A DNA stretch of 64,000 bases from Pseudomonas sp. S06B 330 (GTDB taxonomy: Bacteria > Pseudomonadota > Gammaproteobacteria > Pseudomonadales > Pseudomonadaceae), in the NCBI RefSeq assembly GCF_002845275.2, contig NZ_CP088149.1:3964501-4028500 (forward strand), read 5' to 3'. The notes beneath the pieces were generated by a model. It had not been told where the DNA came from. It did not search any database and saw nothing but the letters and a program-made list of their open reading frames with translations. Shown here piece after piece: positions 1-64,000 of the stretch. Position 1 is the first letter of the stretch. Every line of letters begins with the position of its first letter. A program made the translations under genes and the position numbers.

Positions 1-1
1 G

Positions 2-538
2 ATTGATGAAGACGAGATGCTGCAGCTCAACCCGGCGTTCAAGAAGCGCATGACGGTTGATGGCCCGCAGCAACTGCTGGTGCCGACTGCCAAGGCGCAG
101 CTGCTGACGGCCAGCCTGTCGAACATGAAGCCGGATGAACTGCTGTCGTTGCAGCCGAAAAAAGCCGTGTTCGAAGCAGCACTGGCCGAGGCCGCACCAC
201 GCACCACGACCACCCGCAGCAGCCGCTACCGGGTCAAGCACGGCGACAACCTGGGCAGCATCGCCAAGGCCAACAAGGTCAGCGTCAAAGACCTGCAGCG
301 CTGGAACAAATTGTCGGGCCATAGCCTCAAGGCCGGCCAGACCCTGGTCATGCAAAGCGCCCAGCCAGTCGGCAAAAACCAGAAAAAATCCACGCAGTAC
401 AAGGTACGCAAAGGCGACTCCCTGTACGCGGTGGCCAAGCGTTTCAACGTCGAGATGCAGCACCTCAAACGCTGGAATCCTCGTAGTGGTCACGCCCTCA
501 AGCCAGGCCAGACCCTGACCGTTTACCTCCCGCACTAA
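2..538 (+). CDS. mltD: MltD, membrane-bound lytic murein transglycosylase D (3' part)
   Basis: The 5' end lies outside the window; the reading frame is open from base 2 and about 178 C-terminal residues are visible. They contain two LysM peptidoglycan-binding repeats, one starting YRVKHGDNLGSIA (about bases 227-355) and one starting YKVRKGDSLYAVA (about 398-530), each closing with a GxxLKxGQTL motif. A lytic transglycosylase domain would lie upstream; MltD enzymes cleave the MurNAc-GlcNAc bond of peptidoglycan in the periplasm, with LysM repeats anchoring them to the wall. The following transporter operon is in the same order in P. aeruginosa, which supports mltD over other LysM proteins. The catalytic domain itself cannot be seen here. 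Confidence 0.85.
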   Translation: MDEDEMLQLNPAFKKRMTVDGPQQLLVPTAKAQLLTASLSNMKPDELLSLQPKKAVFEAALAEAAPRTTTTRSSRYRVKHGDNLGSIAKANKVSVKDLQRWNKLSGHSLKAGQTLVMQSAQPVGKNQKKSTQYKVRKGDSLYAVAKRFNVEMQHLKRWNPRSGHALKPGQTLTVYLPH

Positions 539-662
539 GCAACAGGCTCCGTGCGATAAGCCGGAGCCAGCCTCACCGTCCTGGCGGACCTCTTTTTCCA
601 GCCGATACAAGCTGTTACTGTAGCTGGAACAAAGCCCAAGCCGCCTGGATCGGATCGCCGAC

Positions 663-2495
663 TTGATACGTCCCCTCCTGTTGCTGTCATTCAGCCTGGT
701 CTTGAGCTTTCCCGCGGGCGCCACAATCAGCGAAAGCCATGGTTACGCCCAGTTCGGCACGCTCAAGTATTCAGCCAAGTTCACCCATTTCGACTGGGTC
801 AATCCGCAAGCGCCCAAGGGCGGCACCTTGCGTGCCATGGCATTTGGCACGTTCGATACCCTCAACCCGTACACGTTCAAGGGTTCAAGCCCGGTCACCA
901 CGCCAAACTTCCTCCAGTATGGGGTCACCGAGCTCAATGAGCCGTTAATGGTCGGTACCGGTCAGTACGATCCCTCAGGGGATGAACCGACATCGAGTTA
1001 CGGGCTGATCGCCGGCTCCGTGGAGTACAGCGAGGACCGCAGCTGGGTGGTGTTCAATCTGCGCCCGGAAGCACGCTTCCATGACGGCCATCCGATTACC
1101 GCCAGCGACGTGGCGTTTTCCTATCGCACCCTGCTCAAGGAAGGTCACCCGATCTACCGCACCAACCTGCAGGAAGTGAAACGGGTCGACATCCTCAACC
1201 CGCGGCGTATTCGCTTCGTGTTCAAGCGTGCCGGCAATCCCTTGCTGATCCTGCGCCTGGGCGAAATGCCGGTACTGCCAGCACACTACTGGAAAGGTCG
1301 CGACTTCAAGGCCACCACCTTTGAGCCGCCACTGGGCAGCGGCCCCTACCGCATCAGCCAGGTCCAGCCGGGGCGCCGCCTGGTGTTCGAGCGGGTCAAG
1401 GATTACTGGGGCAAGGACCTTGCGGTTAACCGTGGGAAATACAACTTCGCCCGGGTCGAGTACGAGTTTTACCGCGACAGCGCCGTGGCCTTCGAAGCGT
1501 TCAAAGCCGGTGAGTTCGATATCTACATCGAGCACCAGGCCAAGAACTGGGCCAACGGCTACAACTTCCCGGCAGTACGTCGTGGCGAGGTGATCAAGGC
1601 GCAGATCCCGCACAAGATCCCAACCCAGACCCAAGGCCTGTTCATGAACAGCCGCCGCCCAGCCTTCAGCGATGCCAGGGTCCGCCAGGCACTGGGTTTG
1701 ATGCTGGATTTCGAGTGGACCAACCGCGCCTTGTTCAGCAGCGCCTACCGCCGCGCCACCAGCTATTACCCAAACAGCGAATTTGCCGCCAGCGGTCTGC
1801 CGGTGGGCAAAGAGTGGCTATTGCTTGCGCCCTACCGCGAGCAATTACCAGCAGCCATGTTTACCGAACCTTACAAGGTCAGCCACACCGACGGGCGCGG
1901 CATCAATCGCCAGACCCTGCGCCAGGCCCTCAAGCTGTTGGCCCAGGCGGGCTGGAAGCTCAACGGCCAGCGCCTGCTCGATAGCAACGGCACGCCGCTG
2001 AAACTTGAACTGTTGCTGGTCAATCCGAACCTGGAGCGGATCCTGCAACCTTATGTCGAAAATCTTGCCAGCATTGGCATCGACGCGCGCTTGCGCACCG
2101 TAGACCGAGCTCAGTACAAACAACGTCTGGACCAGTTCGACTTCGACATGATTCTGATGACCCTGAGCCAGACCCTTAGCCCCGGCCTTGAGCAGTGGCT
2201 GTACTTTCACTCAAGCCAGGCCTCGACCAAAGGCAGCAAGAACTATGCTGGCGTGAAAGACCCGGTGATCGATCACCTGCTCGACACCCTGCTCGCCGCC
2301 CAAAGCCGCGATGAACAAGTGGCAGCGGCACGCGCCCTGGACCGGACGCTACTCTGGCAGCACTACATGATTCCCAACTGGTACCTGGACAATCACCGCC
2401 TGGCCTACCGCAACCGGTTCGCCTTCGTCACCACGCCGCCCTACACCCTGGGGCTCAATAGCTGGTGGATAAAGCCTTCGGAGAACACCCAATGA
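663..2495 (+). CDS. YejA-like periplasmic oligopeptide-binding protein (first of two)
   Basis: 610-residue family 5 extracellular solute-binding protein. It has an N-terminal signal peptide (hydrophobic LLLLSFSLVLSF ending near AGAT) and the SBP_bac_5 signatures [25 protein letters not shown] and LGSGPYRI. It should capture oligopeptides in the periplasm for the permeases encoded downstream; the nearest known family is YejA, of the microcin C / peptide importer YejABEF. The start is taken as TTG at 663, because an in-frame stop at 621-623 leaves only CTG or TTG codons before the signal peptide. The last bases overlap the next gene (ATGA), so the two are translationally coupled. It is clearly paralogous to the next protein. 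Confidence 0.9.
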   Translation: MIRPLLLLSFSLVLSFPAGATISESHGYAQFGTLKYSAKFTHFDWVNPQAPKGGTLRAMAFGTFDTLNPYTFKGSSPVTTPNFLQYGVTELNEPLMVGTGQYDPSGDEPTSSYGLIAGSVEYSEDRSWVVFNLRPEARFHDGHPITASDVAFSYRTLLKEGHPIYRTNLQEVKRVDILNPRRIRFVFKRAGNPLLILRLGEMPVLPAHYWKGRDFKATTFEPPLGSGPYRISQVQPGRRLVFERVKDYWGKDLAVNRGKYNFARVEYEFYRDSAVAFEAFKAGEFDIYIEHQAKNWANGYNFPAVRRGEVIKAQIPHKIPTQTQGLFMNSRRPAFSDARVRQALGLMLDFEWTNRALFSSAYRRATSYYPNSEFAASGLPVGKEWLLLAPYREQLPAAMFTEPYKVSHTDGRGINRQTLRQALKLLAQAGWKLNGQRLLDSNGTPLKLELLLVNPNLERILQPYVENLASIGIDARLRTVDRAQYKQRLDQFDFDMILMTLSQTLSPGLEQWLYFHSSQASTKGSKNYAGVKDPVIDHLLDTLLAAQSRDEQVAAARALDRTLLWQHYMIPNWYLDNHRLAYRNRFAFVTTPPYTLGLNSWWIKPSENTQ

Positions 2496-4339
2496 TGTCA
2501 CTGCCCCGCCTGCCCCTGAAGGCCTGCGCCCTGCTGCTGACCTGTCTGAGTGCCCAGGCACTGGCCGCCCCGCAACACGCCCTGACCCTGTATGACGAAG
2601 CGCCCAAGTACCCAGCCAACTTCAAGCACTTCGATTACGTCAATCCGGATGCCCCCAAAGGCGGCACCTTTCGCCAGGCCGGTTTCGGCGGCTTCGACAG
2701 CCTAAACCCGTACATCAACAAGGGCGTTCCGGCCGACGACATCGGCCTAATCTATGACACCCTGATGACCCAAAGCCTGGACGAACCCTTCACCGAGTAC
2801 GGCCTGGTGGCCGGCAAGATCGAGAAGGCCCCGGACAACAGCTGGGTGCGCTTCTACCTTCGCCCTGAAGCGCGCTTTCACGATGGCCACCCGATTCACG
2901 CCGACGACGTGGTGTTCACCTTCAACACCTTAATCAAACAGGGCGCACCGCTGTTTCGTGGCTATTACGCTGACGTTGCCGAGGTTATCGCTGAAGACCC
3001 ACAGCGCGTCCTGTTCAAGTTCAAGCACAATAACAACCGCGAGTTACCACTGATCCTCGGCCAGCTGCCGGTGCTGCCCAAGCATTGGTGGGAAGGCCGT
3101 GACTTCACCAAGGGCAACCTGGAAGTTCCGCTGGGCAGCGGTCCGTACCAGGTTGCAGAGGTCAAGGCTGGACGCTCGATCCGCTATGAAAGGGTCAAGG
3201 ACTACTGGGGCAAGGACCTCGCCGTCAATCGTGGTTTCTACAACTTCGATGTCATGACCACCGACTACTACCGCGACAATTCAGTGGCCCTCGAAGCACT
3301 GAAGGCTGGTCAGTTCGACTACCGCCTGGAAACTGCAGCCAAAAGCTGGGCCACCGCTTACGACGTGCCTGCCGTGAGGCAAAAGCGCCTGATCCTGGAA
3401 GAGCTCCCCAACGGCAACCCGACCGGCATGCAGGGATTTGTCTACAACATACGCCGCCCGGTGTTCCAGGATGTGCGTGTTCGGGAGGCGTTGAGCCTGC
3501 TGCTGGACTTCGAATGGACCAACAAGCAGCTGTTCAACGGCGCCTATACCCGCACCCGCAGTTACTTCGAGAATTCCGAAATGGCCGCCCGCGGGCTGCC
3601 GGATGAAGCCGAACTGAAGATTCTGGAACCGCTGCGCGGCAAGGTCCCCGAGCACGTCTTCACGCAAGCCTTCAGCAACCCTGTCACCGACGGCAGCGGC
3701 ATGATCCGCGAGCAACAGCGCAAGGCCTACAAGCTGCTGCAGGATGCCGGCTGGCGCATTGTCGATGACAAGATGGTCGATGCTCAGGGCAAACCGGTAT
3801 CGATCGAGTTTCTCGTCGCCCAGACCGAGTTTGAGCGCGTGTTGCTGCCGTTCAAGCGCAACCTGTCTGACCTGGGCATCGAGCTGGTGATCCGCCGCGT
3901 CGATGTCTCGCAATACATCAACCGCCTGCGCTCACGGGATTTCGACATGATTGTCGGCGGTTTCCCGCAATCCAACTCGCCAGGAAACGAACAACGCGAA
4001 TTCTGGCAGAGTGCCGCTGCGGACAACCCCGGCAGCCGCAACTTCATCGGCTTGAAAGACCCGGCCATCGACAGCCTGGTCGAAGACCTGATCAACGCCG
4101 ACTCGCGTCAGAGCCTGATCGAACACTGCCGCGCCTTGGACCGCGTCCTGCAATGGGGCTACTACCTGATCCCCAACTGGCACATCAAGACCTGGCGGGT
4201 CGCCTACTGGAACCACATAGGTCATCCCAAGGTATCGCCCAAGTACGACATTGGCATCAACACCTGGTGGATCAAGCCGGACGTCGAGCCTGCCGTGCCA
4301 CTGACGCCAGACACTGCGCCAACCGAAGGGGCGCACTAG
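2492..4339 (+). CDS. YejA-like periplasmic oligopeptide-binding protein (second of two)
   Basis: 615-residue family 5 solute-binding protein with a signal peptide ([16 protein letters not shown], cleavage likely before APQ). It shares the first protein's landmarks: [58 protein letters not shown]. The ATG at 2492 overlaps the preceding stop by four bases (ATGA) and has a GGAG ribosome site just upstream; an ATG at 2465 is in frame but lies inside the previous gene and would spoil the signal peptide. The permease yejB starts one base after the stop. Two binding proteins for one permease/ATPase set suggest a broader substrate range (inference). Confidence 0.92.
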
Positions 4340-4340
4340 T

Positions 4341-5414
4341 ATGCTGGCCTATATCTTTCGCCGTTTGCTGCTGATCATTCCGACGCTGCTCGGCATCCTG
4401 GTCATCAACTTCATCATCATCCAGGCCGCTCCTGGCGGCCCGGTCGAGCAGATGATCGCCAAGCTCGAGGGCTTCGAAGGCGCCACCAGCCGTATCGCCG
4501 GTGGTGGCGCCGAAGTGTCGGTAGCCGGCTCCAACTACCGCGGCGCTCAAGGCCTGGACCCGGCCCTGATCAAAGAAATCGAAAAGATGTATGGCTTCGA
4601 CAAGTCGGCGCCGGAACGTCTGTGGATCATGATCAAGAACTACGCCCACCTGGATTTTGGCGACAGTTTCTTTCGTGATGCCAAGGTTATCGACCTGATC
4701 ATCGAGAAGATGCCGGTGTCGATCTCCCTGGGGTTGTGGAGCACGCTGATCATGTACCTGGTGTCGATCCCTCTGGGCATCGCCAAAGCCACCCGCCACG
4801 GCAGCCATTTCGATGTCTGGACCAGTTCGGCAATCATCATCGGCTATGCGATTCCGGCGTTTCTGTTCGCTATTTTGCTGATCGTCCTGTTCGCCGGTGG
4901 AAGCTACCTGGATTGGTTCCCGTTGCGCGGGCTGACCTCGAATAACTTCGATGAGCTCAGCACCGCTGGCAAGATCCTCGACTACTTCTGGCACCTGGTC
5001 CTGCCCGTTACCGCTCTGGTAATCGGCAACTTTGCCACCATGACCTTGCTGACCAAGAACAGCTTCCTCGATGAGATCAACAAGCAGTATGTGGTCACCG
5101 CCAAGGCCAAGGGTCTGAGCCCGAACCGGGTGCTGTATGGCCATGTGTTTCGCAACGCCATGCTGCTGGTCATCGCCGGTTTTCCGTCGGCCTTCATCGG
5201 CATTTTCTTTACCGGCTCGCTGCTGATCGAGGTGATCTTCTCCCTTGACGGCCTCGGCCTGATGAGTTTTGAGGCCGCCATCAATCGCGACTACCCGGTG
5301 GTTTTCGGCACCTTGTTCATCTTCACCCTGCTGGGCCTGGTGGTGAAACTGATCGGCGACCTGACCTACACCCTGGTCGATCCACGTATTGATTTCGGCA
5401 GCAGGGAGCACTGA
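4341..5414 (+). CDS. yejB: YejB, ABC peptide transporter permease
   Basis: 357-residue inner-membrane permease of the DppB/OppB type (BPD_transp_1). It starts with [22 protein letters not shown], typical of the family, then a periplasmic insert, then the core membrane segments. The cytoplasmic coupling (EAA) region is seen at [20 protein letters not shown], followed by the C-terminal [14 protein letters not shown] characteristic of YejB/DppB proteins. The long insert carrying [16 protein letters not shown] between TM1 and the core distinguishes YejB from DppB. It pairs with YejE and the fused ATPase YejF. It is one base after the second binding-protein gene and two bases before yejE, so these genes are one operon. 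Confidence 0.93.
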
Positions 5415-5415
5415 T

Positions 5416-6435
5416 ATGAACCTGTCCCCGCTCAACCGTCGACGCTTCGAGCGCTTCAAGGCCAACCGCCGTGGCTGGTGGTCGTTATGGCTGTTCCTGA
5501 TCCTGTTTGGCCTAAGCCTGGGCGCCGAACTGATCGCCAACGACAAGCCCTTGGCCGTGCGTTACGACGGCGAATGGTATTTCCCGGCGCTCAAGCGCTA
5601 CCCGGAAACCACCTTCGGCGGCGAATTTCCACTGGAGGCCAACTACAAGAGCCCCTACATCCGTGAATTGCTGGCCGCCAAGGACAGCTGGGTGCTGTGG
5701 GCGCCGATCCCATTCAGCTACCAGAGCATCAACTACGACCTCAAGGTCCCCGCCCCTGCGCCCCCCTCGACGCAGAACTGGCTGGGTACCGACGACCAGG
5801 GCCGTGACGTGCTCGCCCGGGTCATTTACGGCTTTCGCATCTCAGTGCTGTTCGCCCTGACCCTGACCATTCTCAGCTCGATCATCGGCGTGCTGGCGGG
5901 CGCCCTGCAGGGGTTCTATGGCGGCTGGGTGGATCTGGCCGGGCAACGCTTCCTGGAGATCTGGTCGGGCCTGCCAGTGCTGTACCTGCTGATCATCCTC
6001 GCCAGCTTCGTCCAACCGAACTTCTGGTGGCTACTGGGGATCATGCTGCTGTTTTCCTGGATGAGCCTGGTGGATGTCGTGCGCGCTGAATTTCTGCGTG
6101 GGCGCAACCTCGAGTATGTCCGTGCAGCACGTGCCCTGGGTATGCAGGACGGTCCGATCATGTTCCGGCATATCCTGCCCAACGCCATGATCTCGACCAT
6201 GACCTTCATGCCGTTCATCCTCACCGGCGCCATTGGCACCCTGACCGCCCTGGACTTCCTCGGCTTCGGCTTGCCGCCCGGCGCGCCATCTCTGGGTGAG
6301 CTGGTGGCTCAAGGCAAGTCCAACCTGCAAGCGCCGTGGCTGGGTATCAGTGCCTTTGCCGTACTGGCGCTGATGCTCAGCCTACTGGTGTTTATTGGTG
6401 AATCCGCCCGCGATGCCTTCGACCCGAGGAAATAA
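5416..6435 (+). CDS. yejE: YejE, ABC peptide transporter permease
   Basis: 339-residue permease of the DppC/OppC type: one N-terminal membrane segment (WWSLWLFLILFGLSLGAEL), a periplasmic region with LGTDDQGRDVLARVIYGFRIS, then five membrane segments. The EAA-type coupling loop is at RGRNLEYVRAARALGMQD, and the C-terminus ends SARDAFDPRK. The ATG at 5416 follows the yejB stop by two bases, with an upstream AGGGAG ribosome site; an in-frame ATG at 5389 lies inside yejB and adds residues foreign to the family. YejE forms the second half of the transmembrane channel with YejB. Confidence 0.93.
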   Translation: MNLSPLNRRRFERFKANRRGWWSLWLFLILFGLSLGAELIANDKPLAVRYDGEWYFPALKRYPETTFGGEFPLEANYKSPYIRELLAAKDSWVLWAPIPFSYQSINYDLKVPAPAPPSTQNWLGTDDQGRDVLARVIYGFRISVLFALTLTILSSIIGVLAGALQGFYGGWVDLAGQRFLEIWSGLPVLYLLIILASFVQPNFWWLLGIMLLFSWMSLVDVVRAEFLRGRNLEYVRAARALGMQDGPIMFRHILPNAMISTMTFMPFILTGAIGTLTALDFLGFGLPPGAPSLGELVAQGKSNLQAPWLGISAFAVLALMLSLLVFIGESARDAFDPRK

Positions 6436-6436
6436 A

Positions 6437-8044
6437 ATGAGCAACGAAACCTTGATCGAAGTGCGCGACCTGGCTGTCGAGTTCACCTCAGGTGATCAGG
6501 TCCAGCGCGTGGTCGAAGGCATCAGCTTCGACATTCGCCGTGGCGAAACCCTGGCTTTGGTCGGCGAGAGCGGTTCAGGCAAGTCAGTGACCGCCCATTC
6601 GATTCTGCGCCTTTTGCCCTACCCGCTGGCCCGTCACCCGTCCGGGACCATTCATTACGAAGGGCGCGACCTACTGACCCTGGATGAAAAGCAGATGCGC
6701 GGCATTCGTGGCAACCGCATCGCGATGATCTTTCAGGAGCCGATGACGTCGCTCAACCCGCTGCACAACATCGAAAAGCAGATCAACGAGATCCTGCTAT
6801 TGCACAAAGGCCTGCGCGGCAAGGAGGCCACTGCACGCACGCTGGAGCTGCTTGACCTGGTAGGCATCCCTGAGCCACACAAACGCCTCAAAGCGTTGCC
6901 ACACGAGCTCTCAGGAGGCCAGCGACAGCGAGTAATGATCGCCATGGCATTGGCGAACGAACCGGAGCTACTAATTGCCGACGAACCGACCACGGCACTG
7001 GACGTCACCGTCCAGCTGAAGATCCTTGAATTGCTCAAGTCGCTGCAGGCACGCCTGGGCATGTCGCTGCTGCTGATTAGTCATGACCTGAATCTGGTCA
7101 AGCGCGTCGCGCATCGGGTATGTGTGATGCAGCGCGGCTGCATCGTCGAACAGGCCGACTGCGCGACGCTGTTCCACAGCCCCAAACATGCCTACACGCA
7201 GATGCTTCTAGGTGCCGAGCCCAGCGGCGGCCCCGCCGACAACCCGGCAGGTAAGCCGATGCTTGAGGTTGAAGACTTGCGCGTCTGGTTCCCGATCAAA
7301 AAGGGGCTACTGCGGCGCACCGTCGATCACGTCAAGGCGGTCGACGGCATCAACTTCAGCCTGCCTCAGGGACAGACCTTGGGCATCGTCGGTGAAAGCG
7401 GCTCGGGCAAATCCACCCTGGGCCTGGCAATCCTGCGGCTGCTGGGCAGCCAGGGCGCCATTCGCTTTCAGGGCACCGCCCTTGAAGGTTTGAATCAACA
7501 ACAGGTACGCCCCTTGCGGCGGCAAATGCAGGTGGTCTTCCAGGATCCCTTCGGCAGCCTCAGCCCGCGCATGTGCGTCAGTGACATCGTTGGCGAAGGC
7601 CTGCGCATTCATCGCATGGGCACAGCAGCCGAACAAGAGCAAGCAATCATTGCCGCCTTGCAGGAAGTAGGCCTGGACCCTCAGGCCCGCCATCGCTATC
7701 CCCATGAGTTTTCCGGTGGCCAGCGCCAGCGCATCGCCATCGCCAGGGCCCTTGTGCTCAAACCGGCGCTGATCCTCCTGGACGAACCCACCTCGGCCCT
7801 GGACCGCACGGTGCAACGACAAGTGGTCGAGCTGTTGCGCTCACTGCAGAGCAAGTACAACCTGACCTACCTGTTCATCAGCCATGACCTCGCGGTGGTC
7901 AAAGCCTTGAGCCATCAGTTGATGGTGGTCAAGCAAGGCAAGGTGGTGGAACAAGGTGCCGCAGCGGATATCTTTGCTGCACCGCAACATGCCTATACCC
8001 GGCAGTTGCTCGAAGCCGCCTTCCTGGCCCCTGCCACGCGGTAG
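6437..8044 (+). CDS. yejF: YejF, fused double ATP-binding protein of the peptide ABC importer
   Basis: 535 residues with two complete ABC cassettes in one chain. Each half has Walker A GESGSGKS, a canonical signature (LSGGQRQRV in the first, FSGGQRQRI in the second), a Walker B ending DEPT, and an H-loop ISHDL. The second half carries the oligopeptide/dipeptide C-terminal extension. The chain energises import through YejBE in the cytoplasm. ATG at 6437 directly follows the yejE stop; an ATG at 6395 is in frame but inside yejE. It is the last gene of the operon; a bidirectional terminator lies at 8165-8192. In P. aeruginosa PAO1 fabI sits between this gene and ppiD, and it is absent here. Confidence 0.94.
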   Translation: MSNETLIEVRDLAVEFTSGDQVQRVVEGISFDIRRGETLALVGESGSGKSVTAHSILRLLPYPLARHPSGTIHYEGRDLLTLDEKQMRGIRGNRIAMIFQEPMTSLNPLHNIEKQINEILLLHKGLRGKEATARTLELLDLVGIPEPHKRLKALPHELSGGQRQRVMIAMALANEPELLIADEPTTALDVTVQLKILELLKSLQARLGMSLLLISHDLNLVKRVAHRVCVMQRGCIVEQADCATLFHSPKHAYTQMLLGAEPSGGPADNPAGKPMLEVEDLRVWFPIKKGLLRRTVDHVKAVDGINFSLPQGQTLGIVGESGSGKSTLGLAILRLLGSQGAIRFQGTALEGLNQQQVRPLRRQMQVVFQDPFGSLSPRMCVSDIVGEGLRIHRMGTAAEQEQAIIAALQEVGLDPQARHRYPHEFSGGQRQRIAIARALVLKPALILLDEPTSALDRTVQRQVVELLRSLQSKYNLTYLFISHDLAVVKALSHQLMVVKQGKVVEQGAAADIFAAPQHAYTRQLLEAAFLAPATR

Positions 8045-8108
8045 GAGCAACTGTCTGTCACCTAGTTAATGTGGGAGCTGGCGATGGGGCGCGTAGCGCC
8101 CCTGGCCC

Positions 8109-8134
8109 GATCGCAGCCTCACGGCAGCGGCTAC
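8109..8134 (+). repeat. REP element (single)
   Basis: The 26 bases run GATCGCAGCCT...GGCAGCGGCTAC, the palindromic core of Pseudomonas REP sequences. The same core recurs at 43415-43440 (inverted), 43503-43528 and, with changes, 54744-54769 and 47881-47910. It lies between convergent yejF and ppiD, the usual place for such elements. Confidence 0.8.
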
Positions 8135-8164
8135 AACGGGGCAGCCAAGGTTGCCCCGTCGCCA

Positions 8165-8192
8165 CAAAAAAGGCCGCTTACGCGGCCTTTTC
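8165..8192. terminator. Bidirectional terminator between yejF and ppiD
   Basis: Stem AGGCCGC-TTA-GCGGCCT flanked by an A-run on the left and TTTT on the right, so it can stop transcription from yejF (+) and from ppiD (-). Confidence 0.8.
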
Positions 8193-8211
8193 TGTTTCAA
8201 GCACGGATCAC

Positions 8212-10083
8212 TCAGTAGCGAGTGATATCCGCTTTGGCTTCCAGCTGCTTGCGGTAAGCAGCAAAGTCCTGCTGACCCGCACGCGACGCGAGGAAGCGGC
8301 GATAGGTCGCTTTCTCTTCGTCGGTAGCCGAAGCACCTTCGTTGACACCATTCAGGCGCAGTACAACCAAGCTGCCATCATTGAGGGCAACACTGCTGTA
8401 GACCGGCTTGTCCTTGGCCTCAGGCTTGCTCATGCGGAACACCGCCTGCAGCTCGACCGGATCGATGCCCTCCTGACTGCGAGAGACCGCCTCCTGAACC
8501 TTCCAGCTTTGACCTTCCTGGCTAGCGTCAGCGGCGATACTGCCGTCACGCAGGCCAGCGATCAGCGCATCAGCCTTGGCTTTCACAACAGCAGTCGCCT
8601 GCTCCTGAGCCAGGTGCTTGCGAATGCTTTCGGAGACCAGCTCCAGACCCAGTTGCTCTGGCTTGCGGTGCTCTTTGACGCGCAGTACCACGATGGTTTC
8701 CGGATCCAGCTCGATGGCAGTGCTGTTGGCGCCCTCTTCCAGTACTTCCTTACTGAAAGCAGCCTGAACCACAGCACGGTTGGCCGTGATACCTTCGCCA
8801 CCTTCACGGCCGAACGCCGGAGCGGTCTGCACCTTCAGGCCCAGTTCTTGGGCTGGCTGAGCCAGATCGGACGCTTCGAATGCAGCGTCTTCCAGCTGCT
8901 TGGTCACTTCGACAAAGCGCTGTTCAACCTGCTGGGTCTTCAGCTCACGGGTCAGCTTGTCCTTGAGGCTGGCGAACGTCGGCACTTCAGGGGCCTGTAC
9001 ATCCAGCAGCTTGATCAGGTGGAATCCGTACTCAGTGCGTACCGGCGCCGATACCTGATCCTTGTTCAGCGCATACAGCGCCTCTTCGAAGGCTGGGTCA
9101 TAGACGCCCTGCCCGGCGTAACCAAGGTCACCGCCATTATTGGCCGAACCTGGATCCTGGGAGAATTCCTTGGCCAGGGTGGCGAAGTCTTCACCTTTGG
9201 CCAGACGCTGCTGGATCTCTTCGATCTTCGCTTTGGCCTGGGCTTCGTTCACCTTGTCGTTGACTTCGATGAGGATGTGCGCGGCATGACGCTGCTCGGC
9301 CAGATTCGCGATTTCTTTCTCGTACAGTGCCTTGAGCTCGCCTTCATCGACAGTAACCTGATCGAAGAATGCCGATTTCTTCAGTTCAATGTAGTCAATG
9401 ACCACTTGATCCGGGCTCATGAACTCTTTGGCGTGCGCGTCGTAGTGCACCTTGATCTGTTCGTCGGTCACCTTGACTGCAGCTGGGTCAGCTTTGAAGG
9501 TCAACGAAGCAAAATCACGGGTCTGCTTCTCCAGGCGGGCAAACGCATTGACCTGGTCATCGGTGACAAAACCGCTGCCGGCCAGGCCTGCGCGCAGTTG
9601 TCCGATAAGCATTTCCTGAGCCAGCATTTCGCGGAATTGCAGACGGCCGTAGCCCATCTGGCGAATGACCTGATCAAAACGCTCGGCACTGAACTTGCCA
9701 TCAACCTGAAACTCAGGTGTCTGCAGGATCAGTTGGTCAAGCGCAGCTTCGGAGAAGGCGAACTTGGCGTCTTCAGCGCCCTGAAGCAGCAGCTTGCGGT
9801 CGATCAAACCTTTGAGTGCCGCTTCGCGCAGCATTTTATCGTCGAGCAACGATGGATCGAAATCCTTGCCCAGCTGTTGCATCAACTGCCGACGTTGCAT
9901 GTCGACGGCCTGGCTCAGCTCGTTCTGGCTAATGGTTTCACCATTGACCTTGGCAGCGTCCTGGCTGTTGGTGGTGGCCTGGAAGATGGCATCGAAGCCG
10001 GTCAGTGCCATCAAGGCTACGATGACACCGATGATGGTCTTGGCAATCCAACCTTGTGAATTGTCCCTGATATTCTGCAGCAT
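8212..10083 (-). CDS. ppiD: PpiD/SurA-type periplasmic peptidyl-prolyl isomerase
   Basis: 623 residues with one N-terminal membrane anchor (about residues 12-34, IAKTIIGVIVALMALTGF). A SurA_N-type chaperone domain follows. A parvulin domain begins at about residue 265, with HAAHILIEV, FATLAKEFSQDPGSANNGGDLGY and YGFHLIKLL, and a second NC-type domain follows. PpiD is tethered in the inner membrane beside the Sec translocon and assists folding of exported proteins. The start ATG at 10083 gives the usual family length. It lies downstream of hupB as in other pseudomonads, but two strong hairpins separate the two genes, so it may have its own promoter. Confidence 0.95.
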   Translation of the reverse strand: MLQNIRDNSQGWIAKTIIGVIVALMALTGFDAIFQATTNSQDAAKVNGETISQNELSQAVDMQRRQLMQQLGKDFDPSLLDDKMLREAALKGLIDRKLLLQGAEDAKFAFSEAALDQLILQTPEFQVDGKFSAERFDQVIRQMGYGRLQFREMLAQEMLIGQLRAGLAGSGFVTDDQVNAFARLEKQTRDFASLTFKADPAAVKVTDEQIKVHYDAHAKEFMSPDQVVIDYIELKKSAFFDQVTVDEGELKALYEKEIANLAEQRHAAHILIEVNDKVNEAQAKAKIEEIQQRLAKGEDFATLAKEFSQDPGSANNGGDLGYAGQGVYDPAFEEALYALNKDQVSAPVRTEYGFHLIKLLDVQAPEVPTFASLKDKLTRELKTQQVEQRFVEVTKQLEDAAFEASDLAQPAQELGLKVQTAPAFGREGGEGITANRAVVQAAFSKEVLEEGANSTAIELDPETIVVLRVKEHRKPEQLGLELVSESIRKHLAQEQATAVVKAKADALIAGLRDGSIAADASQEGQSWKVQEAVSRSQEGIDPVELQAVFRMSKPEAKDKPVYSSVALNDGSLVVLRLNGVNEGASATDEEKATYRRFLASRAGQQDFAAYRKQLEAKADITRY

Positions 10084-10150
10084 GCGTCCCCCAGAAACGG
10101 TTGTACTGAATGAAACAACCGTGGAGCGTGGGTAGATTCCTCATAGAAGA

Positions 10151-10174
10151 AAGGCGCATCCGAAGATGCGCCTT
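10151..10174 (-). terminator. Terminator downstream of hupB
   Basis: Perfect 10-bp stem AAGGCGCATC/GATGCGCCTT with a four-base loop. Read on the minus strand it is followed by a T-rich stretch (TTCTTCTAT). It lies between hupB and ppiD and would limit read-through. Confidence 0.65.
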
Positions 10175-10225
10175 CTCGTAACCGGCCAAACATCAGGTGC
10201 TTTTAAGCATTTCCCGAGGTTCAGC

Positions 10226-10255
10226 AACCAAGCCAGGCATGAGCCTGGCTTGGTT
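10226..10255 (-). other. Perfect 13-bp hairpin in the hupB-ppiD gap
   Basis: AACCAAGCCAGGC - ATGA - GCCTGGCTTGGTT forms an uninterrupted 13-bp stem with a four-base loop, 23 bases after the hupB stop. It has no T-run on either side, so it may be an mRNA-stabilising 3' end rather than a simple terminator. Confidence 0.6.
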
Positions 10256-10278
10256 AGGCGTAAGCCTGAAGGAAGGTC

Positions 10279-10551
10279 TTAGTTGACGGCTTCTTTCAGA
10301 GCCTTGCCAGCCTTGAAGCCTGGCTTCTTGGCAGCAGGGATTTCCAGAGTCTTGCCGGTTTGCGGGTTGCGGCCGGTGCGAGCTGGGCGATCGGTGACGG
10401 AGAAGGTACCGAAACCTACCAGTACCACGGAATCACCTGCCTTCAGGGCGCCGGTGACGGATTCGATTACTGCGTCCAGCGCTTTGCCAGCGCTCGCTTT
10501 CGAAATATCAGCAGATGCGGCGATAGCGTCAATCAGTTCCGACTTGTTCAC
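10279..10551 (-). CDS. hupB: HU-beta, DNA-binding nucleoid protein
   Basis: 90 residues, the normal length for HU. The beta-arm signature [21 protein letters not shown] is present, and the N-terminus [11 protein letters not shown] is typical of HupB. HU heterodimers bend DNA non-specifically and organise the nucleoid. The start is a GTG at 10551 preceded by GGGGACTTAGA as ribosome site. It follows lon directly, an order conserved across Pseudomonas and Escherichia. An upstream region of about 148 bp separates it from lon and could hold its own promoter. Confidence 0.97.
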
Positions 10552-10699
10552 TCTAAGTCCCCTTATATCTCTATTGAGTTTGTTTCTAAGTATGTAATGA
10601 AAAGCTAAACGAGCGCTGGGTGGCCTAATGACGCTTAAGTGCCGCTTTATAACAAGGGCCTGAAAATACTGTCAAGAAAGCCCCCCAGCCAAATACGTA

Positions 10700-13096
10700 C
10701 TAATGCGTGCTAATTCTTTCCTTGGAATCGCTGTCGCGCTTTTCATCCTTGGCGACAATCTCGGGAGCCACATCTGGCAAGGGCTCCGGGGCGTATTGCA
10801 GCGCAATTTGGAGGACTTCGTCAATCCATTTGACCGGTTTAATCTGAAGATCCTGCTTAATATTCTCAGGAATTTCCTTCAAATCGCGCACATTCTCTTC
10901 AGGAATGATCACAGTCTTGATCCCACCACGGTGCGCGGCCAGCAGTTTCTCTTTCAAACCGCCGATAGCCAACACCTGTCCACGCAAGGTGATTTCACCG
11001 GTCATGGCGACATCCGCGCGCACTGGAATCTGCGTCAGGGCCGAGACCAGGGCAGTGCACATGCCGATACCGGCACTTGGACCATCCTTGGGCGTCGCCC
11101 CTTCGGGCATGTGGATGTGGGTGTCGCGCTTCTCGTGGAAGTCAGCCGGGATACCCAAGCTTCTCGCCCGGCTACGGACAACGGTCTGCGCTGCGGTAAT
11201 CGACTCGACCATGACATCGCCCAGAGAGCCGGTCTTGATCAATTGACCTTTACCCGGAATCACAGCGGCTTCAATGGTCAGCAACTCACCACCGACCTGG
11301 GTCCAGGCCAGACCGGTAACCTGACCGACCTGATCCTGCTGTTCGGCCAAGCCATACCGGAACTTGCGCACTCCAAGGAAGTGCTCCAGCTGCTCACCAG
11401 TGACCTTGACGGCCACCTGCTTGAGGCCAGCATGCTCTTTGACCACCTTGCGGCAGACCTTGGCAATCTGGCGTTCCAGGCCCCGTACACCGGCTTCACG
11501 GGTGTAGTAGCGGATGATGTCACGGATGGCCGTGACGTCGACTTCCAGCTCACCCTTTTTCAGGCCGTTGGCCTTGATCTGCTTAGGTGTCAGGTACTTG
11601 ACCGCGATGTTGATCTTCTCGTCTTCGGTGTAGCCCGGCAGACGGATGACTTCCATCCGGTCCAGCAACGCTGGCGGGATATTCATCGAGTTGGAGGTGC
11701 AGAGGAACATCACATCGGAAAGGTCGTAATCGACTTCCAGATAGTGATCGTTGAAGTTGTGATTCTGCTCGGGATCGAGCACCTCAAGCAACGCCGACGC
11801 CGGGTCGCCACGCATGTCGCTGCCCATCTTGTCGATTTCATCGAGCAAGAACAACGGGTTGCGAACACCAACCTTGGTCATTTTCTGAATCAGGCGACCC
11901 GGCATCGAGCCGATGTAGGTACGCCGGTGACCACGGATCTCGGCTTCGTCACGCACACCACCCAAGGCCATGCGCACAAACTTGCGATTGGTCGCACTGG
12001 CGATGGATTCTGCCAGGGAGGTTTTACCCACACCCGGAGGACCGACCAGGCACAGTACAGGACCACGGATTTTCTTCACCCGCTTCTGCACGGCGAGGTA
12101 TTCAAGGATGCGTTCCTTGACCTCTTCCAGGCCGTAATGGTCAGCGTCGAGAATCTCTTCTGCCTTGGCCAGGTCCAGGCGCACCTTGCTCTGGGCCTTC
12201 CACGGCACCTGAACCAGCCAGTCCAGATACGAACGTACGACAGTGGCCTCAGCCGACATCGGCGACATTTGCTTGAGCTTGTTCAGCTCGGCCTGAGCCT
12301 TGGCATAGGCATCTTTTGGCAGACCCGCGGCGTCGAGACGCTTTTTCAGCTCTTCGACTTCGTTATGGCCTTCTTCGCTGTCGCCGAGTTCTTTCTGAAT
12401 GGCCTTCATTTGCTCATTCAGGTAGTACTCGCGCTGGCTGCGCTCCATTTGCTTTTTGACCCGTCCGCGGATGCGCTTCTCGACCTGCAGCAGGTCAATT
12501 TCAGCATCCAGCAAGGCCATGACGTGCTCAACACGGGTGGCCAGATCGAGAATTTCGAGGATTTCCTGCTTCTGCTCGATTTTCAGCGCCATGTGCGCGG
12601 CCATGGTATCGACCAGGCGCCCTGGCTCGTCGATGCTGTTGAGCGACGAGAGGACTTCAGCCGGGACTTTTTTGCCCAGCTGAACGTATTGTTCAAATTG
12701 TGACAACAAGCTACGAACGAAGACTTCAGACTCGCGCTCGGCGGTCTGCGACTCGTCAATCAGCGAAACCTCGGCACGAATATGGCCATCGACTTCGTTG
12801 AAACGCTCGACTGCACCACGCTGCTCGCCCTCGACCAGGACCTTGACGGTGCCATCGGGCAGTTTCAGCAGTTGCAGGACAGTGGCAATGGTACCGACAC
12901 GGTACAGGGCGTCTTCGCCTGGATCGTCATCAGCGGGGTTCTTCTGGGCCAGCAGGAGGATCTGCTTCTCGCCCGTCATTGCGGCCTCGAGGGCTTCGAT
13001 GGACTTCTCGCGCCCCACGAACAGTGGGATAACCATGTGCGGATAGACGACGACATCGCGCAATGGCAAAAGAGGCAAGTCGAGGGTGGTCTTCAT
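10700..13096 (-). CDS. lon: Lon, ATP-dependent protease La
   Basis: 798 residues, the expected length. The N-terminal substrate-binding domain starts [23 protein letters not shown]. The AAA+ module has Walker A GPPGVGKT and Walker [12 protein letters not shown]. The C-terminal serine-lysine protease domain has catalytic Ser about 674 in [11 protein letters not shown] and the downstream Lys in [12 protein letters not shown]. Lon degrades misfolded and regulatory proteins in the cytosol. The start is ATG at 13096, preceded by GAGGCG; longer in-frame extensions carry non-family sequence. It lies downstream of clpX, separated by the clpX terminator and a candidate sigma-32 promoter, so heat-shock induction independent of clpX is likely. 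Confidence 0.97.
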
Positions 13097-13155
13097 GATT
13101 TCGCCTCTACAGCGGCCTTGTGGCCGGAAACCGGTGGAATTTGAGCGTGGAGTTA

Positions 13156-13184
13156 ATGTGGGGGCAGCCCCGCAAAAAAACAAG
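13156..13184 (-). promoter_or_regulatory. Candidate sigma-32 promoter of lon
   Basis: On the minus strand CTTGTTT (13184-13178), a 14-base spacer and CCCCACAT (13163-13156) resemble the sigma-32 consensus CTTGAAA-N11-16-CCCCATNT. The -10 side and the CTTG match well, the AAA of the -35 does not. It lies 60 bases upstream of the lon ATG and just after the clpX terminator, where a heat-shock promoter is expected. Confidence 0.55.
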
Positions 13185-13203
13185 CTCTACGACAGGAAAA
13201 GCA

Positions 13204-13223
13204 AAGGGGCCCGAAGGCCCCTT
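13204..13223 (-). terminator. Terminator of clpX
   Basis: Stem AAGGGGCC-CGAA-GGCCCCTT; on the minus strand it is followed by TTTGCTTTT. It lies 24 bases after the clpX stop. Confidence 0.75.
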
Positions 13224-13246
13224 GCGTTTTCGAGCCGCTTGGCGAC

Positions 13247-14530
13247 TCAGACGTCGGGTGCAACTTTGGCTTGCGGCTCGCTGTTTTCGTAGATCAACAG
13301 CGGCTGCGAAGAGCCATCGATGACGCTCTCGTCGATCACTACCTTGCTGACATCCTTCTGCGAAGGGATCTCATACATGGTATCAAGCAGGATGCCTTCG
13401 AGGATCGAACGCAGGCCACGGGCACCGGTTTTGCGCTCCAGGGCCTTGCGGGCCACGGACTTGAGCGCATCGCTACGGAACTCCAGGTCCACACCTTCCA
13501 TCTCGAACAGCTTGGCGTACTGCTTGGTGAGGGCATTCTTCGGCTCGGTGAGAATCTGCATCAAGGCAGCTTCGTCGAGCTCATCGAGGGTTGCCAGCAC
13601 CGGCAGACGACCGACGAATTCCGGAATCAGACCGAACTTGACCAGATCGTCAGGCTCGACCTCACGCAGCGATTCGCCAACCTTCTTGCCCTCCTCCTTG
13701 CTGCGCACTTCGGCACCAAAGCCGATGCCGCCGCGGGTGGAACGGTTCTGGATGACCTTTTCCAGGCCCGAGAAGGCACCGCCACAGATAAACAAAATGT
13801 TACGCGTATCGACTTGCAGGAATTCCTGCTGCGGATGCTTACGGCCACCTTGCGGCGGCACCGAGGCAACCGTGCCCTCGATCAGCTTGAGCAGTGCCTG
13901 CTGCACGCCTTCACCCGAAACGTCACGGGTGATCGACGGGTTGTCCGACTTACGCGAGATCTTGTCGATTTCGTCGATATAGACAATGCCCATCTGGGCT
14001 TTTTCCACATCGTAGTCGCACTTTTGCAGCAGTTTCTGAATGATGTTCTCGACGTCTTCACCGACATAACCGGCTTCGGTCAGGGTGGTGGCATCGGCGA
14101 TGGTGAACGGTACATTCAACAGACGTGCGAGGGTTTCGGCGAGCAGGGTTTTACCCGAGCCCGTCGGACCGATCAGCAGGATATTACTCTTGCCGAGCTC
14201 GACATCGTCGTTCTTCTTGTCGCGTTGGTTCAGGCGCTTGTAGTGGTTGTACACCGCTACGGCCAGGACCTTTTTCGCACGTTCCTGACCAATAACATAC
14301 TGGTCCAGGATGGTGCTGATTTCTTTCGGCGAAGGCAGTTTATGCGCGCTGCTCTCGGCCTGGGCTTCCTGCACCTCCTCACGGATGATGTCATTGCACA
14401 GGTCGACGCACTCGTCGCAGATAAATACCGAGGGGCCGGCAATCAACTTGCGTACTTCATGCTGGCTTTTGCCGCAGAAGGAGCAATAGAGCAATTTGCC
14501 GTTGTCCTCGCCGTTACGGGTGTCAGTCAT
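13247..14530 (-). CDS. clpX: ClpX, ATPase subunit of the ClpXP protease
   Basis: 427 residues. The N-terminal zinc-binding domain has four cysteines in LYCSFCGK and [10 protein letters not shown]. The AAA+ domain has Walker A GPTGSGKT, Walker [11 protein letters not shown], and the pore loop and sensor motifs. The IGF loop that docks on ClpP is seen as GGIGFGAE. ClpX unfolds substrates and feeds them to ClpP. ATG at 14530 gives the normal start [18 protein letters not shown]; the frame is open further upstream but the added residues are not family-like. It follows clpP with about 106 bp between, in which a sigma-32-like promoter can be read. Confidence 0.97.
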
Positions 14531-14563
14531 TCGATCGATCCAATCCGGTAGGCTTGCAACACA

Positions 14564-14592
14564 AGATGAAGGCAATTGCGGGCTTTTTCAAG
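14564..14592 (-). promoter_or_regulatory. Candidate sigma-32 promoter of clpX
   Basis: Minus strand CTTGAAA (14592-14586), a perfect -35 for sigma-32, a 14-base spacer and CTTCATCT (14571-14564), six of eight to CCCCATNT. It lies 34 bases before the clpX ATG, between clpP and clpX. Confidence 0.55.
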
Positions 14593-14636
14593 TCCACAGG
14601 TGGCGGGAACGCCCAACCACCTGCTTTGGTGCCTTA

Positions 14637-15278
14637 TCAGACAGCCATTTGCCGCTTGTCGTGTACCGAGTCGATCAGACCGTACTCGGCGGCACGTTGC
14701 GCGCTCATGAAATTGTCGCGTTCAGTGTCACGTTTGATGGTTTCCAGCTCTTGACCGGTGTGGTAGGCCAGCAGCTCGTTCAAGCGCGACTTGATGGAGA
14801 GGATTTCCTTGGCGTGGATTTCAATATCGGTCGCCTGGCCCTGGAAACCACCCAGTGGCTGGTGAATCATTACCCGCGAGTTCGGCAGGCAGTGACGCTT
14901 GCCCTTGGCACCGGCAGCGAGCAGGAAGGCACCCATGGAGCAGGCCTGACCGATACAGGTGGTGGAAACGTCTGGTTTGATGAACTGCATGGTGTCATAG
15001 ATCGACATGCCCGCAGTCACCGAACCACCCGGCGAGTTGATGTAAAGATGGATATCCTTGTCCGGGTTTTCCGCTTCAAGGAACAGCAATTGCGCCGCGA
15101 TCAGGTTGGCCATGTAGTCCTCTACCGGGCCGACCAGGAAGATCACCCGCTCCTTGAGAAGGCGCGAGTAGATGTCATAGGCACGTTCGCCACGAGCGGA
15201 TTGCTCGATAACCATCGGGACCAGGCCGCCTGCGGCCTGGATGTCAGAGCTCTGCTGATAATAAGAATTGCGGGACAT
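14637..15278 (-). CDS. clpP: ClpP, proteolytic subunit of ClpXP/ClpAP
   Basis: 213 residues from the ATG at 15278 (MSRNSYYQ). A GTG at 15287 is in frame and would add three residues; both have purine-rich sequence upstream (GGGAG for GTG, AGGA for ATG), and the ATG gives the length usual in Pseudomonas. The catalytic Ser is in [14 protein letters not shown] and His in [10 protein letters not shown]. The IYDTMQFI and [18 protein letters not shown] stretches are typical of the tetradecameric serine protease. The gene lies between tig and clpX, the standard order. Confidence 0.96.
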
Positions 15279-15317
15279 GTCCTGCACTCACTCCCAAATA
15301 GTCATGTCTTGAATACG

Positions 15318-15345
15318 CACAAGCCAGCTCGAAGGCTGGCTTGTG
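15318..15345 (-). other. Hairpin between tig and clpP
   Basis: Perfect 11-bp stem CACAAGCCAGC/GCTGGCTTGTG with a six-base loop, downstream of the tig stop and 40 bases before clpP. No T-run follows on the minus strand, so it may be an attenuator or RNA-stability element instead of a full terminator. Confidence 0.55.
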
Positions 15346-15369
15346 GTGTTTTCCTACGAGAGAAGGAAA

Positions 15370-16680
15370 TCAGTCAGCGGCAGGAGCCTGTGCTGGCTTG
15401 ATAGCTTCTTCGTACGAGACCGATTTGTCGGTCACAGTCGCTTTCTGCAGAACAGTATCCACAACTTGTTCTTCCAGCACAACCGAACGCACTTCGTTCA
15501 GCTGCTGGTCGTTCTTGTAGTACCAAGCGACGACCTGCTCAGGCTCTTGGTAAGCCGAGGCCATTTCCTGGATCATTTCACGAACGCGGGCTTCGTCTGG
15601 CTTCAGGTCATTTTGCTTGACCACTTCGGCAACGATCAGGCCCAGCACGACACGGCGCTTGGCTTGCTCTTCGAACAATTCAGCCGGCAGTTGCTCAGGC
15701 TTGATGTTGCCACCGAACTGCTGAACGGCTTGAACGCGCAGGCGGTTCACTTCGTTTTCCAGCAGTGCCTTTGGCACTTCGATCGGGTTGGCAGCCAGCA
15801 GGCCGTCCATTACCTGGTTCTTGACCTTGGTCTTGATCGCCTGACGCAGTTCACGTTCCATGTTCTTGCGAACTTCGGAACGGAAACCGTCGATGCCGCT
15901 TTCCTTGATACCGAACTGGGCGAAGAACTCTTCGGTCAGCTCTGGCAGCTTAGGCTCGGAAACGCTGTTGACGGTAACGGTGAACTCGGCGGCTTTGCCA
16001 GCCAGGTCCAGGTTCTGGTAGTCCTCAGGGAAGGTCAGGTTCAGAACGCGCTCTTCACCCGCCTTGGCGCCTACCAGACCTTCTTCGAAGCCCGGGATCA
16101 TGCGGCCGGAGCCCAGCACCAGCTGAGTGCCTTTGGCCGAACCACCAGCGAACACTTCACCGTCGACCTTGCCAACGAAATCGATGTTCAGCTGGTCTTC
16201 GTTCTGGGCAGCGCGGTCAGCGGCTTCGAAACGAACGTTCTGCTTGCGCAGCACTTCCAGCATGTTGTCCAGGTCGGCGTCGGCCACTTCGGCGCTCAGG
16301 CGCTCGACAGCGATCGAGTCGAAACCGGCAACGGTAAACTCAGGGAATACTTCGAAGGTAGCGACGTATTCCAGGTCCTTGCCCTTTTCGAACGACTTAG
16401 GCTCGACAGCAGGAGCGCCAGCCGGGTTCAGCTTCTGCTCAACCACGGCTTCGTAGAAGGAAGCCTGAACCAGATCGCCGAAGGCTTCCTGACGGGCAGC
16501 ATCTTCATAACGCTGACGGATCACGCTCATCGGCACTTTGCCAGGACGGAAGCCTGGAACCTTGGCGCGACGGGCAGTCTGCTGCAGACGCTTGTTGACT
16601 TCGGTCTCAACGCGCTCGGCCGGAACGGCGATGGTCATGCGACGCTCGAGAGCAGAAGTATTTTCAACAGAAACTTGCAT
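15370..16680 (-). CDS. tig: Trigger factor, ribosome-associated chaperone and prolyl isomerase
   Basis: 436 residues. The N-terminal ribosome-binding domain carries the signature [13 protein letters not shown] (GFRxGKxP). The FKBP-type PPIase domain contains [19 protein letters not shown], and the C-terminal domain is helical. Trigger factor binds nascent chains at the exit tunnel (L23). ATG at 16680 gives the canonical [15 protein letters not shown]; the frame extends to 16743 but that part precedes the ribosome site (GAGGAAT). It heads the tig-clpP-clpX-lon-hupB-ppiD run. Confidence 0.97.
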
Positions 16681-16954
16681 GGATATTCCTCGTTGCACAG
16701 ACGTTAGCCGGCGATACCCGACTCCAGAATCAAGGGCAAGCATTCTAGTGGCTCAAAGACCAGAAGTCACCCCGTTCAAGACGACGGGAAAGTACGCCGG
16801 TCCATTTCATTTACAGCCCCTGGCAAAAACCTCGCCCAGAGACGCTCAAGACCCGCCACCCAAGGCCTGCACGCCACCTTCGATGAAGACGGCGAGCCCG
16901 GCACCAGGCAGCCAGAAATACTTGTCAAACCACTACGAAATCGAAGGCCGACAC

Positions 16955-17257
16955 TCAGGGCGCCACGTCGTCGATCTCGTTAAAACTACAATACTCTTCC
17001 CACTCCATGCCCAGCGCCTGAGCCACTTCCCGATGCACGTCGAGGCGCATGGCCTTGAGCTCATCGTCAGAACTGGCAATCAGTTGCAGGGTCAGCTCCC
17101 AAGGCTCAAGCCCCTGCTCTTGTGCAGCATCTTCGAACGCCCACTCAAGCTGCTGTTGCTGCTCATGCGCACTGAGCCCGGCAATTTCTTCAAGAAGCTG
17201 CGGATTGGCTGCAGCAAAGCGCTGCAGCGCGCTGGCCTGGTGTTCTTTGGAAATCAT
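16955..17257 (-). CDS. Small acidic protein, DUF6388-like
   Basis: 100 residues, strongly acidic and alpha-helical in character, no signal peptide or membrane segment. The stretch PWELTLQLIASSDDELKAMRLDVHREVAQALGM looks like the core of the Pseudomonas family DUF6388, whose function is unknown. The assignment is from memory of the family pattern and is not certain. ATG at 17257. It stands alone about 270 bp upstream of tig on the same strand. Confidence 0.7.
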   Translation of the reverse strand: MISKEHQASALQRFAAANPQLLEEIAGLSAHEQQQQLEWAFEDAAQEQGLEPWELTLQLIASSDDELKAMRLDVHREVAQALGMEWEEYCSFNEIDDVAP

Positions 17258-17438
17258 GAAGCTGTCCTCACTACCTTGCCGTTAGCAACGGTCTCAACCG
17301 GCTGAAATCTATCAGCTTTTGACCCTTTGTCACCAGCGCACAGCGCCCAGAAGCTGCAAGCGAGCAAGCACGGACCCTTTTCATTTAACACTGAGCACAC
17401 CGGCACCATGGCACAGAACACCCAAAATGCATTGAACG

Positions 17439-18476
17439 CTACACCAACACCCGAACATTCCTTTCGGCTGCGAAGGCCAAAAACGCGTGATCCCGCCGCC
17501 AGAACGATCTGAGCGCATTCAGATAACGAGGCTCCGCCTCCAGCACCTTGAGTTCCTCCAGGGCTTTCTCCCACCAGAGCGACCGACACGCGCCAAGATA
17601 GGCACAATGCTTTGTGTTCTTCCCCAGAAAATAGAACTTCGCAACCTTTCGAGACGCCGCACCACACCCTCTCAACACCCACTTCATACGCAGGCGGTCT
17701 GCCAGCGAGTTACGAGGAAGCCTATTCGGCACCTGGTCACTCAAACCAAGCAATTCATCGCGAAAAACTTCGCCATGGCGCTCAAAAAACACCTCGAGCA
17801 TGGCGTGGTAAAAACGCTTGACGGCATAGTAGTGATGAACACAGTCGTTTGCCTCCACTACCTTTTTATCACGCAGGACCATGGAAACGACGACCTGTTC
17901 AAGCGTAAACAGCATCTGACCATGGTGCGCCCAACGATCAATCAGCGCGATGACGTCAGCAAACAGGTGGGCGTTCGACCGAGTTAGCCCGCACACACCA
18001 CTATTGAACAGGCGCAGGCCAGGGACAGGCAGCTGATTGTACTGGGCCAACTCCAGGGCAAACACCTCATACTCATTACGCTGAGAGGCCTCGGCCCACA
18101 GCATTTCGAACTCATCCATCAGGAACCGGTCCTCACTGACTCGCCCAAACAGCGCTGCCGGATCTTTGACAAACACGGTATCGGTATCAATGAATATGGT
18201 CGTTTCGGCGAGCTGCGCCCCCGCCTGGATCGCACAGGCTTTACGCCGGTGATGGTAGCCACCGGCTCCGACCCAGGCGGCCAGCGTCTGCGCATCCAAT
18301 GGCACTACGTCAACTGGCCAGCCAGCGAACTCGGCTGGCTGATCGGTCATCACAGTGACCGTGAAACTGTGCGCATCCCGCCTATGACGAAGCGCCGACA
18401 AGATGCTGAATTTTGCTTCGTGACGATAGGATGCCTTGTCGCCGTACAGCAGATACAGGAGTTGATTCGAACGCAT
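17439..18476 (-). CDS. Putative glycosyltransferase (GT8-like, DxD motif)
   Basis: 345 residues from ATG at 18476 (MRSNQLLYLLYGDK); the frame runs open to 18554 but the extra residues look non-coding. Features of a GT-A fold transferase are visible: an N-terminal beta-strand start, the metal-binding DTD at residues 97-99 in IFIDTDTVFVKDP, and FNSGVCGLTRSNAHLF, which resembles the acceptor-side motif of family 8 enzymes (FNxGV). The C-terminal part is rich in basic and aromatic residues. Donor and acceptor cannot be told. It is flanked by 180 and 420 bp of non-coding DNA and sits just beyond the 3' end of a tRNA operon, so it may be an acquired gene. Confidence 0.7.
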   Translation of the reverse strand: MRSNQLLYLLYGDKASYRHEAKFSILSALRHRRDAHSFTVTVMTDQPAEFAGWPVDVVPLDAQTLAAWVGAGGYHHRRKACAIQAGAQLAETTIFIDTDTVFVKDPAALFGRVSEDRFLMDEFEMLWAEASQRNEYEVFALELAQYNQLPVPGLRLFNSGVCGLTRSNAHLFADVIALIDRWAHHGQMLFTLEQVVVSMVLRDKKVVEANDCVHHYYAVKRFYHAMLEVFFERHGEVFRDELLGLSDQVPNRLPRNSLADRLRMKWVLRGCGAASRKVAKFYFLGKNTKHCAYLGACRSLWWEKALEELKVLEAEPRYLNALRSFWRRDHAFLAFAAERNVRVLV

Positions 18477-18897
18477 AAATCTATTTAGCCCAAAAGGTCT
18501 GCGACCAAAGCTCAGCACCCGATGAGGCCCAATGGCGTTGGTACAAATAAGCACAATTGCGCTGCAACGCTTTAAGGCAGCGAGGCTGCAATCGTGCTGA
18601 TCGAGGTCGGAGTCTAACCAGTGAGGATGGATTTGAAATCCGAATGACTGAGCCCTGCCGACGGCAGGCTTGCGGGCATTCTAGGAGCACGGGTATTGCA
18701 CTGACAACCACTGCGGCAGCGCACACGCCAAGAATAGCGGCCTATATTGGTAACAAAATTAGTATCAGTTTTCGCCCTCCTCCTACATCCGTAGCGCAGG
18801 GACCAAAGAGCTGTAAAACCCAGAAACGAAAAAAGCCGCACTAGGCGGCTTTTTCGAGGCTTTCATGCACCTCAGCGAAGGGCGGTGAAAGCTTATA
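18477..18897. other. Gene-free stretch between tRNA-Leu and the glycosyltransferase gene
   Basis: About 420 bp with no convincing ORF. It holds a 15-base palindrome (CCTGCCGACGGCAGG, 18654-18668), a short AGGCTGCAATCG reminiscent of a decayed REP core near 18580-18595, and the terminator of the tRNA operon at 18829-18853. No second copy of the tRNA-Leu 3' end that would mark an integration scar was found in it. Confidence 0.5.
18829..18853 (-). terminator. Terminator of the tRNA Arg-His-Leu operon
   Basis: AAAAAGCCGC-ACTA-GGCGGCTTTTT: GC-rich stem followed on the minus strand by a T-run, 45 bases beyond the CCA end of tRNA-Leu. Confidence 0.8.
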
Positions 18898-18982
18898 TGG
18901 TGCGGACGAAGAGACTCGAACTCTTACAGCTTGCGCCGCTGGAACCTAAATCCAGTGTGTCTACCAATTTCACCACGTCCGC
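18898..18982 (-). tRNA. tRNA-Leu (anticodon UAG)
   Basis: 85 nt on the minus strand beginning GCGGACGTGGTGAAATTGG and ending with an encoded CCA. The acceptor stem GCGGACG pairs with CGTCCGC. The anticodon loop TTTAGGT between CTGGA and TCCAG reads UAG. A long variable arm typical of leucine tRNAs is present, and the T-arm contains GTTCGAGTC. Confidence 0.95.
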
Positions 18983-19035
18983 GTGAAGCTTTTAAAGCAA
19001 AGGCGCCAGATTTTCATCGGGCGCCTTTTGGAATA

Positions 19036-19112
19036 TGGGGTGGACGATGGGGATCGAACCCACGACAACAGGAGTCACAATCCTGTGCTCTACCAACTGA
19101 GCTACGCCCACC
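19036..19112 (-). tRNA. tRNA-His (anticodon GUG)
   Basis: 77 nt on the minus strand including the encoded CCA. The acceptor stem GTGGGCG pairs with CGTCCAC. The extra 5' G (G-1) faces the discriminator C, the hallmark of histidine tRNAs. The anticodon loop TTGTGAC between CAGGA and TCCTG reads GUG. Confidence 0.96.
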
Positions 19113-19152
19113 ATATTGCATTTACCGCTTTACTTGTGCCTAAGCTGCCTAT

Positions 19153-19229
19153 TGGCGCACCCGGCAGGACTCGAACCTGCGACCATCCGCTTAGAAGGCG
19201 GATGCTCTATCCAGCTGAGCTACGGGCGC
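19153..19229 (-). tRNA. tRNA-Arg (anticodon UCU)
   Basis: 77 nt on the minus strand with encoded CCA. The acceptor stem GCGCCCG pairs with CGGGTGC. The anticodon loop CTTCTAA between TCCGC and GCGGA reads UCU. It is first of the Arg-His-Leu cluster, the same order as the E. coli argX-hisR-leuT genes but without a following tRNA-Pro. Confidence 0.95.
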
Positions 19230-19356
19230 ATATTTAATCTGCTTTCTGTTACGATTACAAATTAACTTTTAGCCGTACCGAACAAGCTACCAAATCCGCT
19301 CATTCTGCCTGACCTTGCTAACCAGTGCTAGGCTCTGCCCGACAAGTGCGACGAAT

Positions 19357-19383
19357 GTTATAGACGAGTGGTTAGGTCGTCAA
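19357..19383 (-). promoter_or_regulatory. Probable sigma-70 promoter of the tRNA operon
   Basis: Minus strand TTGACG (19383-19378), a 15-base spacer and TATAAC (19362-19357), followed by a GC-rich stretch. It lies about 120 bases upstream of tRNA-Arg. The spacing is short but both hexamers are close to consensus. Confidence 0.6.
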
Positions 19384-19514
19384 CTCTTTTTTGAAAAAAA
19401 TTCATTTTATTTAAGGGCTTAGGGGAATAGCCGGACCAAGCGCCTTTGCCCTCGGCCCCCTTCATGCGAGAATGCGCGCTCTTTTTATTCCCTCTCGATG
19501 GTTAATCACGCGTC

Positions 19515-20369
19515 ATGACTGCACACCTTATTGACGGCAAGGCGATCGCCGCCAGCCTGCGCCAGCAGATCGCCCAACGTGTCGTGGAGCGTCGCCAGCA
19601 AGGCCTGCGTACTCCAGGCCTGGCAGTGATCCTGGTCGGCACCGATCCCGCTTCTCAAGTCTATGTTTCGCACAAGCGCAAAGATTGTGAAGAAGTCGGC
19701 TTTATCTCCCAGGCCTTCGACCTGCCCAGCGAGACCTCCCAGCAAGACCTGACCGACCTGATCGATCGTCTCAATGATGATGCGAACATCGACGGCATCC
19801 TGCTGCAGCTGCCGCTGCCGGCCCACCTCGATGCTTCGCTGCTACTTGAGCGCATTCGTCCGGACAAGGATGTCGATGGTTTCCATCCTTATAACGTCGG
19901 CCGTCTGGCCCAACGTATCCCACTGCTGCGTCCGTGCACGCCAAAGGGCATCATGACCTTGCTGGAAAGCACCGGTCAGGACCTGTACGGCATGAATGCG
20001 GTCGTCGTCGGCGCCTCCAACATTGTTGGCCGCCCGATGGCCATGGAGCTGCTGCTGGCCGGCTGCACCGTGACGGTCACTCACCGCTTCACCAAGGACC
20101 TGGCTGGCCACGTCGGCCGTGCCGACCTGGTGGTGGTTGCCGCTGGCAAACCTGGCCTGGTCAAAGGTGAGTGGATCAAGGAAGGCGCGATTGTCATCGA
20201 CGTCGGCATCAACCGTCAGGAAGATGGCAAGCTGGTGGGCGATGTGGTCTACGAGACCGCCCTGCCCCGCGCTGGCTGGATCACCCCAGTGCCAGGTGGC
20301 GTCGGGCCGATGACCCGCGCCTGCCTGCTGGAGAACACCTTGTATGCGGCCGAAGAGCTGCATAAGTAA
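19515..20369 (+). CDS. folD: FolD, methylenetetrahydrofolate dehydrogenase / methenyltetrahydrofolate cyclohydrolase
   Basis: 284 residues, full length. The substrate-site motif [13 protein letters not shown] contains the catalytic Lys. [10 protein letters not shown] and [14 protein letters not shown] are family signatures. The NADP-binding segment [17 protein letters not shown] and the C-terminal [18 protein letters not shown] complete the bifunctional enzyme, which interconverts 5,10-methylene- and 10-formyl-tetrahydrofolate. ATG at 19515. It is divergent from the tRNA operon and converges on the transporter operon through a shared terminator. Confidence 0.97.
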
Positions 20370-20388
20370 GGTGGGATGAAGCAAAAAG

Positions 20389-20417
20389 AACGGCACCTGT
20401 ATAGGTGCCGTTTTTTT
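20389..20417. terminator. Terminator between folD and the glp-type operon
   Basis: AACGGCACCT-GTAT-AGGTGCCGTTTTTTT: strong stem with a T-run on the plus strand, 19 bases after the folD stop. Confidence 0.85.
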
Positions 20418-20442
20418 GTGCCTGATTGCAGGCCGCCTGGTG

Positions 20443-22182
20443 CTACTTGCGCGCCGCCTCCCAGGATTTGAGCAGCTCGCTATAGCTGACCGTCTCCCCT
20501 TTGGGTTTCTCATTGGCCAGCTTCGGTTTCGGTGCGCCCGGCTGGTCAAACCAGTATTGCGCATCGCGTTCCTTGTTCAGCTTCGGCGCACAGGTAGCCT
20601 GGGCCTTGGAACGCTCCAAACGCTCAAGAATCTTGTCCTGATCACGAGCCAGTCCATCCAGTGCCTCTTGCGGCGTCTTCTCACCGCTGGCCGCTTCGGC
20701 GATATGGCTCCACCACAGCTGAGCCAGGCGCGGATAGTCAGGCACGTTGGTGCCGGTCGGGGTCCATTGCACCCGTGCTGGGCTGCGGTAGAACTCCACC
20801 AGCCCTCCGAGCTTGGGCGCAAGGTCCGTCATGGCCTGGGAGTTGATGTCCGACTCGCGGATCGGGGTCAGGCCGACGATGGTCTTTTTCAGCGAAACCG
20901 TCTTCGAGGTGACGAACTGGGCATACAGCCAGGCTGCCAGACGCTGTTTTTCCGGGGTCGATTTGAGGAAGGTCCAGGAGCCGGCATCCTGGTAGCCCAG
21001 TTTCATGCCCTCTTCCCAGTACGGGCCTTTGGGTGACGGCGCCATACGCCATTTCGGCGTGCCATCGGCATTCATCACCGGCAAGCCCGGCTTGGTCATG
21101 TCTGCGGTAAACGCGGTGTACCAGAAGATCTGCTGAGCAATGTTGCCCTGAGACGGCACCGGGCCCGACTCGGAAAATGTCATGCCCTGGGCTTCCGGCG
21201 GCGCATAGGCGCGCATCCAGTCGACGTATTTCTGTGTCGCATAGACCGCAGCTGGACCATTGGTGTCGCCACCCCGGGTGACGCTGGAGCCGACCGGGTG
21301 ACAATCCTCCACGCGAATGCCCCACTCATCCACCGGCAAACCATTGGGCAAGCCTTTGTCGCCGCCACCGGCCATGGAGAACCAGGCATCGGTGAAGCGC
21401 CAACCCAGCGACGGGTCTTTCTTGCCATAGTCCATGTGGCCATAGACGCGCTTACCGTCAATCTCTTTGACGTCCTCACTGAAGAACTTGGCGATGTCTT
21501 CATAGGCCGACCAGTTAACCGGCACACCCAGGTCGTAACCGTACTTTTCCTTGAATTTGGCTTTGAGGTCCGGGCGATCGAACCAGTCGGCGCGAAACCA
21601 GTAAAGGTTGGCGAATTGCTGGTCGGGCAACTGATACACCTTGCCGTCCGGCGCGGTGGTGAAGGAGAGACCGATAAAGTCCTTCAGGTCCAGGGTCGGC
21701 GAGGTGTAGTCCTTGCCCTCATTGGCCATCAGATCAGTAATGGATTGCGTCTTGCCATAACGAAAGTGCGTACCGATCAGGTCCGAGTCGTTGACCCAGC
21801 CGTCATAGATGTTCTTGTCCGACTGCATCTGCGTCTGCAGTTTTTCCACCACATCGCCTTCCTGAAGCAGGTCGTGGGTCAGTTTTATCCCAGTGATTTC
21901 GCTGAACGCCTTGGCCAGTACCTTGGATTCATATTCGTGGGTGGCGATTGTTTCCGACACCACATTGATCTTCATCCCACGAAACGGCTCCGCGGCTTTG
22001 ATGAACCACTTCAATTCCTCAAGCTGCTGCTCTGGGGTCAGGGTCGACGGCTTGAACTCACTGCCGATCCATTTCTTCGCCGCGTCTTCGTAGGCGTCGG
22101 CCCAGGCGCTGGCGTGGAAGCTGCCGAGCACGAGCAAGGCGGCCAGGGTCAAATGTCGCCGGTTCTTATTGTTGTCGAACAT
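20443..22182 (-). CDS. glpV: Periplasmic solute-binding protein of a glycerol-type ABC importer (GlpV-like)
   Basis: 579 residues, long for a sugar-binding protein but right for this family. The signal peptide HLTLAALLVLGSFHASAWADAY has its cleavage site near AWA-DAY. The mature part has the bi-lobed SBP features: LLQEGDVVEKLQTQMQS, and the long GWRFTDAWFSMAGGGDKGLPNG segment. ATG at 22182 has a GGGAG ribosome site; the open frame upstream to 22299 lacks one. It is last in the six-gene operon, with 50 bases between it and the DUF2160 gene. In Rhizobium leguminosarum the like-ordered operon glpSTPQUV imports glycerol; that substrate is inferred here, not shown. Confidence 0.8.
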   Translation of the reverse strand: MFDNNKNRRHLTLAALLVLGSFHASAWADAYEDAAKKWIGSEFKPSTLTPEQQLEELKWFIKAAEPFRGMKINVVSETIATHEYESKVLAKAFSEITGIKLTHDLLQEGDVVEKLQTQMQSDKNIYDGWVNDSDLIGTHFRYGKTQSITDLMANEGKDYTSPTLDLKDFIGLSFTTAPDGKVYQLPDQQFANLYWFRADWFDRPDLKAKFKEKYGYDLGVPVNWSAYEDIAKFFSEDVKEIDGKRVYGHMDYGKKDPSLGWRFTDAWFSMAGGGDKGLPNGLPVDEWGIRVEDCHPVGSSVTRGGDTNGPAAVYATQKYVDWMRAYAPPEAQGMTFSESGPVPSQGNIAQQIFWYTAFTADMTKPGLPVMNADGTPKWRMAPSPKGPYWEEGMKLGYQDAGSWTFLKSTPEKQRLAAWLYAQFVTSKTVSLKKTIVGLTPIRESDINSQAMTDLAPKLGGLVEFYRSPARVQWTPTGTNVPDYPRLAQLWWSHIAEAASGEKTPQEALDGLARDQDKILERLERSKAQATCAPKLNKERDAQYWFDQPGAPKPKLANEKPKGETVSYSELLKSWEAARK

Positions 22183-22232
22183 CGTGATCTCCCGATTGAT
22201 TTTTCCCATGGAGCCTGACCGAACCTGCTCGG

Positions 22233-22505
22233 CTAACCCCAGCGCATCACCATCAACAGCCACACCACCGAGAGCAGCGAGGCCACCCACAGATCCCAAT
22301 CGCTGACCCCAATCACCAGCAGATGCACGTAAGCGCTGGCCAGAAGTCCGATGAACAACCGATCACCACGGGTGGTGGCAATCGGCAAGAAGCCGCGACG
22401 CTCGACACAGGGACGGCGCAATTCATACACGGTCATCGCCACCAGCAGCAGGCCAATGCCGCTGAAAAACACGGCGGTCGGCAGGGTCCAGGCCATCCAG
22501 TCCAT
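22233..22505 (-). CDS. glpU: DUF2160 small membrane protein (GlpU-like)
   Basis: 90 residues with two or three membrane segments: LPTAVFFSGIGLLLVAMTVYEL, LFIGLLASAYVHLLVIGV and WVASLLSVVWLLMVM. This is the DUF2160 pattern, a small protein found almost only inside glycerol-type ABC transporter operons; its role (accessory subunit or regulator of the permease) is not known. ATG at 22505 lies 7 bases after a GAGGAGG ribosome site, and overlaps the end of the preceding permease gene. Earlier in-frame codons would precede that site. Confidence 0.85.
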   Translation of the reverse strand: MDWMAWTLPTAVFFSGIGLLLVAMTVYELRRPCVERRGFLPIATTRGDRLFIGLLASAYVHLLVIGVSDWDLWVASLLSVVWLLMVMRWG

Positions 22506-22516
22506 TGCGCGCCTCC

Positions 22517-23317
<801 letters not shown>

Positions 23318-23326
23318 TGCCACCCC

Positions 23327-24190
23327 CTAGTCTTTATCGGTATGGGTCATGGCGGTGTAGAACAGCCAGGAGACCAGCAGGATGATCAGGAAGTACACCA
23401 GCGAGAACGCCGCCGCCGGGCCCAGGTCGAACTGCCCTACCGCCATCTGGGTCAGGGTCTGGCTGAGGAAGGTGGTGGCGTTGCCCGGCCCACCGCCCGT
23501 CAATACAAAGGGCTCGGTATAGATCATGAAGCTGTCCATAAAGCGCAGCATCACCGCGATCAGAAGTACGTTCTTCATCTTCGGCAACTGGATGTGGCGG
23601 AACACCGCCCAGGCCGACGCGCGATCGATGCGCGCAGCCTGGTAGTAGGCATCCGGGATCGCTCTGAGCCCCGAGTAACACAGCAACGCCACCAACGAGG
23701 TCCAATGCCAGACATCCATCACCAGCACCGTGACCCAGGCATCCATGGTATTGGCCGCATAGTTGTAGTTGATGCCCAGCTGATTCAACGACGCACCGAG
23801 CAAGCCGATGTCCGCGCGGCCGAAAATCTGCCAGATCGTGCCGACCACGTTCCATGGAATCAACAATGGAATAGCCATGACGATCAAACACAACGACGAC
23901 CAGCGTCCTTTGCTCGGCATGGTCAGGGCGATGGCGATGCCCAACGGAATCTCGACCAACAATACACAAGCGGAATAGATGAACTGGCGCAGCAAGGAGT
24001 CGTGCAGACGCGGATCCTGCAGCACCTGGCGATACCAGTCGGCACCGACGAAGTAGCGGCTGGACTGGTCGAAAATATCCTGTACCGAGTAATTGACCAC
24101 GGTCATCATCGGGATCACAGCGCTGAAGGCCACCAGCAGGAACACCGGCAGCACCAGCCACCAAGCCTTGTTGTTGGGCACCTTGTTCAC
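23327..24190 (-). CDS. glpP: ABC transporter permease (GlpP-like, MalF family)
   Basis: 287 residues with six membrane segments, the first being WWLVLPVFLLVAFSAVIPMM. The EAA-type loop at LRAIPDAYYQAARIDRASAWAVFRHIQLP contacts the ATPases. The start is a GTG at 24190 that overlaps the TGA of the ATPase gene upstream (GTGA), with GGAG in front; a longer frame to 24235 overlaps the ATPase gene and lacks a ribosome site. Member of the same operon. Confidence 0.85.
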   Translation of the reverse strand: MNKVPNNKAWWLVLPVFLLVAFSAVIPMMTVVNYSVQDIFDQSSRYFVGADWYRQVLQDPRLHDSLLRQFIYSACVLLVEIPLGIAIALTMPSKGRWSSLCLIVMAIPLLIPWNVVGTIWQIFGRADIGLLGASLNQLGINYNYAANTMDAWVTVLVMDVWHWTSLVALLCYSGLRAIPDAYYQAARIDRASAWAVFRHIQLPKMKNVLLIAVMLRFMDSFMIYTEPFVLTGGGPGNATTFLSQTLTQMAVGQFDLGPAAAFSLVYFLIILLVSWLFYTAMTHTDKD

Positions 24191-25284
24191 GGTTCGAACT
24201 CCAGCAGCACGTCGTCGGCATAGAGCATTAACCACTGCGCCGGAAAGCTGATCCAGGCATGCTCCTGTGGCACTGCACGGTCTTCGCCAAGGCGCACCTT
24301 GAGCGGCGCGCCACCAAGGTCCAGGGTCAGGATCCTGTATGTTCCCAAGTCTTCGACATCCACCACTCGGGCAGTCAAAGCATCGTCAAACGGCGCCTCA
24401 CGCACCTGGATGAATTCCGGACGGATACCGACCTGCAAGCGCGACGCCGGCAGGCTGGCCAGACGCGCTTGCAGTTGCTCGGGCAGCGGCAGGTGCACGG
24501 TGCTAAACCCGACACCGCCCGGCTGCGCTTGCACGTCAATCAGGTTCATGCCGGGGCTGCCGATGAAATAGCCGACAAAGGTATGCCGTGGACGCTCGAA
24601 CAACTCCCGCGGGGTGCCGAACTGAACGATCTGTCCGCCGTACATCACCGCGATCTTGTCAGCGAAGGTCGAGGCCTCCAACTGGTCGTGAGTGACATAG
24701 ATCATGGTGATATTGAACTGCTCGTGGATCTGCTTGAGCTTGCGCCGAAGCTTCCACTTCAGGTGCGGGTCGATCACTGTCAGCGGCTCATCGAAGAGGA
24801 TCGCCGAGACATCATCACGCACCAGCCCACGGCCCATAGAGACCTTCTGCTTTTCGTCAGCGCTGAGGTTGCGCGCCTTTCTTTTGAGCACCGGACCGAG
24901 ATCAAGTACTTCAGCGATTTCCTCAACCTTGCGACGTACCCGCGCCTCATCCAGGCCTTGGTTACGCAAGGGAAAAGCCAGATTATCGAACACCGTCATG
25001 GTGTCGTAGACCACTGGAAATTGAAAAACCTGGGCGATATTGCGTGCTTGCGGCGACAACTCATTGACCACCCGGCCATCGAACAGCACCTCACCGTGGG
25101 AGGGATTGAGTAGGCCGGAAATGATATTAAGCAAAGTCGACTTGCCGCAGCCCGAAGGCCCGAGCAAGGCATAGGCGCCGCCTTGGGCCCAGACATGGTC
25201 CAACTCGCGCAAGGCATAGTCATCGGTACCGGCGGGGTTTGAGCTATAACTGTGGGCCAATTGCTGCAGGCGAATCTCGGCCAT
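24187..25284 (-). CDS. glpT: ABC transporter ATPase with degenerate signature motif (GlpT-like)
   Basis: 365 residues, MalK/UgpC-like: nucleotide-binding domain then a TOBE-like regulatory domain (from about residue 240). Walker A GPSGCGKST (42-50), Walker B AILFDEP with Glu166, and switch His199 in YVTHDQ are intact. The ABC signature, however, reads LSADEKQKV (140-148) in place of LSGGQ. Its partner GlpS shows the reverse pattern. A heterodimer would thus have one canonical ATP site (this Walker A/B/H plus the partner's LSGGQ) and one degenerate site. ATG at 25284 shares a base with the stop of glpS (TGATG). Confidence 0.88.
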   Translation of the reverse strand: MAEIRLQQLAHSYSSNPAGTDDYALRELDHVWAQGGAYALLGPSGCGKSTLLNIISGLLNPSHGEVLFDGRVVNELSPQARNIAQVFQFPVVYDTMTVFDNLAFPLRNQGLDEARVRRKVEEIAEVLDLGPVLKRKARNLSADEKQKVSMGRGLVRDDVSAILFDEPLTVIDPHLKWKLRRKLKQIHEQFNITMIYVTHDQLEASTFADKIAVMYGGQIVQFGTPRELFERPRHTFVGYFIGSPGMNLIDVQAQPGGVGFSTVHLPLPEQLQARLASLPASRLQVGIRPEFIQVREAPFDDALTARVVDVEDLGTYRILTLDLGGAPLKVRLGEDRAVPQEHAWISFPAQWLMLYADDVLLEFEP

Positions 25285-26378
25285 CAGGCAACCCTCGCTT
25301 CACGCGCGCCCGGCGCCTGCACCAACTGTCCGGCGCTGTCGAAGACGAACAGCTTGTGGGTGGGAATAAACACCCGAATTGGCGCATCGACGTGATATTC
25401 GTGCACACCGGGCAGATGCAGGATGATGCGAAAGTGCTCATTGCGCACGTGCAGGAAGGTTTCCGAGCCGCTGATTTCCGCCAGTTCCACCAGCACCGCC
25501 AGCTCCAGATCGTCGTCATTCGATGGCACCAGGCTGATATGACTGGGACGCACGCCAAAGCGGTATTCGCCATCATCGATTCGGCGCAGGTCAGCGTTCA
25601 TGGCGAAGTGCACGGCACCAGCGAAACTCACTTCATTGCCGTTGATACGCCCGGGGATCAAGTTGATCGGGGGCTCAGAAAACAACTCTGCCGCCAGCAC
25701 TGTGCGCGGCTGGTGATAGACCTGCGCGGTGGCCCCGCTTTGCACGATGGTGCCTTCATGAAGGATCGTCGTGGTGCCGCCCAAGGCCAATGCCTCGTTC
25801 GGCTCAGTGGTGGCATACACCGCAATACAATGGCGCGACGCAAACAGCTCGCGCATCTCCTGACGCAGTTCTTCACGCAGCTTGTAATCCAGGTTTACCA
25901 AGGGCTCGTCGAACAGGATCAGTTCTGCATCCTTGACCAAAGCCCGGGCCATCGCCGTGCGTTGCTGCTGCCCCCCGGACAGCTCCAGCGGCAAGCGTTG
26001 CAGAAAGGGCTCAATACGTAACATCTGCGCGGTTTGATGAACCTTGTGACGAATCTCCTCTTCGCTGACGCCTGCCTGGCGCAGTGGCGAAGCAATATTT
26101 TCGAACACGCTGAACATCGGGTAATTGATGAACTGCTGATAGACCATCGATACGTTGCGCTGGCGCACCGGTCGCCCAGTGACATCTTCCCCATTCATCA
26201 GCACCCGGCCCTGATCGGGACGATCCAGGCCCGCCATCAGTCGCATCAGGCTGGTCTTGCCGGACAGCGTGCGGCCAAGCAGGACATTGAACGAGCCCGG
26301 CTCGAAACTGAGGCTGGCATCGACAATCCAGCGCTGGCTGTCGACGGTGCGGCTGACGTGCTCCAGCGTAAGCGACAT
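25284..26378 (-). CDS. glpS: ABC transporter ATPase lacking the switch histidine (GlpS-like)
   Basis: 364 residues, first gene of the operon. The nucleotide-binding domain has an altered but functional-looking Walker A (GRTLSGKT, 35-42), Q-loop Gln81/82, a canonical signature LSGGQQQR (133-140) and Walker B LILFDEP with Glu158. The H-loop reads YATTEPNEA, so the conserved switch histidine is Thr191. The C-terminal half is a TOBE-like domain. The ribosome site before ATG 26378 is weak (AGGG). A sigma-54 type promoter lies 42-57 bases upstream. The partner is the following ATPase; ATP hydrolysis at this protein's own Walker site is expected to be weak (inference). Confidence 0.88.
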   Translation of the reverse strand: MSLTLEHVSRTVDSQRWIVDASLSFEPGSFNVLLGRTLSGKTSLMRLMAGLDRPDQGRVLMNGEDVTGRPVRQRNVSMVYQQFINYPMFSVFENIASPLRQAGVSEEEIRHKVHQTAQMLRIEPFLQRLPLELSGGQQQRTAMARALVKDAELILFDEPLVNLDYKLREELRQEMRELFASRHCIAVYATTEPNEALALGGTTTILHEGTIVQSGATAQVYHQPRTVLAAELFSEPPINLIPGRINGNEVSFAGAVHFAMNADLRRIDDGEYRFGVRPSHISLVPSNDDDLELAVLVELAEISGSETFLHVRNEHFRIILHLPGVHEYHVDAPIRVFIPTHKLFVFDSAGQLVQAPGAREARVA

Positions 26379-26419
26379 GGGTGGCCCTGATTATTGTGAA
26401 TGACAGGCTCTGGCTGTAG

Positions 26420-26435
26420 AGCCAGATTCATGCCA
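26420..26435 (-). promoter_or_regulatory. Sigma-54 (-24/-12) promoter of the glp-type operon
   Basis: The minus strand reads TGGCATGAATCTGGCT, with GG and GC exactly ten bases apart and only two differences from the consensus TGGCACGN4TTGCW. Transcription would begin near 26408, about 30 bases before the glpS start codon. An inverted repeat GGCTCT-N6-AGAGCC (26406-26423) overlaps the -12 element. The divergent gene encodes a sigma-54 activator, which fits. Confidence 0.8.
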
Positions 26436-26509
26436 GCACCGGCAGTGATCGCTAAGTTGTTGTCGTCGTGCTGTTTTTTCTACTGCTGTGGCAGGTACCG
26501 AATCGCGCC

Positions 26510-26579
26510 TGAACAAAAATGAACAACAACAGCTGAACACTTGAACAGCCCCGGCATTGACAATGAACAGGACTGAACA
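26510..26579. promoter_or_regulatory. Six TGAACA repeats, likely upstream activating sequence
   Basis: TGAACA occurs at 26510, 26520, 26534, 26542, 26564 and 26574, all in the same orientation, two pairs being spaced exactly ten bases (one helical turn). The array lies about 75-145 bases upstream of the sigma-54 promoter, where an activator of this class normally binds, and just in front of the regulator's own gene, so it may serve both. Confidence 0.6.
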
Positions 26580-26626
26580 ACACTGGAGCACACAAAAACA
26601 ATACTGCCCCGGCAGAGGGAAGGCTC

Positions 26627-28453
26627 ATGGCTGCTTCCAGTGCATCCCATGCCCAACTGATCCAGGCCTCCTGGGCGCGTTGCCGCGACTTTGGCCTTGA
26701 ACATCAGTCAGCACCCGACTTCGGGGAGCTGTCAGGCGTGCGCCTAAGCGAATTGCTCGAACGCCAGCAAGCCTTGTTGCGCACCACACGCGACGAAGTG
26801 ATGCCGCAATTCAGTCACCTGCTCGGCAACTCCAGTTACCTGATCATGCTCAGTGATGATCAGGGCCAGCTCCTGGAAACCTGGGGCACTCGACGATTTA
26901 TCGACCCGCGCCAACAACAGGGCTTTAGCGTGGGTGCCCGCTGGCTGGAACAGGGCGTCGGCACCAATGCCATTGGCACTGCCCTGGCCTGCGCGCAGGC
27001 TGTGCATGTTGGTCAGGATGAACATTTCCTCAAGCTCAACCGCTACATGGCCAGCGCCGCCGCACCGCTGTTCGACGCACAACGACGCCTGATCGGCGTG
27101 CTCGATGTTTCCAGCGACAGTTACCTGCCGGCCTCGCAAACCCTGGGCCTGGTGCGGATGATGAGCCAGAGCCTGGAAAACCGCCTGATCATGGCCCGTT
27201 ACGCCGGGCAGTACCGCCAATTGAGTTTCAACACCGATGCAAACAACCTCGACAGCCAGTGGGCCGGTTTGCTCCTGTTCGATGATCGTGGGCGGATCCT
27301 TGCCGCCAACCGTCGGGCTGACAGTTTGCTGGGGCAAGTCGCTTTGCAGCAGTCTCTGGAACAACTGCTCCAGACGCCACTCCCGGCGTTATTGAAGCAT
27401 CCCGCAGGTCAAGCCTTTGCCGTGCAGGTGGCCGGGCGCAATCGCTTTCACTGCCTGCTGCATGAGCCTCTGGCCAGCCCCTTGCCCGCCGCAGCGCGGT
27501 GCCCGCCAGCCGACTGCGACCCACGCATTACTAAGGCGCTGCGCCAGGCTCAGTTGCTGCTGGAAAAAGACGTCCCGGTGTTGATCCACGGTGAGACCGG
27601 GGTCGGCAAGGAGGTCTTCGTCAAAGCCCTGCATGAAGCCAGCAGCCGTCGCAATCAGCCGCTGATCGCGGTGAACTGCGCAGCGATCCCAACGGAGCTG
27701 GTGGAATCGGAACTGTTCGGTTATGAGAAAGGTGCGTTTACCGGTGCCCACCACAAGGGTAACCTCGGCCTGATCCGTAAGGCCGATCAGGGCATCGTTT
27801 TTCTCGACGAAATCGGTGACATGCCGCTGGCGACCCAGGCGCGCCTGCTGCGGTTCCTGCAGACCCGTAACATTCAGCCGCTGGGCAGTGGTGAGACGGT
27901 AGCCGTCAACGTCCGGGTCATCTCGGCCACACACCAGGATCTGCCTGAACGGGTGCGCCAGGGCCGATTCCGTCAGGACCTTTACTACCGGATTGCCGGG
28001 CTCAGCCTGAGCTTGCCACCGTTGCGCGAACGCAGCGATCGCTTGGCACTAATCGAGCAAATCCACCAACACTACCGCGACGCCGAAGCGCCGCCACAGC
28101 TGGACCACAACGTGCTGCAACTGCTGTTGCAGCACCCCTGGCCGGGCAACCTGCGCCAGCTTGCCAGCACGTTGCAGGTCGCTCTGGCCCTGGCCGGCCC
28201 GCACCCTATTGCCCTTGAACACTTACCGGACAGTTTCTTCAGCGAACTGCCTACCGTTCAAGCAAGCCAGCCTTCCCCGCCCCTTGCGCCTGATCAACGC
28301 GATCTCAACCGGCGTCTGCAAGCCCTCAACGGCAATGTTTCGGCGTTAGCCCGCGACCTGGGCATCAGTCGCACCACGCTGTACAAGCGCTTGCATGCCC
28401 AGGAGCAAACCGACAGCTGCCCCCAGACGTGTGAAGATCCCGGCTTACACTGA
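26627..28453 (+). CDS. Sigma-54-dependent activator, AcoR/DhaR-like
   Basis: 608 residues. An N-terminal GAF-type sensory region (about 60-190, with [20 protein letters not shown], typical of AcoR-like proteins) is followed by a PAS-like stretch (about 205-290). The AAA+ domain has Walker A GETGVGKE (about 322-329), GAFTGA (369-374), the loop that contacts sigma-54, and Walker [13 protein letters not shown] Fis-type helix-turn-helix lies at the C-terminus ([20 protein letters not shown]). No receiver domain is present, so it probably senses a small molecule directly. Start ATG 26627 with GAGGGAAGG upstream. It is divergent from the glycerol-type transporter and very probably activates it; the E. 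coli relative DhaR controls glycerol/dihydroxyacetone use. Ligand not known. Confidence 0.9.
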
Positions 28454-28606
28454 AGGTATACAGCCGATTCCGCTGTCAAACCGTGCATTTCAGCTTAAGC
28501 GGCTGAGCAGGGAGCGCGCTTCAGCCGAGATATCTGCGCCAGCGCATCGACAATAGATGCACTGCCCCGGATTCGTGCCTCGGAGCCCATAACAAAGGAG
28601 TTGATC

Positions 28607-29653
28607 ATGACCCGCTATATCGATGTGACTGACTTGCGTCGCCTGGTTGCCCGCAAAGGCCTGAGCACCTGCATCAGCGAAATGGCCGAGTACATTCGTG
28701 AAGACTACCTGCGCTGGCACGACTTCGAAAAATGCCCACGCCTTGCCAACCACTCGCCCGATGGCGTGATTGAGCTAATGCCGGTATCCGACAGCAACCT
28801 GTACGCCTTCAAGTACGTCAACGGCCACCCGAAGAATACCCAGCGCGGCATGCTCACGGTCATGGCCTTCGGCGCCTTGGGCGATGTCGACACAGGCGCT
28901 CCGGTGCTGCTCAGTGAAATGACCCTGACCACCGCCATCCGCACCGCTGCCACCTCGGCCCTGGCCGCCCGTTACCTGGCGCGCCCGGACAGCCGGTGCA
29001 TGGCGCTGATCGGCAATGGCTCGCAAAGTGAATTCCAGGCCCTGGCCTTTCACACCTTGCTGGGGATCGAAGAAATCCGTCTGTACGACCTTGACCCCAA
29101 CGCCAGCGCCAAGCTTGTGGCCAACCTCAGCGCCTTCCCGCAGCTGCGGGTAACGATTGCCGGCTCGGTTGCCGAAGCGGTACGTGGCGCCGACATCGTC
29201 ACTACAGTCACCGCCGACAAGGCCTTTGCCACCATTCTCACCCCAGAGATGATCGAGCCCGGCATGCACCTCAACGCGGTGGGCGGCGACTGCCCTGGTA
29301 AGACCGAACTGCACCGCGACATTGTCGAGCGCGCCCGGGTGATCGTCGAATATGAACCGCAGAGCCGGGTCGAAGGCGAGATTCAGCAGATGCCCGCCGA
29401 CTCGCCGACCACTGAGTTCTGGCAAGTGGTCAGCGGCCGGGCACCTGGCCGCGAACATGCCGCTCAAGTGACCCTGTTCGACTCGGTTGGCTTCGCCCTG
29501 GAAGATTATTCAGCGCTGCGCTATGTACTTGATACGGCCAAGGCACTGGGCATCGGCCATGAGCTTGGCCTGGTTCCCCAACTTGATGACCCCAAGGACC
29601 TGTACGCCCTGCTACGCCAGCCACTGGCCAGCATGCAGAAAAAGCGCGCCTGA
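28607..29653 (+). CDS. Ornithine cyclodeaminase
   Basis: 348 residues of the ornithine cyclodeaminase/mu-crystallin family. Substrate-site residues occur in KYVNGHPKNTQRGMLTVMAFG and LLSEMTLTTAIRTAATSALAA. The Rossmann motif is MALIGNGSQSEFQ, with the acidic residue after the next strand (LYDLDPNA) showing preference for NAD. NAVGGDCPGKTEL is typical of true cyclodeaminases, which turn L-ornithine into L-proline and ammonia. ATG at 28607 has AAAGGAG seven bases upstream; the TTG at 28601 is less likely. An Lrp-type regulator follows 100 bases downstream on the same strand. Confidence 0.9.
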   Translation: MTRYIDVTDLRRLVARKGLSTCISEMAEYIREDYLRWHDFEKCPRLANHSPDGVIELMPVSDSNLYAFKYVNGHPKNTQRGMLTVMAFGALGDVDTGAPVLLSEMTLTTAIRTAATSALAARYLARPDSRCMALIGNGSQSEFQALAFHTLLGIEEIRLYDLDPNASAKLVANLSAFPQLRVTIAGSVAEAVRGADIVTTVTADKAFATILTPEMIEPGMHLNAVGGDCPGKTELHRDIVERARVIVEYEPQSRVEGEIQQMPADSPTTEFWQVVSGRAPGREHAAQVTLFDSVGFALEDYSALRYVLDTAKALGIGHELGLVPQLDDPKDLYALLRQPLASMQKKRA

Positions 29654-29753
29654 AGCAAAGCGGGGTTAGCTGGCTGAACGTGATACAGACGGTGACCAAG
29701 GAAGGTCGTACCATGTTCAGGACATCAACCGTTTTAAGTGAAGCCGAACCTGT

Positions 29754-30248
29754 ATGGACACCAAGGTTAATAGCCCACAAACCGAGCCAGCCCTGGACCG
29801 CATCGACGAAGCCATTATCGAGGTTTTGCGCCACAACGGGCGCATCACCTATGAAAAGCTTTCTTCACTGGTACATCTCACCCCCCGCCCCTGCCTTGAG
29901 CGCGTGCGCAAGCTGGAACGGCGCGGCGTGATCCGCGGCTACAGCGCGATCATTGATGAGCAGCGGATTTCGCCCGGGTTGTCACTGCTGGTCCTGGTGG
30001 CCCTGTCCAACCAGAGCGGACGCGCGGCGCAAAAGGCCTTCGAAGCCTGCATGCGCGCCTGCCCGCAGGTCTTCGATTGCCAATTGATCAGCGGTCATTT
30101 CGACTACAGCCTGCGTATGCGCTGCCGCGACATGGAGCACTACCGGGTACTAAGTGAAACCTGGATGAACAACGACGAATTGCACATCGACAAACTGGTG
30201 GCTCACCCTGAGCTGGCGGTGGTCAAGAACACCGCCCCCCAGGGCTGA
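29754..30248 (+). CDS. Lrp/AsnC family transcriptional regulator
   Basis: 164 residues. The N-terminal winged helix (about 15-65) is recognisable in LDRIDEAIIEVLRHNGRITYEKLSSLV and RPCLERVRKLERRGVIRGY. The C-terminal RAM ligand-binding domain ends about residue 155. Regulators of this class respond to amino acids; next to ornithine cyclodeaminase it probably controls ornithine or arginine catabolism (inference from position). ATG at 29754 has only a weak ribosome site (GAACC). The upstream 100 bp may contain the promoter; no clear operator can be read. Confidence 0.9.
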   Translation: MDTKVNSPQTEPALDRIDEAIIEVLRHNGRITYEKLSSLVHLTPRPCLERVRKLERRGVIRGYSAIIDEQRISPGLSLLVLVALSNQSGRAAQKAFEACMRACPQVFDCQLISGHFDYSLRMRCRDMEHYRVLSETWMNNDELHIDKLVAHPELAVVKNTAPQG

Positions 30249-30263
30249 ACCTGCGCTGCTCTG

Positions 30264-31316
30264 TCAGGGACGCGGCGGCGCCACCGGCTCGCTGCGTGAC
30301 CAATCCAGCAGCAGGCTATAAGCGACCGCCAACAGGGTTGGGCCAATGAACAGGCCAATGAAGCCGAAGGCCAGCAAACCGCCAAACACCCCCAGCAACA
30401 CGATCACCAGCGGCAGGTTGCCACCGCGACTGATCAGGTAAGGTTTTAGCACGTTGTCGACACCACTGATGATGAACGTGCCCCAGATCCCGAGAAACAC
30501 CGCCATGCCGTATTCGCCCTGCCAGGCCAGCCAGACAGTGGCCGGAACCCAGGCCAGTGGCGGCCCCATGGGGATCAGGCTGAGCATGAAGGTGACAATA
30601 CCCAGCACCAGCGCCCCTGGCACACCCGCGATGAAAAAACCGATCATCGCCAGGACGGCCTGGGCCGCCGCCGTACCGATCACGCCATTGACCACCCGCT
30701 GTACCGTACCGGCAACCAGCTCCAGGTAATACTCGGCACGCTCGCCAATCAGGCGATCCAGCAAGCGCAGGACAAACGCCGACAAGCGCGGACCGTCGCG
30801 GTAGAAAAAGAACACGAAGACCAGGCTCAAGGTCAGTTCAAGCATACCACTGCCGATCTGCGCACTGCGTGCCAGGAACCAGTTTCCGACCTGACCCAGA
30901 TAGGGCTTGATCGTGGTCAGCAAGGCCGCACCCTGCTGGTCGATTGTGTCCCACATGCGTACCAGGCGCTCGCCCACCAGCGGCACGCTACCCAGCCAGT
31001 CTGGCGCATCCGGTAGACCGCCAACCTGGACGTCACGCACGAATGCGGTGGCGTCACGGATGTGATCGGCGAGGTTGAAGCCCAGCCAGACCAGCGGCAG
31101 GGCCACCAACAGAATCCACAACGTGGTCAACAACCCGGCAGCAAGGGTTTCGCGACCGCCCAGCAGTCGGGTCAGCAGGCGCATCAGCGGCCAACTGGCA
31201 TAGGCCAGGATGGCCCCCCAGAGCAGCGCCGACATGAACGGGGCCATGACCCAAAGGCCGGCCCCTAGCAGAGCGAGGAGAATGATCTGTACCAGCAAGC
31301 GGTCATTGTTGGGCAT
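30264..31316 (-). CDS. AI-2E/PerM family membrane protein
   Basis: 350 residues with about eight membrane segments and the family's central soluble region. The C-terminal signature LVIVLLGVFGGLLAFGFIGLFIGPTLLAV is characteristic of AI-2E-like (UPF0118) exporters/permeases such as YdiK and PerM. Substrates of Pseudomonas members are not settled. The start is placed at ATG 31316 (MPNNDRLLVQ), 12 bases beyond the stop of the DUF4892 gene; ATG at 31322 is also possible. It is downstream of the DUF4892 gene in an apparent operon. Confidence 0.85.
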   Translation of the reverse strand: MPNNDRLLVQIILLALLGAGLWVMAPFMSALLWGAILAYASWPLMRLLTRLLGGRETLAAGLLTTLWILLVALPLVWLGFNLADHIRDATAFVRDVQVGGLPDAPDWLGSVPLVGERLVRMWDTIDQQGAALLTTIKPYLGQVGNWFLARSAQIGSGMLELTLSLVFVFFFYRDGPRLSAFVLRLLDRLIGERAEYYLELVAGTVQRVVNGVIGTAAAQAVLAMIGFFIAGVPGALVLGIVTFMLSLIPMGPPLAWVPATVWLAWQGEYGMAVFLGIWGTFIISGVDNVLKPYLISRGGNLPLVIVLLGVFGGLLAFGFIGLFIGPTLLAVAYSLLLDWSRSEPVAPPRP

Positions 31317-31327
31317 GCGCATCTCGT

Positions 31328-32125
31328 TCAACGAATCAATTCGACGTGAAAACCGTCGGTCTTGGCATCACCCACTTCCAGCCGCGCCAGGCGCACGCCG
31401 GCCTTGCCCAGCTGTTCGCGCCAGGCCTCGGCCTGAGCCCCGCTCAAGCTCACGCGCAGGGTGCTGTCCAGATTCAGGCTGCGCCCAAGCAAGGTCACCC
31501 AGGCCGGCAGGGGTTCACCCACCAGATCAGGGTAGTCGAGCTTGCCGGTGTCCCGCAGCTCGCGCAGCACCGTAGCGGGGGTTGGCAGGACTTCGCCCAG
31601 CGGCTTGTCGGCGACAAATTCTTCTACATGCAGATAAGCGCGCTTGTTGCCGCGGGTAATGCTGTAGAGAGCAACCAGGGTATTGTTCTGCTCGGCGGAG
31701 CGCCGCAGGAGAATGAAAGCCTGCTGATCGTCGGCACCACCAAGCCGGGAGTTCTTGAAGACCTCATTGGCCCACAGGCTGTTTTCGCCACAATCGCGGG
31801 CTTGGCACCAGAACAATGGGTAACCGCCGTCCTGCTGCAGGGCTTCGCGGGCAGTAGTAAACGCTTCATTGGCGCTGCGCTCAGGCGGTAACTCGTAGGT
31901 GACCGAACTGATCAGACCACGGCTTTCAATCTTGCCTTCGGCGCGCAACTGACCACTGATCTTGCGCAAGGAGCCAAGCGGGTAAATGCGCTCCTGGTCG
32001 GCAGCGCTGCGCTCGACCACCACTTTGGCATCGACCGGCACTGGCAGCCCCTCGGCCAGCAGAGGGGCACTGAACAGCACGGCCAAACCTGCCGCCGCTG
32101 CTTGCTTATAGCGTTTGATACTCAT
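31328..32125 (-). CDS. DUF4892 periplasmic protein
   Basis: 265 residues with a signal peptide (YKQAAAAGLAVLFSAPLLAEG, cleaved after LLAEG or ALLA). The central region with YPLGSLRKISGQLRAEG, TYELPPERSANEAF and YPLFWCQARDCGENSLWANEVF (two cysteines that may form a disulfide) is the pattern of DUF4892, a family of exported proteins of unknown function. The C-terminus resembles a beta-sheet lobe. ATG at 32125 has almost no ribosome site of its own but overlaps the stop of a 22-codon leader ORF (ATGA), which suggests coupled translation. Confidence 0.75.
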   Translation of the reverse strand: MSIKRYKQAAAAGLAVLFSAPLLAEGLPVPVDAKVVVERSAADQERIYPLGSLRKISGQLRAEGKIESRGLISSVTYELPPERSANEAFTTAREALQQDGGYPLFWCQARDCGENSLWANEVFKNSRLGGADDQQAFILLRRSAEQNNTLVALYSITRGNKRAYLHVEEFVADKPLGEVLPTPATVLRELRDTGKLDYPDLVGEPLPAWVTLLGRSLNLDSTLRVSLSGAQAEAWREQLGKAGVRLARLEVGDAKTDGFHVELIR

Positions 32126-32190
32126 TGGCAGGCCACGCCGCACGGGGCGCCAAGGCTGAATATGGGTGAAACGTTGTCTTGCTTGTTCAT
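32122..32190 (-). CDS. 22-codon leader ORF coupled to the DUF4892 gene
   Basis: Begins ATG at 32190 with a strong AGGGAGACAACC ribosome site, encodes MNKQDNVSPIFSLGAPCGVA followed by Cys-Gln, and its TGA overlaps the ATG of the DUF4892 gene (ATGA). It has no recognisable domain. It could be a translational coupler or a leader peptide, or a chance frame; support is the good ribosome site and the exact overlap. Confidence 0.45.
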   Translation of the reverse strand: MNKQDNVSPIFSLGAPCGVACQ

Positions 32191-32240
32191 GGTTGTCTCC
32201 CTGTTCAACCCGCCAAGCCTCGACAGTTGCCCGCCGCAAG

Positions 32241-33095
32241 TCAAGAAATGCTAAAAAAGCGATTGAAACAGTCTGCAACAAGGGTTGCACCCTTTTCGTC
32301 ATTCACATGCAGGTGATGACCGCCCGGCAACAAGGTCTGGCCAAAGGGTAGCTGCTCAAGCAACGCCTTGTGGCGGACCAACATACCGTCGGCGGCGACC
32401 ACCAAGTGCGCCGGACACTCGATGCGCTGAACGAAACTCAGCGCTTGGCTTTCACTTAAACGCGTGGGCGACGGCAAGGTCAAGCGACTGTCGCTACGCC
32501 AGGTGTAGCCGCCGGGTACCGGCATCAGGCCACGCTGGGCGAGCAGTTCGGCGGCTTCGCGGCTGACCGCGACCACCCCCTTCATCCGCGCGTCCACTGC
32601 TTGATCAACCGTTGGATGCACGGCCTTGCGTTTATTGTCCAGGCGCAACTGTGCCTGCAATGCCATGCCCATGCGTTCAGCGGCATCTTGAGGGCCACCG
32701 GTGGGCGGAATCACTCCATCTATCAGCGCCAAGCGTGTGATGCGTTCGGGCAGCGAACCGGCCAGCACAATCGAAATGATCGCCCCCAGTGAATGGCCAA
32801 GCAGGGCAAAACGCGCCCAGCCCAATTGCTCGGCCACGCGCAGTACATCATGAGCGTAATCCCATAAGGCATAGCCAGCGCCCGCCGGTCGGTGCTCGGA
32901 ATGACCATGGCCAGCCAGGTCCAGGGCCAGGATACGTAGCCCTGGCAGTTTCGGGGCCAGCCGGGCAAAACTGTTGGCGTTGTCCAGCCAGCCGTGCAAG
33001 GCAATCACCGGCAGCCCATCGGCTGGGCCAAACAGGTGAGCGGCCAGTTCGATATGGCCAAGGTTCAGGCGGATTTCTTCCATTTCTGTGCTCAT
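32241..33095 (-). CDS. Alpha/beta hydrolase
   Basis: 284 residues with the alpha/beta-hydrolase fold: oxyanion region VIALHGWLDNANSF, LDLAGHGHSE, nucleophile elbow LLGHSLG with Ser102, and the likely catalytic His in LLPGGHHLHVND near residue 260. No signal peptide. Substrate not predictable; serine esterases of this branch are often annotated as hydrolases or acyltransferases. Its start codon overlaps the stop of the next hydrolase gene (ATGA), so the two genes are co-translated. Confidence 0.88.
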   Translation of the reverse strand: MSTEMEEIRLNLGHIELAAHLFGPADGLPVIALHGWLDNANSFARLAPKLPGLRILALDLAGHGHSEHRPAGAGYALWDYAHDVLRVAEQLGWARFALLGHSLGAIISIVLAGSLPERITRLALIDGVIPPTGGPQDAAERMGMALQAQLRLDNKRKAVHPTVDQAVDARMKGVVAVSREAAELLAQRGLMPVPGGYTWRSDSRLTLPSPTRLSESQALSFVQRIECPAHLVVAADGMLVRHKALLEQLPFGQTLLPGGHHLHVNDEKGATLVADCFNRFFSIS

Positions 33096-33886
33096 GCCGG
33101 CCCCTGCTGCCAGCGATCAAACAACCCCTTGATCAAGCTGGCGGTGTCGGTGGGCCGTTCCAGCGGAAACATGTGACCACCCGGCAAGCTGTGGTACTCC
33201 CCTCGGGGCAAGCTAAGTACTGCTCGGGCATGATGGCGCTTGACCACCCCACTTGTGCTGCCACGAACCATGGCCAACGGCAGCTCAAGGCGCTGGGCCG
33301 GCGCTGGCCGAGTGTGCGGCAGGCTGCGGTAGATACTGATTTCCGTCGCCGGGTCGAAGCGCAACCGCAAACCGTCATGAGTTGCCTGCAAGCCATGCTC
33401 AAGGTAAGCGTCCAGACATTCAGGGTCAAAATGTCGGAACAGCGACTTGCCGGCGAAATAGGCCCGGGCACTGTCACGGTCGGTAAACGCTTCGCGGCGC
33501 CCCAACGTCCGCCCGGCCGGTGTGATTCGGTCGATGAAGCCCATGCGTTTGGCCGCCTGAATCAGCCACTGGTCGAGCCGGGTGAGCACCGGTGAGTCAA
33601 GCATGATCACACCGCGGTAATACTGAGGACAGCGCAGTGCTGCATGCAGGTGCAGTACACCACCGAGTGAGTGCCCCACCCCCCAGACCGGCCCTGGCTG
33701 TTGTTGCAAGTGATGAATCAGCTCATCCACCAGGTTTTGCCAATTGTCATTGACTGGAAAACGCGGGTCGTGGGCATGCTGCGGCAGGTGAAAGACCTGA
33801 TAATCAGGCGCCAGCGCGGCGAAGAGCTTGCCATAGGTCCCGGAAGGAAAGCCGTTGGCATGGGCGAAGAAGATCTGCTGCGACAT
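33092..33886 (-). CDS. Alpha/beta hydrolase (second of the pair)
   Basis: 264 residues. The N-terminus IFFAHANGFPSGTYGKLF replaces the usual HGxxG motif with HANGFP. The nucleophile elbow GVGHSLGG gives Ser73, and the C-terminal His is in LPGGHMFPLERP. It is not closely similar to its neighbour and belongs to another branch of the family. Four-base overlap with the downstream hydrolase. Cytosolic; substrate not known. Confidence 0.88.
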   Translation of the reverse strand: MSQQIFFAHANGFPSGTYGKLFAALAPDYQVFHLPQHAHDPRFPVNDNWQNLVDELIHHLQQQPGPVWGVGHSLGGVLHLHAALRCPQYYRGVIMLDSPVLTRLDQWLIQAAKRMGFIDRITPAGRTLGRREAFTDRDSARAYFAGKSLFRHFDPECLDAYLEHGLQATHDGLRLRFDPATEISIYRSLPHTRPAPAQRLELPLAMVRGSTSGVVKRHHARAVLSLPRGEYHSLPGGHMFPLERPTDTASLIKGLFDRWQQGPA

Positions 33887-33978
33887 GGCCGCCGGTTCCT
33901 AGGGGAGTGATGACACATTGTCGGCATGCGGCGGTTAACCAGCAATGTTCGGAAAAGCCATCAGCAAGGGCAATCAGG

Positions 33979-34326
33979 TCAATACTCGCCAAAACTGGCC
34001 ATGGAACGACGCAGGCACGCGTGGATAGACGCCAGTTGATGTTCCAGGGCCTCACGGGCGCGGCGCTTGTCTTCGGCATCGAGATCCAGCTTGCGCAAGG
34101 CCAGGCAACTGCTTTGCAACAGGTGAGCCATGCGTATGCCCGTCTGGCGCAATTGTTCCAGCTCGTACTGACCTTCGTACCGGCGTAGCAGGTATTCCAA
34201 TTTGGCGTCGGCGCTGTCTTGAAGCAGGCGGTACTCGGCAAACCCTAACACCTGGTCACTCTGAACCTTATCCAGCGTCGATTTCAGGTCAGCCGAATAG
34301 GCCAATTGCGGATATGTACTGCTCAT
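33979..34326 (-). CDS. Conserved small helical protein, function unknown
   Basis: 115 residues from ATG 34326 (MSSTYPQLAYSA); the frame stays open to 34395 but that stretch looks non-coding. Entirely helical in character, with many Leu, Arg and Glu residues (LDLDAEDKRRAREALEHQLA) suggesting coiled coils; no membrane segment or signal. Not recognised. It is on the same strand as sixA and the hydrolases and may be in their operon. Confidence 0.55.
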   Translation of the reverse strand: MSSTYPQLAYSADLKSTLDKVQSDQVLGFAEYRLLQDSADAKLEYLLRRYEGQYELEQLRQTGIRMAHLLQSSCLALRKLDLDAEDKRRAREALEHQLASIHACLRRSMASFGEY

Positions 34327-34447
34327 TGCCGGATCCCCAGGGCCACCTTGCCCACGACTGTGGCGAACGCTAACAAGCCGGCCAGTGATCGACAACTGAA
34401 AAAAAGACCAGGTCGATCAGTGGCCTGCTGTGAAGAGCGCCCCAGGC

Positions 34448-34903
34448 TCAGGGGTGAGAAAGGTTGCGCAAGGTCATCAGCCCGGCCAGCGGCCAGTCAC
34501 CTTCGAGTTCGGCCAGGCTGGCGGTGGTCATCGGTGTTGGCTGACGCAGGTGCCCCTGTTGCAACAGGCCGACCAGGTTGCCCACCAGCGGCTGGTGGCT
34601 AACCAGCAGCACCTGTTCCAGGCCCAGCTTATCCAACTCGGCGATAACCTCCTGGGGATTGGAGTCCGGTGTCAACCAGGCGACTGTCTGTACTGGCTGG
34701 TTGAATCCTAGCGCTTCGTGCACCAACCCTGCGGTCTGCTGGGCGCGCACATACGGGCTGGCGAGGATCACCTGCAGCGGTGTACCGAGCAACAGCCCAG
34801 CGCTGCGCAACACCTGCTCACGCCCGTGAGGCGTCAGTTTGCGTTCTGCGTCCGTACGGGCGCGAGGCTCCGCTTCGCCGTGACGCAGGACCCAGAGTTT
34901 CAC
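34448..34903 (-). CDS. sixA: SixA, phosphohistidine phosphatase
   Basis: 151 residues of the histidine-phosphatase (phosphoglycerate mutase-like) fold. Catalytic His8 is in VLRHGEAEP, the second Arg/His elements occur in ILASPYVRAQQTA, and the second catalytic His is in LLVSHQPLVG. SixA removes phosphate from histidines of HPt domains and of the nitrogen PTS. Its ATG at 34903 overlaps the TGA of the DUF4389 gene upstream by four bases. Full length for the family. Confidence 0.92.
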   Translation of the reverse strand: MKLWVLRHGEAEPRARTDAERKLTPHGREQVLRSAGLLLGTPLQVILASPYVRAQQTAGLVHEALGFNQPVQTVAWLTPDSNPQEVIAELDKLGLEQVLLVSHQPLVGNLVGLLQQGHLRQPTPMTTASLAELEGDWPLAGLMTLRNLSHP

Positions 34904-35247
34904 AGTTTGGGCTCCTCATCGCGAACCGGATGTGCGGCAGGCGGCACGCTATGGGCAGCTTCACCCTCTGGGGCGCGCGGCGTTGGCCAATCGGCGAACG
35001 GCCAGGGTTTCTGATCACTGTGGAAGCAGCCGAAGCGACCAATCTGCGCCAGAAACTGGCTCAAGCTGTCGCCAAAGTTCATCAGGCCAGCACTCGGTGC
35101 GCCGTAGATCAGGCGGTAGATCAATTGCACCAGCACCAGGCCACCGAGCAGTAGCTCGGCCAGTTGCCAGACCACCAGGAATATCAGCATCCACAACACA
35201 CGGAAGATGATCGACTCACGTTGCGCCTGGTTCGGGGATTGATTCAT
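34900..35247 (-). CDS. DUF4389 membrane protein
   Basis: 115 residues. One long hydrophobic block (IIFRVLWMLIFLVVWQLAELLL, then GLVLVQLIYRLIYG) makes two membrane segments; the rest, from about residue 65, is soluble and contains HSDQKPWPFADWPTP, a signature of DUF4389 proteins (often adjacent to gpsA and sixA in Pseudomonas). Function unknown. Four-base overlap with sixA and a 15-base gap to gpsA show one operon gpsA-DUF4389-sixA. Confidence 0.85.
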   Translation of the reverse strand: MNQSPNQAQRESIIFRVLWMLIFLVVWQLAELLLGGLVLVQLIYRLIYGAPSAGLMNFGDSLSQFLAQIGRFGCFHSDQKPWPFADWPTPRAPEGEAAHSVPPAAHPVRDEEPKL

Positions 35248-35262
35248 GTCTTGCTCCTGTAC

Positions 35263-36288
35263 TCAGTTGAAACCGCTGGTGGAGATAAAGTCGACATCAG
35301 TTTTCGGCTCGGCGCGCATCAACAGCTCAATCACCTGATTCAACGTGCGCCCTTCGAAAAGAATGGCGTGCAAACCCGCAACCAACGGCATGTAGACCTG
35401 CACTTCCTGAGCCTTGACCTTCAGCACTTTGAGCGTGTTGACGCCTTCGGCCACCTCGCCCAAGCGGTTGACCGCCTCTTCCAGACTCAAGCCCTGCCCC
35501 AGGGCATGACCGACCTGGTAGTTGCGGCTCTTGGGCGAGGAACAGGTCACGATCAGGTCGCCGACGCCGGCCAGACCGAGAAAGGTCATCGGGTTAGCGC
35601 CTTGGCTGACGGCGAAGCGGGTCATTTCCGCCAGTGCTCGCGTAATCAGCATGCTCTTGGTGTTTTCGCCCATGCCCAGGGCTACAGCCATGCCGGCAAT
35701 GATCGCGTAGACGTTTTTCAACGCCCCGCCCAGCTCGACACCGAAACGGTCGCTGCTGGCGTAGACGCGGAAGGTGCGCCCGTGCAGTACTGCTTGCACC
35801 CGCTGGCAGAGCGCTTCGTCCTCACTGGCGACCACCGTGGCGGTCAACGCATGCTCAGCCACTTCACGGGCCAGATTGGGCCCCGAAAGCACGCCAATGC
35901 GTGCCTGTGGAGCGATTTCTTCGAGGATCTGGCTCATCAACTTGAAGCTTTGCGCTTCGATGCCCTTGGTCAGGCTGACCAGCATCTTGCCGCGCAACAA
36001 TTGCGCATGAGGCGCCAATACACTGCGTAGGGCGCTCGATGGCAAGGCAACAAAGATCAGCTCGCAATCCTGCAGGGTCGCTAACAGGTCATTGACCGGC
36101 TCAACGCCTGGATGGATCTTCACGCCTTTAAGATAACGTGGGTTTTCCCGGTTGCTGCGCATGGCTTCTGCCTGCTCGGGATCGCGCATCCATTGCCGTA
36201 CGCCAACGCCGTTTTCCGCCAGCAGGTTCGCCACGGCAGTGCCGAAACTCCCACCTCCCAGAACTGCAACAGGCTGCTGTTCAGTCAT
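35263..36288 (-). CDS. gpsA: GpsA, glycerol-3-phosphate dehydrogenase [NAD(P)+]
   Basis: 341 residues. N-terminal Rossmann motif [46 protein letters not shown]; catalytic Lys in [35 protein letters not shown], the substrate-binding segment. It reduces dihydroxyacetone phosphate to sn-glycerol 3-phosphate for phospholipid synthesis. ATG at 36288 is chosen (GGATTGGAT upstream); a TTG at 36294 would add two residues. First gene of the gpsA - DUF4389 - sixA operon; transcribed away from the TonB-receptor operon. Confidence 0.97.
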
Positions 36289-36458
36289 ATCCAATCCGTT
36301 AAAACCAATTTAAGTGGCGATGTGCGCATTATACGGAGCGCCCGTGACAGAGCCAGCGCCAGATCAGCGAATTGAGCTGGGATTGCCCTGTGCAGCACTG
36401 AAAAATGCTGGCCACTCGGTTAACATGGCCGGTTTGAACCCGATACCAAGGCCGCGCC

Positions 36459-38570
36459 GTGTCATTTGGCCCTCCTACTTCCCGACCACTCCTGTTGTTG
36501 ACTGCGTTTCTCGGCGGACACACCCTGGCAGACGACTTGTTCGTTGACAGCCAATCGCTACCCCAGGTACTTACCGCGACTCGGCTCAAACAGTCTCCGG
36601 CAGCCGTGCCCGGGAGCATGACCGTGCTCGACAGCGCATTGATTCGCGCCAGCGGCGCCCGCGACATTCCCGAGTTGCTGCGCCTGGTTCCAGGCATGAT
36701 GATCGGCTATGGCGCCGGTAACCAGCCCACGGTCAATTACCACGGCAGCAACGTCAATGATGCCCGGCGCATGCAGGTACTGATCGACGGCCGCTCGGTG
36801 TATCGTGCAGGCTTGGCCACGGTGGACTGGAGCGACATCCCCCTGGCCATGGAAGACATCGAGCGCATCGAAGTGTTCCGCGGCCCCAACACCGTCAGTT
36901 ATGGCGCCAACGCGCTGATGGCGGTGGTCAACATCCTCACGCGCAAACCAGTCGACAGCCATGGCACGCGCCTGAAAGTCACCCGCGGCCAGCGCGGCAT
37001 CAATGATTGGTACGCCAGCCAAGGCAGTGGCTGGGAGGGCGGCGACCTGCGTCTGTCGCTTTCCGGCATGCAGGATGACGGCTTCGATGAAACCCGCACC
37101 GGCCAGGATTACCGCGACAGCCGTCGGCTCAACCGCCTGAACCTGAGTGTCAGCCAAACCCTGGCAAGCAACCAGAGCCTGGATTGGCAGTTGGCCGCCA
37201 AAGAAGGCAGCGATCAGCGCCCCTATACCTACAAGCCGGTGTTCTACGGCGTCACCGCCAATGGCAACAATGCCGACACCAAGGCCAAGGACTATGCCGG
37301 CTCGCTGCGCTGGAACATCGACCTGAGCCCCGACCACAGCGTGTACCTACAAGGCTCGGCTCAACACTGGGATCGTCAACAGGTCTGGCGCGCCTGCGAT
37401 GCGGCGCTATCGTTCAGCCCGGAGCTGACCCGCCTGTGGCAGCTCAACCCCAATTACGCCGAACAAGTGGCGCGCCATATTCTCTCGCCGCTTCCCTCTG
37501 GCACAGCTCAAGAACAGACCCTGGGCCGTCAGGTGCAACAACAGTGGCGCAGCGGTGGCTCCAGCCAGGTCTGCGGCGATATTGACCAGAGCACCCGGGA
37601 AACGCGCTACGACCTGGAACTGCAGGACACTCTGAGCCTGTTCGACAGCCTGCGCCTGGTCACTGGCGCCAACTTCCGTTACGACCGCGCTGATTCACAG
37701 ACGTTCTTCAATGGCAGACTGGACGACAGCACCTGGCGCCTGTTCGGCCACCTGGAGTGGCGTGCCGATGAGCACTGGATTATCCAGGGCGGGGCCATGT
37801 ACGAAGATGCACGACTTTCGGGCAGCTCGCTTACCCCACGCCTGGCGGTGAACTACCTGATCACTCCACGCCACGGTTTGCGTGCTGTGTACTCCGAAGC
37901 AGTGCGCTCACCAGACATGTTCGAGAACAACGTCAATTGGAGCTATCGGGTCAACAACCTGACCCCGGGCGCGTTCGGCCAGCGCAGCGCCCAATACTTC
38001 GTCAAGACCCGTGGGCCAGGTGACCTGGAACAGGAGCGGATGCGTTCGCGGGAACTGGGCTATAACGGTTACTTCGCCGACGCCGACGTAAGCGTTGACC
38101 TCAAGCTGTTCTACGACGAAATCACCGGCATGATCAGCGAACCACTGCGCAACAACCAATACATCGCCAGCAACAGCAATAAAGCACGCTTCAGCGGCAC
38201 TGAAACGCAGCTGGACTGGCGCCTGAGTCCGGCCGATCGCCTGCGCGTGACCTACGCCCACGTCGATGCCTGGGCCAGCAACCCGGCTGATCGGCGCTTG
38301 AGTGCTCACAACAGTGGTTCAGCCGGCTGGTTGCGCGACTGGGGTCAAGGCTGGTCCAGCGCTTTGTTCTACTACGGTGACGATGAATTGAACCAGTATC
38401 GCTTTGAACGCGTGGACCTGCGCGTGGCCAAGCACTTGCACTGGGATCGCACCCAACTTGAACTGGCGGCGCTCCTGCAGCAACGCCTGGACGACGAGCC
38501 CTCCACCTTCCCCGACAACCGCTATGACAGTCGCCACGTCCTGTACTTCAGTGCGGAGCTGGAATTCTGA
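36459..38570 (+). CDS. TonB-dependent outer-membrane receptor
   Basis: 703 residues. Signal peptide then a TonB-box-like VLTATRL (about 38-44), a plug domain (IPELLRLVPGMMIGYGAGN, VLIDGRSVYRAG, ERIEVFRGPNTVSYGANAL) and a 22-strand barrel ending with the C-terminal aromatic Phe (SAELEF). It shows no N-terminal signalling domain (secretin/TonB short-N type), so it does not act through an ECF sigma factor. The start is GTG at 36459. Its stop overlaps the start of the binding-protein gene (TGATG), and this in turn overlaps the kinase gene, so it is part of a three-gene operon. Ligand unknown. Confidence 0.9.
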   Translation: MSFGPPTSRPLLLLTAFLGGHTLADDLFVDSQSLPQVLTATRLKQSPAAVPGSMTVLDSALIRASGARDIPELLRLVPGMMIGYGAGNQPTVNYHGSNVNDARRMQVLIDGRSVYRAGLATVDWSDIPLAMEDIERIEVFRGPNTVSYGANALMAVVNILTRKPVDSHGTRLKVTRGQRGINDWYASQGSGWEGGDLRLSLSGMQDDGFDETRTGQDYRDSRRLNRLNLSVSQTLASNQSLDWQLAAKEGSDQRPYTYKPVFYGVTANGNNADTKAKDYAGSLRWNIDLSPDHSVYLQGSAQHWDRQQVWRACDAALSFSPELTRLWQLNPNYAEQVARHILSPLPSGTAQEQTLGRQVQQQWRSGGSSQVCGDIDQSTRETRYDLELQDTLSLFDSLRLVTGANFRYDRADSQTFFNGRLDDSTWRLFGHLEWRADEHWIIQGGAMYEDARLSGSSLTPRLAVNYLITPRHGLRAVYSEAVRSPDMFENNVNWSYRVNNLTPGAFGQRSAQYFVKTRGPGDLEQERMRSRELGYNGYFADADVSVDLKLFYDEITGMISEPLRNNQYIASNSNKARFSGTETQLDWRLSPADRLRVTYAHVDAWASNPADRRLSAHNSGSAGWLRDWGQGWSSALFYYGDDELNQYRFERVDLRVAKHLHWDRTQLELAALLQQRLDDEPSTFPDNRYDSRHVLYFSAELEF

Positions 38571-39463
38571 TGCGCGTGTTGCGGTGCTGGTTGCTACTGG
38601 TCTGCTTGTGGCCCTTGAGCGGGCTGTCGGCCAGTGAAATCCTGCTCACCGGCAGCCAGGACAGTCCCGGTGTCGAGCAGTTCGCCCAGGCGCTGCGCGA
38701 ACGCCGCCCTGGCGACACCGTTCACTTCGTGCCGGTGACCGAGCTGAAGCGCCCCTCGCAGCTCAATCCGGCCGTTCGCCTGATCCTGCTCGACAGCGCC
38801 AGCCTGGAATGGCGCTTGAGTGAAACTGCCGGCCCTGCGGCGCTGGCCTTGCGCGTCAGCCGCGTGCAAGCAGAACAGCGTCTGGGGCAACTGCGCCCGA
38901 CTTACTTGAGCCTGCTGTGGAGCGATCCCCCTGTGGACCGTCAGTTGCGCCTGACCCGCTATCTACTGCCTGAAGCCCGGCGGGTTGGCGTGCTCTACAC
39001 CGAACACAGCTACTTTCTGGTCGAAGAGTTGCGCCGCGCCGCCAAGCCCATGGGCCTTGAGATCATCGCCGAAGCCTGGCCAGATCTGCGCGACAGCCGC
39101 CCCTTGCAGACCTTGCTGCAAAACAGCGATGTACTACTGGGTATCGACGATCCCCAGTTGTACAACTCCAAGACGGCGAAAAACCTGTTGCTCAGCAGTT
39201 ACGGGCAACAGAAAGCCTTGATTGGCCCCAATGCCGGTTTCGTCCGAGCAGGCGCCCTGGCCAGCACCTTGAGCAATCAGGACGACTGGTTGGCCGTGCT
39301 CGATCGCCTGCTCGACCAATCGCCTAACAAATGGCCGCGCGCGCTGTACCCCGAACATTTCAGTGTCGTCGGCAACCAGCAGGTTGCCCGCGCCTTGGGC
39401 ATCGAATCCATCGACGCCAAACGCGCCGCCCTGACGCTGGCCGAAGGAGAACGCAGACCATGA
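38570..39463 (+). CDS. Periplasmic binding protein of the ABC_sub_bind type
   Basis: 297 residues with a signal peptide ([20 protein letters not shown]). The body has the two-lobed binding-protein features of PF04392 (ABC_sub_bind): [60 protein letters not shown], and [18 protein letters not shown]. No permease or ATPase gene lies nearby, so it is unlikely to serve an importer and may present a ligand to the neighbouring kinase (inference). The ATG at 38570 overlaps the TonB-receptor stop; its own TGA overlaps the kinase ATG. Confidence 0.78.
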
Positions 39464-41385
39464 GGCGTCGCCTGAGCTGGGACATCCATACCCGCACACA
39501 GATCATCAGTCTGGGGCCGGCCTTGTTGCTGACCTTGCTGCTGATCAGCTTCTTTACCTTCGTGCGCATCCAGGACTTGCGCCAGGAGCTCAATCACACC
39601 GGTCAACTGATCGCCAACCAGCTGGCGCCGGCATCGGAGTACGGGGTGATCGCCGGAAACGACGAAGTTCTGGAAAGTCTGATGCGCGCGACCTTGAGCA
39701 TCCCTCATGTACGCTTCCTCGAAGTTCAGGACAGCAGCAACCATATTCTGGTGTACGTCGAGCAGCCGGATGAGCACGACAACCGTGCCCAACAGGTCGA
39801 AGTGTTCCAGGCCCCCATCCGCCTGCAGCAGATCCGCCTGGACAACGACTTCCTTCACAATAGTAAGCAACCGCTGAAAAACATCGGAGACGACTACCTG
39901 GGGCGGGTTATCGTCGGTATGTCCAATGATGCATTTAGCGAGCGCCAGAAAGAAATCGTGATCAAGGCCGCGATCCTCGCCCTGTTCGCCCTGCTCTTCA
40001 CTTTTCTTCTGGCCCGCCGACTGGCCAGGAGCCTGGCCAAGCCGATCAGTGATATGGGCTATGCCGTAAAAGCCATACAACAAGGCGACTTCAATGCCCC
40101 CTTGCCCGTGGTCGACGACAGTGAACTGGGCCACTTGGCCCGGCACATCAATAACCTCGCCCGCGCCCTGGCGCAGGCCAGCCATGAACAGCAGCAGGCG
40201 ATGTCGCAACTGATCCAGGCCCGCGAGGAGGCTGAGCAGGCCAACCGGGCCAAGTCCGACTTCCTGGCGATGATGAGCCACGAACTGCGCACACCGATGA
40301 ACGGCGTTCTGGGCATGCTGCAGTTACTCGAAACCACTACCTTGAGCGAAGAACAGACCGAATACACTGCCGTGGCCAGTGAATCGACCGGCCACCTGCT
40401 CAAGGTGATCAACGACATTCTCGATTTCTCGCGGATCGAGCGCACCCACCTGGAACTGGAACATATCGATTTCAACCTTGCCGAGCTGATTGGCAGTTGC
40501 GTGCAGTCCTTCCATCACCTGGCCGCCCAGCGCGGTCTGAGCCTACAACTGCAGTTGCCGCCCGGCATGGAGCAATTGCAGGTCACTGGCGACCCGACGC
40601 GGATCCGCCAGGTTCTGCTCAATCTGGTAGGCAATGCGCTGAAGTTCACCGAGCACGGTAGCGTGCGCGTTGCGCCACGCTGGCAAGTACTCGACCGTCA
40701 ATTGATCTGGTTCACCTGTGCAGTTCACGACACCGGTATCGGCATCGACAATGAGCGCCTGGAAACCATGTTCGTCGCCTTCCAGCAAGCTGACAGCTCA
40801 ATTTCTCGCCGCTATGGCGGCACCGGGCTGGGCCTGTCGATTGCCCGTACCCTGGCCGAACGCATGGGCGGCACTTTGCGCGGAGAGAGCCACGAAGGTC
40901 AGGGTTCGACCTTTACCCTGGAGATGCCGTTGGCGTTGTCACTCCAGCAAATGCCACGCTTGCCGAGCCAGCACACCACGCCGGATGAAGAAGGCCAAGG
41001 CCGGCGGGTCTTGCTGGTGGAAGACAACCCGGTGAATCAGACCGTGATCGAAGCCATGTTGCGCAGCCTGGGATTCGAAGTGCATATTGCCGTGGACGGC
41101 GCCCAGGCAGTGGCCCAGGTTGCCCACCAGCGCTTTGCTGTCACCTTGATGGACTGCCGGCTGCCGATCATCGATGGCTATGAAGCCACCCGGCGCATCC
41201 GCCAACTCCCGCAGGCAGCCGCCATGCCGATTATCGCCCTGACCGCCAATGCACTGCAGGGTGATCGCGAGCGCTGCCTCAATGCGGGGATGAATGATTA
41301 CCTGGCCAAGCCATTCAAACGCACTGATCTGCAGCAAATTCTGCAGCGTTGGCTACCCGGTCAGTCAGCTGCGACTGGCGATTAA
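39460..41385 (+). CDS. Hybrid sensor histidine kinase, PA1611-like
   Basis: 641 residues. Membrane segment about 18-38, periplasmic sensor about 39-165 (with [18 protein letters not shown], as in BarA/GacS-type sensors), second membrane segment about 168-186, HAMP, then HisKA with phospho-acceptor His274 in [11 protein letters not shown], HATPase_c ([20 protein letters not shown] and [18 protein letters not shown]), and a receiver with Asp565 in [17 protein letters not shown]. No HPt domain and no output regulator follow, so phosphate must pass to an HPt protein in trans. In P. aeruginosa PAO1 the hybrid kinase PA1611 sits immediately upstream of fabA and belongs to the HptB phosphorelay; position and domains agree. 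ATG at 39460 overlaps the preceding stop. Confidence 0.88.
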
Positions 41386-41448
41386 TGTGAAATTGCGGCA
41401 GTCTTAGGAACTGGACAGGCTGGTTGGAAAGCCTGAAAATAAAATTTC

Positions 41449-41464
41449 AGTGCACAAGTGTACT
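41449..41464. promoter_or_regulatory. Candidate operator upstream of fabA (DesT/FabR-type palindrome)
   Basis: AGTGCAC-AA-GTGTACT is a near-perfect inverted repeat (six of seven positions) about 130 bases before fabA. TetR-type regulators of unsaturated fatty-acid synthesis, DesT in Pseudomonas and FabR in E. coli, bind similar palindromes in front of fabA/fabB. A weak -35/-10 pair (TGTGAC, 16 bases, TAGTCT at 41481-41508) can be read downstream. Confidence 0.45.
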
Positions 41465-41596
41465 TCTTTGCCCCGTGCGCTGTGACTTTCACTACAACGC
41501 AATAGTCTATGTGTAGGCTGCCGCCCCAAACACACGCGTTTTGGGTCGGCCGGGAAGATTTGCCCCCTGCCGCACGGGGACTATTGAGGAGCTCGC

Positions 41597-42112
41597 ATGA
41601 CCAAACAAAACGCCTTTACTCGGGAAGACCTGCTGCGCTGCAGTCGCGGTGAGCTGTTCGGCCCAGGTAACGCGCAACTGCCCGCCCCGAACATGCTGAT
41701 GGTGGATCGCATCACCCATATCAGCGAAGAGGGTGGCAAGTACGGCAAAGGTGAATTGGTCGCCGAGCTGGATATCACCCCGGACCTGTGGTTCTTCGCC
41801 TGTCACTTCGAAGGTGATCCGGTGATGCCGGGCTGCCTGGGCCTTGATGCCATGTGGCAACTGGTCGGCTTCTTCCTCGGCTGGCAAGGCCTGCCAGGCC
41901 GTGGACGTGCCCTGGGTTCGGGCGAAGTGAAGTTCTTCGGCCAGGTCCTGCCAACGGCCAAGAAAGTCACGTACAACATTCACATCAAGCGCGTCCTGAA
42001 GGGCAAGCTGAACATGGCCATCGCAGATGGCTCGGTCAGTGTCGACGGTCGCGAGATCTACACCGCCGAAGGCCTTCGGGTCGGCGTATTCACCTCCACT
42101 GACAACTTCTAA
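41597..42112 (+). CDS. fabA: FabA, 3-hydroxydecanoyl-ACP dehydratase/isomerase
   Basis: 171 residues, the exact family length. Catalytic His70 in [20 protein letters not shown] and Asp84 are present. FabA dehydrates 3-hydroxydecanoyl-ACP and isomerises the product to cis-3-decenoyl-ACP, the branch point to unsaturated fatty acids. ATG at 41597 has TTGAGGAGCTCGC upstream. fabB follows 11 bases downstream, forming the classical fabAB operon. Regulated in other pseudomonads by DesT; a fitting palindrome lies upstream. Confidence 0.98.
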
Positions 42113-42123
42113 GGGTTATCCGC

Positions 42124-43344
42124 ATGCGCCGCGTCGTTATCACTGGTCTGGGCATCGTATCGTGCCTGGGCAATGACAAAGAGACCGTCTCCGCCAACCT
42201 GCGTGCAAGCCGCCCTGGCATCCGATTCAACCCGGAATATGCCGAAATGGGTCTGCGTAGCCAGGTTTCCGGCTCCATTGACCTCAACCTCGAAGAACTG
42301 ATCGACCGCAAGGTCTTCCGTTTCGTCGGTCACGCCGCCGCCTATGCCTACCTGGCAATGGCCGACGCGATCAAGGATTCGGGCCTGACCGAAGAACAGG
42401 TGTCCAACCCGCGCACCGGCCTGATCGCAGGCAGCGGCGGCGCGTCGACCCTGAACCAGATGGAAGCGCTGGACATCCTGCGCGAAAAAGGCGTCAAGCG
42501 CGTGGGCCCGTACCGCGTCACCCGGACCATGAGCAGCACCGTCTCGGCGTGCCTGGCCACCCCGTTCAAGATCAAGGGCCTGAACTACTCCATCGCTTCG
42601 GCGTGCGCCACCAGTGCACACTGCATCGGTACCGCGATGGAACAGATCCAGATGGGCAAGCAGGACATCGTCTTCGCCGGTGGCGGTGAAGAAGAACATT
42701 GGAGCCAGTCGTTCCTGTTCGACGCCATGGGCGCCCTGTCCAGCAAGCGCAACGACACTCCAGAAAAAGCCTCCCGTGCTTACGACAATGACCGTGACGG
42801 TTTTGTCATCGCCGGTGGTGGCGGCATGGTCGTGGTTGAAGAGCTGGAACACGCCCTGGCCCGCGGCGCAAAAATCTACGCCGAGATCGTTGGCTACGGT
42901 GCTACTTCCGATGGCTACGACATGGTCGCGCCAAGCGGCGAAGGCGCCATCCGCTGCATGCAGATGGCCATGTCGACCGTTGATGCACCGATCGACTACC
43001 TGAACACCCACGGCACCTCGACCCCAGTGGGCGACGTTGCTGAGATCAAGGGTGTTCGTGAAGTGTTCGGTGACAAGGCGCCAGCCATCAGCTCGACCAA
43101 GAGCCTGTCCGGTCACTCGCTGGGCGCCGCAGGCGTTCACGAAGCGATCTACTGCATGCTGATGATGGAAGGCAACTTCATTGCCGGCTCCGCCAACATC
43201 GACGAGCTGGACCCCGCCGTTGCCGATATGCCAATCCTGACCAAAACCCAGGAAAACGCCAAGATCGACACCGTGATGAGCAACAGCTTCGGTTTCGGTG
43301 GCACCAACGCCACCCTGGTGCTCAAGCGCTGGGAAGGCAAGTAA
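42124..43344 (+). CDS. fabB: FabB, 3-oxoacyl-ACP synthase I
   Basis: 406 residues. The thiolase-fold condensing-enzyme triad is visible: Cys161 in [14 protein letters not shown], His296 in [10 protein letters not shown] and His331 in [15 protein letters not shown] elongates the cis-3-decenoyl-ACP made by FabA. Start ATG 42124; operon with fabA. A rho-independent terminator follows at 43364. Confidence 0.98.
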
Positions 43345-43363
43345 GGGTTAGCCTCTTACACTG

Positions 43364-43393
43364 AAAACGCCCCGACTGGTTCGGGGCGTTTTT
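43364..43393 (+). terminator. Terminator of fabAB
   Basis: AAAACGCCCC-GACTGGTT-CGGGGCGTTTTT, 20 bases beyond the fabB stop. Confidence 0.85.
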
Positions 43394-43414
43394 GTGTGTA
43401 CCTGCAATTGATCC

Positions 43415-43528
43415 GTAGCCGCTGCCGTCAGGCTGCGATCGGCTGCGAAGCAGTCGCCATCCAGCCGCCGCGAGGGACCGCAATAGCGGCCGCTGCACGC
43501 CCGATCGCAGCCTGGCGGCAGCGGCTAC
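43415..43528. repeat. REP pair (BIME-like inverted REP elements)
   Basis: Left unit 43415-43440 (GTAGCCGCTGCC...AGGCTGCGATC) is the reverse complement, with a few changes, of the right unit 43503-43528 (GATCGCAGCCT...GGCAGCGGCTAC). About 62 bases separate them. It lies between convergent fabB and the MCP gene. Confidence 0.85.
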
Positions 43529-43561
43529 AGCAGGCCAAGTCAGCCTATTGCAGTTGCACAG

Positions 43562-45187
43562 CTACACCGAGAACCTGCCTACCAGGCCATTCAGATCAAT
43601 CGCCAACTGCGACAACGCCTGACTCGCGGCATTGGTCTGGTTTGCCCCCGCAGACGTTTGCAGCGCCAGGTCACGAATGTTGGTCAGGTTGCGGTCTACC
43701 TCTCGCGCCACCTGTGCCTGCTGCTCGGACGCACTGGCGATCACCAAATTACGCTCGTTGATCAAGCTGATGGCCGTGGCGATTTCCTCCAACGCCGCCC
43801 CCGCCGCATGCGCCCCATCCAGGGTACTGCGGGCACGCTCGTTGCTCTGCTGCATACCTTCCACAGCCCGGTCTGTGCCCTGCTGGATACCATTGATCAT
43901 CTGCTCAATTTCCCGCGTCGACTGCTGCGTGCGATGCGCCAGCGCCCGTACTTCATCGGCAACAACGGCAAAGCCACGCCCGGCGTCTCCCGCCCGGGCT
44001 GCCTCGATTGCGGCATTGAGGGCCAGCAGGTTGGTCTGCTCGGCAATCGAGCCGATCACATCCAGCACTTTGGTAATGCCGTGCACCTGTTGCGCCAGCT
44101 GCCCAACCTCCTCCGCATTGGACGTCACCCCGGCCGCCAGCGACTCGATCGAGGCCACGGTCAAACGCACCTGCTCTCGGCCCTGGCGAGCAATCCGGTC
44201 CGACTCACGGGACGCTTCGGAAGTGGCCACAGCATTGCTTGCCACCTCCTCCACCGCGGTGGTCATCTGGTTAACTGCGGTAGCCGCCTGTTCGATCTCC
44301 TGGCTCTGCTGCATCAAGCCGCGAGTGGCATCTTCGGTCACTGCGCTGAGCTCCTCAGATGCCGAGGCCAACTGATTCGACGAATCAGAAATGCGCCCAA
44401 TGGTCTCGCGCAGGCTTTGCTGCATTTGCTTGAGGGCCGCCAGCAGGCGCGCCGGCTCGTCCTTGCCCTGTACCGCAATCTGCGGCGTCAGGTCGCCCGT
44501 GGCCACCACCTCAGCCACCTGCAGTGACTGGGCCAAGGGCCGGACGATACTGCGGGTCAGGGTCAGCGCCAGGAGCACCGTCATTACCAAGGCCGCCAGC
44601 AACAGGCAAACCACCCAGATCCAGGCACGTTGGTACACCGCCTCGGCGAGATCGGTAGCGTTATTGGCGTGATGATTATTGAGTGCGATCAACTCGTTGA
44701 GCGTGGCGGCAAGCTGGTCGGCCAACTGGTTCATTTCACCATTGACCACAGCAACTGCTGCCTCGACCTGCCCCTCCTGGGACAGCTGAGTAACCTGGGC
44801 CTGCAGTCCCAAGTACTGCTGCTCCGTCTTCAAGTAGCGATCAAACAGCACTTGCTCTTGCGGTAGAACAATCAGCGCCTGGTACTGCTGCTGCGCTTTG
44901 CTTAGACCGGCTTTTATTTCTTCGATGCGCGCCTTGTTTTGCTGCAGCGATTGCGGATCGCGGTTGATCAGCAAGCGCAAGGTCAAGGCACGGATGCGCA
45001 TGGTGTCCTGAGTCATCTGCCCTACGGCAATGACACTGGGCAGCCAGTTGCTGTCAACCTGCTCGGACTGCTGGCGCATGCTGGTCATCTGCATCAAGGC
45101 AAATACGCCAAGAGCAAACACCAGCAGGGCCACCAGACCAAAGCCCAAGGCTGCCCTGGGCGCGATATTGATATTTCTCAAGCTCAT
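43562..45187 (-). CDS. Methyl-accepting chemotaxis protein
   Basis: 541 residues. Membrane segment near residues 10-30 ([20 protein letters not shown]), a periplasmic four-helix-bundle (4HB_MCP) sensor rich in Gln (about 35-190), a second segment ([21 protein letters not shown]), HAMP, and the long signalling helices with the conserved tip [21 protein letters not shown]...[16 protein letters not shown] at 45187 has GGAG in front; a further in-frame ATG at 45220 lacks a ribosome site. No C-terminal CheR-binding pentapeptide. It signals ligand occupancy to CheA/CheW; ligand unknown. Confidence 0.93.
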
Positions 45188-45326
45188 CTTCCGGCTCCTT
45201 CCAAAAGCGCTGCACAACAATGCAGCAATCCCTTCTTCTAGAAGATATCGGCCCTTGGAAGAATTGCGTTAGACGAAAACGTGATATCAAAGCGCCTGCT
45301 CATCTCGACGACAGGTGCGGCCCGTC

Positions 45327-45791
45327 TCAGCGCACAGTAAAGCGCTGCTCGGCCAGCAGGCGATCCCCCTGGAACACCATGAAATGCCATTGGCCCGGCA
45401 CCACTTCGTAATTTTCAGTGAACTCGAAGGCCATTACATCCTGTGCCGCCCCTGGCACCAGCTTCTGTACCACTTCAAATTTGTCATGGCGCTTGCCGTC
45501 GGGGGTGCGCACCCCAGGGGTGAGGTACAACAGGGTCAGTGGCGTGTCTTCAGCAGCCTTGCCCTCAAGGCGATAACGCATCCCGAACTTGCTGCCCAGG
45601 CGCGCCGGAATCTCGTCGGTGTGCTCGATGGTCTGGTTGTTCTGAGTCAGCACCCGTTCGCCAGGCTGGAAGTTCTGATGACGGGTTTCAAACAGCCCGT
45701 ACTCGATCGGTCCTTGGACCCGGACCTCGGCACTGGCCAGGCCACTGACCAGCACAAGCCCGCACACAGCGCTCAAACGACTGAAAAACAT
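45327..45791 (-). CDS. DUF3859 periplasmic protein
   Basis: 154 residues from ATG 45791. Signal peptide (SRLSAVCGLVLVSGLASAEV, cleaved after ASA). The mature part is one beta-rich domain with YGLFETRH, GSKFGMRYRLEG, PLTLLYLTPGVRTPDGKRH and GQWHFMVFQGDRLLAEQRF, the pattern of DUF3859, whose function is unknown. Upstream ATG at 45803 is in frame but precedes the start of the signal peptide by four residues. Confidence 0.72.
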   Translation of the reverse strand: MFFSRLSAVCGLVLVSGLASAEVRVQGPIEYGLFETRHQNFQPGERVLTQNNQTIEHTDEIPARLGSKFGMRYRLEGKAAEDTPLTLLYLTPGVRTPDGKRHDKFEVVQKLVPGAAQDVMAFEFTENYEVVPGQWHFMVFQGDRLLAEQRFTVR

Positions 45792-45866
45792 GATGCACTC
45801 CATCAGAATTGATGGCGGCAGGCTATGACGCTGGCATGACAGACTGATGACAACTGGGGAACTGGC

Positions 45867-46871
45867 TCAACGCCGCTTGGGCAGCACCGCGAGAAAGTTA
45901 TCCACGGCAACCTTTTGCGCGACGTCTGCTGGCAAGGCATCGAGGAACGGATCGAAGCTGTGCAATTGCTCCCCCAGGCTACTGAAGCGCCCGACCACGT
46001 CAGAACCGAGCATAAAGCGTTCTGGGAAGCGTTTGACCAATTCGACCCACTCAGCCCTAGGCTTACCGCGCTCGTCCAGCAGGTAAGGCTGCAGGACGCT
46101 CCAGGACAGGTCAATGTACAAGTTGGGATACGTCTCGAGCATGCGGGACAGAGTCGGCAGCAAGAAATCCAATTGTGTTTGATGCCGATGAATTTCCAGA
46201 CTGGTTCCGGCATGGGCCCAGATGAAACGGGTATGCGGATGATTGCGCAACGGCGCTTCGATTTCCGCCAGGTACAGTGGATTGCGCTCACGCTTGGAGG
46301 TGATGTTGGAGTGGATCAGCACCGGCAGGTCCTGCTCAGCCGCCAGGTGGTAAATACGCGTCATGGCCTCGTTGTTGGCGCGCGGGGTATCGCCGCTGGT
46401 CAGGGCGGTCAGGTCGTCATGACGGGTGAAAACCTCACCAATGCCCTGCCAAAGACCTGGATTCAGCTCAAGCATCCGCTCGATGTGCGCCACTGCATTT
46501 TTGTCTACGGGATTGAAGCCGGTCAGAAACGGGTGAAAACGCCGACGCTGCTCGGGCTCAAGCTTCTCCAATGCTGCGGCGATATAGATATCAGTAGCGC
46601 TGTACCAATAGGCATCAGCATCGTCACCGGCGTAGTAGCGCGGGCGCTTGGGTTCATCCTCATGCCATTTTTTTGCCACCGCCACACCGGAGATCATCGA
46701 CTGATCGATGCGCGCTTCGTCCATCGCTTTGAGCAGCGCGTCCATGCCCTCGCTTTCCTGAAAGAAATCCACATAGTGCAAATGCGCATCACTGTAGCGG
46801 TACTCCCGCGCCTGCACACTTTGCAAGGTCAAGCCCATCAACACGACCCAGACCAGGGTTCTGGCAAACAT
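45867..46871 (-). CDS. Exported amidohydrolase-family protein
   Basis: 334 residues. Signal peptide (FARTLVWVVLMGLTLQSVQAREY) then a TIM-barrel amidohydrolase fold of the Amidohydro_2 type: metal-site motif SDAHLHYVDFF (HxH), LPVLIHSN, RFIWAHAGTS and GSDVVGRF with the likely catalytic Asp. Export suggests a periplasmic hydrolase or decarboxylase; the substrate cannot be told. ATG at 46871 has AAGGAACGCGC upstream. Confidence 0.82.
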   Translation of the reverse strand: MFARTLVWVVLMGLTLQSVQAREYRYSDAHLHYVDFFQESEGMDALLKAMDEARIDQSMISGVAVAKKWHEDEPKRPRYYAGDDADAYWYSATDIYIAAALEKLEPEQRRRFHPFLTGFNPVDKNAVAHIERMLELNPGLWQGIGEVFTRHDDLTALTSGDTPRANNEAMTRIYHLAAEQDLPVLIHSNITSKRERNPLYLAEIEAPLRNHPHTRFIWAHAGTSLEIHRHQTQLDFLLPTLSRMLETYPNLYIDLSWSVLQPYLLDERGKPRAEWVELVKRFPERFMLGSDVVGRFSSLGEQLHSFDPFLDALPADVAQKVAVDNFLAVLPKRR

Positions 46872-46986
46872 TGCGCGTTCCTTCTTCGCGTTTCAGTCAG
46901 GGTAGACCGACCAGTGCGCCACGCAGTTCAGCCCTTATCTGTAACAGGTTATGCTCAGGGTCATTATCCCCGGCCTGGAGCCCACC

Positions 46987-47847
46987 GTGAGCAATCCCCT
47001 GGTTATCCGCCCTCGCGCTGAATCCGTCGAGGGCCAACCGATCCTGCGCCCCCTGCCCTCGGCACAATGCCGCAGTGTCGGACCCTTCGTGTTCTTCGAT
47101 CATATGCTCGAAACCGACTACGCCGCCGGCAATGGCGTGAACATCCGCCAGCACCCGCATATCGGCCTGTCCACCCTCACCTACCTGTTCGAAGGCGAGT
47201 TGCTGCATAAAGATAGCCTTGGCTCCGATCAACGGGTCAAGGCCGGAGAGGTCAGCTGGATGACCGCCGGCCGTGGCATTGCCCATGTCGAAAGGACCCC
47301 GGCCGATCTGCTCGCCAGGGGTTCGCGCCTGCATGGTTTACAGGTATGGCTGGCGTCGCCCAAGGACGCTGAACAAGGTGACAGTCACTACAGCCATCAC
47401 CCGGCTGCCAGTTTGCCGGTCAGCGACAACTTGGGGGTGAACATCCGCATGATTGCCGGTGATGGCTTCTGCCTACAGTCGCCGGTACCGGTGCTGTCGC
47501 CGACACTGTATGCCTTGGTGCAGATGCAGGCGGCGACTACGCTGAGCATCCCCAACGAGCACGCCGAGCGGGCGCTGTATGTGCTGGAGGGTGAGGTGAG
47601 CCTGAACGACGAAGCGGTCGAGGCGCACAGCCTGGTCGTGCTACCCGAAGGACAGGAGATGAGTTTGTTTGCTGACAGCGAATGCCAGTTGGTGCTGTTC
47701 GGTGGCGCGCCACTGGATGGGCCGCGGCGGATGAACTGGAATTTCGTCGCCAGTGATCCACTGCTGATTGATCAGGCACGGGCACGCTGGGCGGCTGGCG
47801 ATTGGCCGACGGTACCGGGGGAAAGTGAGCGAATCGAGTTGCCCTAA
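46987..47847 (+). CDS. Pirin family protein
   Basis: 286 residues, start GTG 46987 with GGAG upstream (in-frame ATG at 46951 lacks one). Bicupin pirin fold: N-terminal cupin with RQHPHIGLSTLTYLFEGELLHKDSLG holding the metal-binding His and Glu residues, and GIAHVERTP; C-terminal cupin with LYVLEGEVSLND. Bacterial pirins such as YhhW oxidise quercetin or act as redox cofactors of regulators. Divergent from the amidohydrolase gene. Confidence 0.9.
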   Translation: MSNPLVIRPRAESVEGQPILRPLPSAQCRSVGPFVFFDHMLETDYAAGNGVNIRQHPHIGLSTLTYLFEGELLHKDSLGSDQRVKAGEVSWMTAGRGIAHVERTPADLLARGSRLHGLQVWLASPKDAEQGDSHYSHHPAASLPVSDNLGVNIRMIAGDGFCLQSPVPVLSPTLYALVQMQAATTLSIPNEHAERALYVLEGEVSLNDEAVEAHSLVVLPEGQEMSLFADSECQLVLFGGAPLDGPRRMNWNFVASDPLLIDQARARWAAGDWPTVPGESERIELP

Positions 47848-47880
47848 AACCACTGCGAGCGCTTCGCGTAGACAACCTCT

Positions 47881-47910
47881 TAGCCGCTGCCAAGGCACGA
47901 GGCTGCGGCC
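47881..47910 (-). repeat. Degenerate REP element
   Basis: Reverse complement reads CGCAGCCTCG...GGCAGCGGCTA, a decayed copy of the REP core at 8109 and 43503. It lies between convergent pirin and dienelactone hydrolase genes. Confidence 0.5.
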
Positions 47911-47980
47911 TCAAGGGGCCAGTCAGAGCAGTTGGGCGTCGGCGTTGCTGGCGATGGGCTGCAACGCAGCCCACCACTTC

Positions 47981-48706
47981 TCAAGCCCTGAATACTTCAT
48001 CAAGCAAGTTGAACATCGCCCGGAAGGCACGCTTGGAGGTACGCGCGTCGTACTTCATCTTGCCAGGCACATTGGCCGCCGTATCCGTGAACGAATGCAC
48101 CGCGCCACCATAGCTGATCACTTGCCAATCAACCTTGGCAGCGTCCATTTCCGCCTCAAATGCCGGCAACTGCTCCTTGGGCACCAACGGATCGGCTGCA
48201 CCATGGAGCACCAACATCGAGGCCTTGACCTTACCTGCCTGCGCCGGCAAGGGTGAATCCAGCGTACCGTGGAAGGACACTGCAGCCTGCAGCCGCTCAT
48301 CCTCACGGGCCAGTTCCAGTGCGCAGCAGCCGCCGAAGCAGAAACCGAAAGTACCCAGCTTGCCCGGTTCCAACACACCCCTGGACTGCCCGAGCAATTG
48401 GTTCAATGCTTCTTTCATGCGTTTGCGCAGCTCTACACGGTCCTCTTTGAGGGGCATCATCGCTGCCGCTGCTTCATCCATATTTGAGGGGCGCACAGTC
48501 TGACCGTAGATATCGGCAATCAGTACGACATAGCCCTGAGCGGCGACCTCCCTGGCAATACGCTCGGCCCCCTCACCAATCCCCATCCAGTTAGGCGCCA
48601 TCAGCAATCCAGGCTGCCCCAAGGCGCCCTGGGTGTAGACCAAACGACTCTCATAGGCTTTGCCGGCAACATGATAGACCAGCGACTCGATAGTAACCTT
48701 GCTCAT
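47981..48706 (-). CDS. Dienelactone hydrolase family protein
   Basis: 241 residues, alpha/beta-hydrolase fold. Instead of the usual serine the nucleophile elbow is FGFCFGGCCALEL, where the Cys in GFCFGG is the expected nucleophile of dienelactone hydrolases; the Asp in VLHGAADPLVPKEQ and the His in SYGGAVHSFTD complete the triad. ATG at 48706 has GCAAGGAGG upstream. It is followed at once by htpG on the same strand, as in P. aeruginosa. Confidence 0.9.
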   Translation of the reverse strand: MSKVTIESLVYHVAGKAYESRLVYTQGALGQPGLLMAPNWMGIGEGAERIAREVAAQGYVVLIADIYGQTVRPSNMDEAAAAMMPLKEDRVELRKRMKEALNQLLGQSRGVLEPGKLGTFGFCFGGCCALELAREDERLQAAVSFHGTLDSPLPAQAGKVKASMLVLHGAADPLVPKEQLPAFEAEMDAAKVDWQVISYGGAVHSFTDTAANVPGKMKYDARTSKRAFRAMFNLLDEVFRA

Positions 48707-48724
48707 GCAGTCCTCCTTGCACCA

Positions 48725-48752
48725 TGAAAAAAGCCCGCCGAAGCGGGCTTTC
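48725..48752 (-). terminator. Terminator of htpG
   Basis: AAGCCCGC-CGAA-GCGGGCTT stem; on the minus strand it is followed by TTTTTT. It separates htpG from the dienelactone hydrolase gene. Confidence 0.85.
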
Positions 48753-48762
48753 CTGACTCTAC

Positions 48763-50667
48763 TTAAGCCGACAATTCGACCAGCAGCTTGTTCAGGCGAC
48801 GAACGTACGCCGCCGGGTCCTTCAAGCTGTCACCCGCTGCCAGCGCAGCCTGATCAAAGAGGATATGCGAGAAGTCAGCGAAACGGTCTTCGCTCTGCTC
48901 GTTGTCCAGCTTCTCGATCAGCGGATGGCCCGGATTGAATTCGAAGATTGGCTTGGAATCCGGCACCTTCTGCCCGCTGGCCTCGAGGATCTGGCGCATT
49001 TGCAGGCCCAGGTCCTGCTCACCAATGGCCAGGATCGCTGGCGAGTCGGTCAGGCGATGCGAGACACGCACTTCGCTGACGCTTTCGCCCAAGGCGGCTT
49101 TGAGGCGCTCAACCAGCCCTTCTTTTTCCTTGGCGACTTCTTCCTGGGCTTTCTTGTCCTCTTCGGAGTCCAACTTGCCCAGGTCCAGGTCACCGCGAGC
49201 AACATCGACGAAGCTCTTACCGTCGAAGTCGCTCAGGTAGCTCATCAGCCACTCGTCAATACGGTCGGTCAGCAGCAGTACTTCGATGCCTTTCTTGCGG
49301 AAGACTTCCAGGTGCGGGCTGTTTTTGACCTGTGCGTACGACTCGCCGGTGAGGAAGTAGATCTTGTCCTGACCTTCCTTGGCACGCGCCAGGTAGTCGG
49401 CCAGCGACACGCTCTGCTCGCCGCTGTCGTCGCTGGTGGAGGCAAAGCGCAGCAAACCGGCGATTTTCTCCTTGTTGGCGAAGTCTTCGGCCGGACCCTC
49501 TTTCATCACCTGACCGAAGTTCTTCCAGAAGCCCTTGTACTGCTCAGGCTCGTTCTTGGCCAACTTCTCGAGCATGTCCAGAACGCGCTTGGTCAGCGCC
49601 GACTTCATCGAATCGATGATTGGGTCTTTCTGCAGGATTTCCCGCGAAACGTTCAGCGACAGGTCGTTGGAGTCAACCACGCCTTTGATAAAGCGCAGGT
49701 ACAGCGGCAGGAACGACTCAGCCTGGTCCATGACGAATACACGCTGGACGTACAGCTTCAGGCCGCGCGGCGCTTCACGCTGATACAGATCAAATGGCGC
49801 GCGTGCCGGGACGTAGAGCAGCGAGTTGTACTCAAGCTTGCCTTCGACCTTGTTGTGGCTCCAGGCCAGCGGGTTCTCGAAATCGTGACCGATGTGCTTG
49901 TAGAACTCCTGGTATTCCTCGTCCTTGATCTCGGTACGCGGACGGGTCCACAGGGCACTGGCACGGTTGACGGTTTCCCATTCTTCGGCCGGCTTCTCTT
50001 CACCTTCAGCCGCGTCGACCTGCTTGGGCAGCTCGATCGGCAGAGCGATGTGATCGGAGTACTTCTTGATGATGTTACGCAGGCGCCAACCGTCGGCGAA
50101 CTCTTCCTCACCCTTTTTCAGGTGCAGGACGATACGGGTACCGCGCTCGGCCTTGTCGAGGGTGGCAACTTCGAATTCGCCTTCGCCCTTGGACGACCAA
50201 TGCACGCCTTCGCCAGCCGGCGCACCAGCACGACGGCTGAACACGTCAACTTTGTCGGCCACAATGAACGCCGAGTAGAAGCCCACGCCGAATTGACCGA
50301 TCAGGTGCGAATCTTTTTTCTGATCACCGGTGAGGTGCTTCATAAAGTCGGCAGTGCCGGACTTGGCAATGGTACCCAGGTGGGTGATCACATCCTCGCG
50401 GCTCATACCGATACCGTTGTCTTCGAGGGTGACGGTATTGGCGTCCTTGTCGAAGCTGACGCGAATTTTCAGCTCGGCGCCGCCTTCGAGCAACTCAGGC
50501 TTGGCCAAGGCTTCGAAACGCAACTTGTCGACCGCGTCGGAGGCGTTGGAAATCAGTTCACGAAGGAAGATTTCCTTGTTCGAGTACAAGGAATGGATCA
50601 TGAGGTGCAGCAGCTGCTTTACCTCGGTCTGGAAGCCCAGGGTTTCTTTTTGAGTTTCCACACTCAT
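48763..50667 (-). CDS. htpG: HtpG, Hsp90 chaperone
   Basis: 634 residues. N-terminal ATPase (GHKL) with [16 protein letters not shown] and [14 protein letters not shown], middle domain with [13 protein letters not shown] and [10 protein letters not shown], and the C-terminal dimerisation domain. ATG at 50667 gives the standard [13 protein letters not shown]; the open frame to 50739 precedes it and has no ribosome site. HtpG is heat-shock induced; a sigma-32 promoter is readable at 50755-50782. Confidence 0.98.
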
Positions 50668-50754
50668 GGTCTTCAACACTCCAATCTGATGGCAGTTGTC
50701 GCTCGGCAGGTGGGCACCACGGCCCAGGCCTACTTTCACGGCGGGATGTCATGC

Positions 50755-50782
50755 AGATGGGGGCGGTAGAGGTTATTTCAAG
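50755..50782 (-). promoter_or_regulatory. Sigma-32 promoter of htpG
   Basis: Minus strand CTTGAAA (50782-50776), 13 bases, CCCCATCT (50762-50755): a perfect match to CTTGAAA-N11-16-CCCCATNT. The -35 element coincides with the last codons and stop (TTG AAA TAA) of the upstream thioesterase gene. Confidence 0.85.
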
Positions 50783-51234
50783 GGCGCATTGATTTCTTCG
50801 ATCTTGAAATGCGCACGCGCGGTGGCAATCGGCTCGTCCGGGTTACCCTGCCAAGCGGTGATGGCCACGTTGGTCACCCGCCGCCCCTGGCGCCAGAGCT
50901 GGCAGCGGGCATAGGTGTCGCGAAAATGCCCGGCGCGCAGGTAGTCGATGGAAAAATCGATGATTTTCGGAATGGTCGCACTCTCACTGAAAATCAGCAG
51001 GTACAGCGCCGCGGACAACTCCATGAAGCCGGCGATCACCCCACCATGTATCGCGGGCAGTATAGGGTTACCAATGTTGTCCTTATTGGCAGGCAAGCAG
51101 AACAGCAGATCATCGCCCTCGCGGCTGCACTGGATGCCAATCAGCCCAGCATACGGAATCAGCTGCAACAACGGCTGGTAATTACCTTCAGCATGGGCCT
51201 GACGTAATTGCTGGTGCACCTCAGGCGGGATCAT
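50773..51234 (-). CDS. PaaI family thioesterase (hotdog fold)
   Basis: 153 residues, full-length single hotdog domain. HGGVIAGFMELSAALYL is the PaaI/YdiI-type active-site region (HGGxxxxxxE/D), then KIIDFSIDYLRAGHFRDTYARCQLWRQGRRV. It should hydrolyse a short- or aryl-acyl-CoA; substrate unknown. Its ATG overlaps the stop of the next thioesterase gene (ATGA). The last codons are part of the htpG sigma-32 promoter. Confidence 0.88.
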   Translation of the reverse strand: MIPPEVHQQLRQAHAEGNYQPLLQLIPYAGLIGIQCSREGDDLLFCLPANKDNIGNPILPAIHGGVIAGFMELSAALYLLIFSESATIPKIIDFSIDYLRAGHFRDTYARCQLWRQGRRVTNVAITAWQGNPDEPIATARAHFKIEEINAPLK

Positions 51235-51707
51235 TGCGCGCGCCCCTTCAGTGCATTGCCAAAATTCAGCCCACCTTTCACGCCTTTGCCCAAGCGCATG
51301 AAGGTGCCCACCACTTGAGCAATTGGCTCCTCGGGGTCCTCCTGATAGGCCATACCGCGGGTAAAGATCACATCACGGGTAACCCGATAGCAGTAGGCGT
51401 AGCCATAGATGTCCAGCTCGGGTTTAGCGGAATGCATGTAGTCGATACGCAGATCCAACGTCGGACACACTTCGAACTCTGCCAACGCGCACAGCGTGGC
51501 CATACCGCAGGTGGTGTCCATCAACGTGGTCAGCGCACCACCGTGGATGGCACCGGTCTGCGGATTACCAATAATCTTCTTTGCATAAGGCAGGATCAGG
51601 GTCATTCCTTGTGCATCAGCATGGTGCACGCGCATCGCTAGTCGCTGGCAATGAGGCAGCGCCGAAAGAAAGCGTGCGGCCATGGCCATCAATGGAGTCT
51701 CACTCAT
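51231..51707 (-). CDS. PaaI family thioesterase (second, upstream)
   Basis: 158 residues, hotdog fold. HGGALTTLMDTTCGMATL carries the catalytic Asp of the PaaI type, followed by PTLDLRIDYMHSAKPELDIYGYAYCYRVTRDVIFTRGMAY. The two adjacent thioesterases share about 20-30 percent by eye and may form a heteromer or act on related acyl-CoAs. Start ATG 51707; four-base overlap with the next gene. Confidence 0.88.
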   Translation of the reverse strand: MSETPLMAMAARFLSALPHCQRLAMRVHHADAQGMTLILPYAKKIIGNPQTGAIHGGALTTLMDTTCGMATLCALAEFEVCPTLDLRIDYMHSAKPELDIYGYAYCYRVTRDVIFTRGMAYQEDPEEPIAQVVGTFMRLGKGVKGGLNFGNALKGRAQ

Positions 51708-51863
51708 GTCACTATTGCCCTTGTGGTTATTCGGTCAATGCACACGCCTAGAGAAAAGTCTATGTAGATCCTACAGTTATATATCTGTAATGTATGCGGA
51801 ACTTCTTTCCGTTACTTGAGCTCAAAGGAACAAGTAACTTATTCCCACAAGGAGAAACACCCC

Positions 51864-52136
51864 ATGCGTAAACCTTTTGCTTTTGCCGTAATGCTGGCCG
51901 CCGCCCTGGGTCTCGCTGCTTGCGATAAAGCCAGCGAAGACAAAGCTCAGGATGCAGCGCAACACACCGAGAACGCCCAGCAGAAGATGGACGAAGCTCA
52001 GGATAAAGTGAACGAGGCCGCAAAAGAAAACGCTGAAGCTGCCAAAGACAGTGCTGAAGCGCAGCAGAAAGCCGCTGAAGAAGCAGCTCCAGCTACCCCA
52101 GCACCAGAAACCGCTCCAGCTGAGCCTGCTAAATAA
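51864..52136 (+). CDS. Small Ala/Glu/Lys-rich lipoprotein
   Basis: 90 residues from ATG 51864 (AAGGAG seven bases upstream). Lipoprotein signal with lipobox LGLAAC (Cys20), then a long helix made of heptad-like repeats (AEAAKDSAEAQQK) and a Pro/Ala/Glu tail. Similar to small osmotically or envelope-stress induced lipoproteins of Pseudomonas; no specific family name can be given. A terminator follows the stop. Confidence 0.75.
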   Translation: MRKPFAFAVMLAAALGLAACDKASEDKAQDAAQHTENAQQKMDEAQDKVNEAAKENAEAAKDSAEAQQKAAEEAAPATPAPETAPAEPAK

Positions 52137-52152
52137 GCAAGCGCACTGGTAT

Positions 52153-52181
52153 AAAAAACCCGACAGTTGTCGGGTTTTTTT
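52153..52181. terminator. Terminator after the lipoprotein gene
   Basis: AAAAAACCCGAC-AGTT-GTCGGGTTTTTTT; symmetric A and T runs, so usable from both sides (lipoprotein gene + and DUF599 gene -). Confidence 0.85.
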
Positions 52182-52208
52182 ATACCTGCAATAAACCCGC
52201 TTAACGAT

Positions 52209-52952
52209 TCAGTTAATGCTTGGCTCTTTGCTCGCCTCCACCGCAGGCACCTCGGTCGGGGTATATACCATCACATCCAGCACATCGGAATGAAACTCAC
52301 GTCGGTACAGCACCAGCACCACCCCCGCGCTCATCAGCATGAACAACCAGGGGCTGATAAACCAACTGAGCATGGCCATGCCAAAGTAATAAGAACGCAA
52401 GCCAAAGTTGAACTGGTTGGCGGCCATGGAAATTACCCGCGCTGCGCGCTGGGCAAAGGCCTTGCGCTCCAACTCGCTGACATGGCGCTCACCGACCATC
52501 GGTGCTGACCCCACCAGTACGGCCGCAAAGTTGTACTGACGCATGCACCAACTGAAAGTGAAAAAGGCATAGACAAATACTGTGGCCAGGCACAACAGCT
52601 TGATTTCCGACATGCCCTGGGTCGCCTGTTGAACCAGCGGCAGATCCGCCAACAGCGACACTGCACGATCCGACGCCCCCAGCACGGTCAGAATACCGGC
52701 GAGGATGATCAGCGTACTGGAAGCAAAGAATGAGGCGTTGCGCTCAAGGTTAGCGATCACACTGGCATCGGCAATGCGGTTGTCACGCATCAGCATGCGC
52801 CGCATCCAGTCTTCACGATACAAGTGCAGCACACTGGCCAGGCACGCTGTATCGCGCCCTTTCCAGGTGGCATAGCGGGTATAGCCGCCCCAGCAAACAA
52901 CAAACCAGCAGGCCGCCAGCAGGTGATTCAGATTACTTTGAATGAAGCTCAT
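52209..52952 (-). CDS. DUF599 membrane protein
   Basis: 247 residues, start ATG 52952 (MSFIQSNLNHLLAACWFVVCWGGY); the frame upstream to 53030 has no support. Four membrane segments can be seen: LLAACWFVVCWGGY, ASSTLIILAGILTVLGAS, LCLATVFVYAFFTFSWCM and MLSWFISPWLFMLMSAGVVLVLY. The central FTFSWCMRQYNFAAVLVGSAP is the DUF599 signature. Function unknown. Confidence 0.82.
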   Translation of the reverse strand: MSFIQSNLNHLLAACWFVVCWGGYTRYATWKGRDTACLASVLHLYREDWMRRMLMRDNRIADASVIANLERNASFFASSTLIILAGILTVLGASDRAVSLLADLPLVQQATQGMSEIKLLCLATVFVYAFFTFSWCMRQYNFAAVLVGSAPMVGERHVSELERKAFAQRAARVISMAANQFNFGLRSYYFGMAMLSWFISPWLFMLMSAGVVLVLYRREFHSDVLDVMVYTPTEVPAVEASKEPSIN

Positions 52953-53045
52953 GCAAGGTCCCGGTAAAGAGTTTCGTGCACAGTAACGTGTGTTGACCGG
53001 CTTTCGACGCTTAGCCGAGGAAAAAGACACGTCCTAACTCAAGAA

Positions 53046-53082
53046 ACGAAAAAGCCCCGCATCCTTTCAGATACGGGGCTCG
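53046..53082 (-). terminator. Terminator of brnQ
   Basis: Stem AGCCCCG...CGGGGCT; on the minus strand it is followed by TTTTTCG. It lies 60 bases beyond the brnQ stop. Confidence 0.75.
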
Positions 53083-53141
53083 GAAACTGCCTTGCCTGAC
53101 GCACTATGGCTTGTGGCCGGCGACAGGCATAAGGCCGATTC

Positions 53142-54455
53142 TCAGGCCATCGCTTCGCGCGGCTTACCCAGCATACGGTCACAGACCACGGCTACCGCCA
53201 GCGTTACCACCGACGGCACCAGCCACGCCAGGCCTTGCTCGCTCAGCGGCAGGTGTGCCATGGCATCCGGCAGGTAACTTGCCAGCGCGGTGCCCTTGAT
53301 GGCGTCAACCATGCCAAACAGCAGCGACACCAACATCACCGGCGCCAGGATGCGCACCTGCGAGTTCCACACGTCTTTGCAGAAACTCAAGCCCACCACC
53401 ACGATGCACGGCGGGTAGATAGCCGTCAGCACCGGGATCGAGAACATGATCAGCTTGGTCAGGCCCAGGTTAGAGATCAGCAACGAGAAACCGCAGAGGA
53501 TCACCACCAGGGCGCGGTAGGACAGCGGCAGTACCTGGCTGAAATACTCAGCACAGGCACAGGTCAGGCCCACAGCAGTAACCAGGCATGCGAGGGCAAT
53601 CAGAACGGCAAGAAAGCCGCTACCCAGAGAACCGAAGGTGTGCTGTACATAAGCATGCAGAACCGCAGCACCATTGGTTGCGCCAGCAGCGATCTCGTGG
53701 CTGCTCGCACCGAGGCGGAACAGACTGATGTACACCAACGCCAGGCCGACACCAGCGATCAAGCCAGCAATGATGGCGTAGCGGGTGATCAGCCTTGGCG
53801 ACTCGACCCCACGGGAACGAATAGCATTGACGATCACGATACCGAACACCAGTGCACCCAGCGTATCCATGGTCAGGTAACCATTGATAAAGCCCTGGGA
53901 GAACGCCGATGCCTGATAAGCGGGCTCTGCGTTACCGCTGGTACCGGCAGGCAGCATGAAGGCGGCAATGCCCAAGGCAGCCAGGGCGATGATCTTCAAA
54001 GGTGCCAGGAAGCGGCCCACGGTGTCGAGCAGCTTGCCGGGGTACATGGACACCGCCAGCACCACCACGAAGTACACCAGGCTGTAGATAAACAGCGCTG
54101 TCGGACTTTCGCCAGTCAACGGCGCCACACCCACCTCAAAGGACACAGTGGCCGTACGCGGGGTGGCGAACAGCGGGCCGACCGACAGGTAGCAGACTGC
54201 CGCGAGCAAGCCGCCAGCCACCTTACCAATCGGGCTGCTCAGCGCGTCCATGCCGCCGCCGACCTTGGCCAAGGCGATAACAGTGATGACCGGCAGGCCA
54301 ACCGCAGTAATCAGAAAGCCCAGCGCGGCCATCCACACATGCGGACCGGACTGCAAGCCGACGATCGGCGGGAAGATGATATTGCCCGCACCGACGAACA
54401 ACGCGAACGTCATAAAACCAAGCGCCAGGATGTCCTGGCCTTTCAACACTTTCAT
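53142..54455 (-). CDS. brnQ: BrnQ/BraB, branched-chain amino acid : cation symporter
   Basis: 437 residues, about twelve membrane segments. Starts [20 protein letters not shown], then [16 protein letters not shown], the family signature near the N-terminus; [26 protein letters not shown] in the middle. It imports leucine, isoleucine and valine with a cation (Na+ in the P. aeruginosa relative BraB, which lies at the same place beside sucD). ATG at 54455 has little ribosome site (TTTCCTTA); a longer frame to 54542 is not family-like. Confidence 0.93.
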
Positions 54456-54743
54456 TAAGGAAATACCACACTTCTGAAATCGGGATTTAGAGAGGGATTT
54501 CCCCTGGGGTGAGGGAAAATGTAGCCCGTCCGGATGAGACAAGCCCTTTAAAGCATGCCCGTATCCTTTTGGGGTACCGACACGAAAGTAGGGACAGTGT
54601 AACCAAGTTGCACCGACTGCGCACCGCTAGGTGACGAGGTGTCCGAAAGGCGCATGTGTTTGTCGCGTGCACGACAGCAAGAAAGGTACTACCTGGTACA
54701 ACCAATGTCACGGTAGCGTCTGGTGAGCGAGCGCTTTACGCTC

Positions 54744-54769
54744 GATCGCAGGCTGGCGCCAGCGGCTAC
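54744..54769 (+). repeat. REP element (variant)
   Basis: GATCGCAGGCTGGCGCCAGC then GGCTAC: same ends as the REP core at 43503-43528, with a changed centre. Directly upstream of the sucD terminator. Confidence 0.7.
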
Positions 54770-54785
54770 AGATGCATCAGCCAGA

Positions 54786-54817
54786 ACGCACAAAGGCCAC
54801 CCGAAGGTGGCCTTTGT
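54786..54817. terminator. Terminator of the sdh-suc operon
   Basis: ACAAAGGCCACC-CGAA-GGTGGCCTTTGTGT: long stem with a T-rich right end on the minus strand side; 27 bases beyond the sucD stop. Confidence 0.7.
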
Positions 54818-54843
54818 GTCTGGAGCGAAGAGTTAGCCGAAGC

Positions 54844-55728
54844 TTATTTCTTCACTTCCCAGCCAGTCAGCTCGGCCAGGGCCTTGCCGATGTCTGCCAG
54901 CGAACGCACGGTTTTCACACCAGCGTCTTGCAGGGCAGCGAATTTCTCGTCTGCCGTGCCTTTGCCGCCGGAGATGATTGCACCAGCGTGACCCATACGC
55001 TTGCCCGCAGGAGCGGTAACACCAGCGATGTAGGAAACCACAGGCTTGGTGACGTTAGCCTTGATGTAGGCAGCCGCTTCTTCTTCAGCCGAACCGCCGA
55101 TCTCACCGATCATCACGATCGCTTCGGTCTTCGGGTCTTCCTGGAACAGCTTCAGGATGTCGATGAAGTTCGAGCCTGGGATCGGGTCGCCACCGATACC
55201 AACGCAGGTGGACTGACCGAAACCGGCGTCAGTGGTCTGCTTGACCGCTTCGTAGGTCAGGGTGCCGGAACGCGAAACGATACCGACCTTGCCTGGCAAG
55301 TGGATGTGACCTGGCATGATGCCGATCTTGCACTCGCCCGGAGTGATAACGCCTGGGCAGTTAGGGCCGATCAGGGTAACACCCAGCTCGTCGCACTTGA
55401 CCTTGGCGTCCAGCATGTCCAGGGTAGGAATGCCTTCGGTGATGCAGACGATCAGCTTGATGCCGCCGAAAGCCGCTTCCAGGATCGAGTCTTTGCAGAA
55501 CGGAGCCGGAACGTAGATAACCGAAGCGTCAGCACCGGTAGCCGCAACGGCTTCTTTAACGGTGTTGAACACTGGCAGGCCCAGATGAGTGGTGCCGCCC
55601 TTGCCTGGGGTCACGCCGCCAACCATCTTGGTGCCGTAGGCGATGGCTTGTTCGGAGTGGAAAGTACCTTGCGAGCCGGTGAAGCCCTGGCAGATGACTT
55701 TGGTGTCTTTATTGATCAGGACGCTCAT
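54844..55728 (-). CDS. sucD: SucD, succinyl-CoA synthetase alpha subunit
   Basis: 294 residues. N-terminal CoA-binding domain with [20 protein letters not shown], ligase domain with [20 protein letters not shown], and the phosphohistidine loop in [15 protein letters not shown]. SucCD converts succinyl-CoA to succinate with nucleotide triphosphate formation. ATG at 55728 overlaps the sucC stop by one base (TAATG). Last gene of the TCA cluster. Confidence 0.98.
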
Positions 55729-56894
55729 TACTTGCCCTCCGCAGCTTTGACAACTTGTTGAGCAGCGTCGGTCAGGCTGGTTGCAGCAATGATGTTCAAA
55801 CCGCTTTCTGCCAGTACTTTAGCACCCAGTTCAGCGTTGTTGCCTTCCAGGCGAACAACAACCGGCACCTTAACGCCGACTTCTTTCACAGCGCCAATGA
55901 TGCCTTCGGCAATCATGTCGCAGCGAACGATGCCGCCGAAGATGTTGACCAGAACGGCCGCGACATTGCTGTCGGACAGGATGATCTTGAAGGCTTCGGT
56001 AACGCGCTCTTTGGTAGCACCACCACCTACGTCGAGGAAGTTGGCTGGCTTGCCGCCGTGCAGGTTGACGATGTCCATGGTACCCATGGCCAGGCCAGCA
56101 CCGTTGACCATGCAGCCGATGTTGCCTTCCAGTGCCACGTAGTTCAGCTCGAAGCTGGCAGCGTGGGCTTCACGAGGGTCGTCTTGCGACGGGTCGTGGA
56201 AGGTTTTCAGCTTAGGCTGACGGTACATGGCGTTTGCGTCGATGTTGATTTTCGCATCGAGGCAGTGCAGATCGCCGTCGGCCTTGATGACCAGCGGGTT
56301 TACTTCCAGCAGGGCCAGGTCGTGTTCTTTGAACAGCTTGGCCAGGCCGACGAAAATCTTGGCGAACTGTGCAACTTGCTTGCCTTCCAGACCCAGCTGG
56401 AACGCCAGTTCACGACCTTGGAATGGCTGAGCGCCAACCAGAGGATCGATAGTAGCCTTGATGATCTTCTCAGGAGTGTCGTGAGCGACTTTCTCGATGT
56501 CCACGCCACCTTCGGTGGACGCCATGAACACGATACGACGGCTCGAACGGTCGACGACAGCGCCCAGGTACAGCTCTTTGGCGATGTCAGTGCAGGATTC
56601 GACCAGGATCTTGGTCACTGGCTGACCGTTGGCGTCAGTCTGGTAAGTCACCAGACGCTTGCCCAACCACTGCGCAGCGAACGCCTTGGCGTCTTCTTTG
56701 CTGCGAACCAGCTTGACGCCGCCCGCTTTACCGCGACCACCGGCGTGAACCTGGGCTTTGACAACCCACTCGGTGCCACCGATCTTGTCGCAGGCTTCTG
56801 CGGCAGCTTCAGGGGTGTCGACTGCGAAACCCTTGGAAACTGGCAGGCCGTATTCAGCGAACAGCTGCTTACCCTGATACTCGTGAAGATTCAT
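55728..56894 (-). CDS. sucC: SucC, succinyl-CoA synthetase beta subunit
   Basis: 388 residues. ATP-grasp domain: [44 protein letters not shown], and the C-terminal [19 protein letters not shown] for CoA and subunit contact. ATG at 56894. It follows lpdG by about 175 bp in which a small hairpin (GTGAGTC...GACTCAC, near 57015-57041) can be read. Confidence 0.98.
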
Positions 56895-57069
56895 GCTTTT
56901 TACCGTCTTCGTTAGGTACTGCGCTTCGGCGCTGCGCTCTTTTGGAGTGCCGCGCCACCTGTGACCACATGCCCCCGGTATGCTCCGGGAGTTCGAGTCC
57001 GGCGGACTTTCCGCGGTGAGTCATGCACGCAAGACTCACGACGGGCCACCCGCCGTGGTTTCTTATTGT

Positions 57070-58518
<1,449 letters not shown>

Positions 58519-58520
58519 TT

Positions 58521-58594
58521 AGCTTCAAGCGACAAGCTGCAAGCTACAAAACGCACCGCTTCTATGTGAAGCGTGTCGCTTGCAGCTTGCAGCT
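58521..58594. repeat. Imperfect inverted repeat in the sucB-lpdG gap
   Basis: Left arm AGCTTCAAGCGACAAGC (58521-58537) is complementary, with two or three mismatches, to GCGTGTCGCTTGCAGCT (58571-58587); further GCAAGCT/AGCTTGC words occur in both arms. It fills almost the whole gap, so it would be transcribed into a hairpin between sucB and lpdG. Confidence 0.65.
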
Positions 58595-58599
58595 GTTTA

Positions 58600-59820
58600 T
58601 CAGATGTCCAGCAGCAGACGAGCTGGGTCTTCCAGCAGGTTCTTGATGGTCACCAGGAAGGTCACGGCTTCTTTACCATCGATCAGGCGGTGATCGTAGG
58701 ACAGCGCCAGGTACATCATCGGACGGATCACAACCTGACCATTGACGGCCATAGGACGCTGGATGATGTTGTGCATGCCCAGGATTGCAGCCTGCGGCGG
58801 GTTGACGATCGGAGTCGACATCATCGAACCGAAGGTACCACCGTTGGTGATGGTGAACGTACCGCCGGTCATTTCGTCGATCGACAGCTTACCGTCACGC
58901 GCCTTCTTGCCGAAGGTGGCGATGCCGTTCTCGATTTCAGCCAGGCTCATCAGCTCGGCGTTACGCAGAACCGGTACTACCAGGCCGCGGTCGCTGGATA
59001 CGGCAACGCCGATGTCCGCATAACCGTGGTAAACGATGTCGGAACCGTCGATCGAAGCGTTGACCGCCGGGAAGCGCTTCAGTGCTTCGGTAGCAGCTTT
59101 GACGAAGAACGACATGAAGCCCAGGCGCACGCCGTTGTGGGTCTTCTCGAACAGATCCTTGTACTTCGAACGCAGGGCCATGACTTCGGTCATGTCAACT
59201 TCGTTGAAGGTGGTCAGCATGGCCATGTTCGACTGTGCTTCGACCAGACGCTTGGCCACGGTGGCACGTACGCGAGTCATCGGAACACGCTTCTCGGTGC
59301 GATCGCCAGTCGCAACCACTGGTGCAGCGGCGGCAGCGGCAGGCTTGGCAGCTGGAGCGGCGGCCGGCGCGGATTTCTTCGCTTCGATAGCCGCTACAAC
59401 GTCTTCCTTGGTGATGCGGCCGTCTTTACCGGTGCCCTTGATGCTGTTCAGGGCAATGCCGTTCTCTTCGGCCAGCTTGCGAGCAGCCGGCGCGCCGATG
59501 GCGTCTTCGTCGCCAGCAACAGCGGCAGGTGCAGCAGCGGCAGCAGGAGCGGCGGCAGCGGCAGGCGCAGCGGCAGCAACACCACCTTCTTCGATCGAAC
59601 CCAGGACTTCGTCGGACAGGACGGTTTCGCCCTCGCCCTTGACGATAGCGCCCAGTACGCCGTCGGCGGTAGCCAGTACTTCCAGGACAACCTTGTCAGT
59701 CTCGATGTCGACGATCAGTTCGTCACGCTTGACTGCTTCGCCCGGTTGCTTGTGCCAGGTGGCAACGGTGCCATCGGCAACCGATTCCGGGAAAGTAGGG
59801 GCTTTGATCTCGATAGCCAT
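58600..59820 (-). CDS. sucB: SucB, dihydrolipoyl succinyltransferase (E2)
   Basis: 406 residues. Lipoyl domain with Lys43 in ETDKVVLEV, an Ala/Pro-rich linker (about 75-115), the E1/E3-binding domain [13 protein letters not shown], and the catalytic domain ending with [13 protein letters not shown] (HxxxDG). ATG at 59820. Follows sucA by about 40 bp. Confidence 0.98.
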
Positions 59821-59862
59821 TATCAGTGGTTCCTTAAATTCGGTTTCTAGTGCGCGATGGCA

Positions 59863-62694
59863 TTAAACAGTGAAGGCATCTTGCAGCAGTTTTTCTTGCT
59901 GCTCAGCGTGCATCGAAGCGTAACCACAAGCAGGTGCTGCCGAAGCATCACGGCCCGCGTATTCCAGAACCAGCTCTTTGTTGTGGCGGGTCAAAATACG
60001 ACGCATGTGGTGCTGACTGCTGTACCAGGCACCCTGGTTCATCGGCTCTTCCTGACACCACACCACATCGCTGAGATTGGTGTACGGCGCAAGGATTTCG
60101 ACCAAGTCGTCTTCAGGGAATGGATACAGCTGCTCGATACGCACGATGGCGATGTCTTCGCGGCCTTCGGCACGGCGTTTTTCCAGCAGATCGTAGTAGA
60201 CCTTGCCGCTGCACAGGACCAGGCGGGTGACCTTTTTCGGATCGAGGGTATCGATTTCCGGGATCACCGTCTGGAACGAGCCTTCGGCCAGTTCTTCCAG
60301 CGTCGAGATGGCCAGCTTGTGGCGCAGCAGCGACTTAGGCGTCAGTACGATCAGCGGCTTACGCAGCGGACGGATGACTTGGCGACGCAGCAGGTGGTAG
60401 ATCTGAGCCGGCGTGGTCGGCACGCACACCTGGACGTTGTGCTCGGCGCACAGCTGCAGGTAACGCTCCAGACGCGCCGAGGAGTGCTCAGGCCCCTGCC
60501 CTTCATAACCGTGTGGCAACAGCATGGTCAGACCGCACAGACGGCCCCACTTATGCTCGCCGCTGGTGATGAACTGGTCGACAACCACCTGGGCACCGTT
60601 GGCGAAGTCGCCGAACTGCGCTTCCCAGATAACCAGTGCGTTTGGCTGGGTGGTCGAGTAACCGTACTCGAATGCCAGGACCGCTTCCTCGGACAGGAAC
60701 GAATCGTACAGGTCGAAACGTGGCTGACCTTTATAGAGGTTCTGCAGCGGGATGTAGGTGCTGGCGTCTTTCTGGTTGTGCAACACCGCATGGCGGTGCG
60801 AGAACGTGCCGCGACCGATATCCTGACCCGTCATGCGGATCGGGTGACCTTCGAAGGCCAGGGTGGCGTACGCCATGGTTTCGGCGTAGCCCCAGTTGAT
60901 CGGCAAGCCACCGGCCTGCATCTTCTGGCGGTCTTCGTAGATCTTCGATACCTGACGCTGAACCACGAAGCCTTCTGGCAGTTCCAGCAGCTTGGCCGAC
61001 AGTTCCTGCAAGGTTTTGAGGTCGAAACGCGTGTCGTGACGCGCAGTCCAGGCATGGCCCAGATACGGACGCCAATCAACGAACAGCTCTTTGTTCGGCT
61101 CTTTGACCAGACTCTTCACTACATGCAGGCCATTGTCCAGCGCGTTGCGGTACTCATCAACCTTGGCCTGGACGCGCTCAGCATCAAGGCGACCCGCCTG
61201 GGTCAGGGCGTCAGCGTACAGTTCGCGGGTGGTGCGCTGCTTGGAGATCTGCTGGTACATCAGCGGCTGGGTGCCGTTCGGCTCGTCGGCCTCGTTGTGG
61301 CCGCGACGACGGTAGCAGACCAGATCGATAACCACGTCACGCTTGAACTGCATGCGGTAGTCGACAGCCAACTGGGTCACGAACAGCACTGCTTCCGGGT
61401 CATCACCGTTAACGTGCAGGATCGGCGCCTGAATCATCTTGGCGACATCGGTGCAGTACTCGGTGGAACGCGAGTCCAGCGGATTGCTGATGGTGAAACC
61501 AACCTGGTTGTTGATCACGATGTGCACGGTACCGCCGGTTTTGAAACCGCGGGTCTGCGACATCTGGAAGGTTTCCATGACCACGCCCTGACCGGCGAAT
61601 GCCGCGTCACCGTGGATGGAAATCGGCAGTACCTTGTCGCCAACGGCGTCGTTACGACGGTCCTGACGGGCACGCACCGAACCTTCAACCACTGGCGAGA
61701 CGATCTCCAGGTGCGAAGGGTTGAACGCCATGGCCAGGTGAACTTCACCGCCGGCGGTCATTACGTTGGACGAGAAGCCCTGGTGGTATTTAACGTCACC
61801 GGAGCCCAGCTCGACCTTCTTCTTGCCTTCGAACTCGTCGAACAGGTCACGTGGATTTTTGCCAAAGGTGTTGACCAGCACGTTAAGACGGCCACGGTGG
61901 GCCATGCCGATGACAACTTCTTTAGTACCGTAGGAACCGGAGCGCTGAATCAGCTCGTCCAGCATCGGAATCAGGCTTTCGCCGCCTTCCAGGCCGAAAC
62001 GCTTGGTGCCCGGGTATTTGGTACCCAGGTACTTCTCCAGACCTTCTGCTGCAGTTACACGCTCGAGCAGGTGGCTCTGGACATCCGCAGAGAAAGCCGG
62101 GCGACCACGAACGCTCTCCAGACGCTGCTGGAACCAGCTGCGCTGCTCGGAGTCGACGATGTGGGTGAACTCGGCGCCAATGGTGCGGCAATATGTCTGC
62201 TGCAAAGCGTCGAAGATTTCGCGTAGGCTCGCTTCCTCTTTGCCGATGAACAGGTCGCCGGCACGGAAGGTCGTATCAAGATCGGCATTGGTCAAGCCGT
62301 AGTGATTGATCGACAGGTCTACTGGCGCAGGGCGCTGCCACAACCCCAGGGGGTCGAGCTTAGCAGCTTGGTGGCCGCGCATACGGTAGGCCTGGATCAG
62401 TCGCAGTACTTCAACCTGCTTCTTCTCGTGTTCACTGCTCACGCTCCCGGCGGAAACCGGTTGGGCGCGGCGCTGGTTCTTTGCCAGCAGTACGAAATGG
62501 TCGCGGATTGTCGAGTGCGATACATCGGTAGCGGTGCTGCCTTCGGCGGGCAACTTCTGGAAGTAAGTGCGCCACTCTTCTGGCACAGCGTTAGGGTCGT
62601 GCAGGTAGAGCTCGTAGAGCTCTTCCACATATGCAGCGTTACCACCTGAAAGGTGGGCGCTTTCCCACATGCGCTGCATCACGCTTTCTTGCAT
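59863..62694 (-). CDS. sucA: SucA, 2-oxoglutarate dehydrogenase E1
   Basis: 943 residues, thiamine-diphosphate dependent. GMAHRGRLNVLVN, the ThDP motif with GDAAFAGQGVVMETFQMS, ICYRRRGHNEADEP as VCYRRRGHNEADEP, and FLSEEAVLAFEYGYS. It decarboxylates 2-oxoglutarate and passes the succinyl group to SucB. Start ATG 62694. Between it and sdhB lies a 245-bp gap with a GC-rich hairpin. Confidence 0.98.
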   Translation of the reverse strand: MQESVMQRMWESAHLSGGNAAYVEELYELYLHDPNAVPEEWRTYFQKLPAEGSTATDVSHSTIRDHFVLLAKNQRRAQPVSAGSVSSEHEKKQVEVLRLIQAYRMRGHQAAKLDPLGLWQRPAPVDLSINHYGLTNADLDTTFRAGDLFIGKEEASLREIFDALQQTYCRTIGAEFTHIVDSEQRSWFQQRLESVRGRPAFSADVQSHLLERVTAAEGLEKYLGTKYPGTKRFGLEGGESLIPMLDELIQRSGSYGTKEVVIGMAHRGRLNVLVNTFGKNPRDLFDEFEGKKKVELGSGDVKYHQGFSSNVMTAGGEVHLAMAFNPSHLEIVSPVVEGSVRARQDRRNDAVGDKVLPISIHGDAAFAGQGVVMETFQMSQTRGFKTGGTVHIVINNQVGFTISNPLDSRSTEYCTDVAKMIQAPILHVNGDDPEAVLFVTQLAVDYRMQFKRDVVIDLVCYRRRGHNEADEPNGTQPLMYQQISKQRTTRELYADALTQAGRLDAERVQAKVDEYRNALDNGLHVVKSLVKEPNKELFVDWRPYLGHAWTARHDTRFDLKTLQELSAKLLELPEGFVVQRQVSKIYEDRQKMQAGGLPINWGYAETMAYATLAFEGHPIRMTGQDIGRGTFSHRHAVLHNQKDASTYIPLQNLYKGQPRFDLYDSFLSEEAVLAFEYGYSTTQPNALVIWEAQFGDFANGAQVVVDQFITSGEHKWGRLCGLTMLLPHGYEGQGPEHSSARLERYLQLCAEHNVQVCVPTTPAQIYHLLRRQVIRPLRKPLIVLTPKSLLRHKLAISTLEELAEGSFQTVIPEIDTLDPKKVTRLVLCSGKVYYDLLEKRRAEGREDIAIVRIEQLYPFPEDDLVEILAPYTNLSDVVWCQEEPMNQGAWYSSQHHMRRILTRHNKELVLEYAGRDASAAPACGYASMHAEQQEKLLQDAFTV

Positions 62695-62887
62695 GCTTGG
62701 TCACCCTCGGTTAGGGGACGGATCGGCGAGAGCCACAGCAAGCCTGGAAAAGTCCTAATGCAGCGACCGAACCAAGCCACCAAGGATCCCACAGATTTTC
62801 CGGGTACCAGCCCGGAAGCCCCTGCTGGTCTCATATCTTCATAGGTAAAAGCTCAGGCTTTTTGGGCCTTCGCTCGGGTTTCACCTT

Positions 62888-62909
62888 GGTGCGGGCAAAG
62901 GCCCGCACC
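62888..62909 (-). other. GC-rich hairpin between sdhB and sucA
   Basis: Perfect 9-bp stem GGTGCGGGC-AAAG-GCCCGCACC in the 245-bp gap; no T-run on the minus strand, so it may be an RNA processing or partial attenuation site between sdhCDAB and sucA. Nothing else is recognised in this gap. Confidence 0.5.
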
Positions 62910-62940
62910 TTGGCGTGCTACAGGTACAACACTTTTAAAA

Positions 62941-63645
62941 TCAGGTACCGCTTTGCAGCAACATGTTACGTACGTGACCGATTGCCTTGGTCGGGTTCAG
63001 ACCTTTAGGGCAAACGTTTACGCAGTTCATGATCCCGCGGCAGCGGAATACGCTGAACGGGTCATCCAGCGAAGCCAGACGCTCCTGGGTCTTGGTGTCA
63101 CGGCTGTCGGCCAGGAAACGATAGGCCTGCAGCAGTGCAGCTGGACCGAGGAACTTGTCAGGGTTCCACCAGAACGATGGGCAGGAAGTCGAGCAGCAAG
63201 CGCACAGAATGCACTCATACAGACCGTCCAGCTTCTCACGCTCTTCCGGCGACTGCAGACGCTCGATGGCCGGAGCCGGCGTGTCGTTCTGCAGGAATGG
63301 CTTCACCTTCTCGTACTGCTTGTAGAAGATGCTCATATCAACGACCAGGTCACGAATGACTGGCAAACCTGGCAGCGGACGGATGATCAGCTTGTTACGC
63401 TTGACCACAGCCGACAGCGGCGTGATGCAGGCCAGGCCGTTCTTGCCGTTGATGTTCATACCGTCGGAGCCGCAAACACCTTCGCGGCAAGAACGACGAT
63501 ACGAGAAACCTTCATCCTGTTCTTTGATCAGTGCCAACACATCCAGCACCATCAGGTCTTTGCCACCGGTATCGACCTGGAACGTCTGCATCTTCGGCGC
63601 AGAGTCGGTATCGGGGTTGTAACGATAGACTTCGACTTGCAACAT
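62941..63645 (-). CDS. sdhB: SdhB, succinate dehydrogenase iron-sulfur subunit
   Basis: 234 residues from ATG 63645 (MLQVEVYRYNPD), AGGGGTGG eight bases upstream; a GTG at 63654 is in frame but less likely. Cysteine clusters for the 2Fe-2S (SCREGVCGSDGMNING), 4Fe-4S (CILCACCSTSCPSFWW) and 3Fe-4S (CRGIMNCVNVCPKGLNP) centres are all present. Follows sdhA by 12 bases. Confidence 0.98.
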   Translation of the reverse strand: MLQVEVYRYNPDTDSAPKMQTFQVDTGGKDLMVLDVLALIKEQDEGFSYRRSCREGVCGSDGMNINGKNGLACITPLSAVVKRNKLIIRPLPGLPVIRDLVVDMSIFYKQYEKVKPFLQNDTPAPAIERLQSPEEREKLDGLYECILCACCSTSCPSFWWNPDKFLGPAALLQAYRFLADSRDTKTQERLASLDDPFSVFRCRGIMNCVNVCPKGLNPTKAIGHVRNMLLQSGT

Positions 63646-63657
63646 AGCGACCACCCC

Positions 63658-64000
63658 TTAGTAAGTCCGGACTTTTGGCTCGAACGCCGGTACGGTTTTC
63701 GGCGCGAAGTTGACGGCGCGCTTGGCAACGCGCTTTTCGCCCGGGAAGTACAGGGTGTGGCACAGCCAGTTTTCGTCGTCACGGTCTTCGAAGTCTTCAC
63801 GGGCGTGAGCACCGCGCGACTCTTTACGTACTTCTGCAGCAATTGCCGTCGCTTCAGCGACTTCCAGCAGGTTCTGCAACTCCAGCGCTTCGATACGCGC
63901 GGTGTTGAAGGCCTGGGACTTGTCGTTGATCTTGACGTTGGCAATACGCTCGCGCAGCTGAGCCAGCTGCTCGATACCCTTCTGCATGTATTCGCCAGTA
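63658..64000 (-). CDS. sdhA: SdhA, succinate dehydrogenase flavoprotein subunit (C-terminal part)
   Basis: About 114 C-terminal residues; the gene runs off the right edge. Contains the helical C-terminal domain with RKESRGAHAREDFEDRDDENWLCHTLYFPG, the highly conserved end of SdhA, and finishes EPKVRTY. Together with SdhB it is the catalytic part of complex II. Confidence 0.97.
   Translation of the reverse strand, partial: TGEYMQKGIEQLAQLRERIANVKINDKSQAFNTARIEALELQNLLEVAEATAIAAEVRKESRGAHAREDFEDRDDENWLCHTLYFPGEKRVAKRAVNFAPKTVPAFEPKVRTY

Follow-up and report, generated by a model that had tools for sequence, protein, structure and literature searches.

The ATPases nearest in sequence to the pair described here, MalK and UgpC, are each encoded by one gene and make two equal canonical ATP sites in their importers. 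Such a site is composite, described in PMC9867378 as being made up of the A-loop, Walker A and B motifs and H-loop of one subunit together with the signature and D-loop of its partner. Well-documented asymmetric sites occur in exporters (PMC7756269), where TAP, TM287/288, BmrCD and CFTR, as heterodimers or fused pairs, combine a consensus with a degenerate site; loss of the catalytic glutamate is presented as the hallmark of such degenerate sites (PMC7544095). On the import side, RbsA and NupO, type II importers with fused ATPase domains, are reported to have one degenerate site (PMC11466899), and E. coli DppDF illustrates that heterotetramers can be built by importers whose ATPases come from two genes (PMC12136057). 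A paper dealing with Cupriavidus and Rhizobium (PMC7912956) gives the name glpSTPQUV to the gene set in which our pair resides; this set has been reported in Desulfovibrionales, a Pseudodesulfovibrio cluster included (PMC11505543), and in a Ralstonia strain its expression goes up on glycerol (PMC11223650). An asymmetry between GlpS and GlpT was not described in the titles and abstract openings of the literature searched, most subscription journals being outside its scope.

We analysed a 64,000-nucleotide stretch of the genome of Pseudomonas sp. S06B 330 (the window), in which the set is laid out as follows.

25284 to 26378, minus strand: glpS, MalK-type ABC ATPase of 364 amino acids.
24187 to 25284, minus strand: glpT, MalK-type ABC ATPase of 365 amino acids, its start overlapping the glpS stop (TGATG).
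23327 to 24235, minus strand: glpP, permease (PF00528).
22517 to 23323, minus strand: glpQ, permease (PF00528).
22233 to 22520, minus strand: glpU, small membrane protein of the DUF2160 family (PF09928, E 5.7e-38).
20443 to 22182, minus strand: glpV, presumed substrate-binding protein, with a guessed start codon (the listed ORF extends to 22299).

The order S-T-P-Q-U-V is operon-like, with two adjacent ATPase genes followed by two permeases, the DUF2160 protein and the presumed binding protein, as expected of a GlpSTPQUV importer, and both gene set and order are those of Rhizobium leguminosarum VF39 and of Cupriavidus metallidurans Rmet_2229-2234. GlpV had no Pfam family above the cut-off, and it resembles the binding proteins of a related single-ATPase operon (69.5 to 88.7 bits). 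In the annotated locus of Rhizobium sp. WSM1274 the genes run glpR-glpD-S-T-P-Q-U-V-glpK, whereas in the window a divergent sigma-54 activator adjoins glpS and the flanking genes include none recognised as glpR, glpD or glpK; a sigma-54 promoter motif pattern was drawn up post hoc, from the sequence itself, and does not amount to a test. Orthology points to glycerol as the substrate in this strain. The C. metallidurans transporter, however, is reported to be dispensable for growth on glycerol and, when up-regulated, to increase resistance to zinc and cadmium (PMC7912956), and glycerol is therefore no more than a candidate for its main substrate.

To follow the pair across genomes we used DUF2160 as a locus marker that is blind to ATPase motifs. 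Of 398 genomes from the phylum to which the window belongs, 85 had a match, spread over 49 genera and counting the window's own genome; from each of the other 84 the main DUF2160 locus was taken. One GlpS-type and one GlpT-type ATPase occurred in every one of these 85 loci (own-type scores of at least 352.6 bits, cross-type scores of at most 189.7 bits), adjacent, on one strand and separated by about -14 to 43 bases given guessed starts; other, low-scoring ABC ORFs were also present in 3 loci. A second set was obtained by scanning named genomes with a GlpT alignment and keeping the best 80 loci, whose titles place nearly all of them in the Alphaproteobacteria and label one, a MAG, as Deltaproteobacteria. 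Addition of the annotated WSM1274 locus (L115) brought this set to 81, of which 80 contain both genes, the contig of L196 stopping before glpS. Together the sets give 165 loci with both genes (85 + 80), corresponding to 162 distinct protein pairs, with three genomes apparently common to both.

If GlpS and GlpT pair, one composite site (site 1) would join the Walker side of GlpT to the signature side of GlpS, and the other (site 2) the Walker side of GlpS to the signature side of GlpT. The motifs of the window pair, with their conservation in the 165 loci, are these.

25138 to 25161, minus strand: GlpT Walker A, GPSGCGKS (residues 42-49), site 1; GxSGxGK[ST] in 165/165.
24787 to 24792, minus strand: GlpT Walker B, D165-E166, site 1; 165/165.
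24688 to 24690, minus strand: GlpT switch His199, site 1; 165/165.
25968 to 25982, minus strand: GlpS signature, LSGGQ (133-137), site 1; 165/165.
26253 to 26276, minus strand: GlpS Walker A, GRTLSGKT (35-42), site 2; GxTx[SA]GKT in 165/165.
25905 to 25910, minus strand: GlpS Walker B, D157-E158, site 2; 165/165.
25806 to 25808, minus strand: GlpS Thr191 at the switch-His position, site 2; Thr in 160, Ser in 5, His in none of 165.
24844 to 24867, minus strand: GlpT divergent signature, LSADEKQK (140-147), site 2; GG in 0/165.
24769 to 24780, minus strand: GlpT D-loop, TVID (169-172), site 2; 165/165.

Site 1 is canonical in all 165 loci, GlpT Y13 (A-loop) and Q88 and the GlpS D-loop NLD being equally constant, and all five deviating elements, namely the A-loop, Walker A and switch His of GlpS and the signature and D-loop of GlpT, fall in site 2. 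An earlier note on this DNA, whose coordinates, frames and residue numbers proved correct on re-reading, had described GlpS as combining an intact LSGGQ with Thr191 in place of the switch His, and GlpT as combining a canonical Walker A and His199 with an LSADEK signature; the pattern behind both descriptions held throughout, with a switch His in no GlpS and a GG signature in no GlpT of the 165 loci. Two deviations go beyond it, the GlpT D-loop and position 12 of GlpS in the A-loop, which is aromatic in most related ATPases and here is Val in 156 of 165 loci and aromatic in a single one (L052). Its third point on GlpS, an unusual Walker A, stands only in part: GRTLSGKT is odd, but GxxxxGKT is matched in 165/165 loci and the fourth-position Gly is kept in 5/165, which rules out a universal Walker A defect. 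Those five loci (L060, L063, L064, L068 and L081) are the same five that carry Ser191, and they also have in common a Q-loop that reads VHQFF and, in GlpT, LSPDNK. GlpS Walker A types were also tabulated against GlpT signature types to look at covariation, which is confounded by ancestry, so we make no claim from it.

The note had proposed checking the conservation of Thr191 and LSADE across orthologues and against Rhizobium. No orthologue had His at 191 or LSGGQ at 140-144, either in the 165 loci or in two sets of 121 best-match rows (for each protein, the query and the best 120 of about 8000 scored): near GlpS homologues had LSGGQ with Thr at the His position in 121/121, and near GlpT homologues combined GPSGCGKS and the His with a signature reading LSADEK or LTADEK in 121/121. 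Since these are close relatives, mostly Pseudomonas where named, the tallies carry little weight alone. The WSM1274 locus has the same ATPase motifs as the window pair.

Related ATPases look different. In one alignment of 27 of them, 23 from the window's genome and 4 from E. coli, both GG and His were present in 25, LivF and LivG of E. coli being the two that differ, and the A-loop residue was aromatic in 24, the others being two gaps and one Arg. ATPases of the UgpC family, chosen at each locus as the single ORF with the best profile score and thus best matches to a canonical profile, had GG, His and an SNLD D-loop in 30/30, with 27 LSGGQ and 3 MSGGQ signatures. Earlier UgpC picks, made by motif pattern at 27 of 30 loci, are circular as motif controls, and 14 of them were used solely as outgroups. 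Neither GlpS nor GlpT has every NBD motif canonical, as a CUT1/MalK-type subunit does, although single-chain models predict for each a full-length MalK-type fold with a C-terminal regulatory domain, a likeness to MalK and UgpC among the structural matches listed.

Other site 2 residues of GlpS show no such change, G35, T37, G40-K41-T42, Q81, D157 and E158 being invariant in 165/165 loci. Loss of the Walker B glutamate, the mark of exporters such as TAP and CFTR, thus does not extend to site 2, and the set of losses in this importer (His, signature and D-loop, with the Glu kept) is unlike theirs. GlpS and GlpT also differ from RbsA and NupO, with which they would share one degenerate site in a binding-protein importer: they are two separate genes, not two NBDs in one polypeptide, and GlpS keeps the Walker A Lys in 165/165, while the second Walker A of RbsA and NupO is without it.

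Only a heterodimer would contain one complete site, because neither site of a GlpS homodimer would have the switch His, and neither site of a GlpT homodimer the signature. That a GlpS-GlpT heterodimer would carry one canonical and one degenerate site, as the note had predicted, finds good support in the complementary motifs of 165/165 loci together with the S/T pair on one strand in 85/85; the pairing itself we infer. We propose that GlpS and GlpT work as the ATPase heterodimer in a binding-protein importer of CUT1 type, like MalFGK2. At site 1, the A-loop, Walker A and B and His199 of GlpT would face LSGGQ and the D-loop of GlpS and carry out hydrolysis. Site 2 would keep its P-loop, Q-loop and Walker B Asp-Glu but have no switch His and no aromatic residue in the A-loop, while the partner would bring neither the signature glycines nor a normal D-loop. 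Such a site would probably hydrolyse little or no ATP, serving as a nucleotide-holding or structural clamp; if so, one ATP would power a cycle. We give this reading a probability of roughly 0.8, with the assignment of the hydrolysing site and the ATP cost per cycle inferred. It draws on the equivalent switch His being described as essential for hydrolysis, with HisP, MalK and HlyB mutants cited (PMC9867378). Slow hydrolysis at site 2 is conceivable, since the catalytic Glu158 is kept throughout in departure from the exporter hallmark, and a cost of one ATP per glycerol might, as speculation, fit a low-energy substrate.

Parts of the GlpT signature in site 2 are themselves constant or nearly so, with D143 in 164/165 loci and K145 and Q146 each in 165/165. 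Asp143 occupies the position of the second signature Gly, which we take to be the place of G551D in CFTR. A bolder version of our reading, which we hold only tentatively and would not bet on, makes GlpST a natural single-engine importer whose site 2 is a purpose-built, non-hydrolytic clamp that never forms the usual ATP sandwich. The clamp would be built from the LxADxKQ signature of GlpT, with its Asp at the second Gly and its invariant Lys145-Gln146, and from the TxxGKT and ATTE loops of GlpS, and a cheap three-carbon substrate would be imported at one ATP per cycle.

The strongest competitor is that both sites turn over ATP, site 2 being divergent but catalytic with different kinetics, for example to order hydrolysis. 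Glu158, Lys41, Asp157 and Gln81 of GlpS are intact, and Thr191 with GlpT Lys145 might substitute for the missing groups; the invariance of these four GlpS residues and of GlpT K145 and Q146 counts in its favour. Against this, every locus lacks the switch His as well as the GG of the partner, the first of them at a position called essential in the source cited above, and G551D, whose place Asp143 would occupy, is described as a CFTR variant with impaired function (PMC6652914). On balance we consider turnover at both sites improbable.

A much less likely account is that GlpS and GlpT do not pair, one of them serving another transporter or a regulatory role while the active importer uses a homodimer. 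The heterodimer is so far a proposal, and some MalK-type ATPases are reported to serve several importers (PMC7658222); yet the two genes are neighbours on one strand in all 85 marker loci, and either homodimer would have the double deficit noted above. Chance decay or a strain-specific mutation can be dismissed, as the pattern recurs in 165/165 loci with the site 2 residues conserved, which rules it out for the loci examined, and no support for it was found.

Because the odd site is itself conserved, site 2 is under selection and not decaying, and the lopsided GlpST design looks like an old working arrangement, not damage. The word 'defects', applied to the pair in the earlier note, is accordingly misleading, given the conserved site 2 residues and the two catalytic glutamates that remain.

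The same note had called such asymmetry rare among binding-protein importers, a claim that the branched-chain amino acid (HAAT) importers speak against, as do RbsA and NupO. E. coli LivF has the signature MSGGEQQ but Gln for the switch His, and E. coli LivG has the His but the signature LAYGDQR. In 30 loci from a LivF search of 60 genomes, LivF had SGG and Gln at the switch-His position in 30/30; LivG, absent from the findings at L287, had the His without GG in 29/29, with an LxYGx or similar signature, and the catalytic Glu was kept in all LivF and LivG surveyed. The complementary split of His and signature with retained Glu is thus common to LivF/LivG and GlpST, and such a heterodimer is therefore a working design elsewhere. 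The details differ: Gln stands in place of Thr, LivG retains one signature Gly, the D-loops are GLA and GLN, the proteins (237 and 255 amino acids) lack the MalK-type C-terminal domain, and the permeases are not those of GlpST. The two splits are probably of independent origin.

It has long been asked whether a binding-protein importer spends one ATP hydrolysis per cycle or two, and the usual approach has been to disable a single subunit in a symmetric pair. If our main reading holds, GlpST would be a natural single-site importer, and a symmetric comparison may exist in six loci (L253-L258) with a weak second DUF2160-like match. The operon at these loci is a different one, encoding proteins like GlpV, GlpP and GlpQ and a single ATPase, whose motifs are canonical in 6/6. 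The likeness to LivF/LivG suggests that importers with two ATPase genes have come to keep one full site more than once, through losses (His, signature and D-loop, with the Glu kept) unlike those of exporters; were the purpose-built clamp also true and the LivF/LivG split reached separately, one-engine importing would be a recurrent design of two-gene importers and not an exporter speciality.

We also considered how the pair arose. The L253-L258 operon was rejected as the ancestral state: its permeases and binding protein are GlpP-, GlpQ- and GlpV-like, but its ATPase groups among UgpC-type ATPases. The controls of the first tree were 14 of 31 rows, 4 being the window pair seen twice and 13 of at most 120 bits being omitted; the alignment of 27 related ATPases takes in every row other than the window pair. 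An AU test rejects placement with the UgpC/MalK group neither for GlpT (p 0.41) nor for GlpS (p 0.17). The GlpS and GlpT clades each have a support of 100, and their sister relationship a support of 98 with few outgroups and 87 with wider ones; a single duplication followed by complementary loss is the origin that the sequences favour.

A complementary loss like that of GlpS and GlpT, with the switch histidine missing from one ATPase and the signature from the other, is found in LivF and LivG of branched-chain amino acid importers, such as the following pair at another locus:

L142:6725-8207, LivF/LivG pair of a branched-chain amino acid importer

Gln replaced the switch His of LivF in all 30 loci from a LivF search of 60 genomes (L259-L288), and the GG signature was absent from LivG wherever LivG was found among them (29/29). 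Among the 165 surveyed loci holding both glpS and glpT, five (L060, L063, L064, L068 and L081) shared a Q-loop VHQFF, Ser at GlpS position 191, LSPDNK in GlpT and a GlpS Walker A closer to canonical (GxTGSGKT in four, GxTGAGKT in one). A symmetric comparison for GlpSTPQUV is offered by a related operon (L253-L258), in which just one ATPase, with canonical motifs, is encoded together with proteins resembling GlpV, GlpP and GlpQ and a short DUF2160-like protein.

20443-22182, minus strand, GlpV, presumed binding protein

No Pfam family matched this GlpV above cut-off; a relative in L254 clearly matched SBP_bac_8 and SBP_bac_1.

26420-26435, minus strand, candidate promoter directly upstream of glpS
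26627-28453, plus strand, sigma-54 activator gene, divergent from glpS and beside the candidate promoter

The candidate, TGGCATGAATCTGGCT, resembles the sigma-54 (-24/-12) promoter consensus; the search pattern was composed with this sequence already in view, so that the chance estimate is no fair test. No glpR, glpD or glpK was recognised adjoining the window's transporter genes. Past the activator, at 28601-30248, lie ORFs that, judged by eye, resemble an ornithine cyclodeaminase and a regulator of the Lrp/AsnC type.
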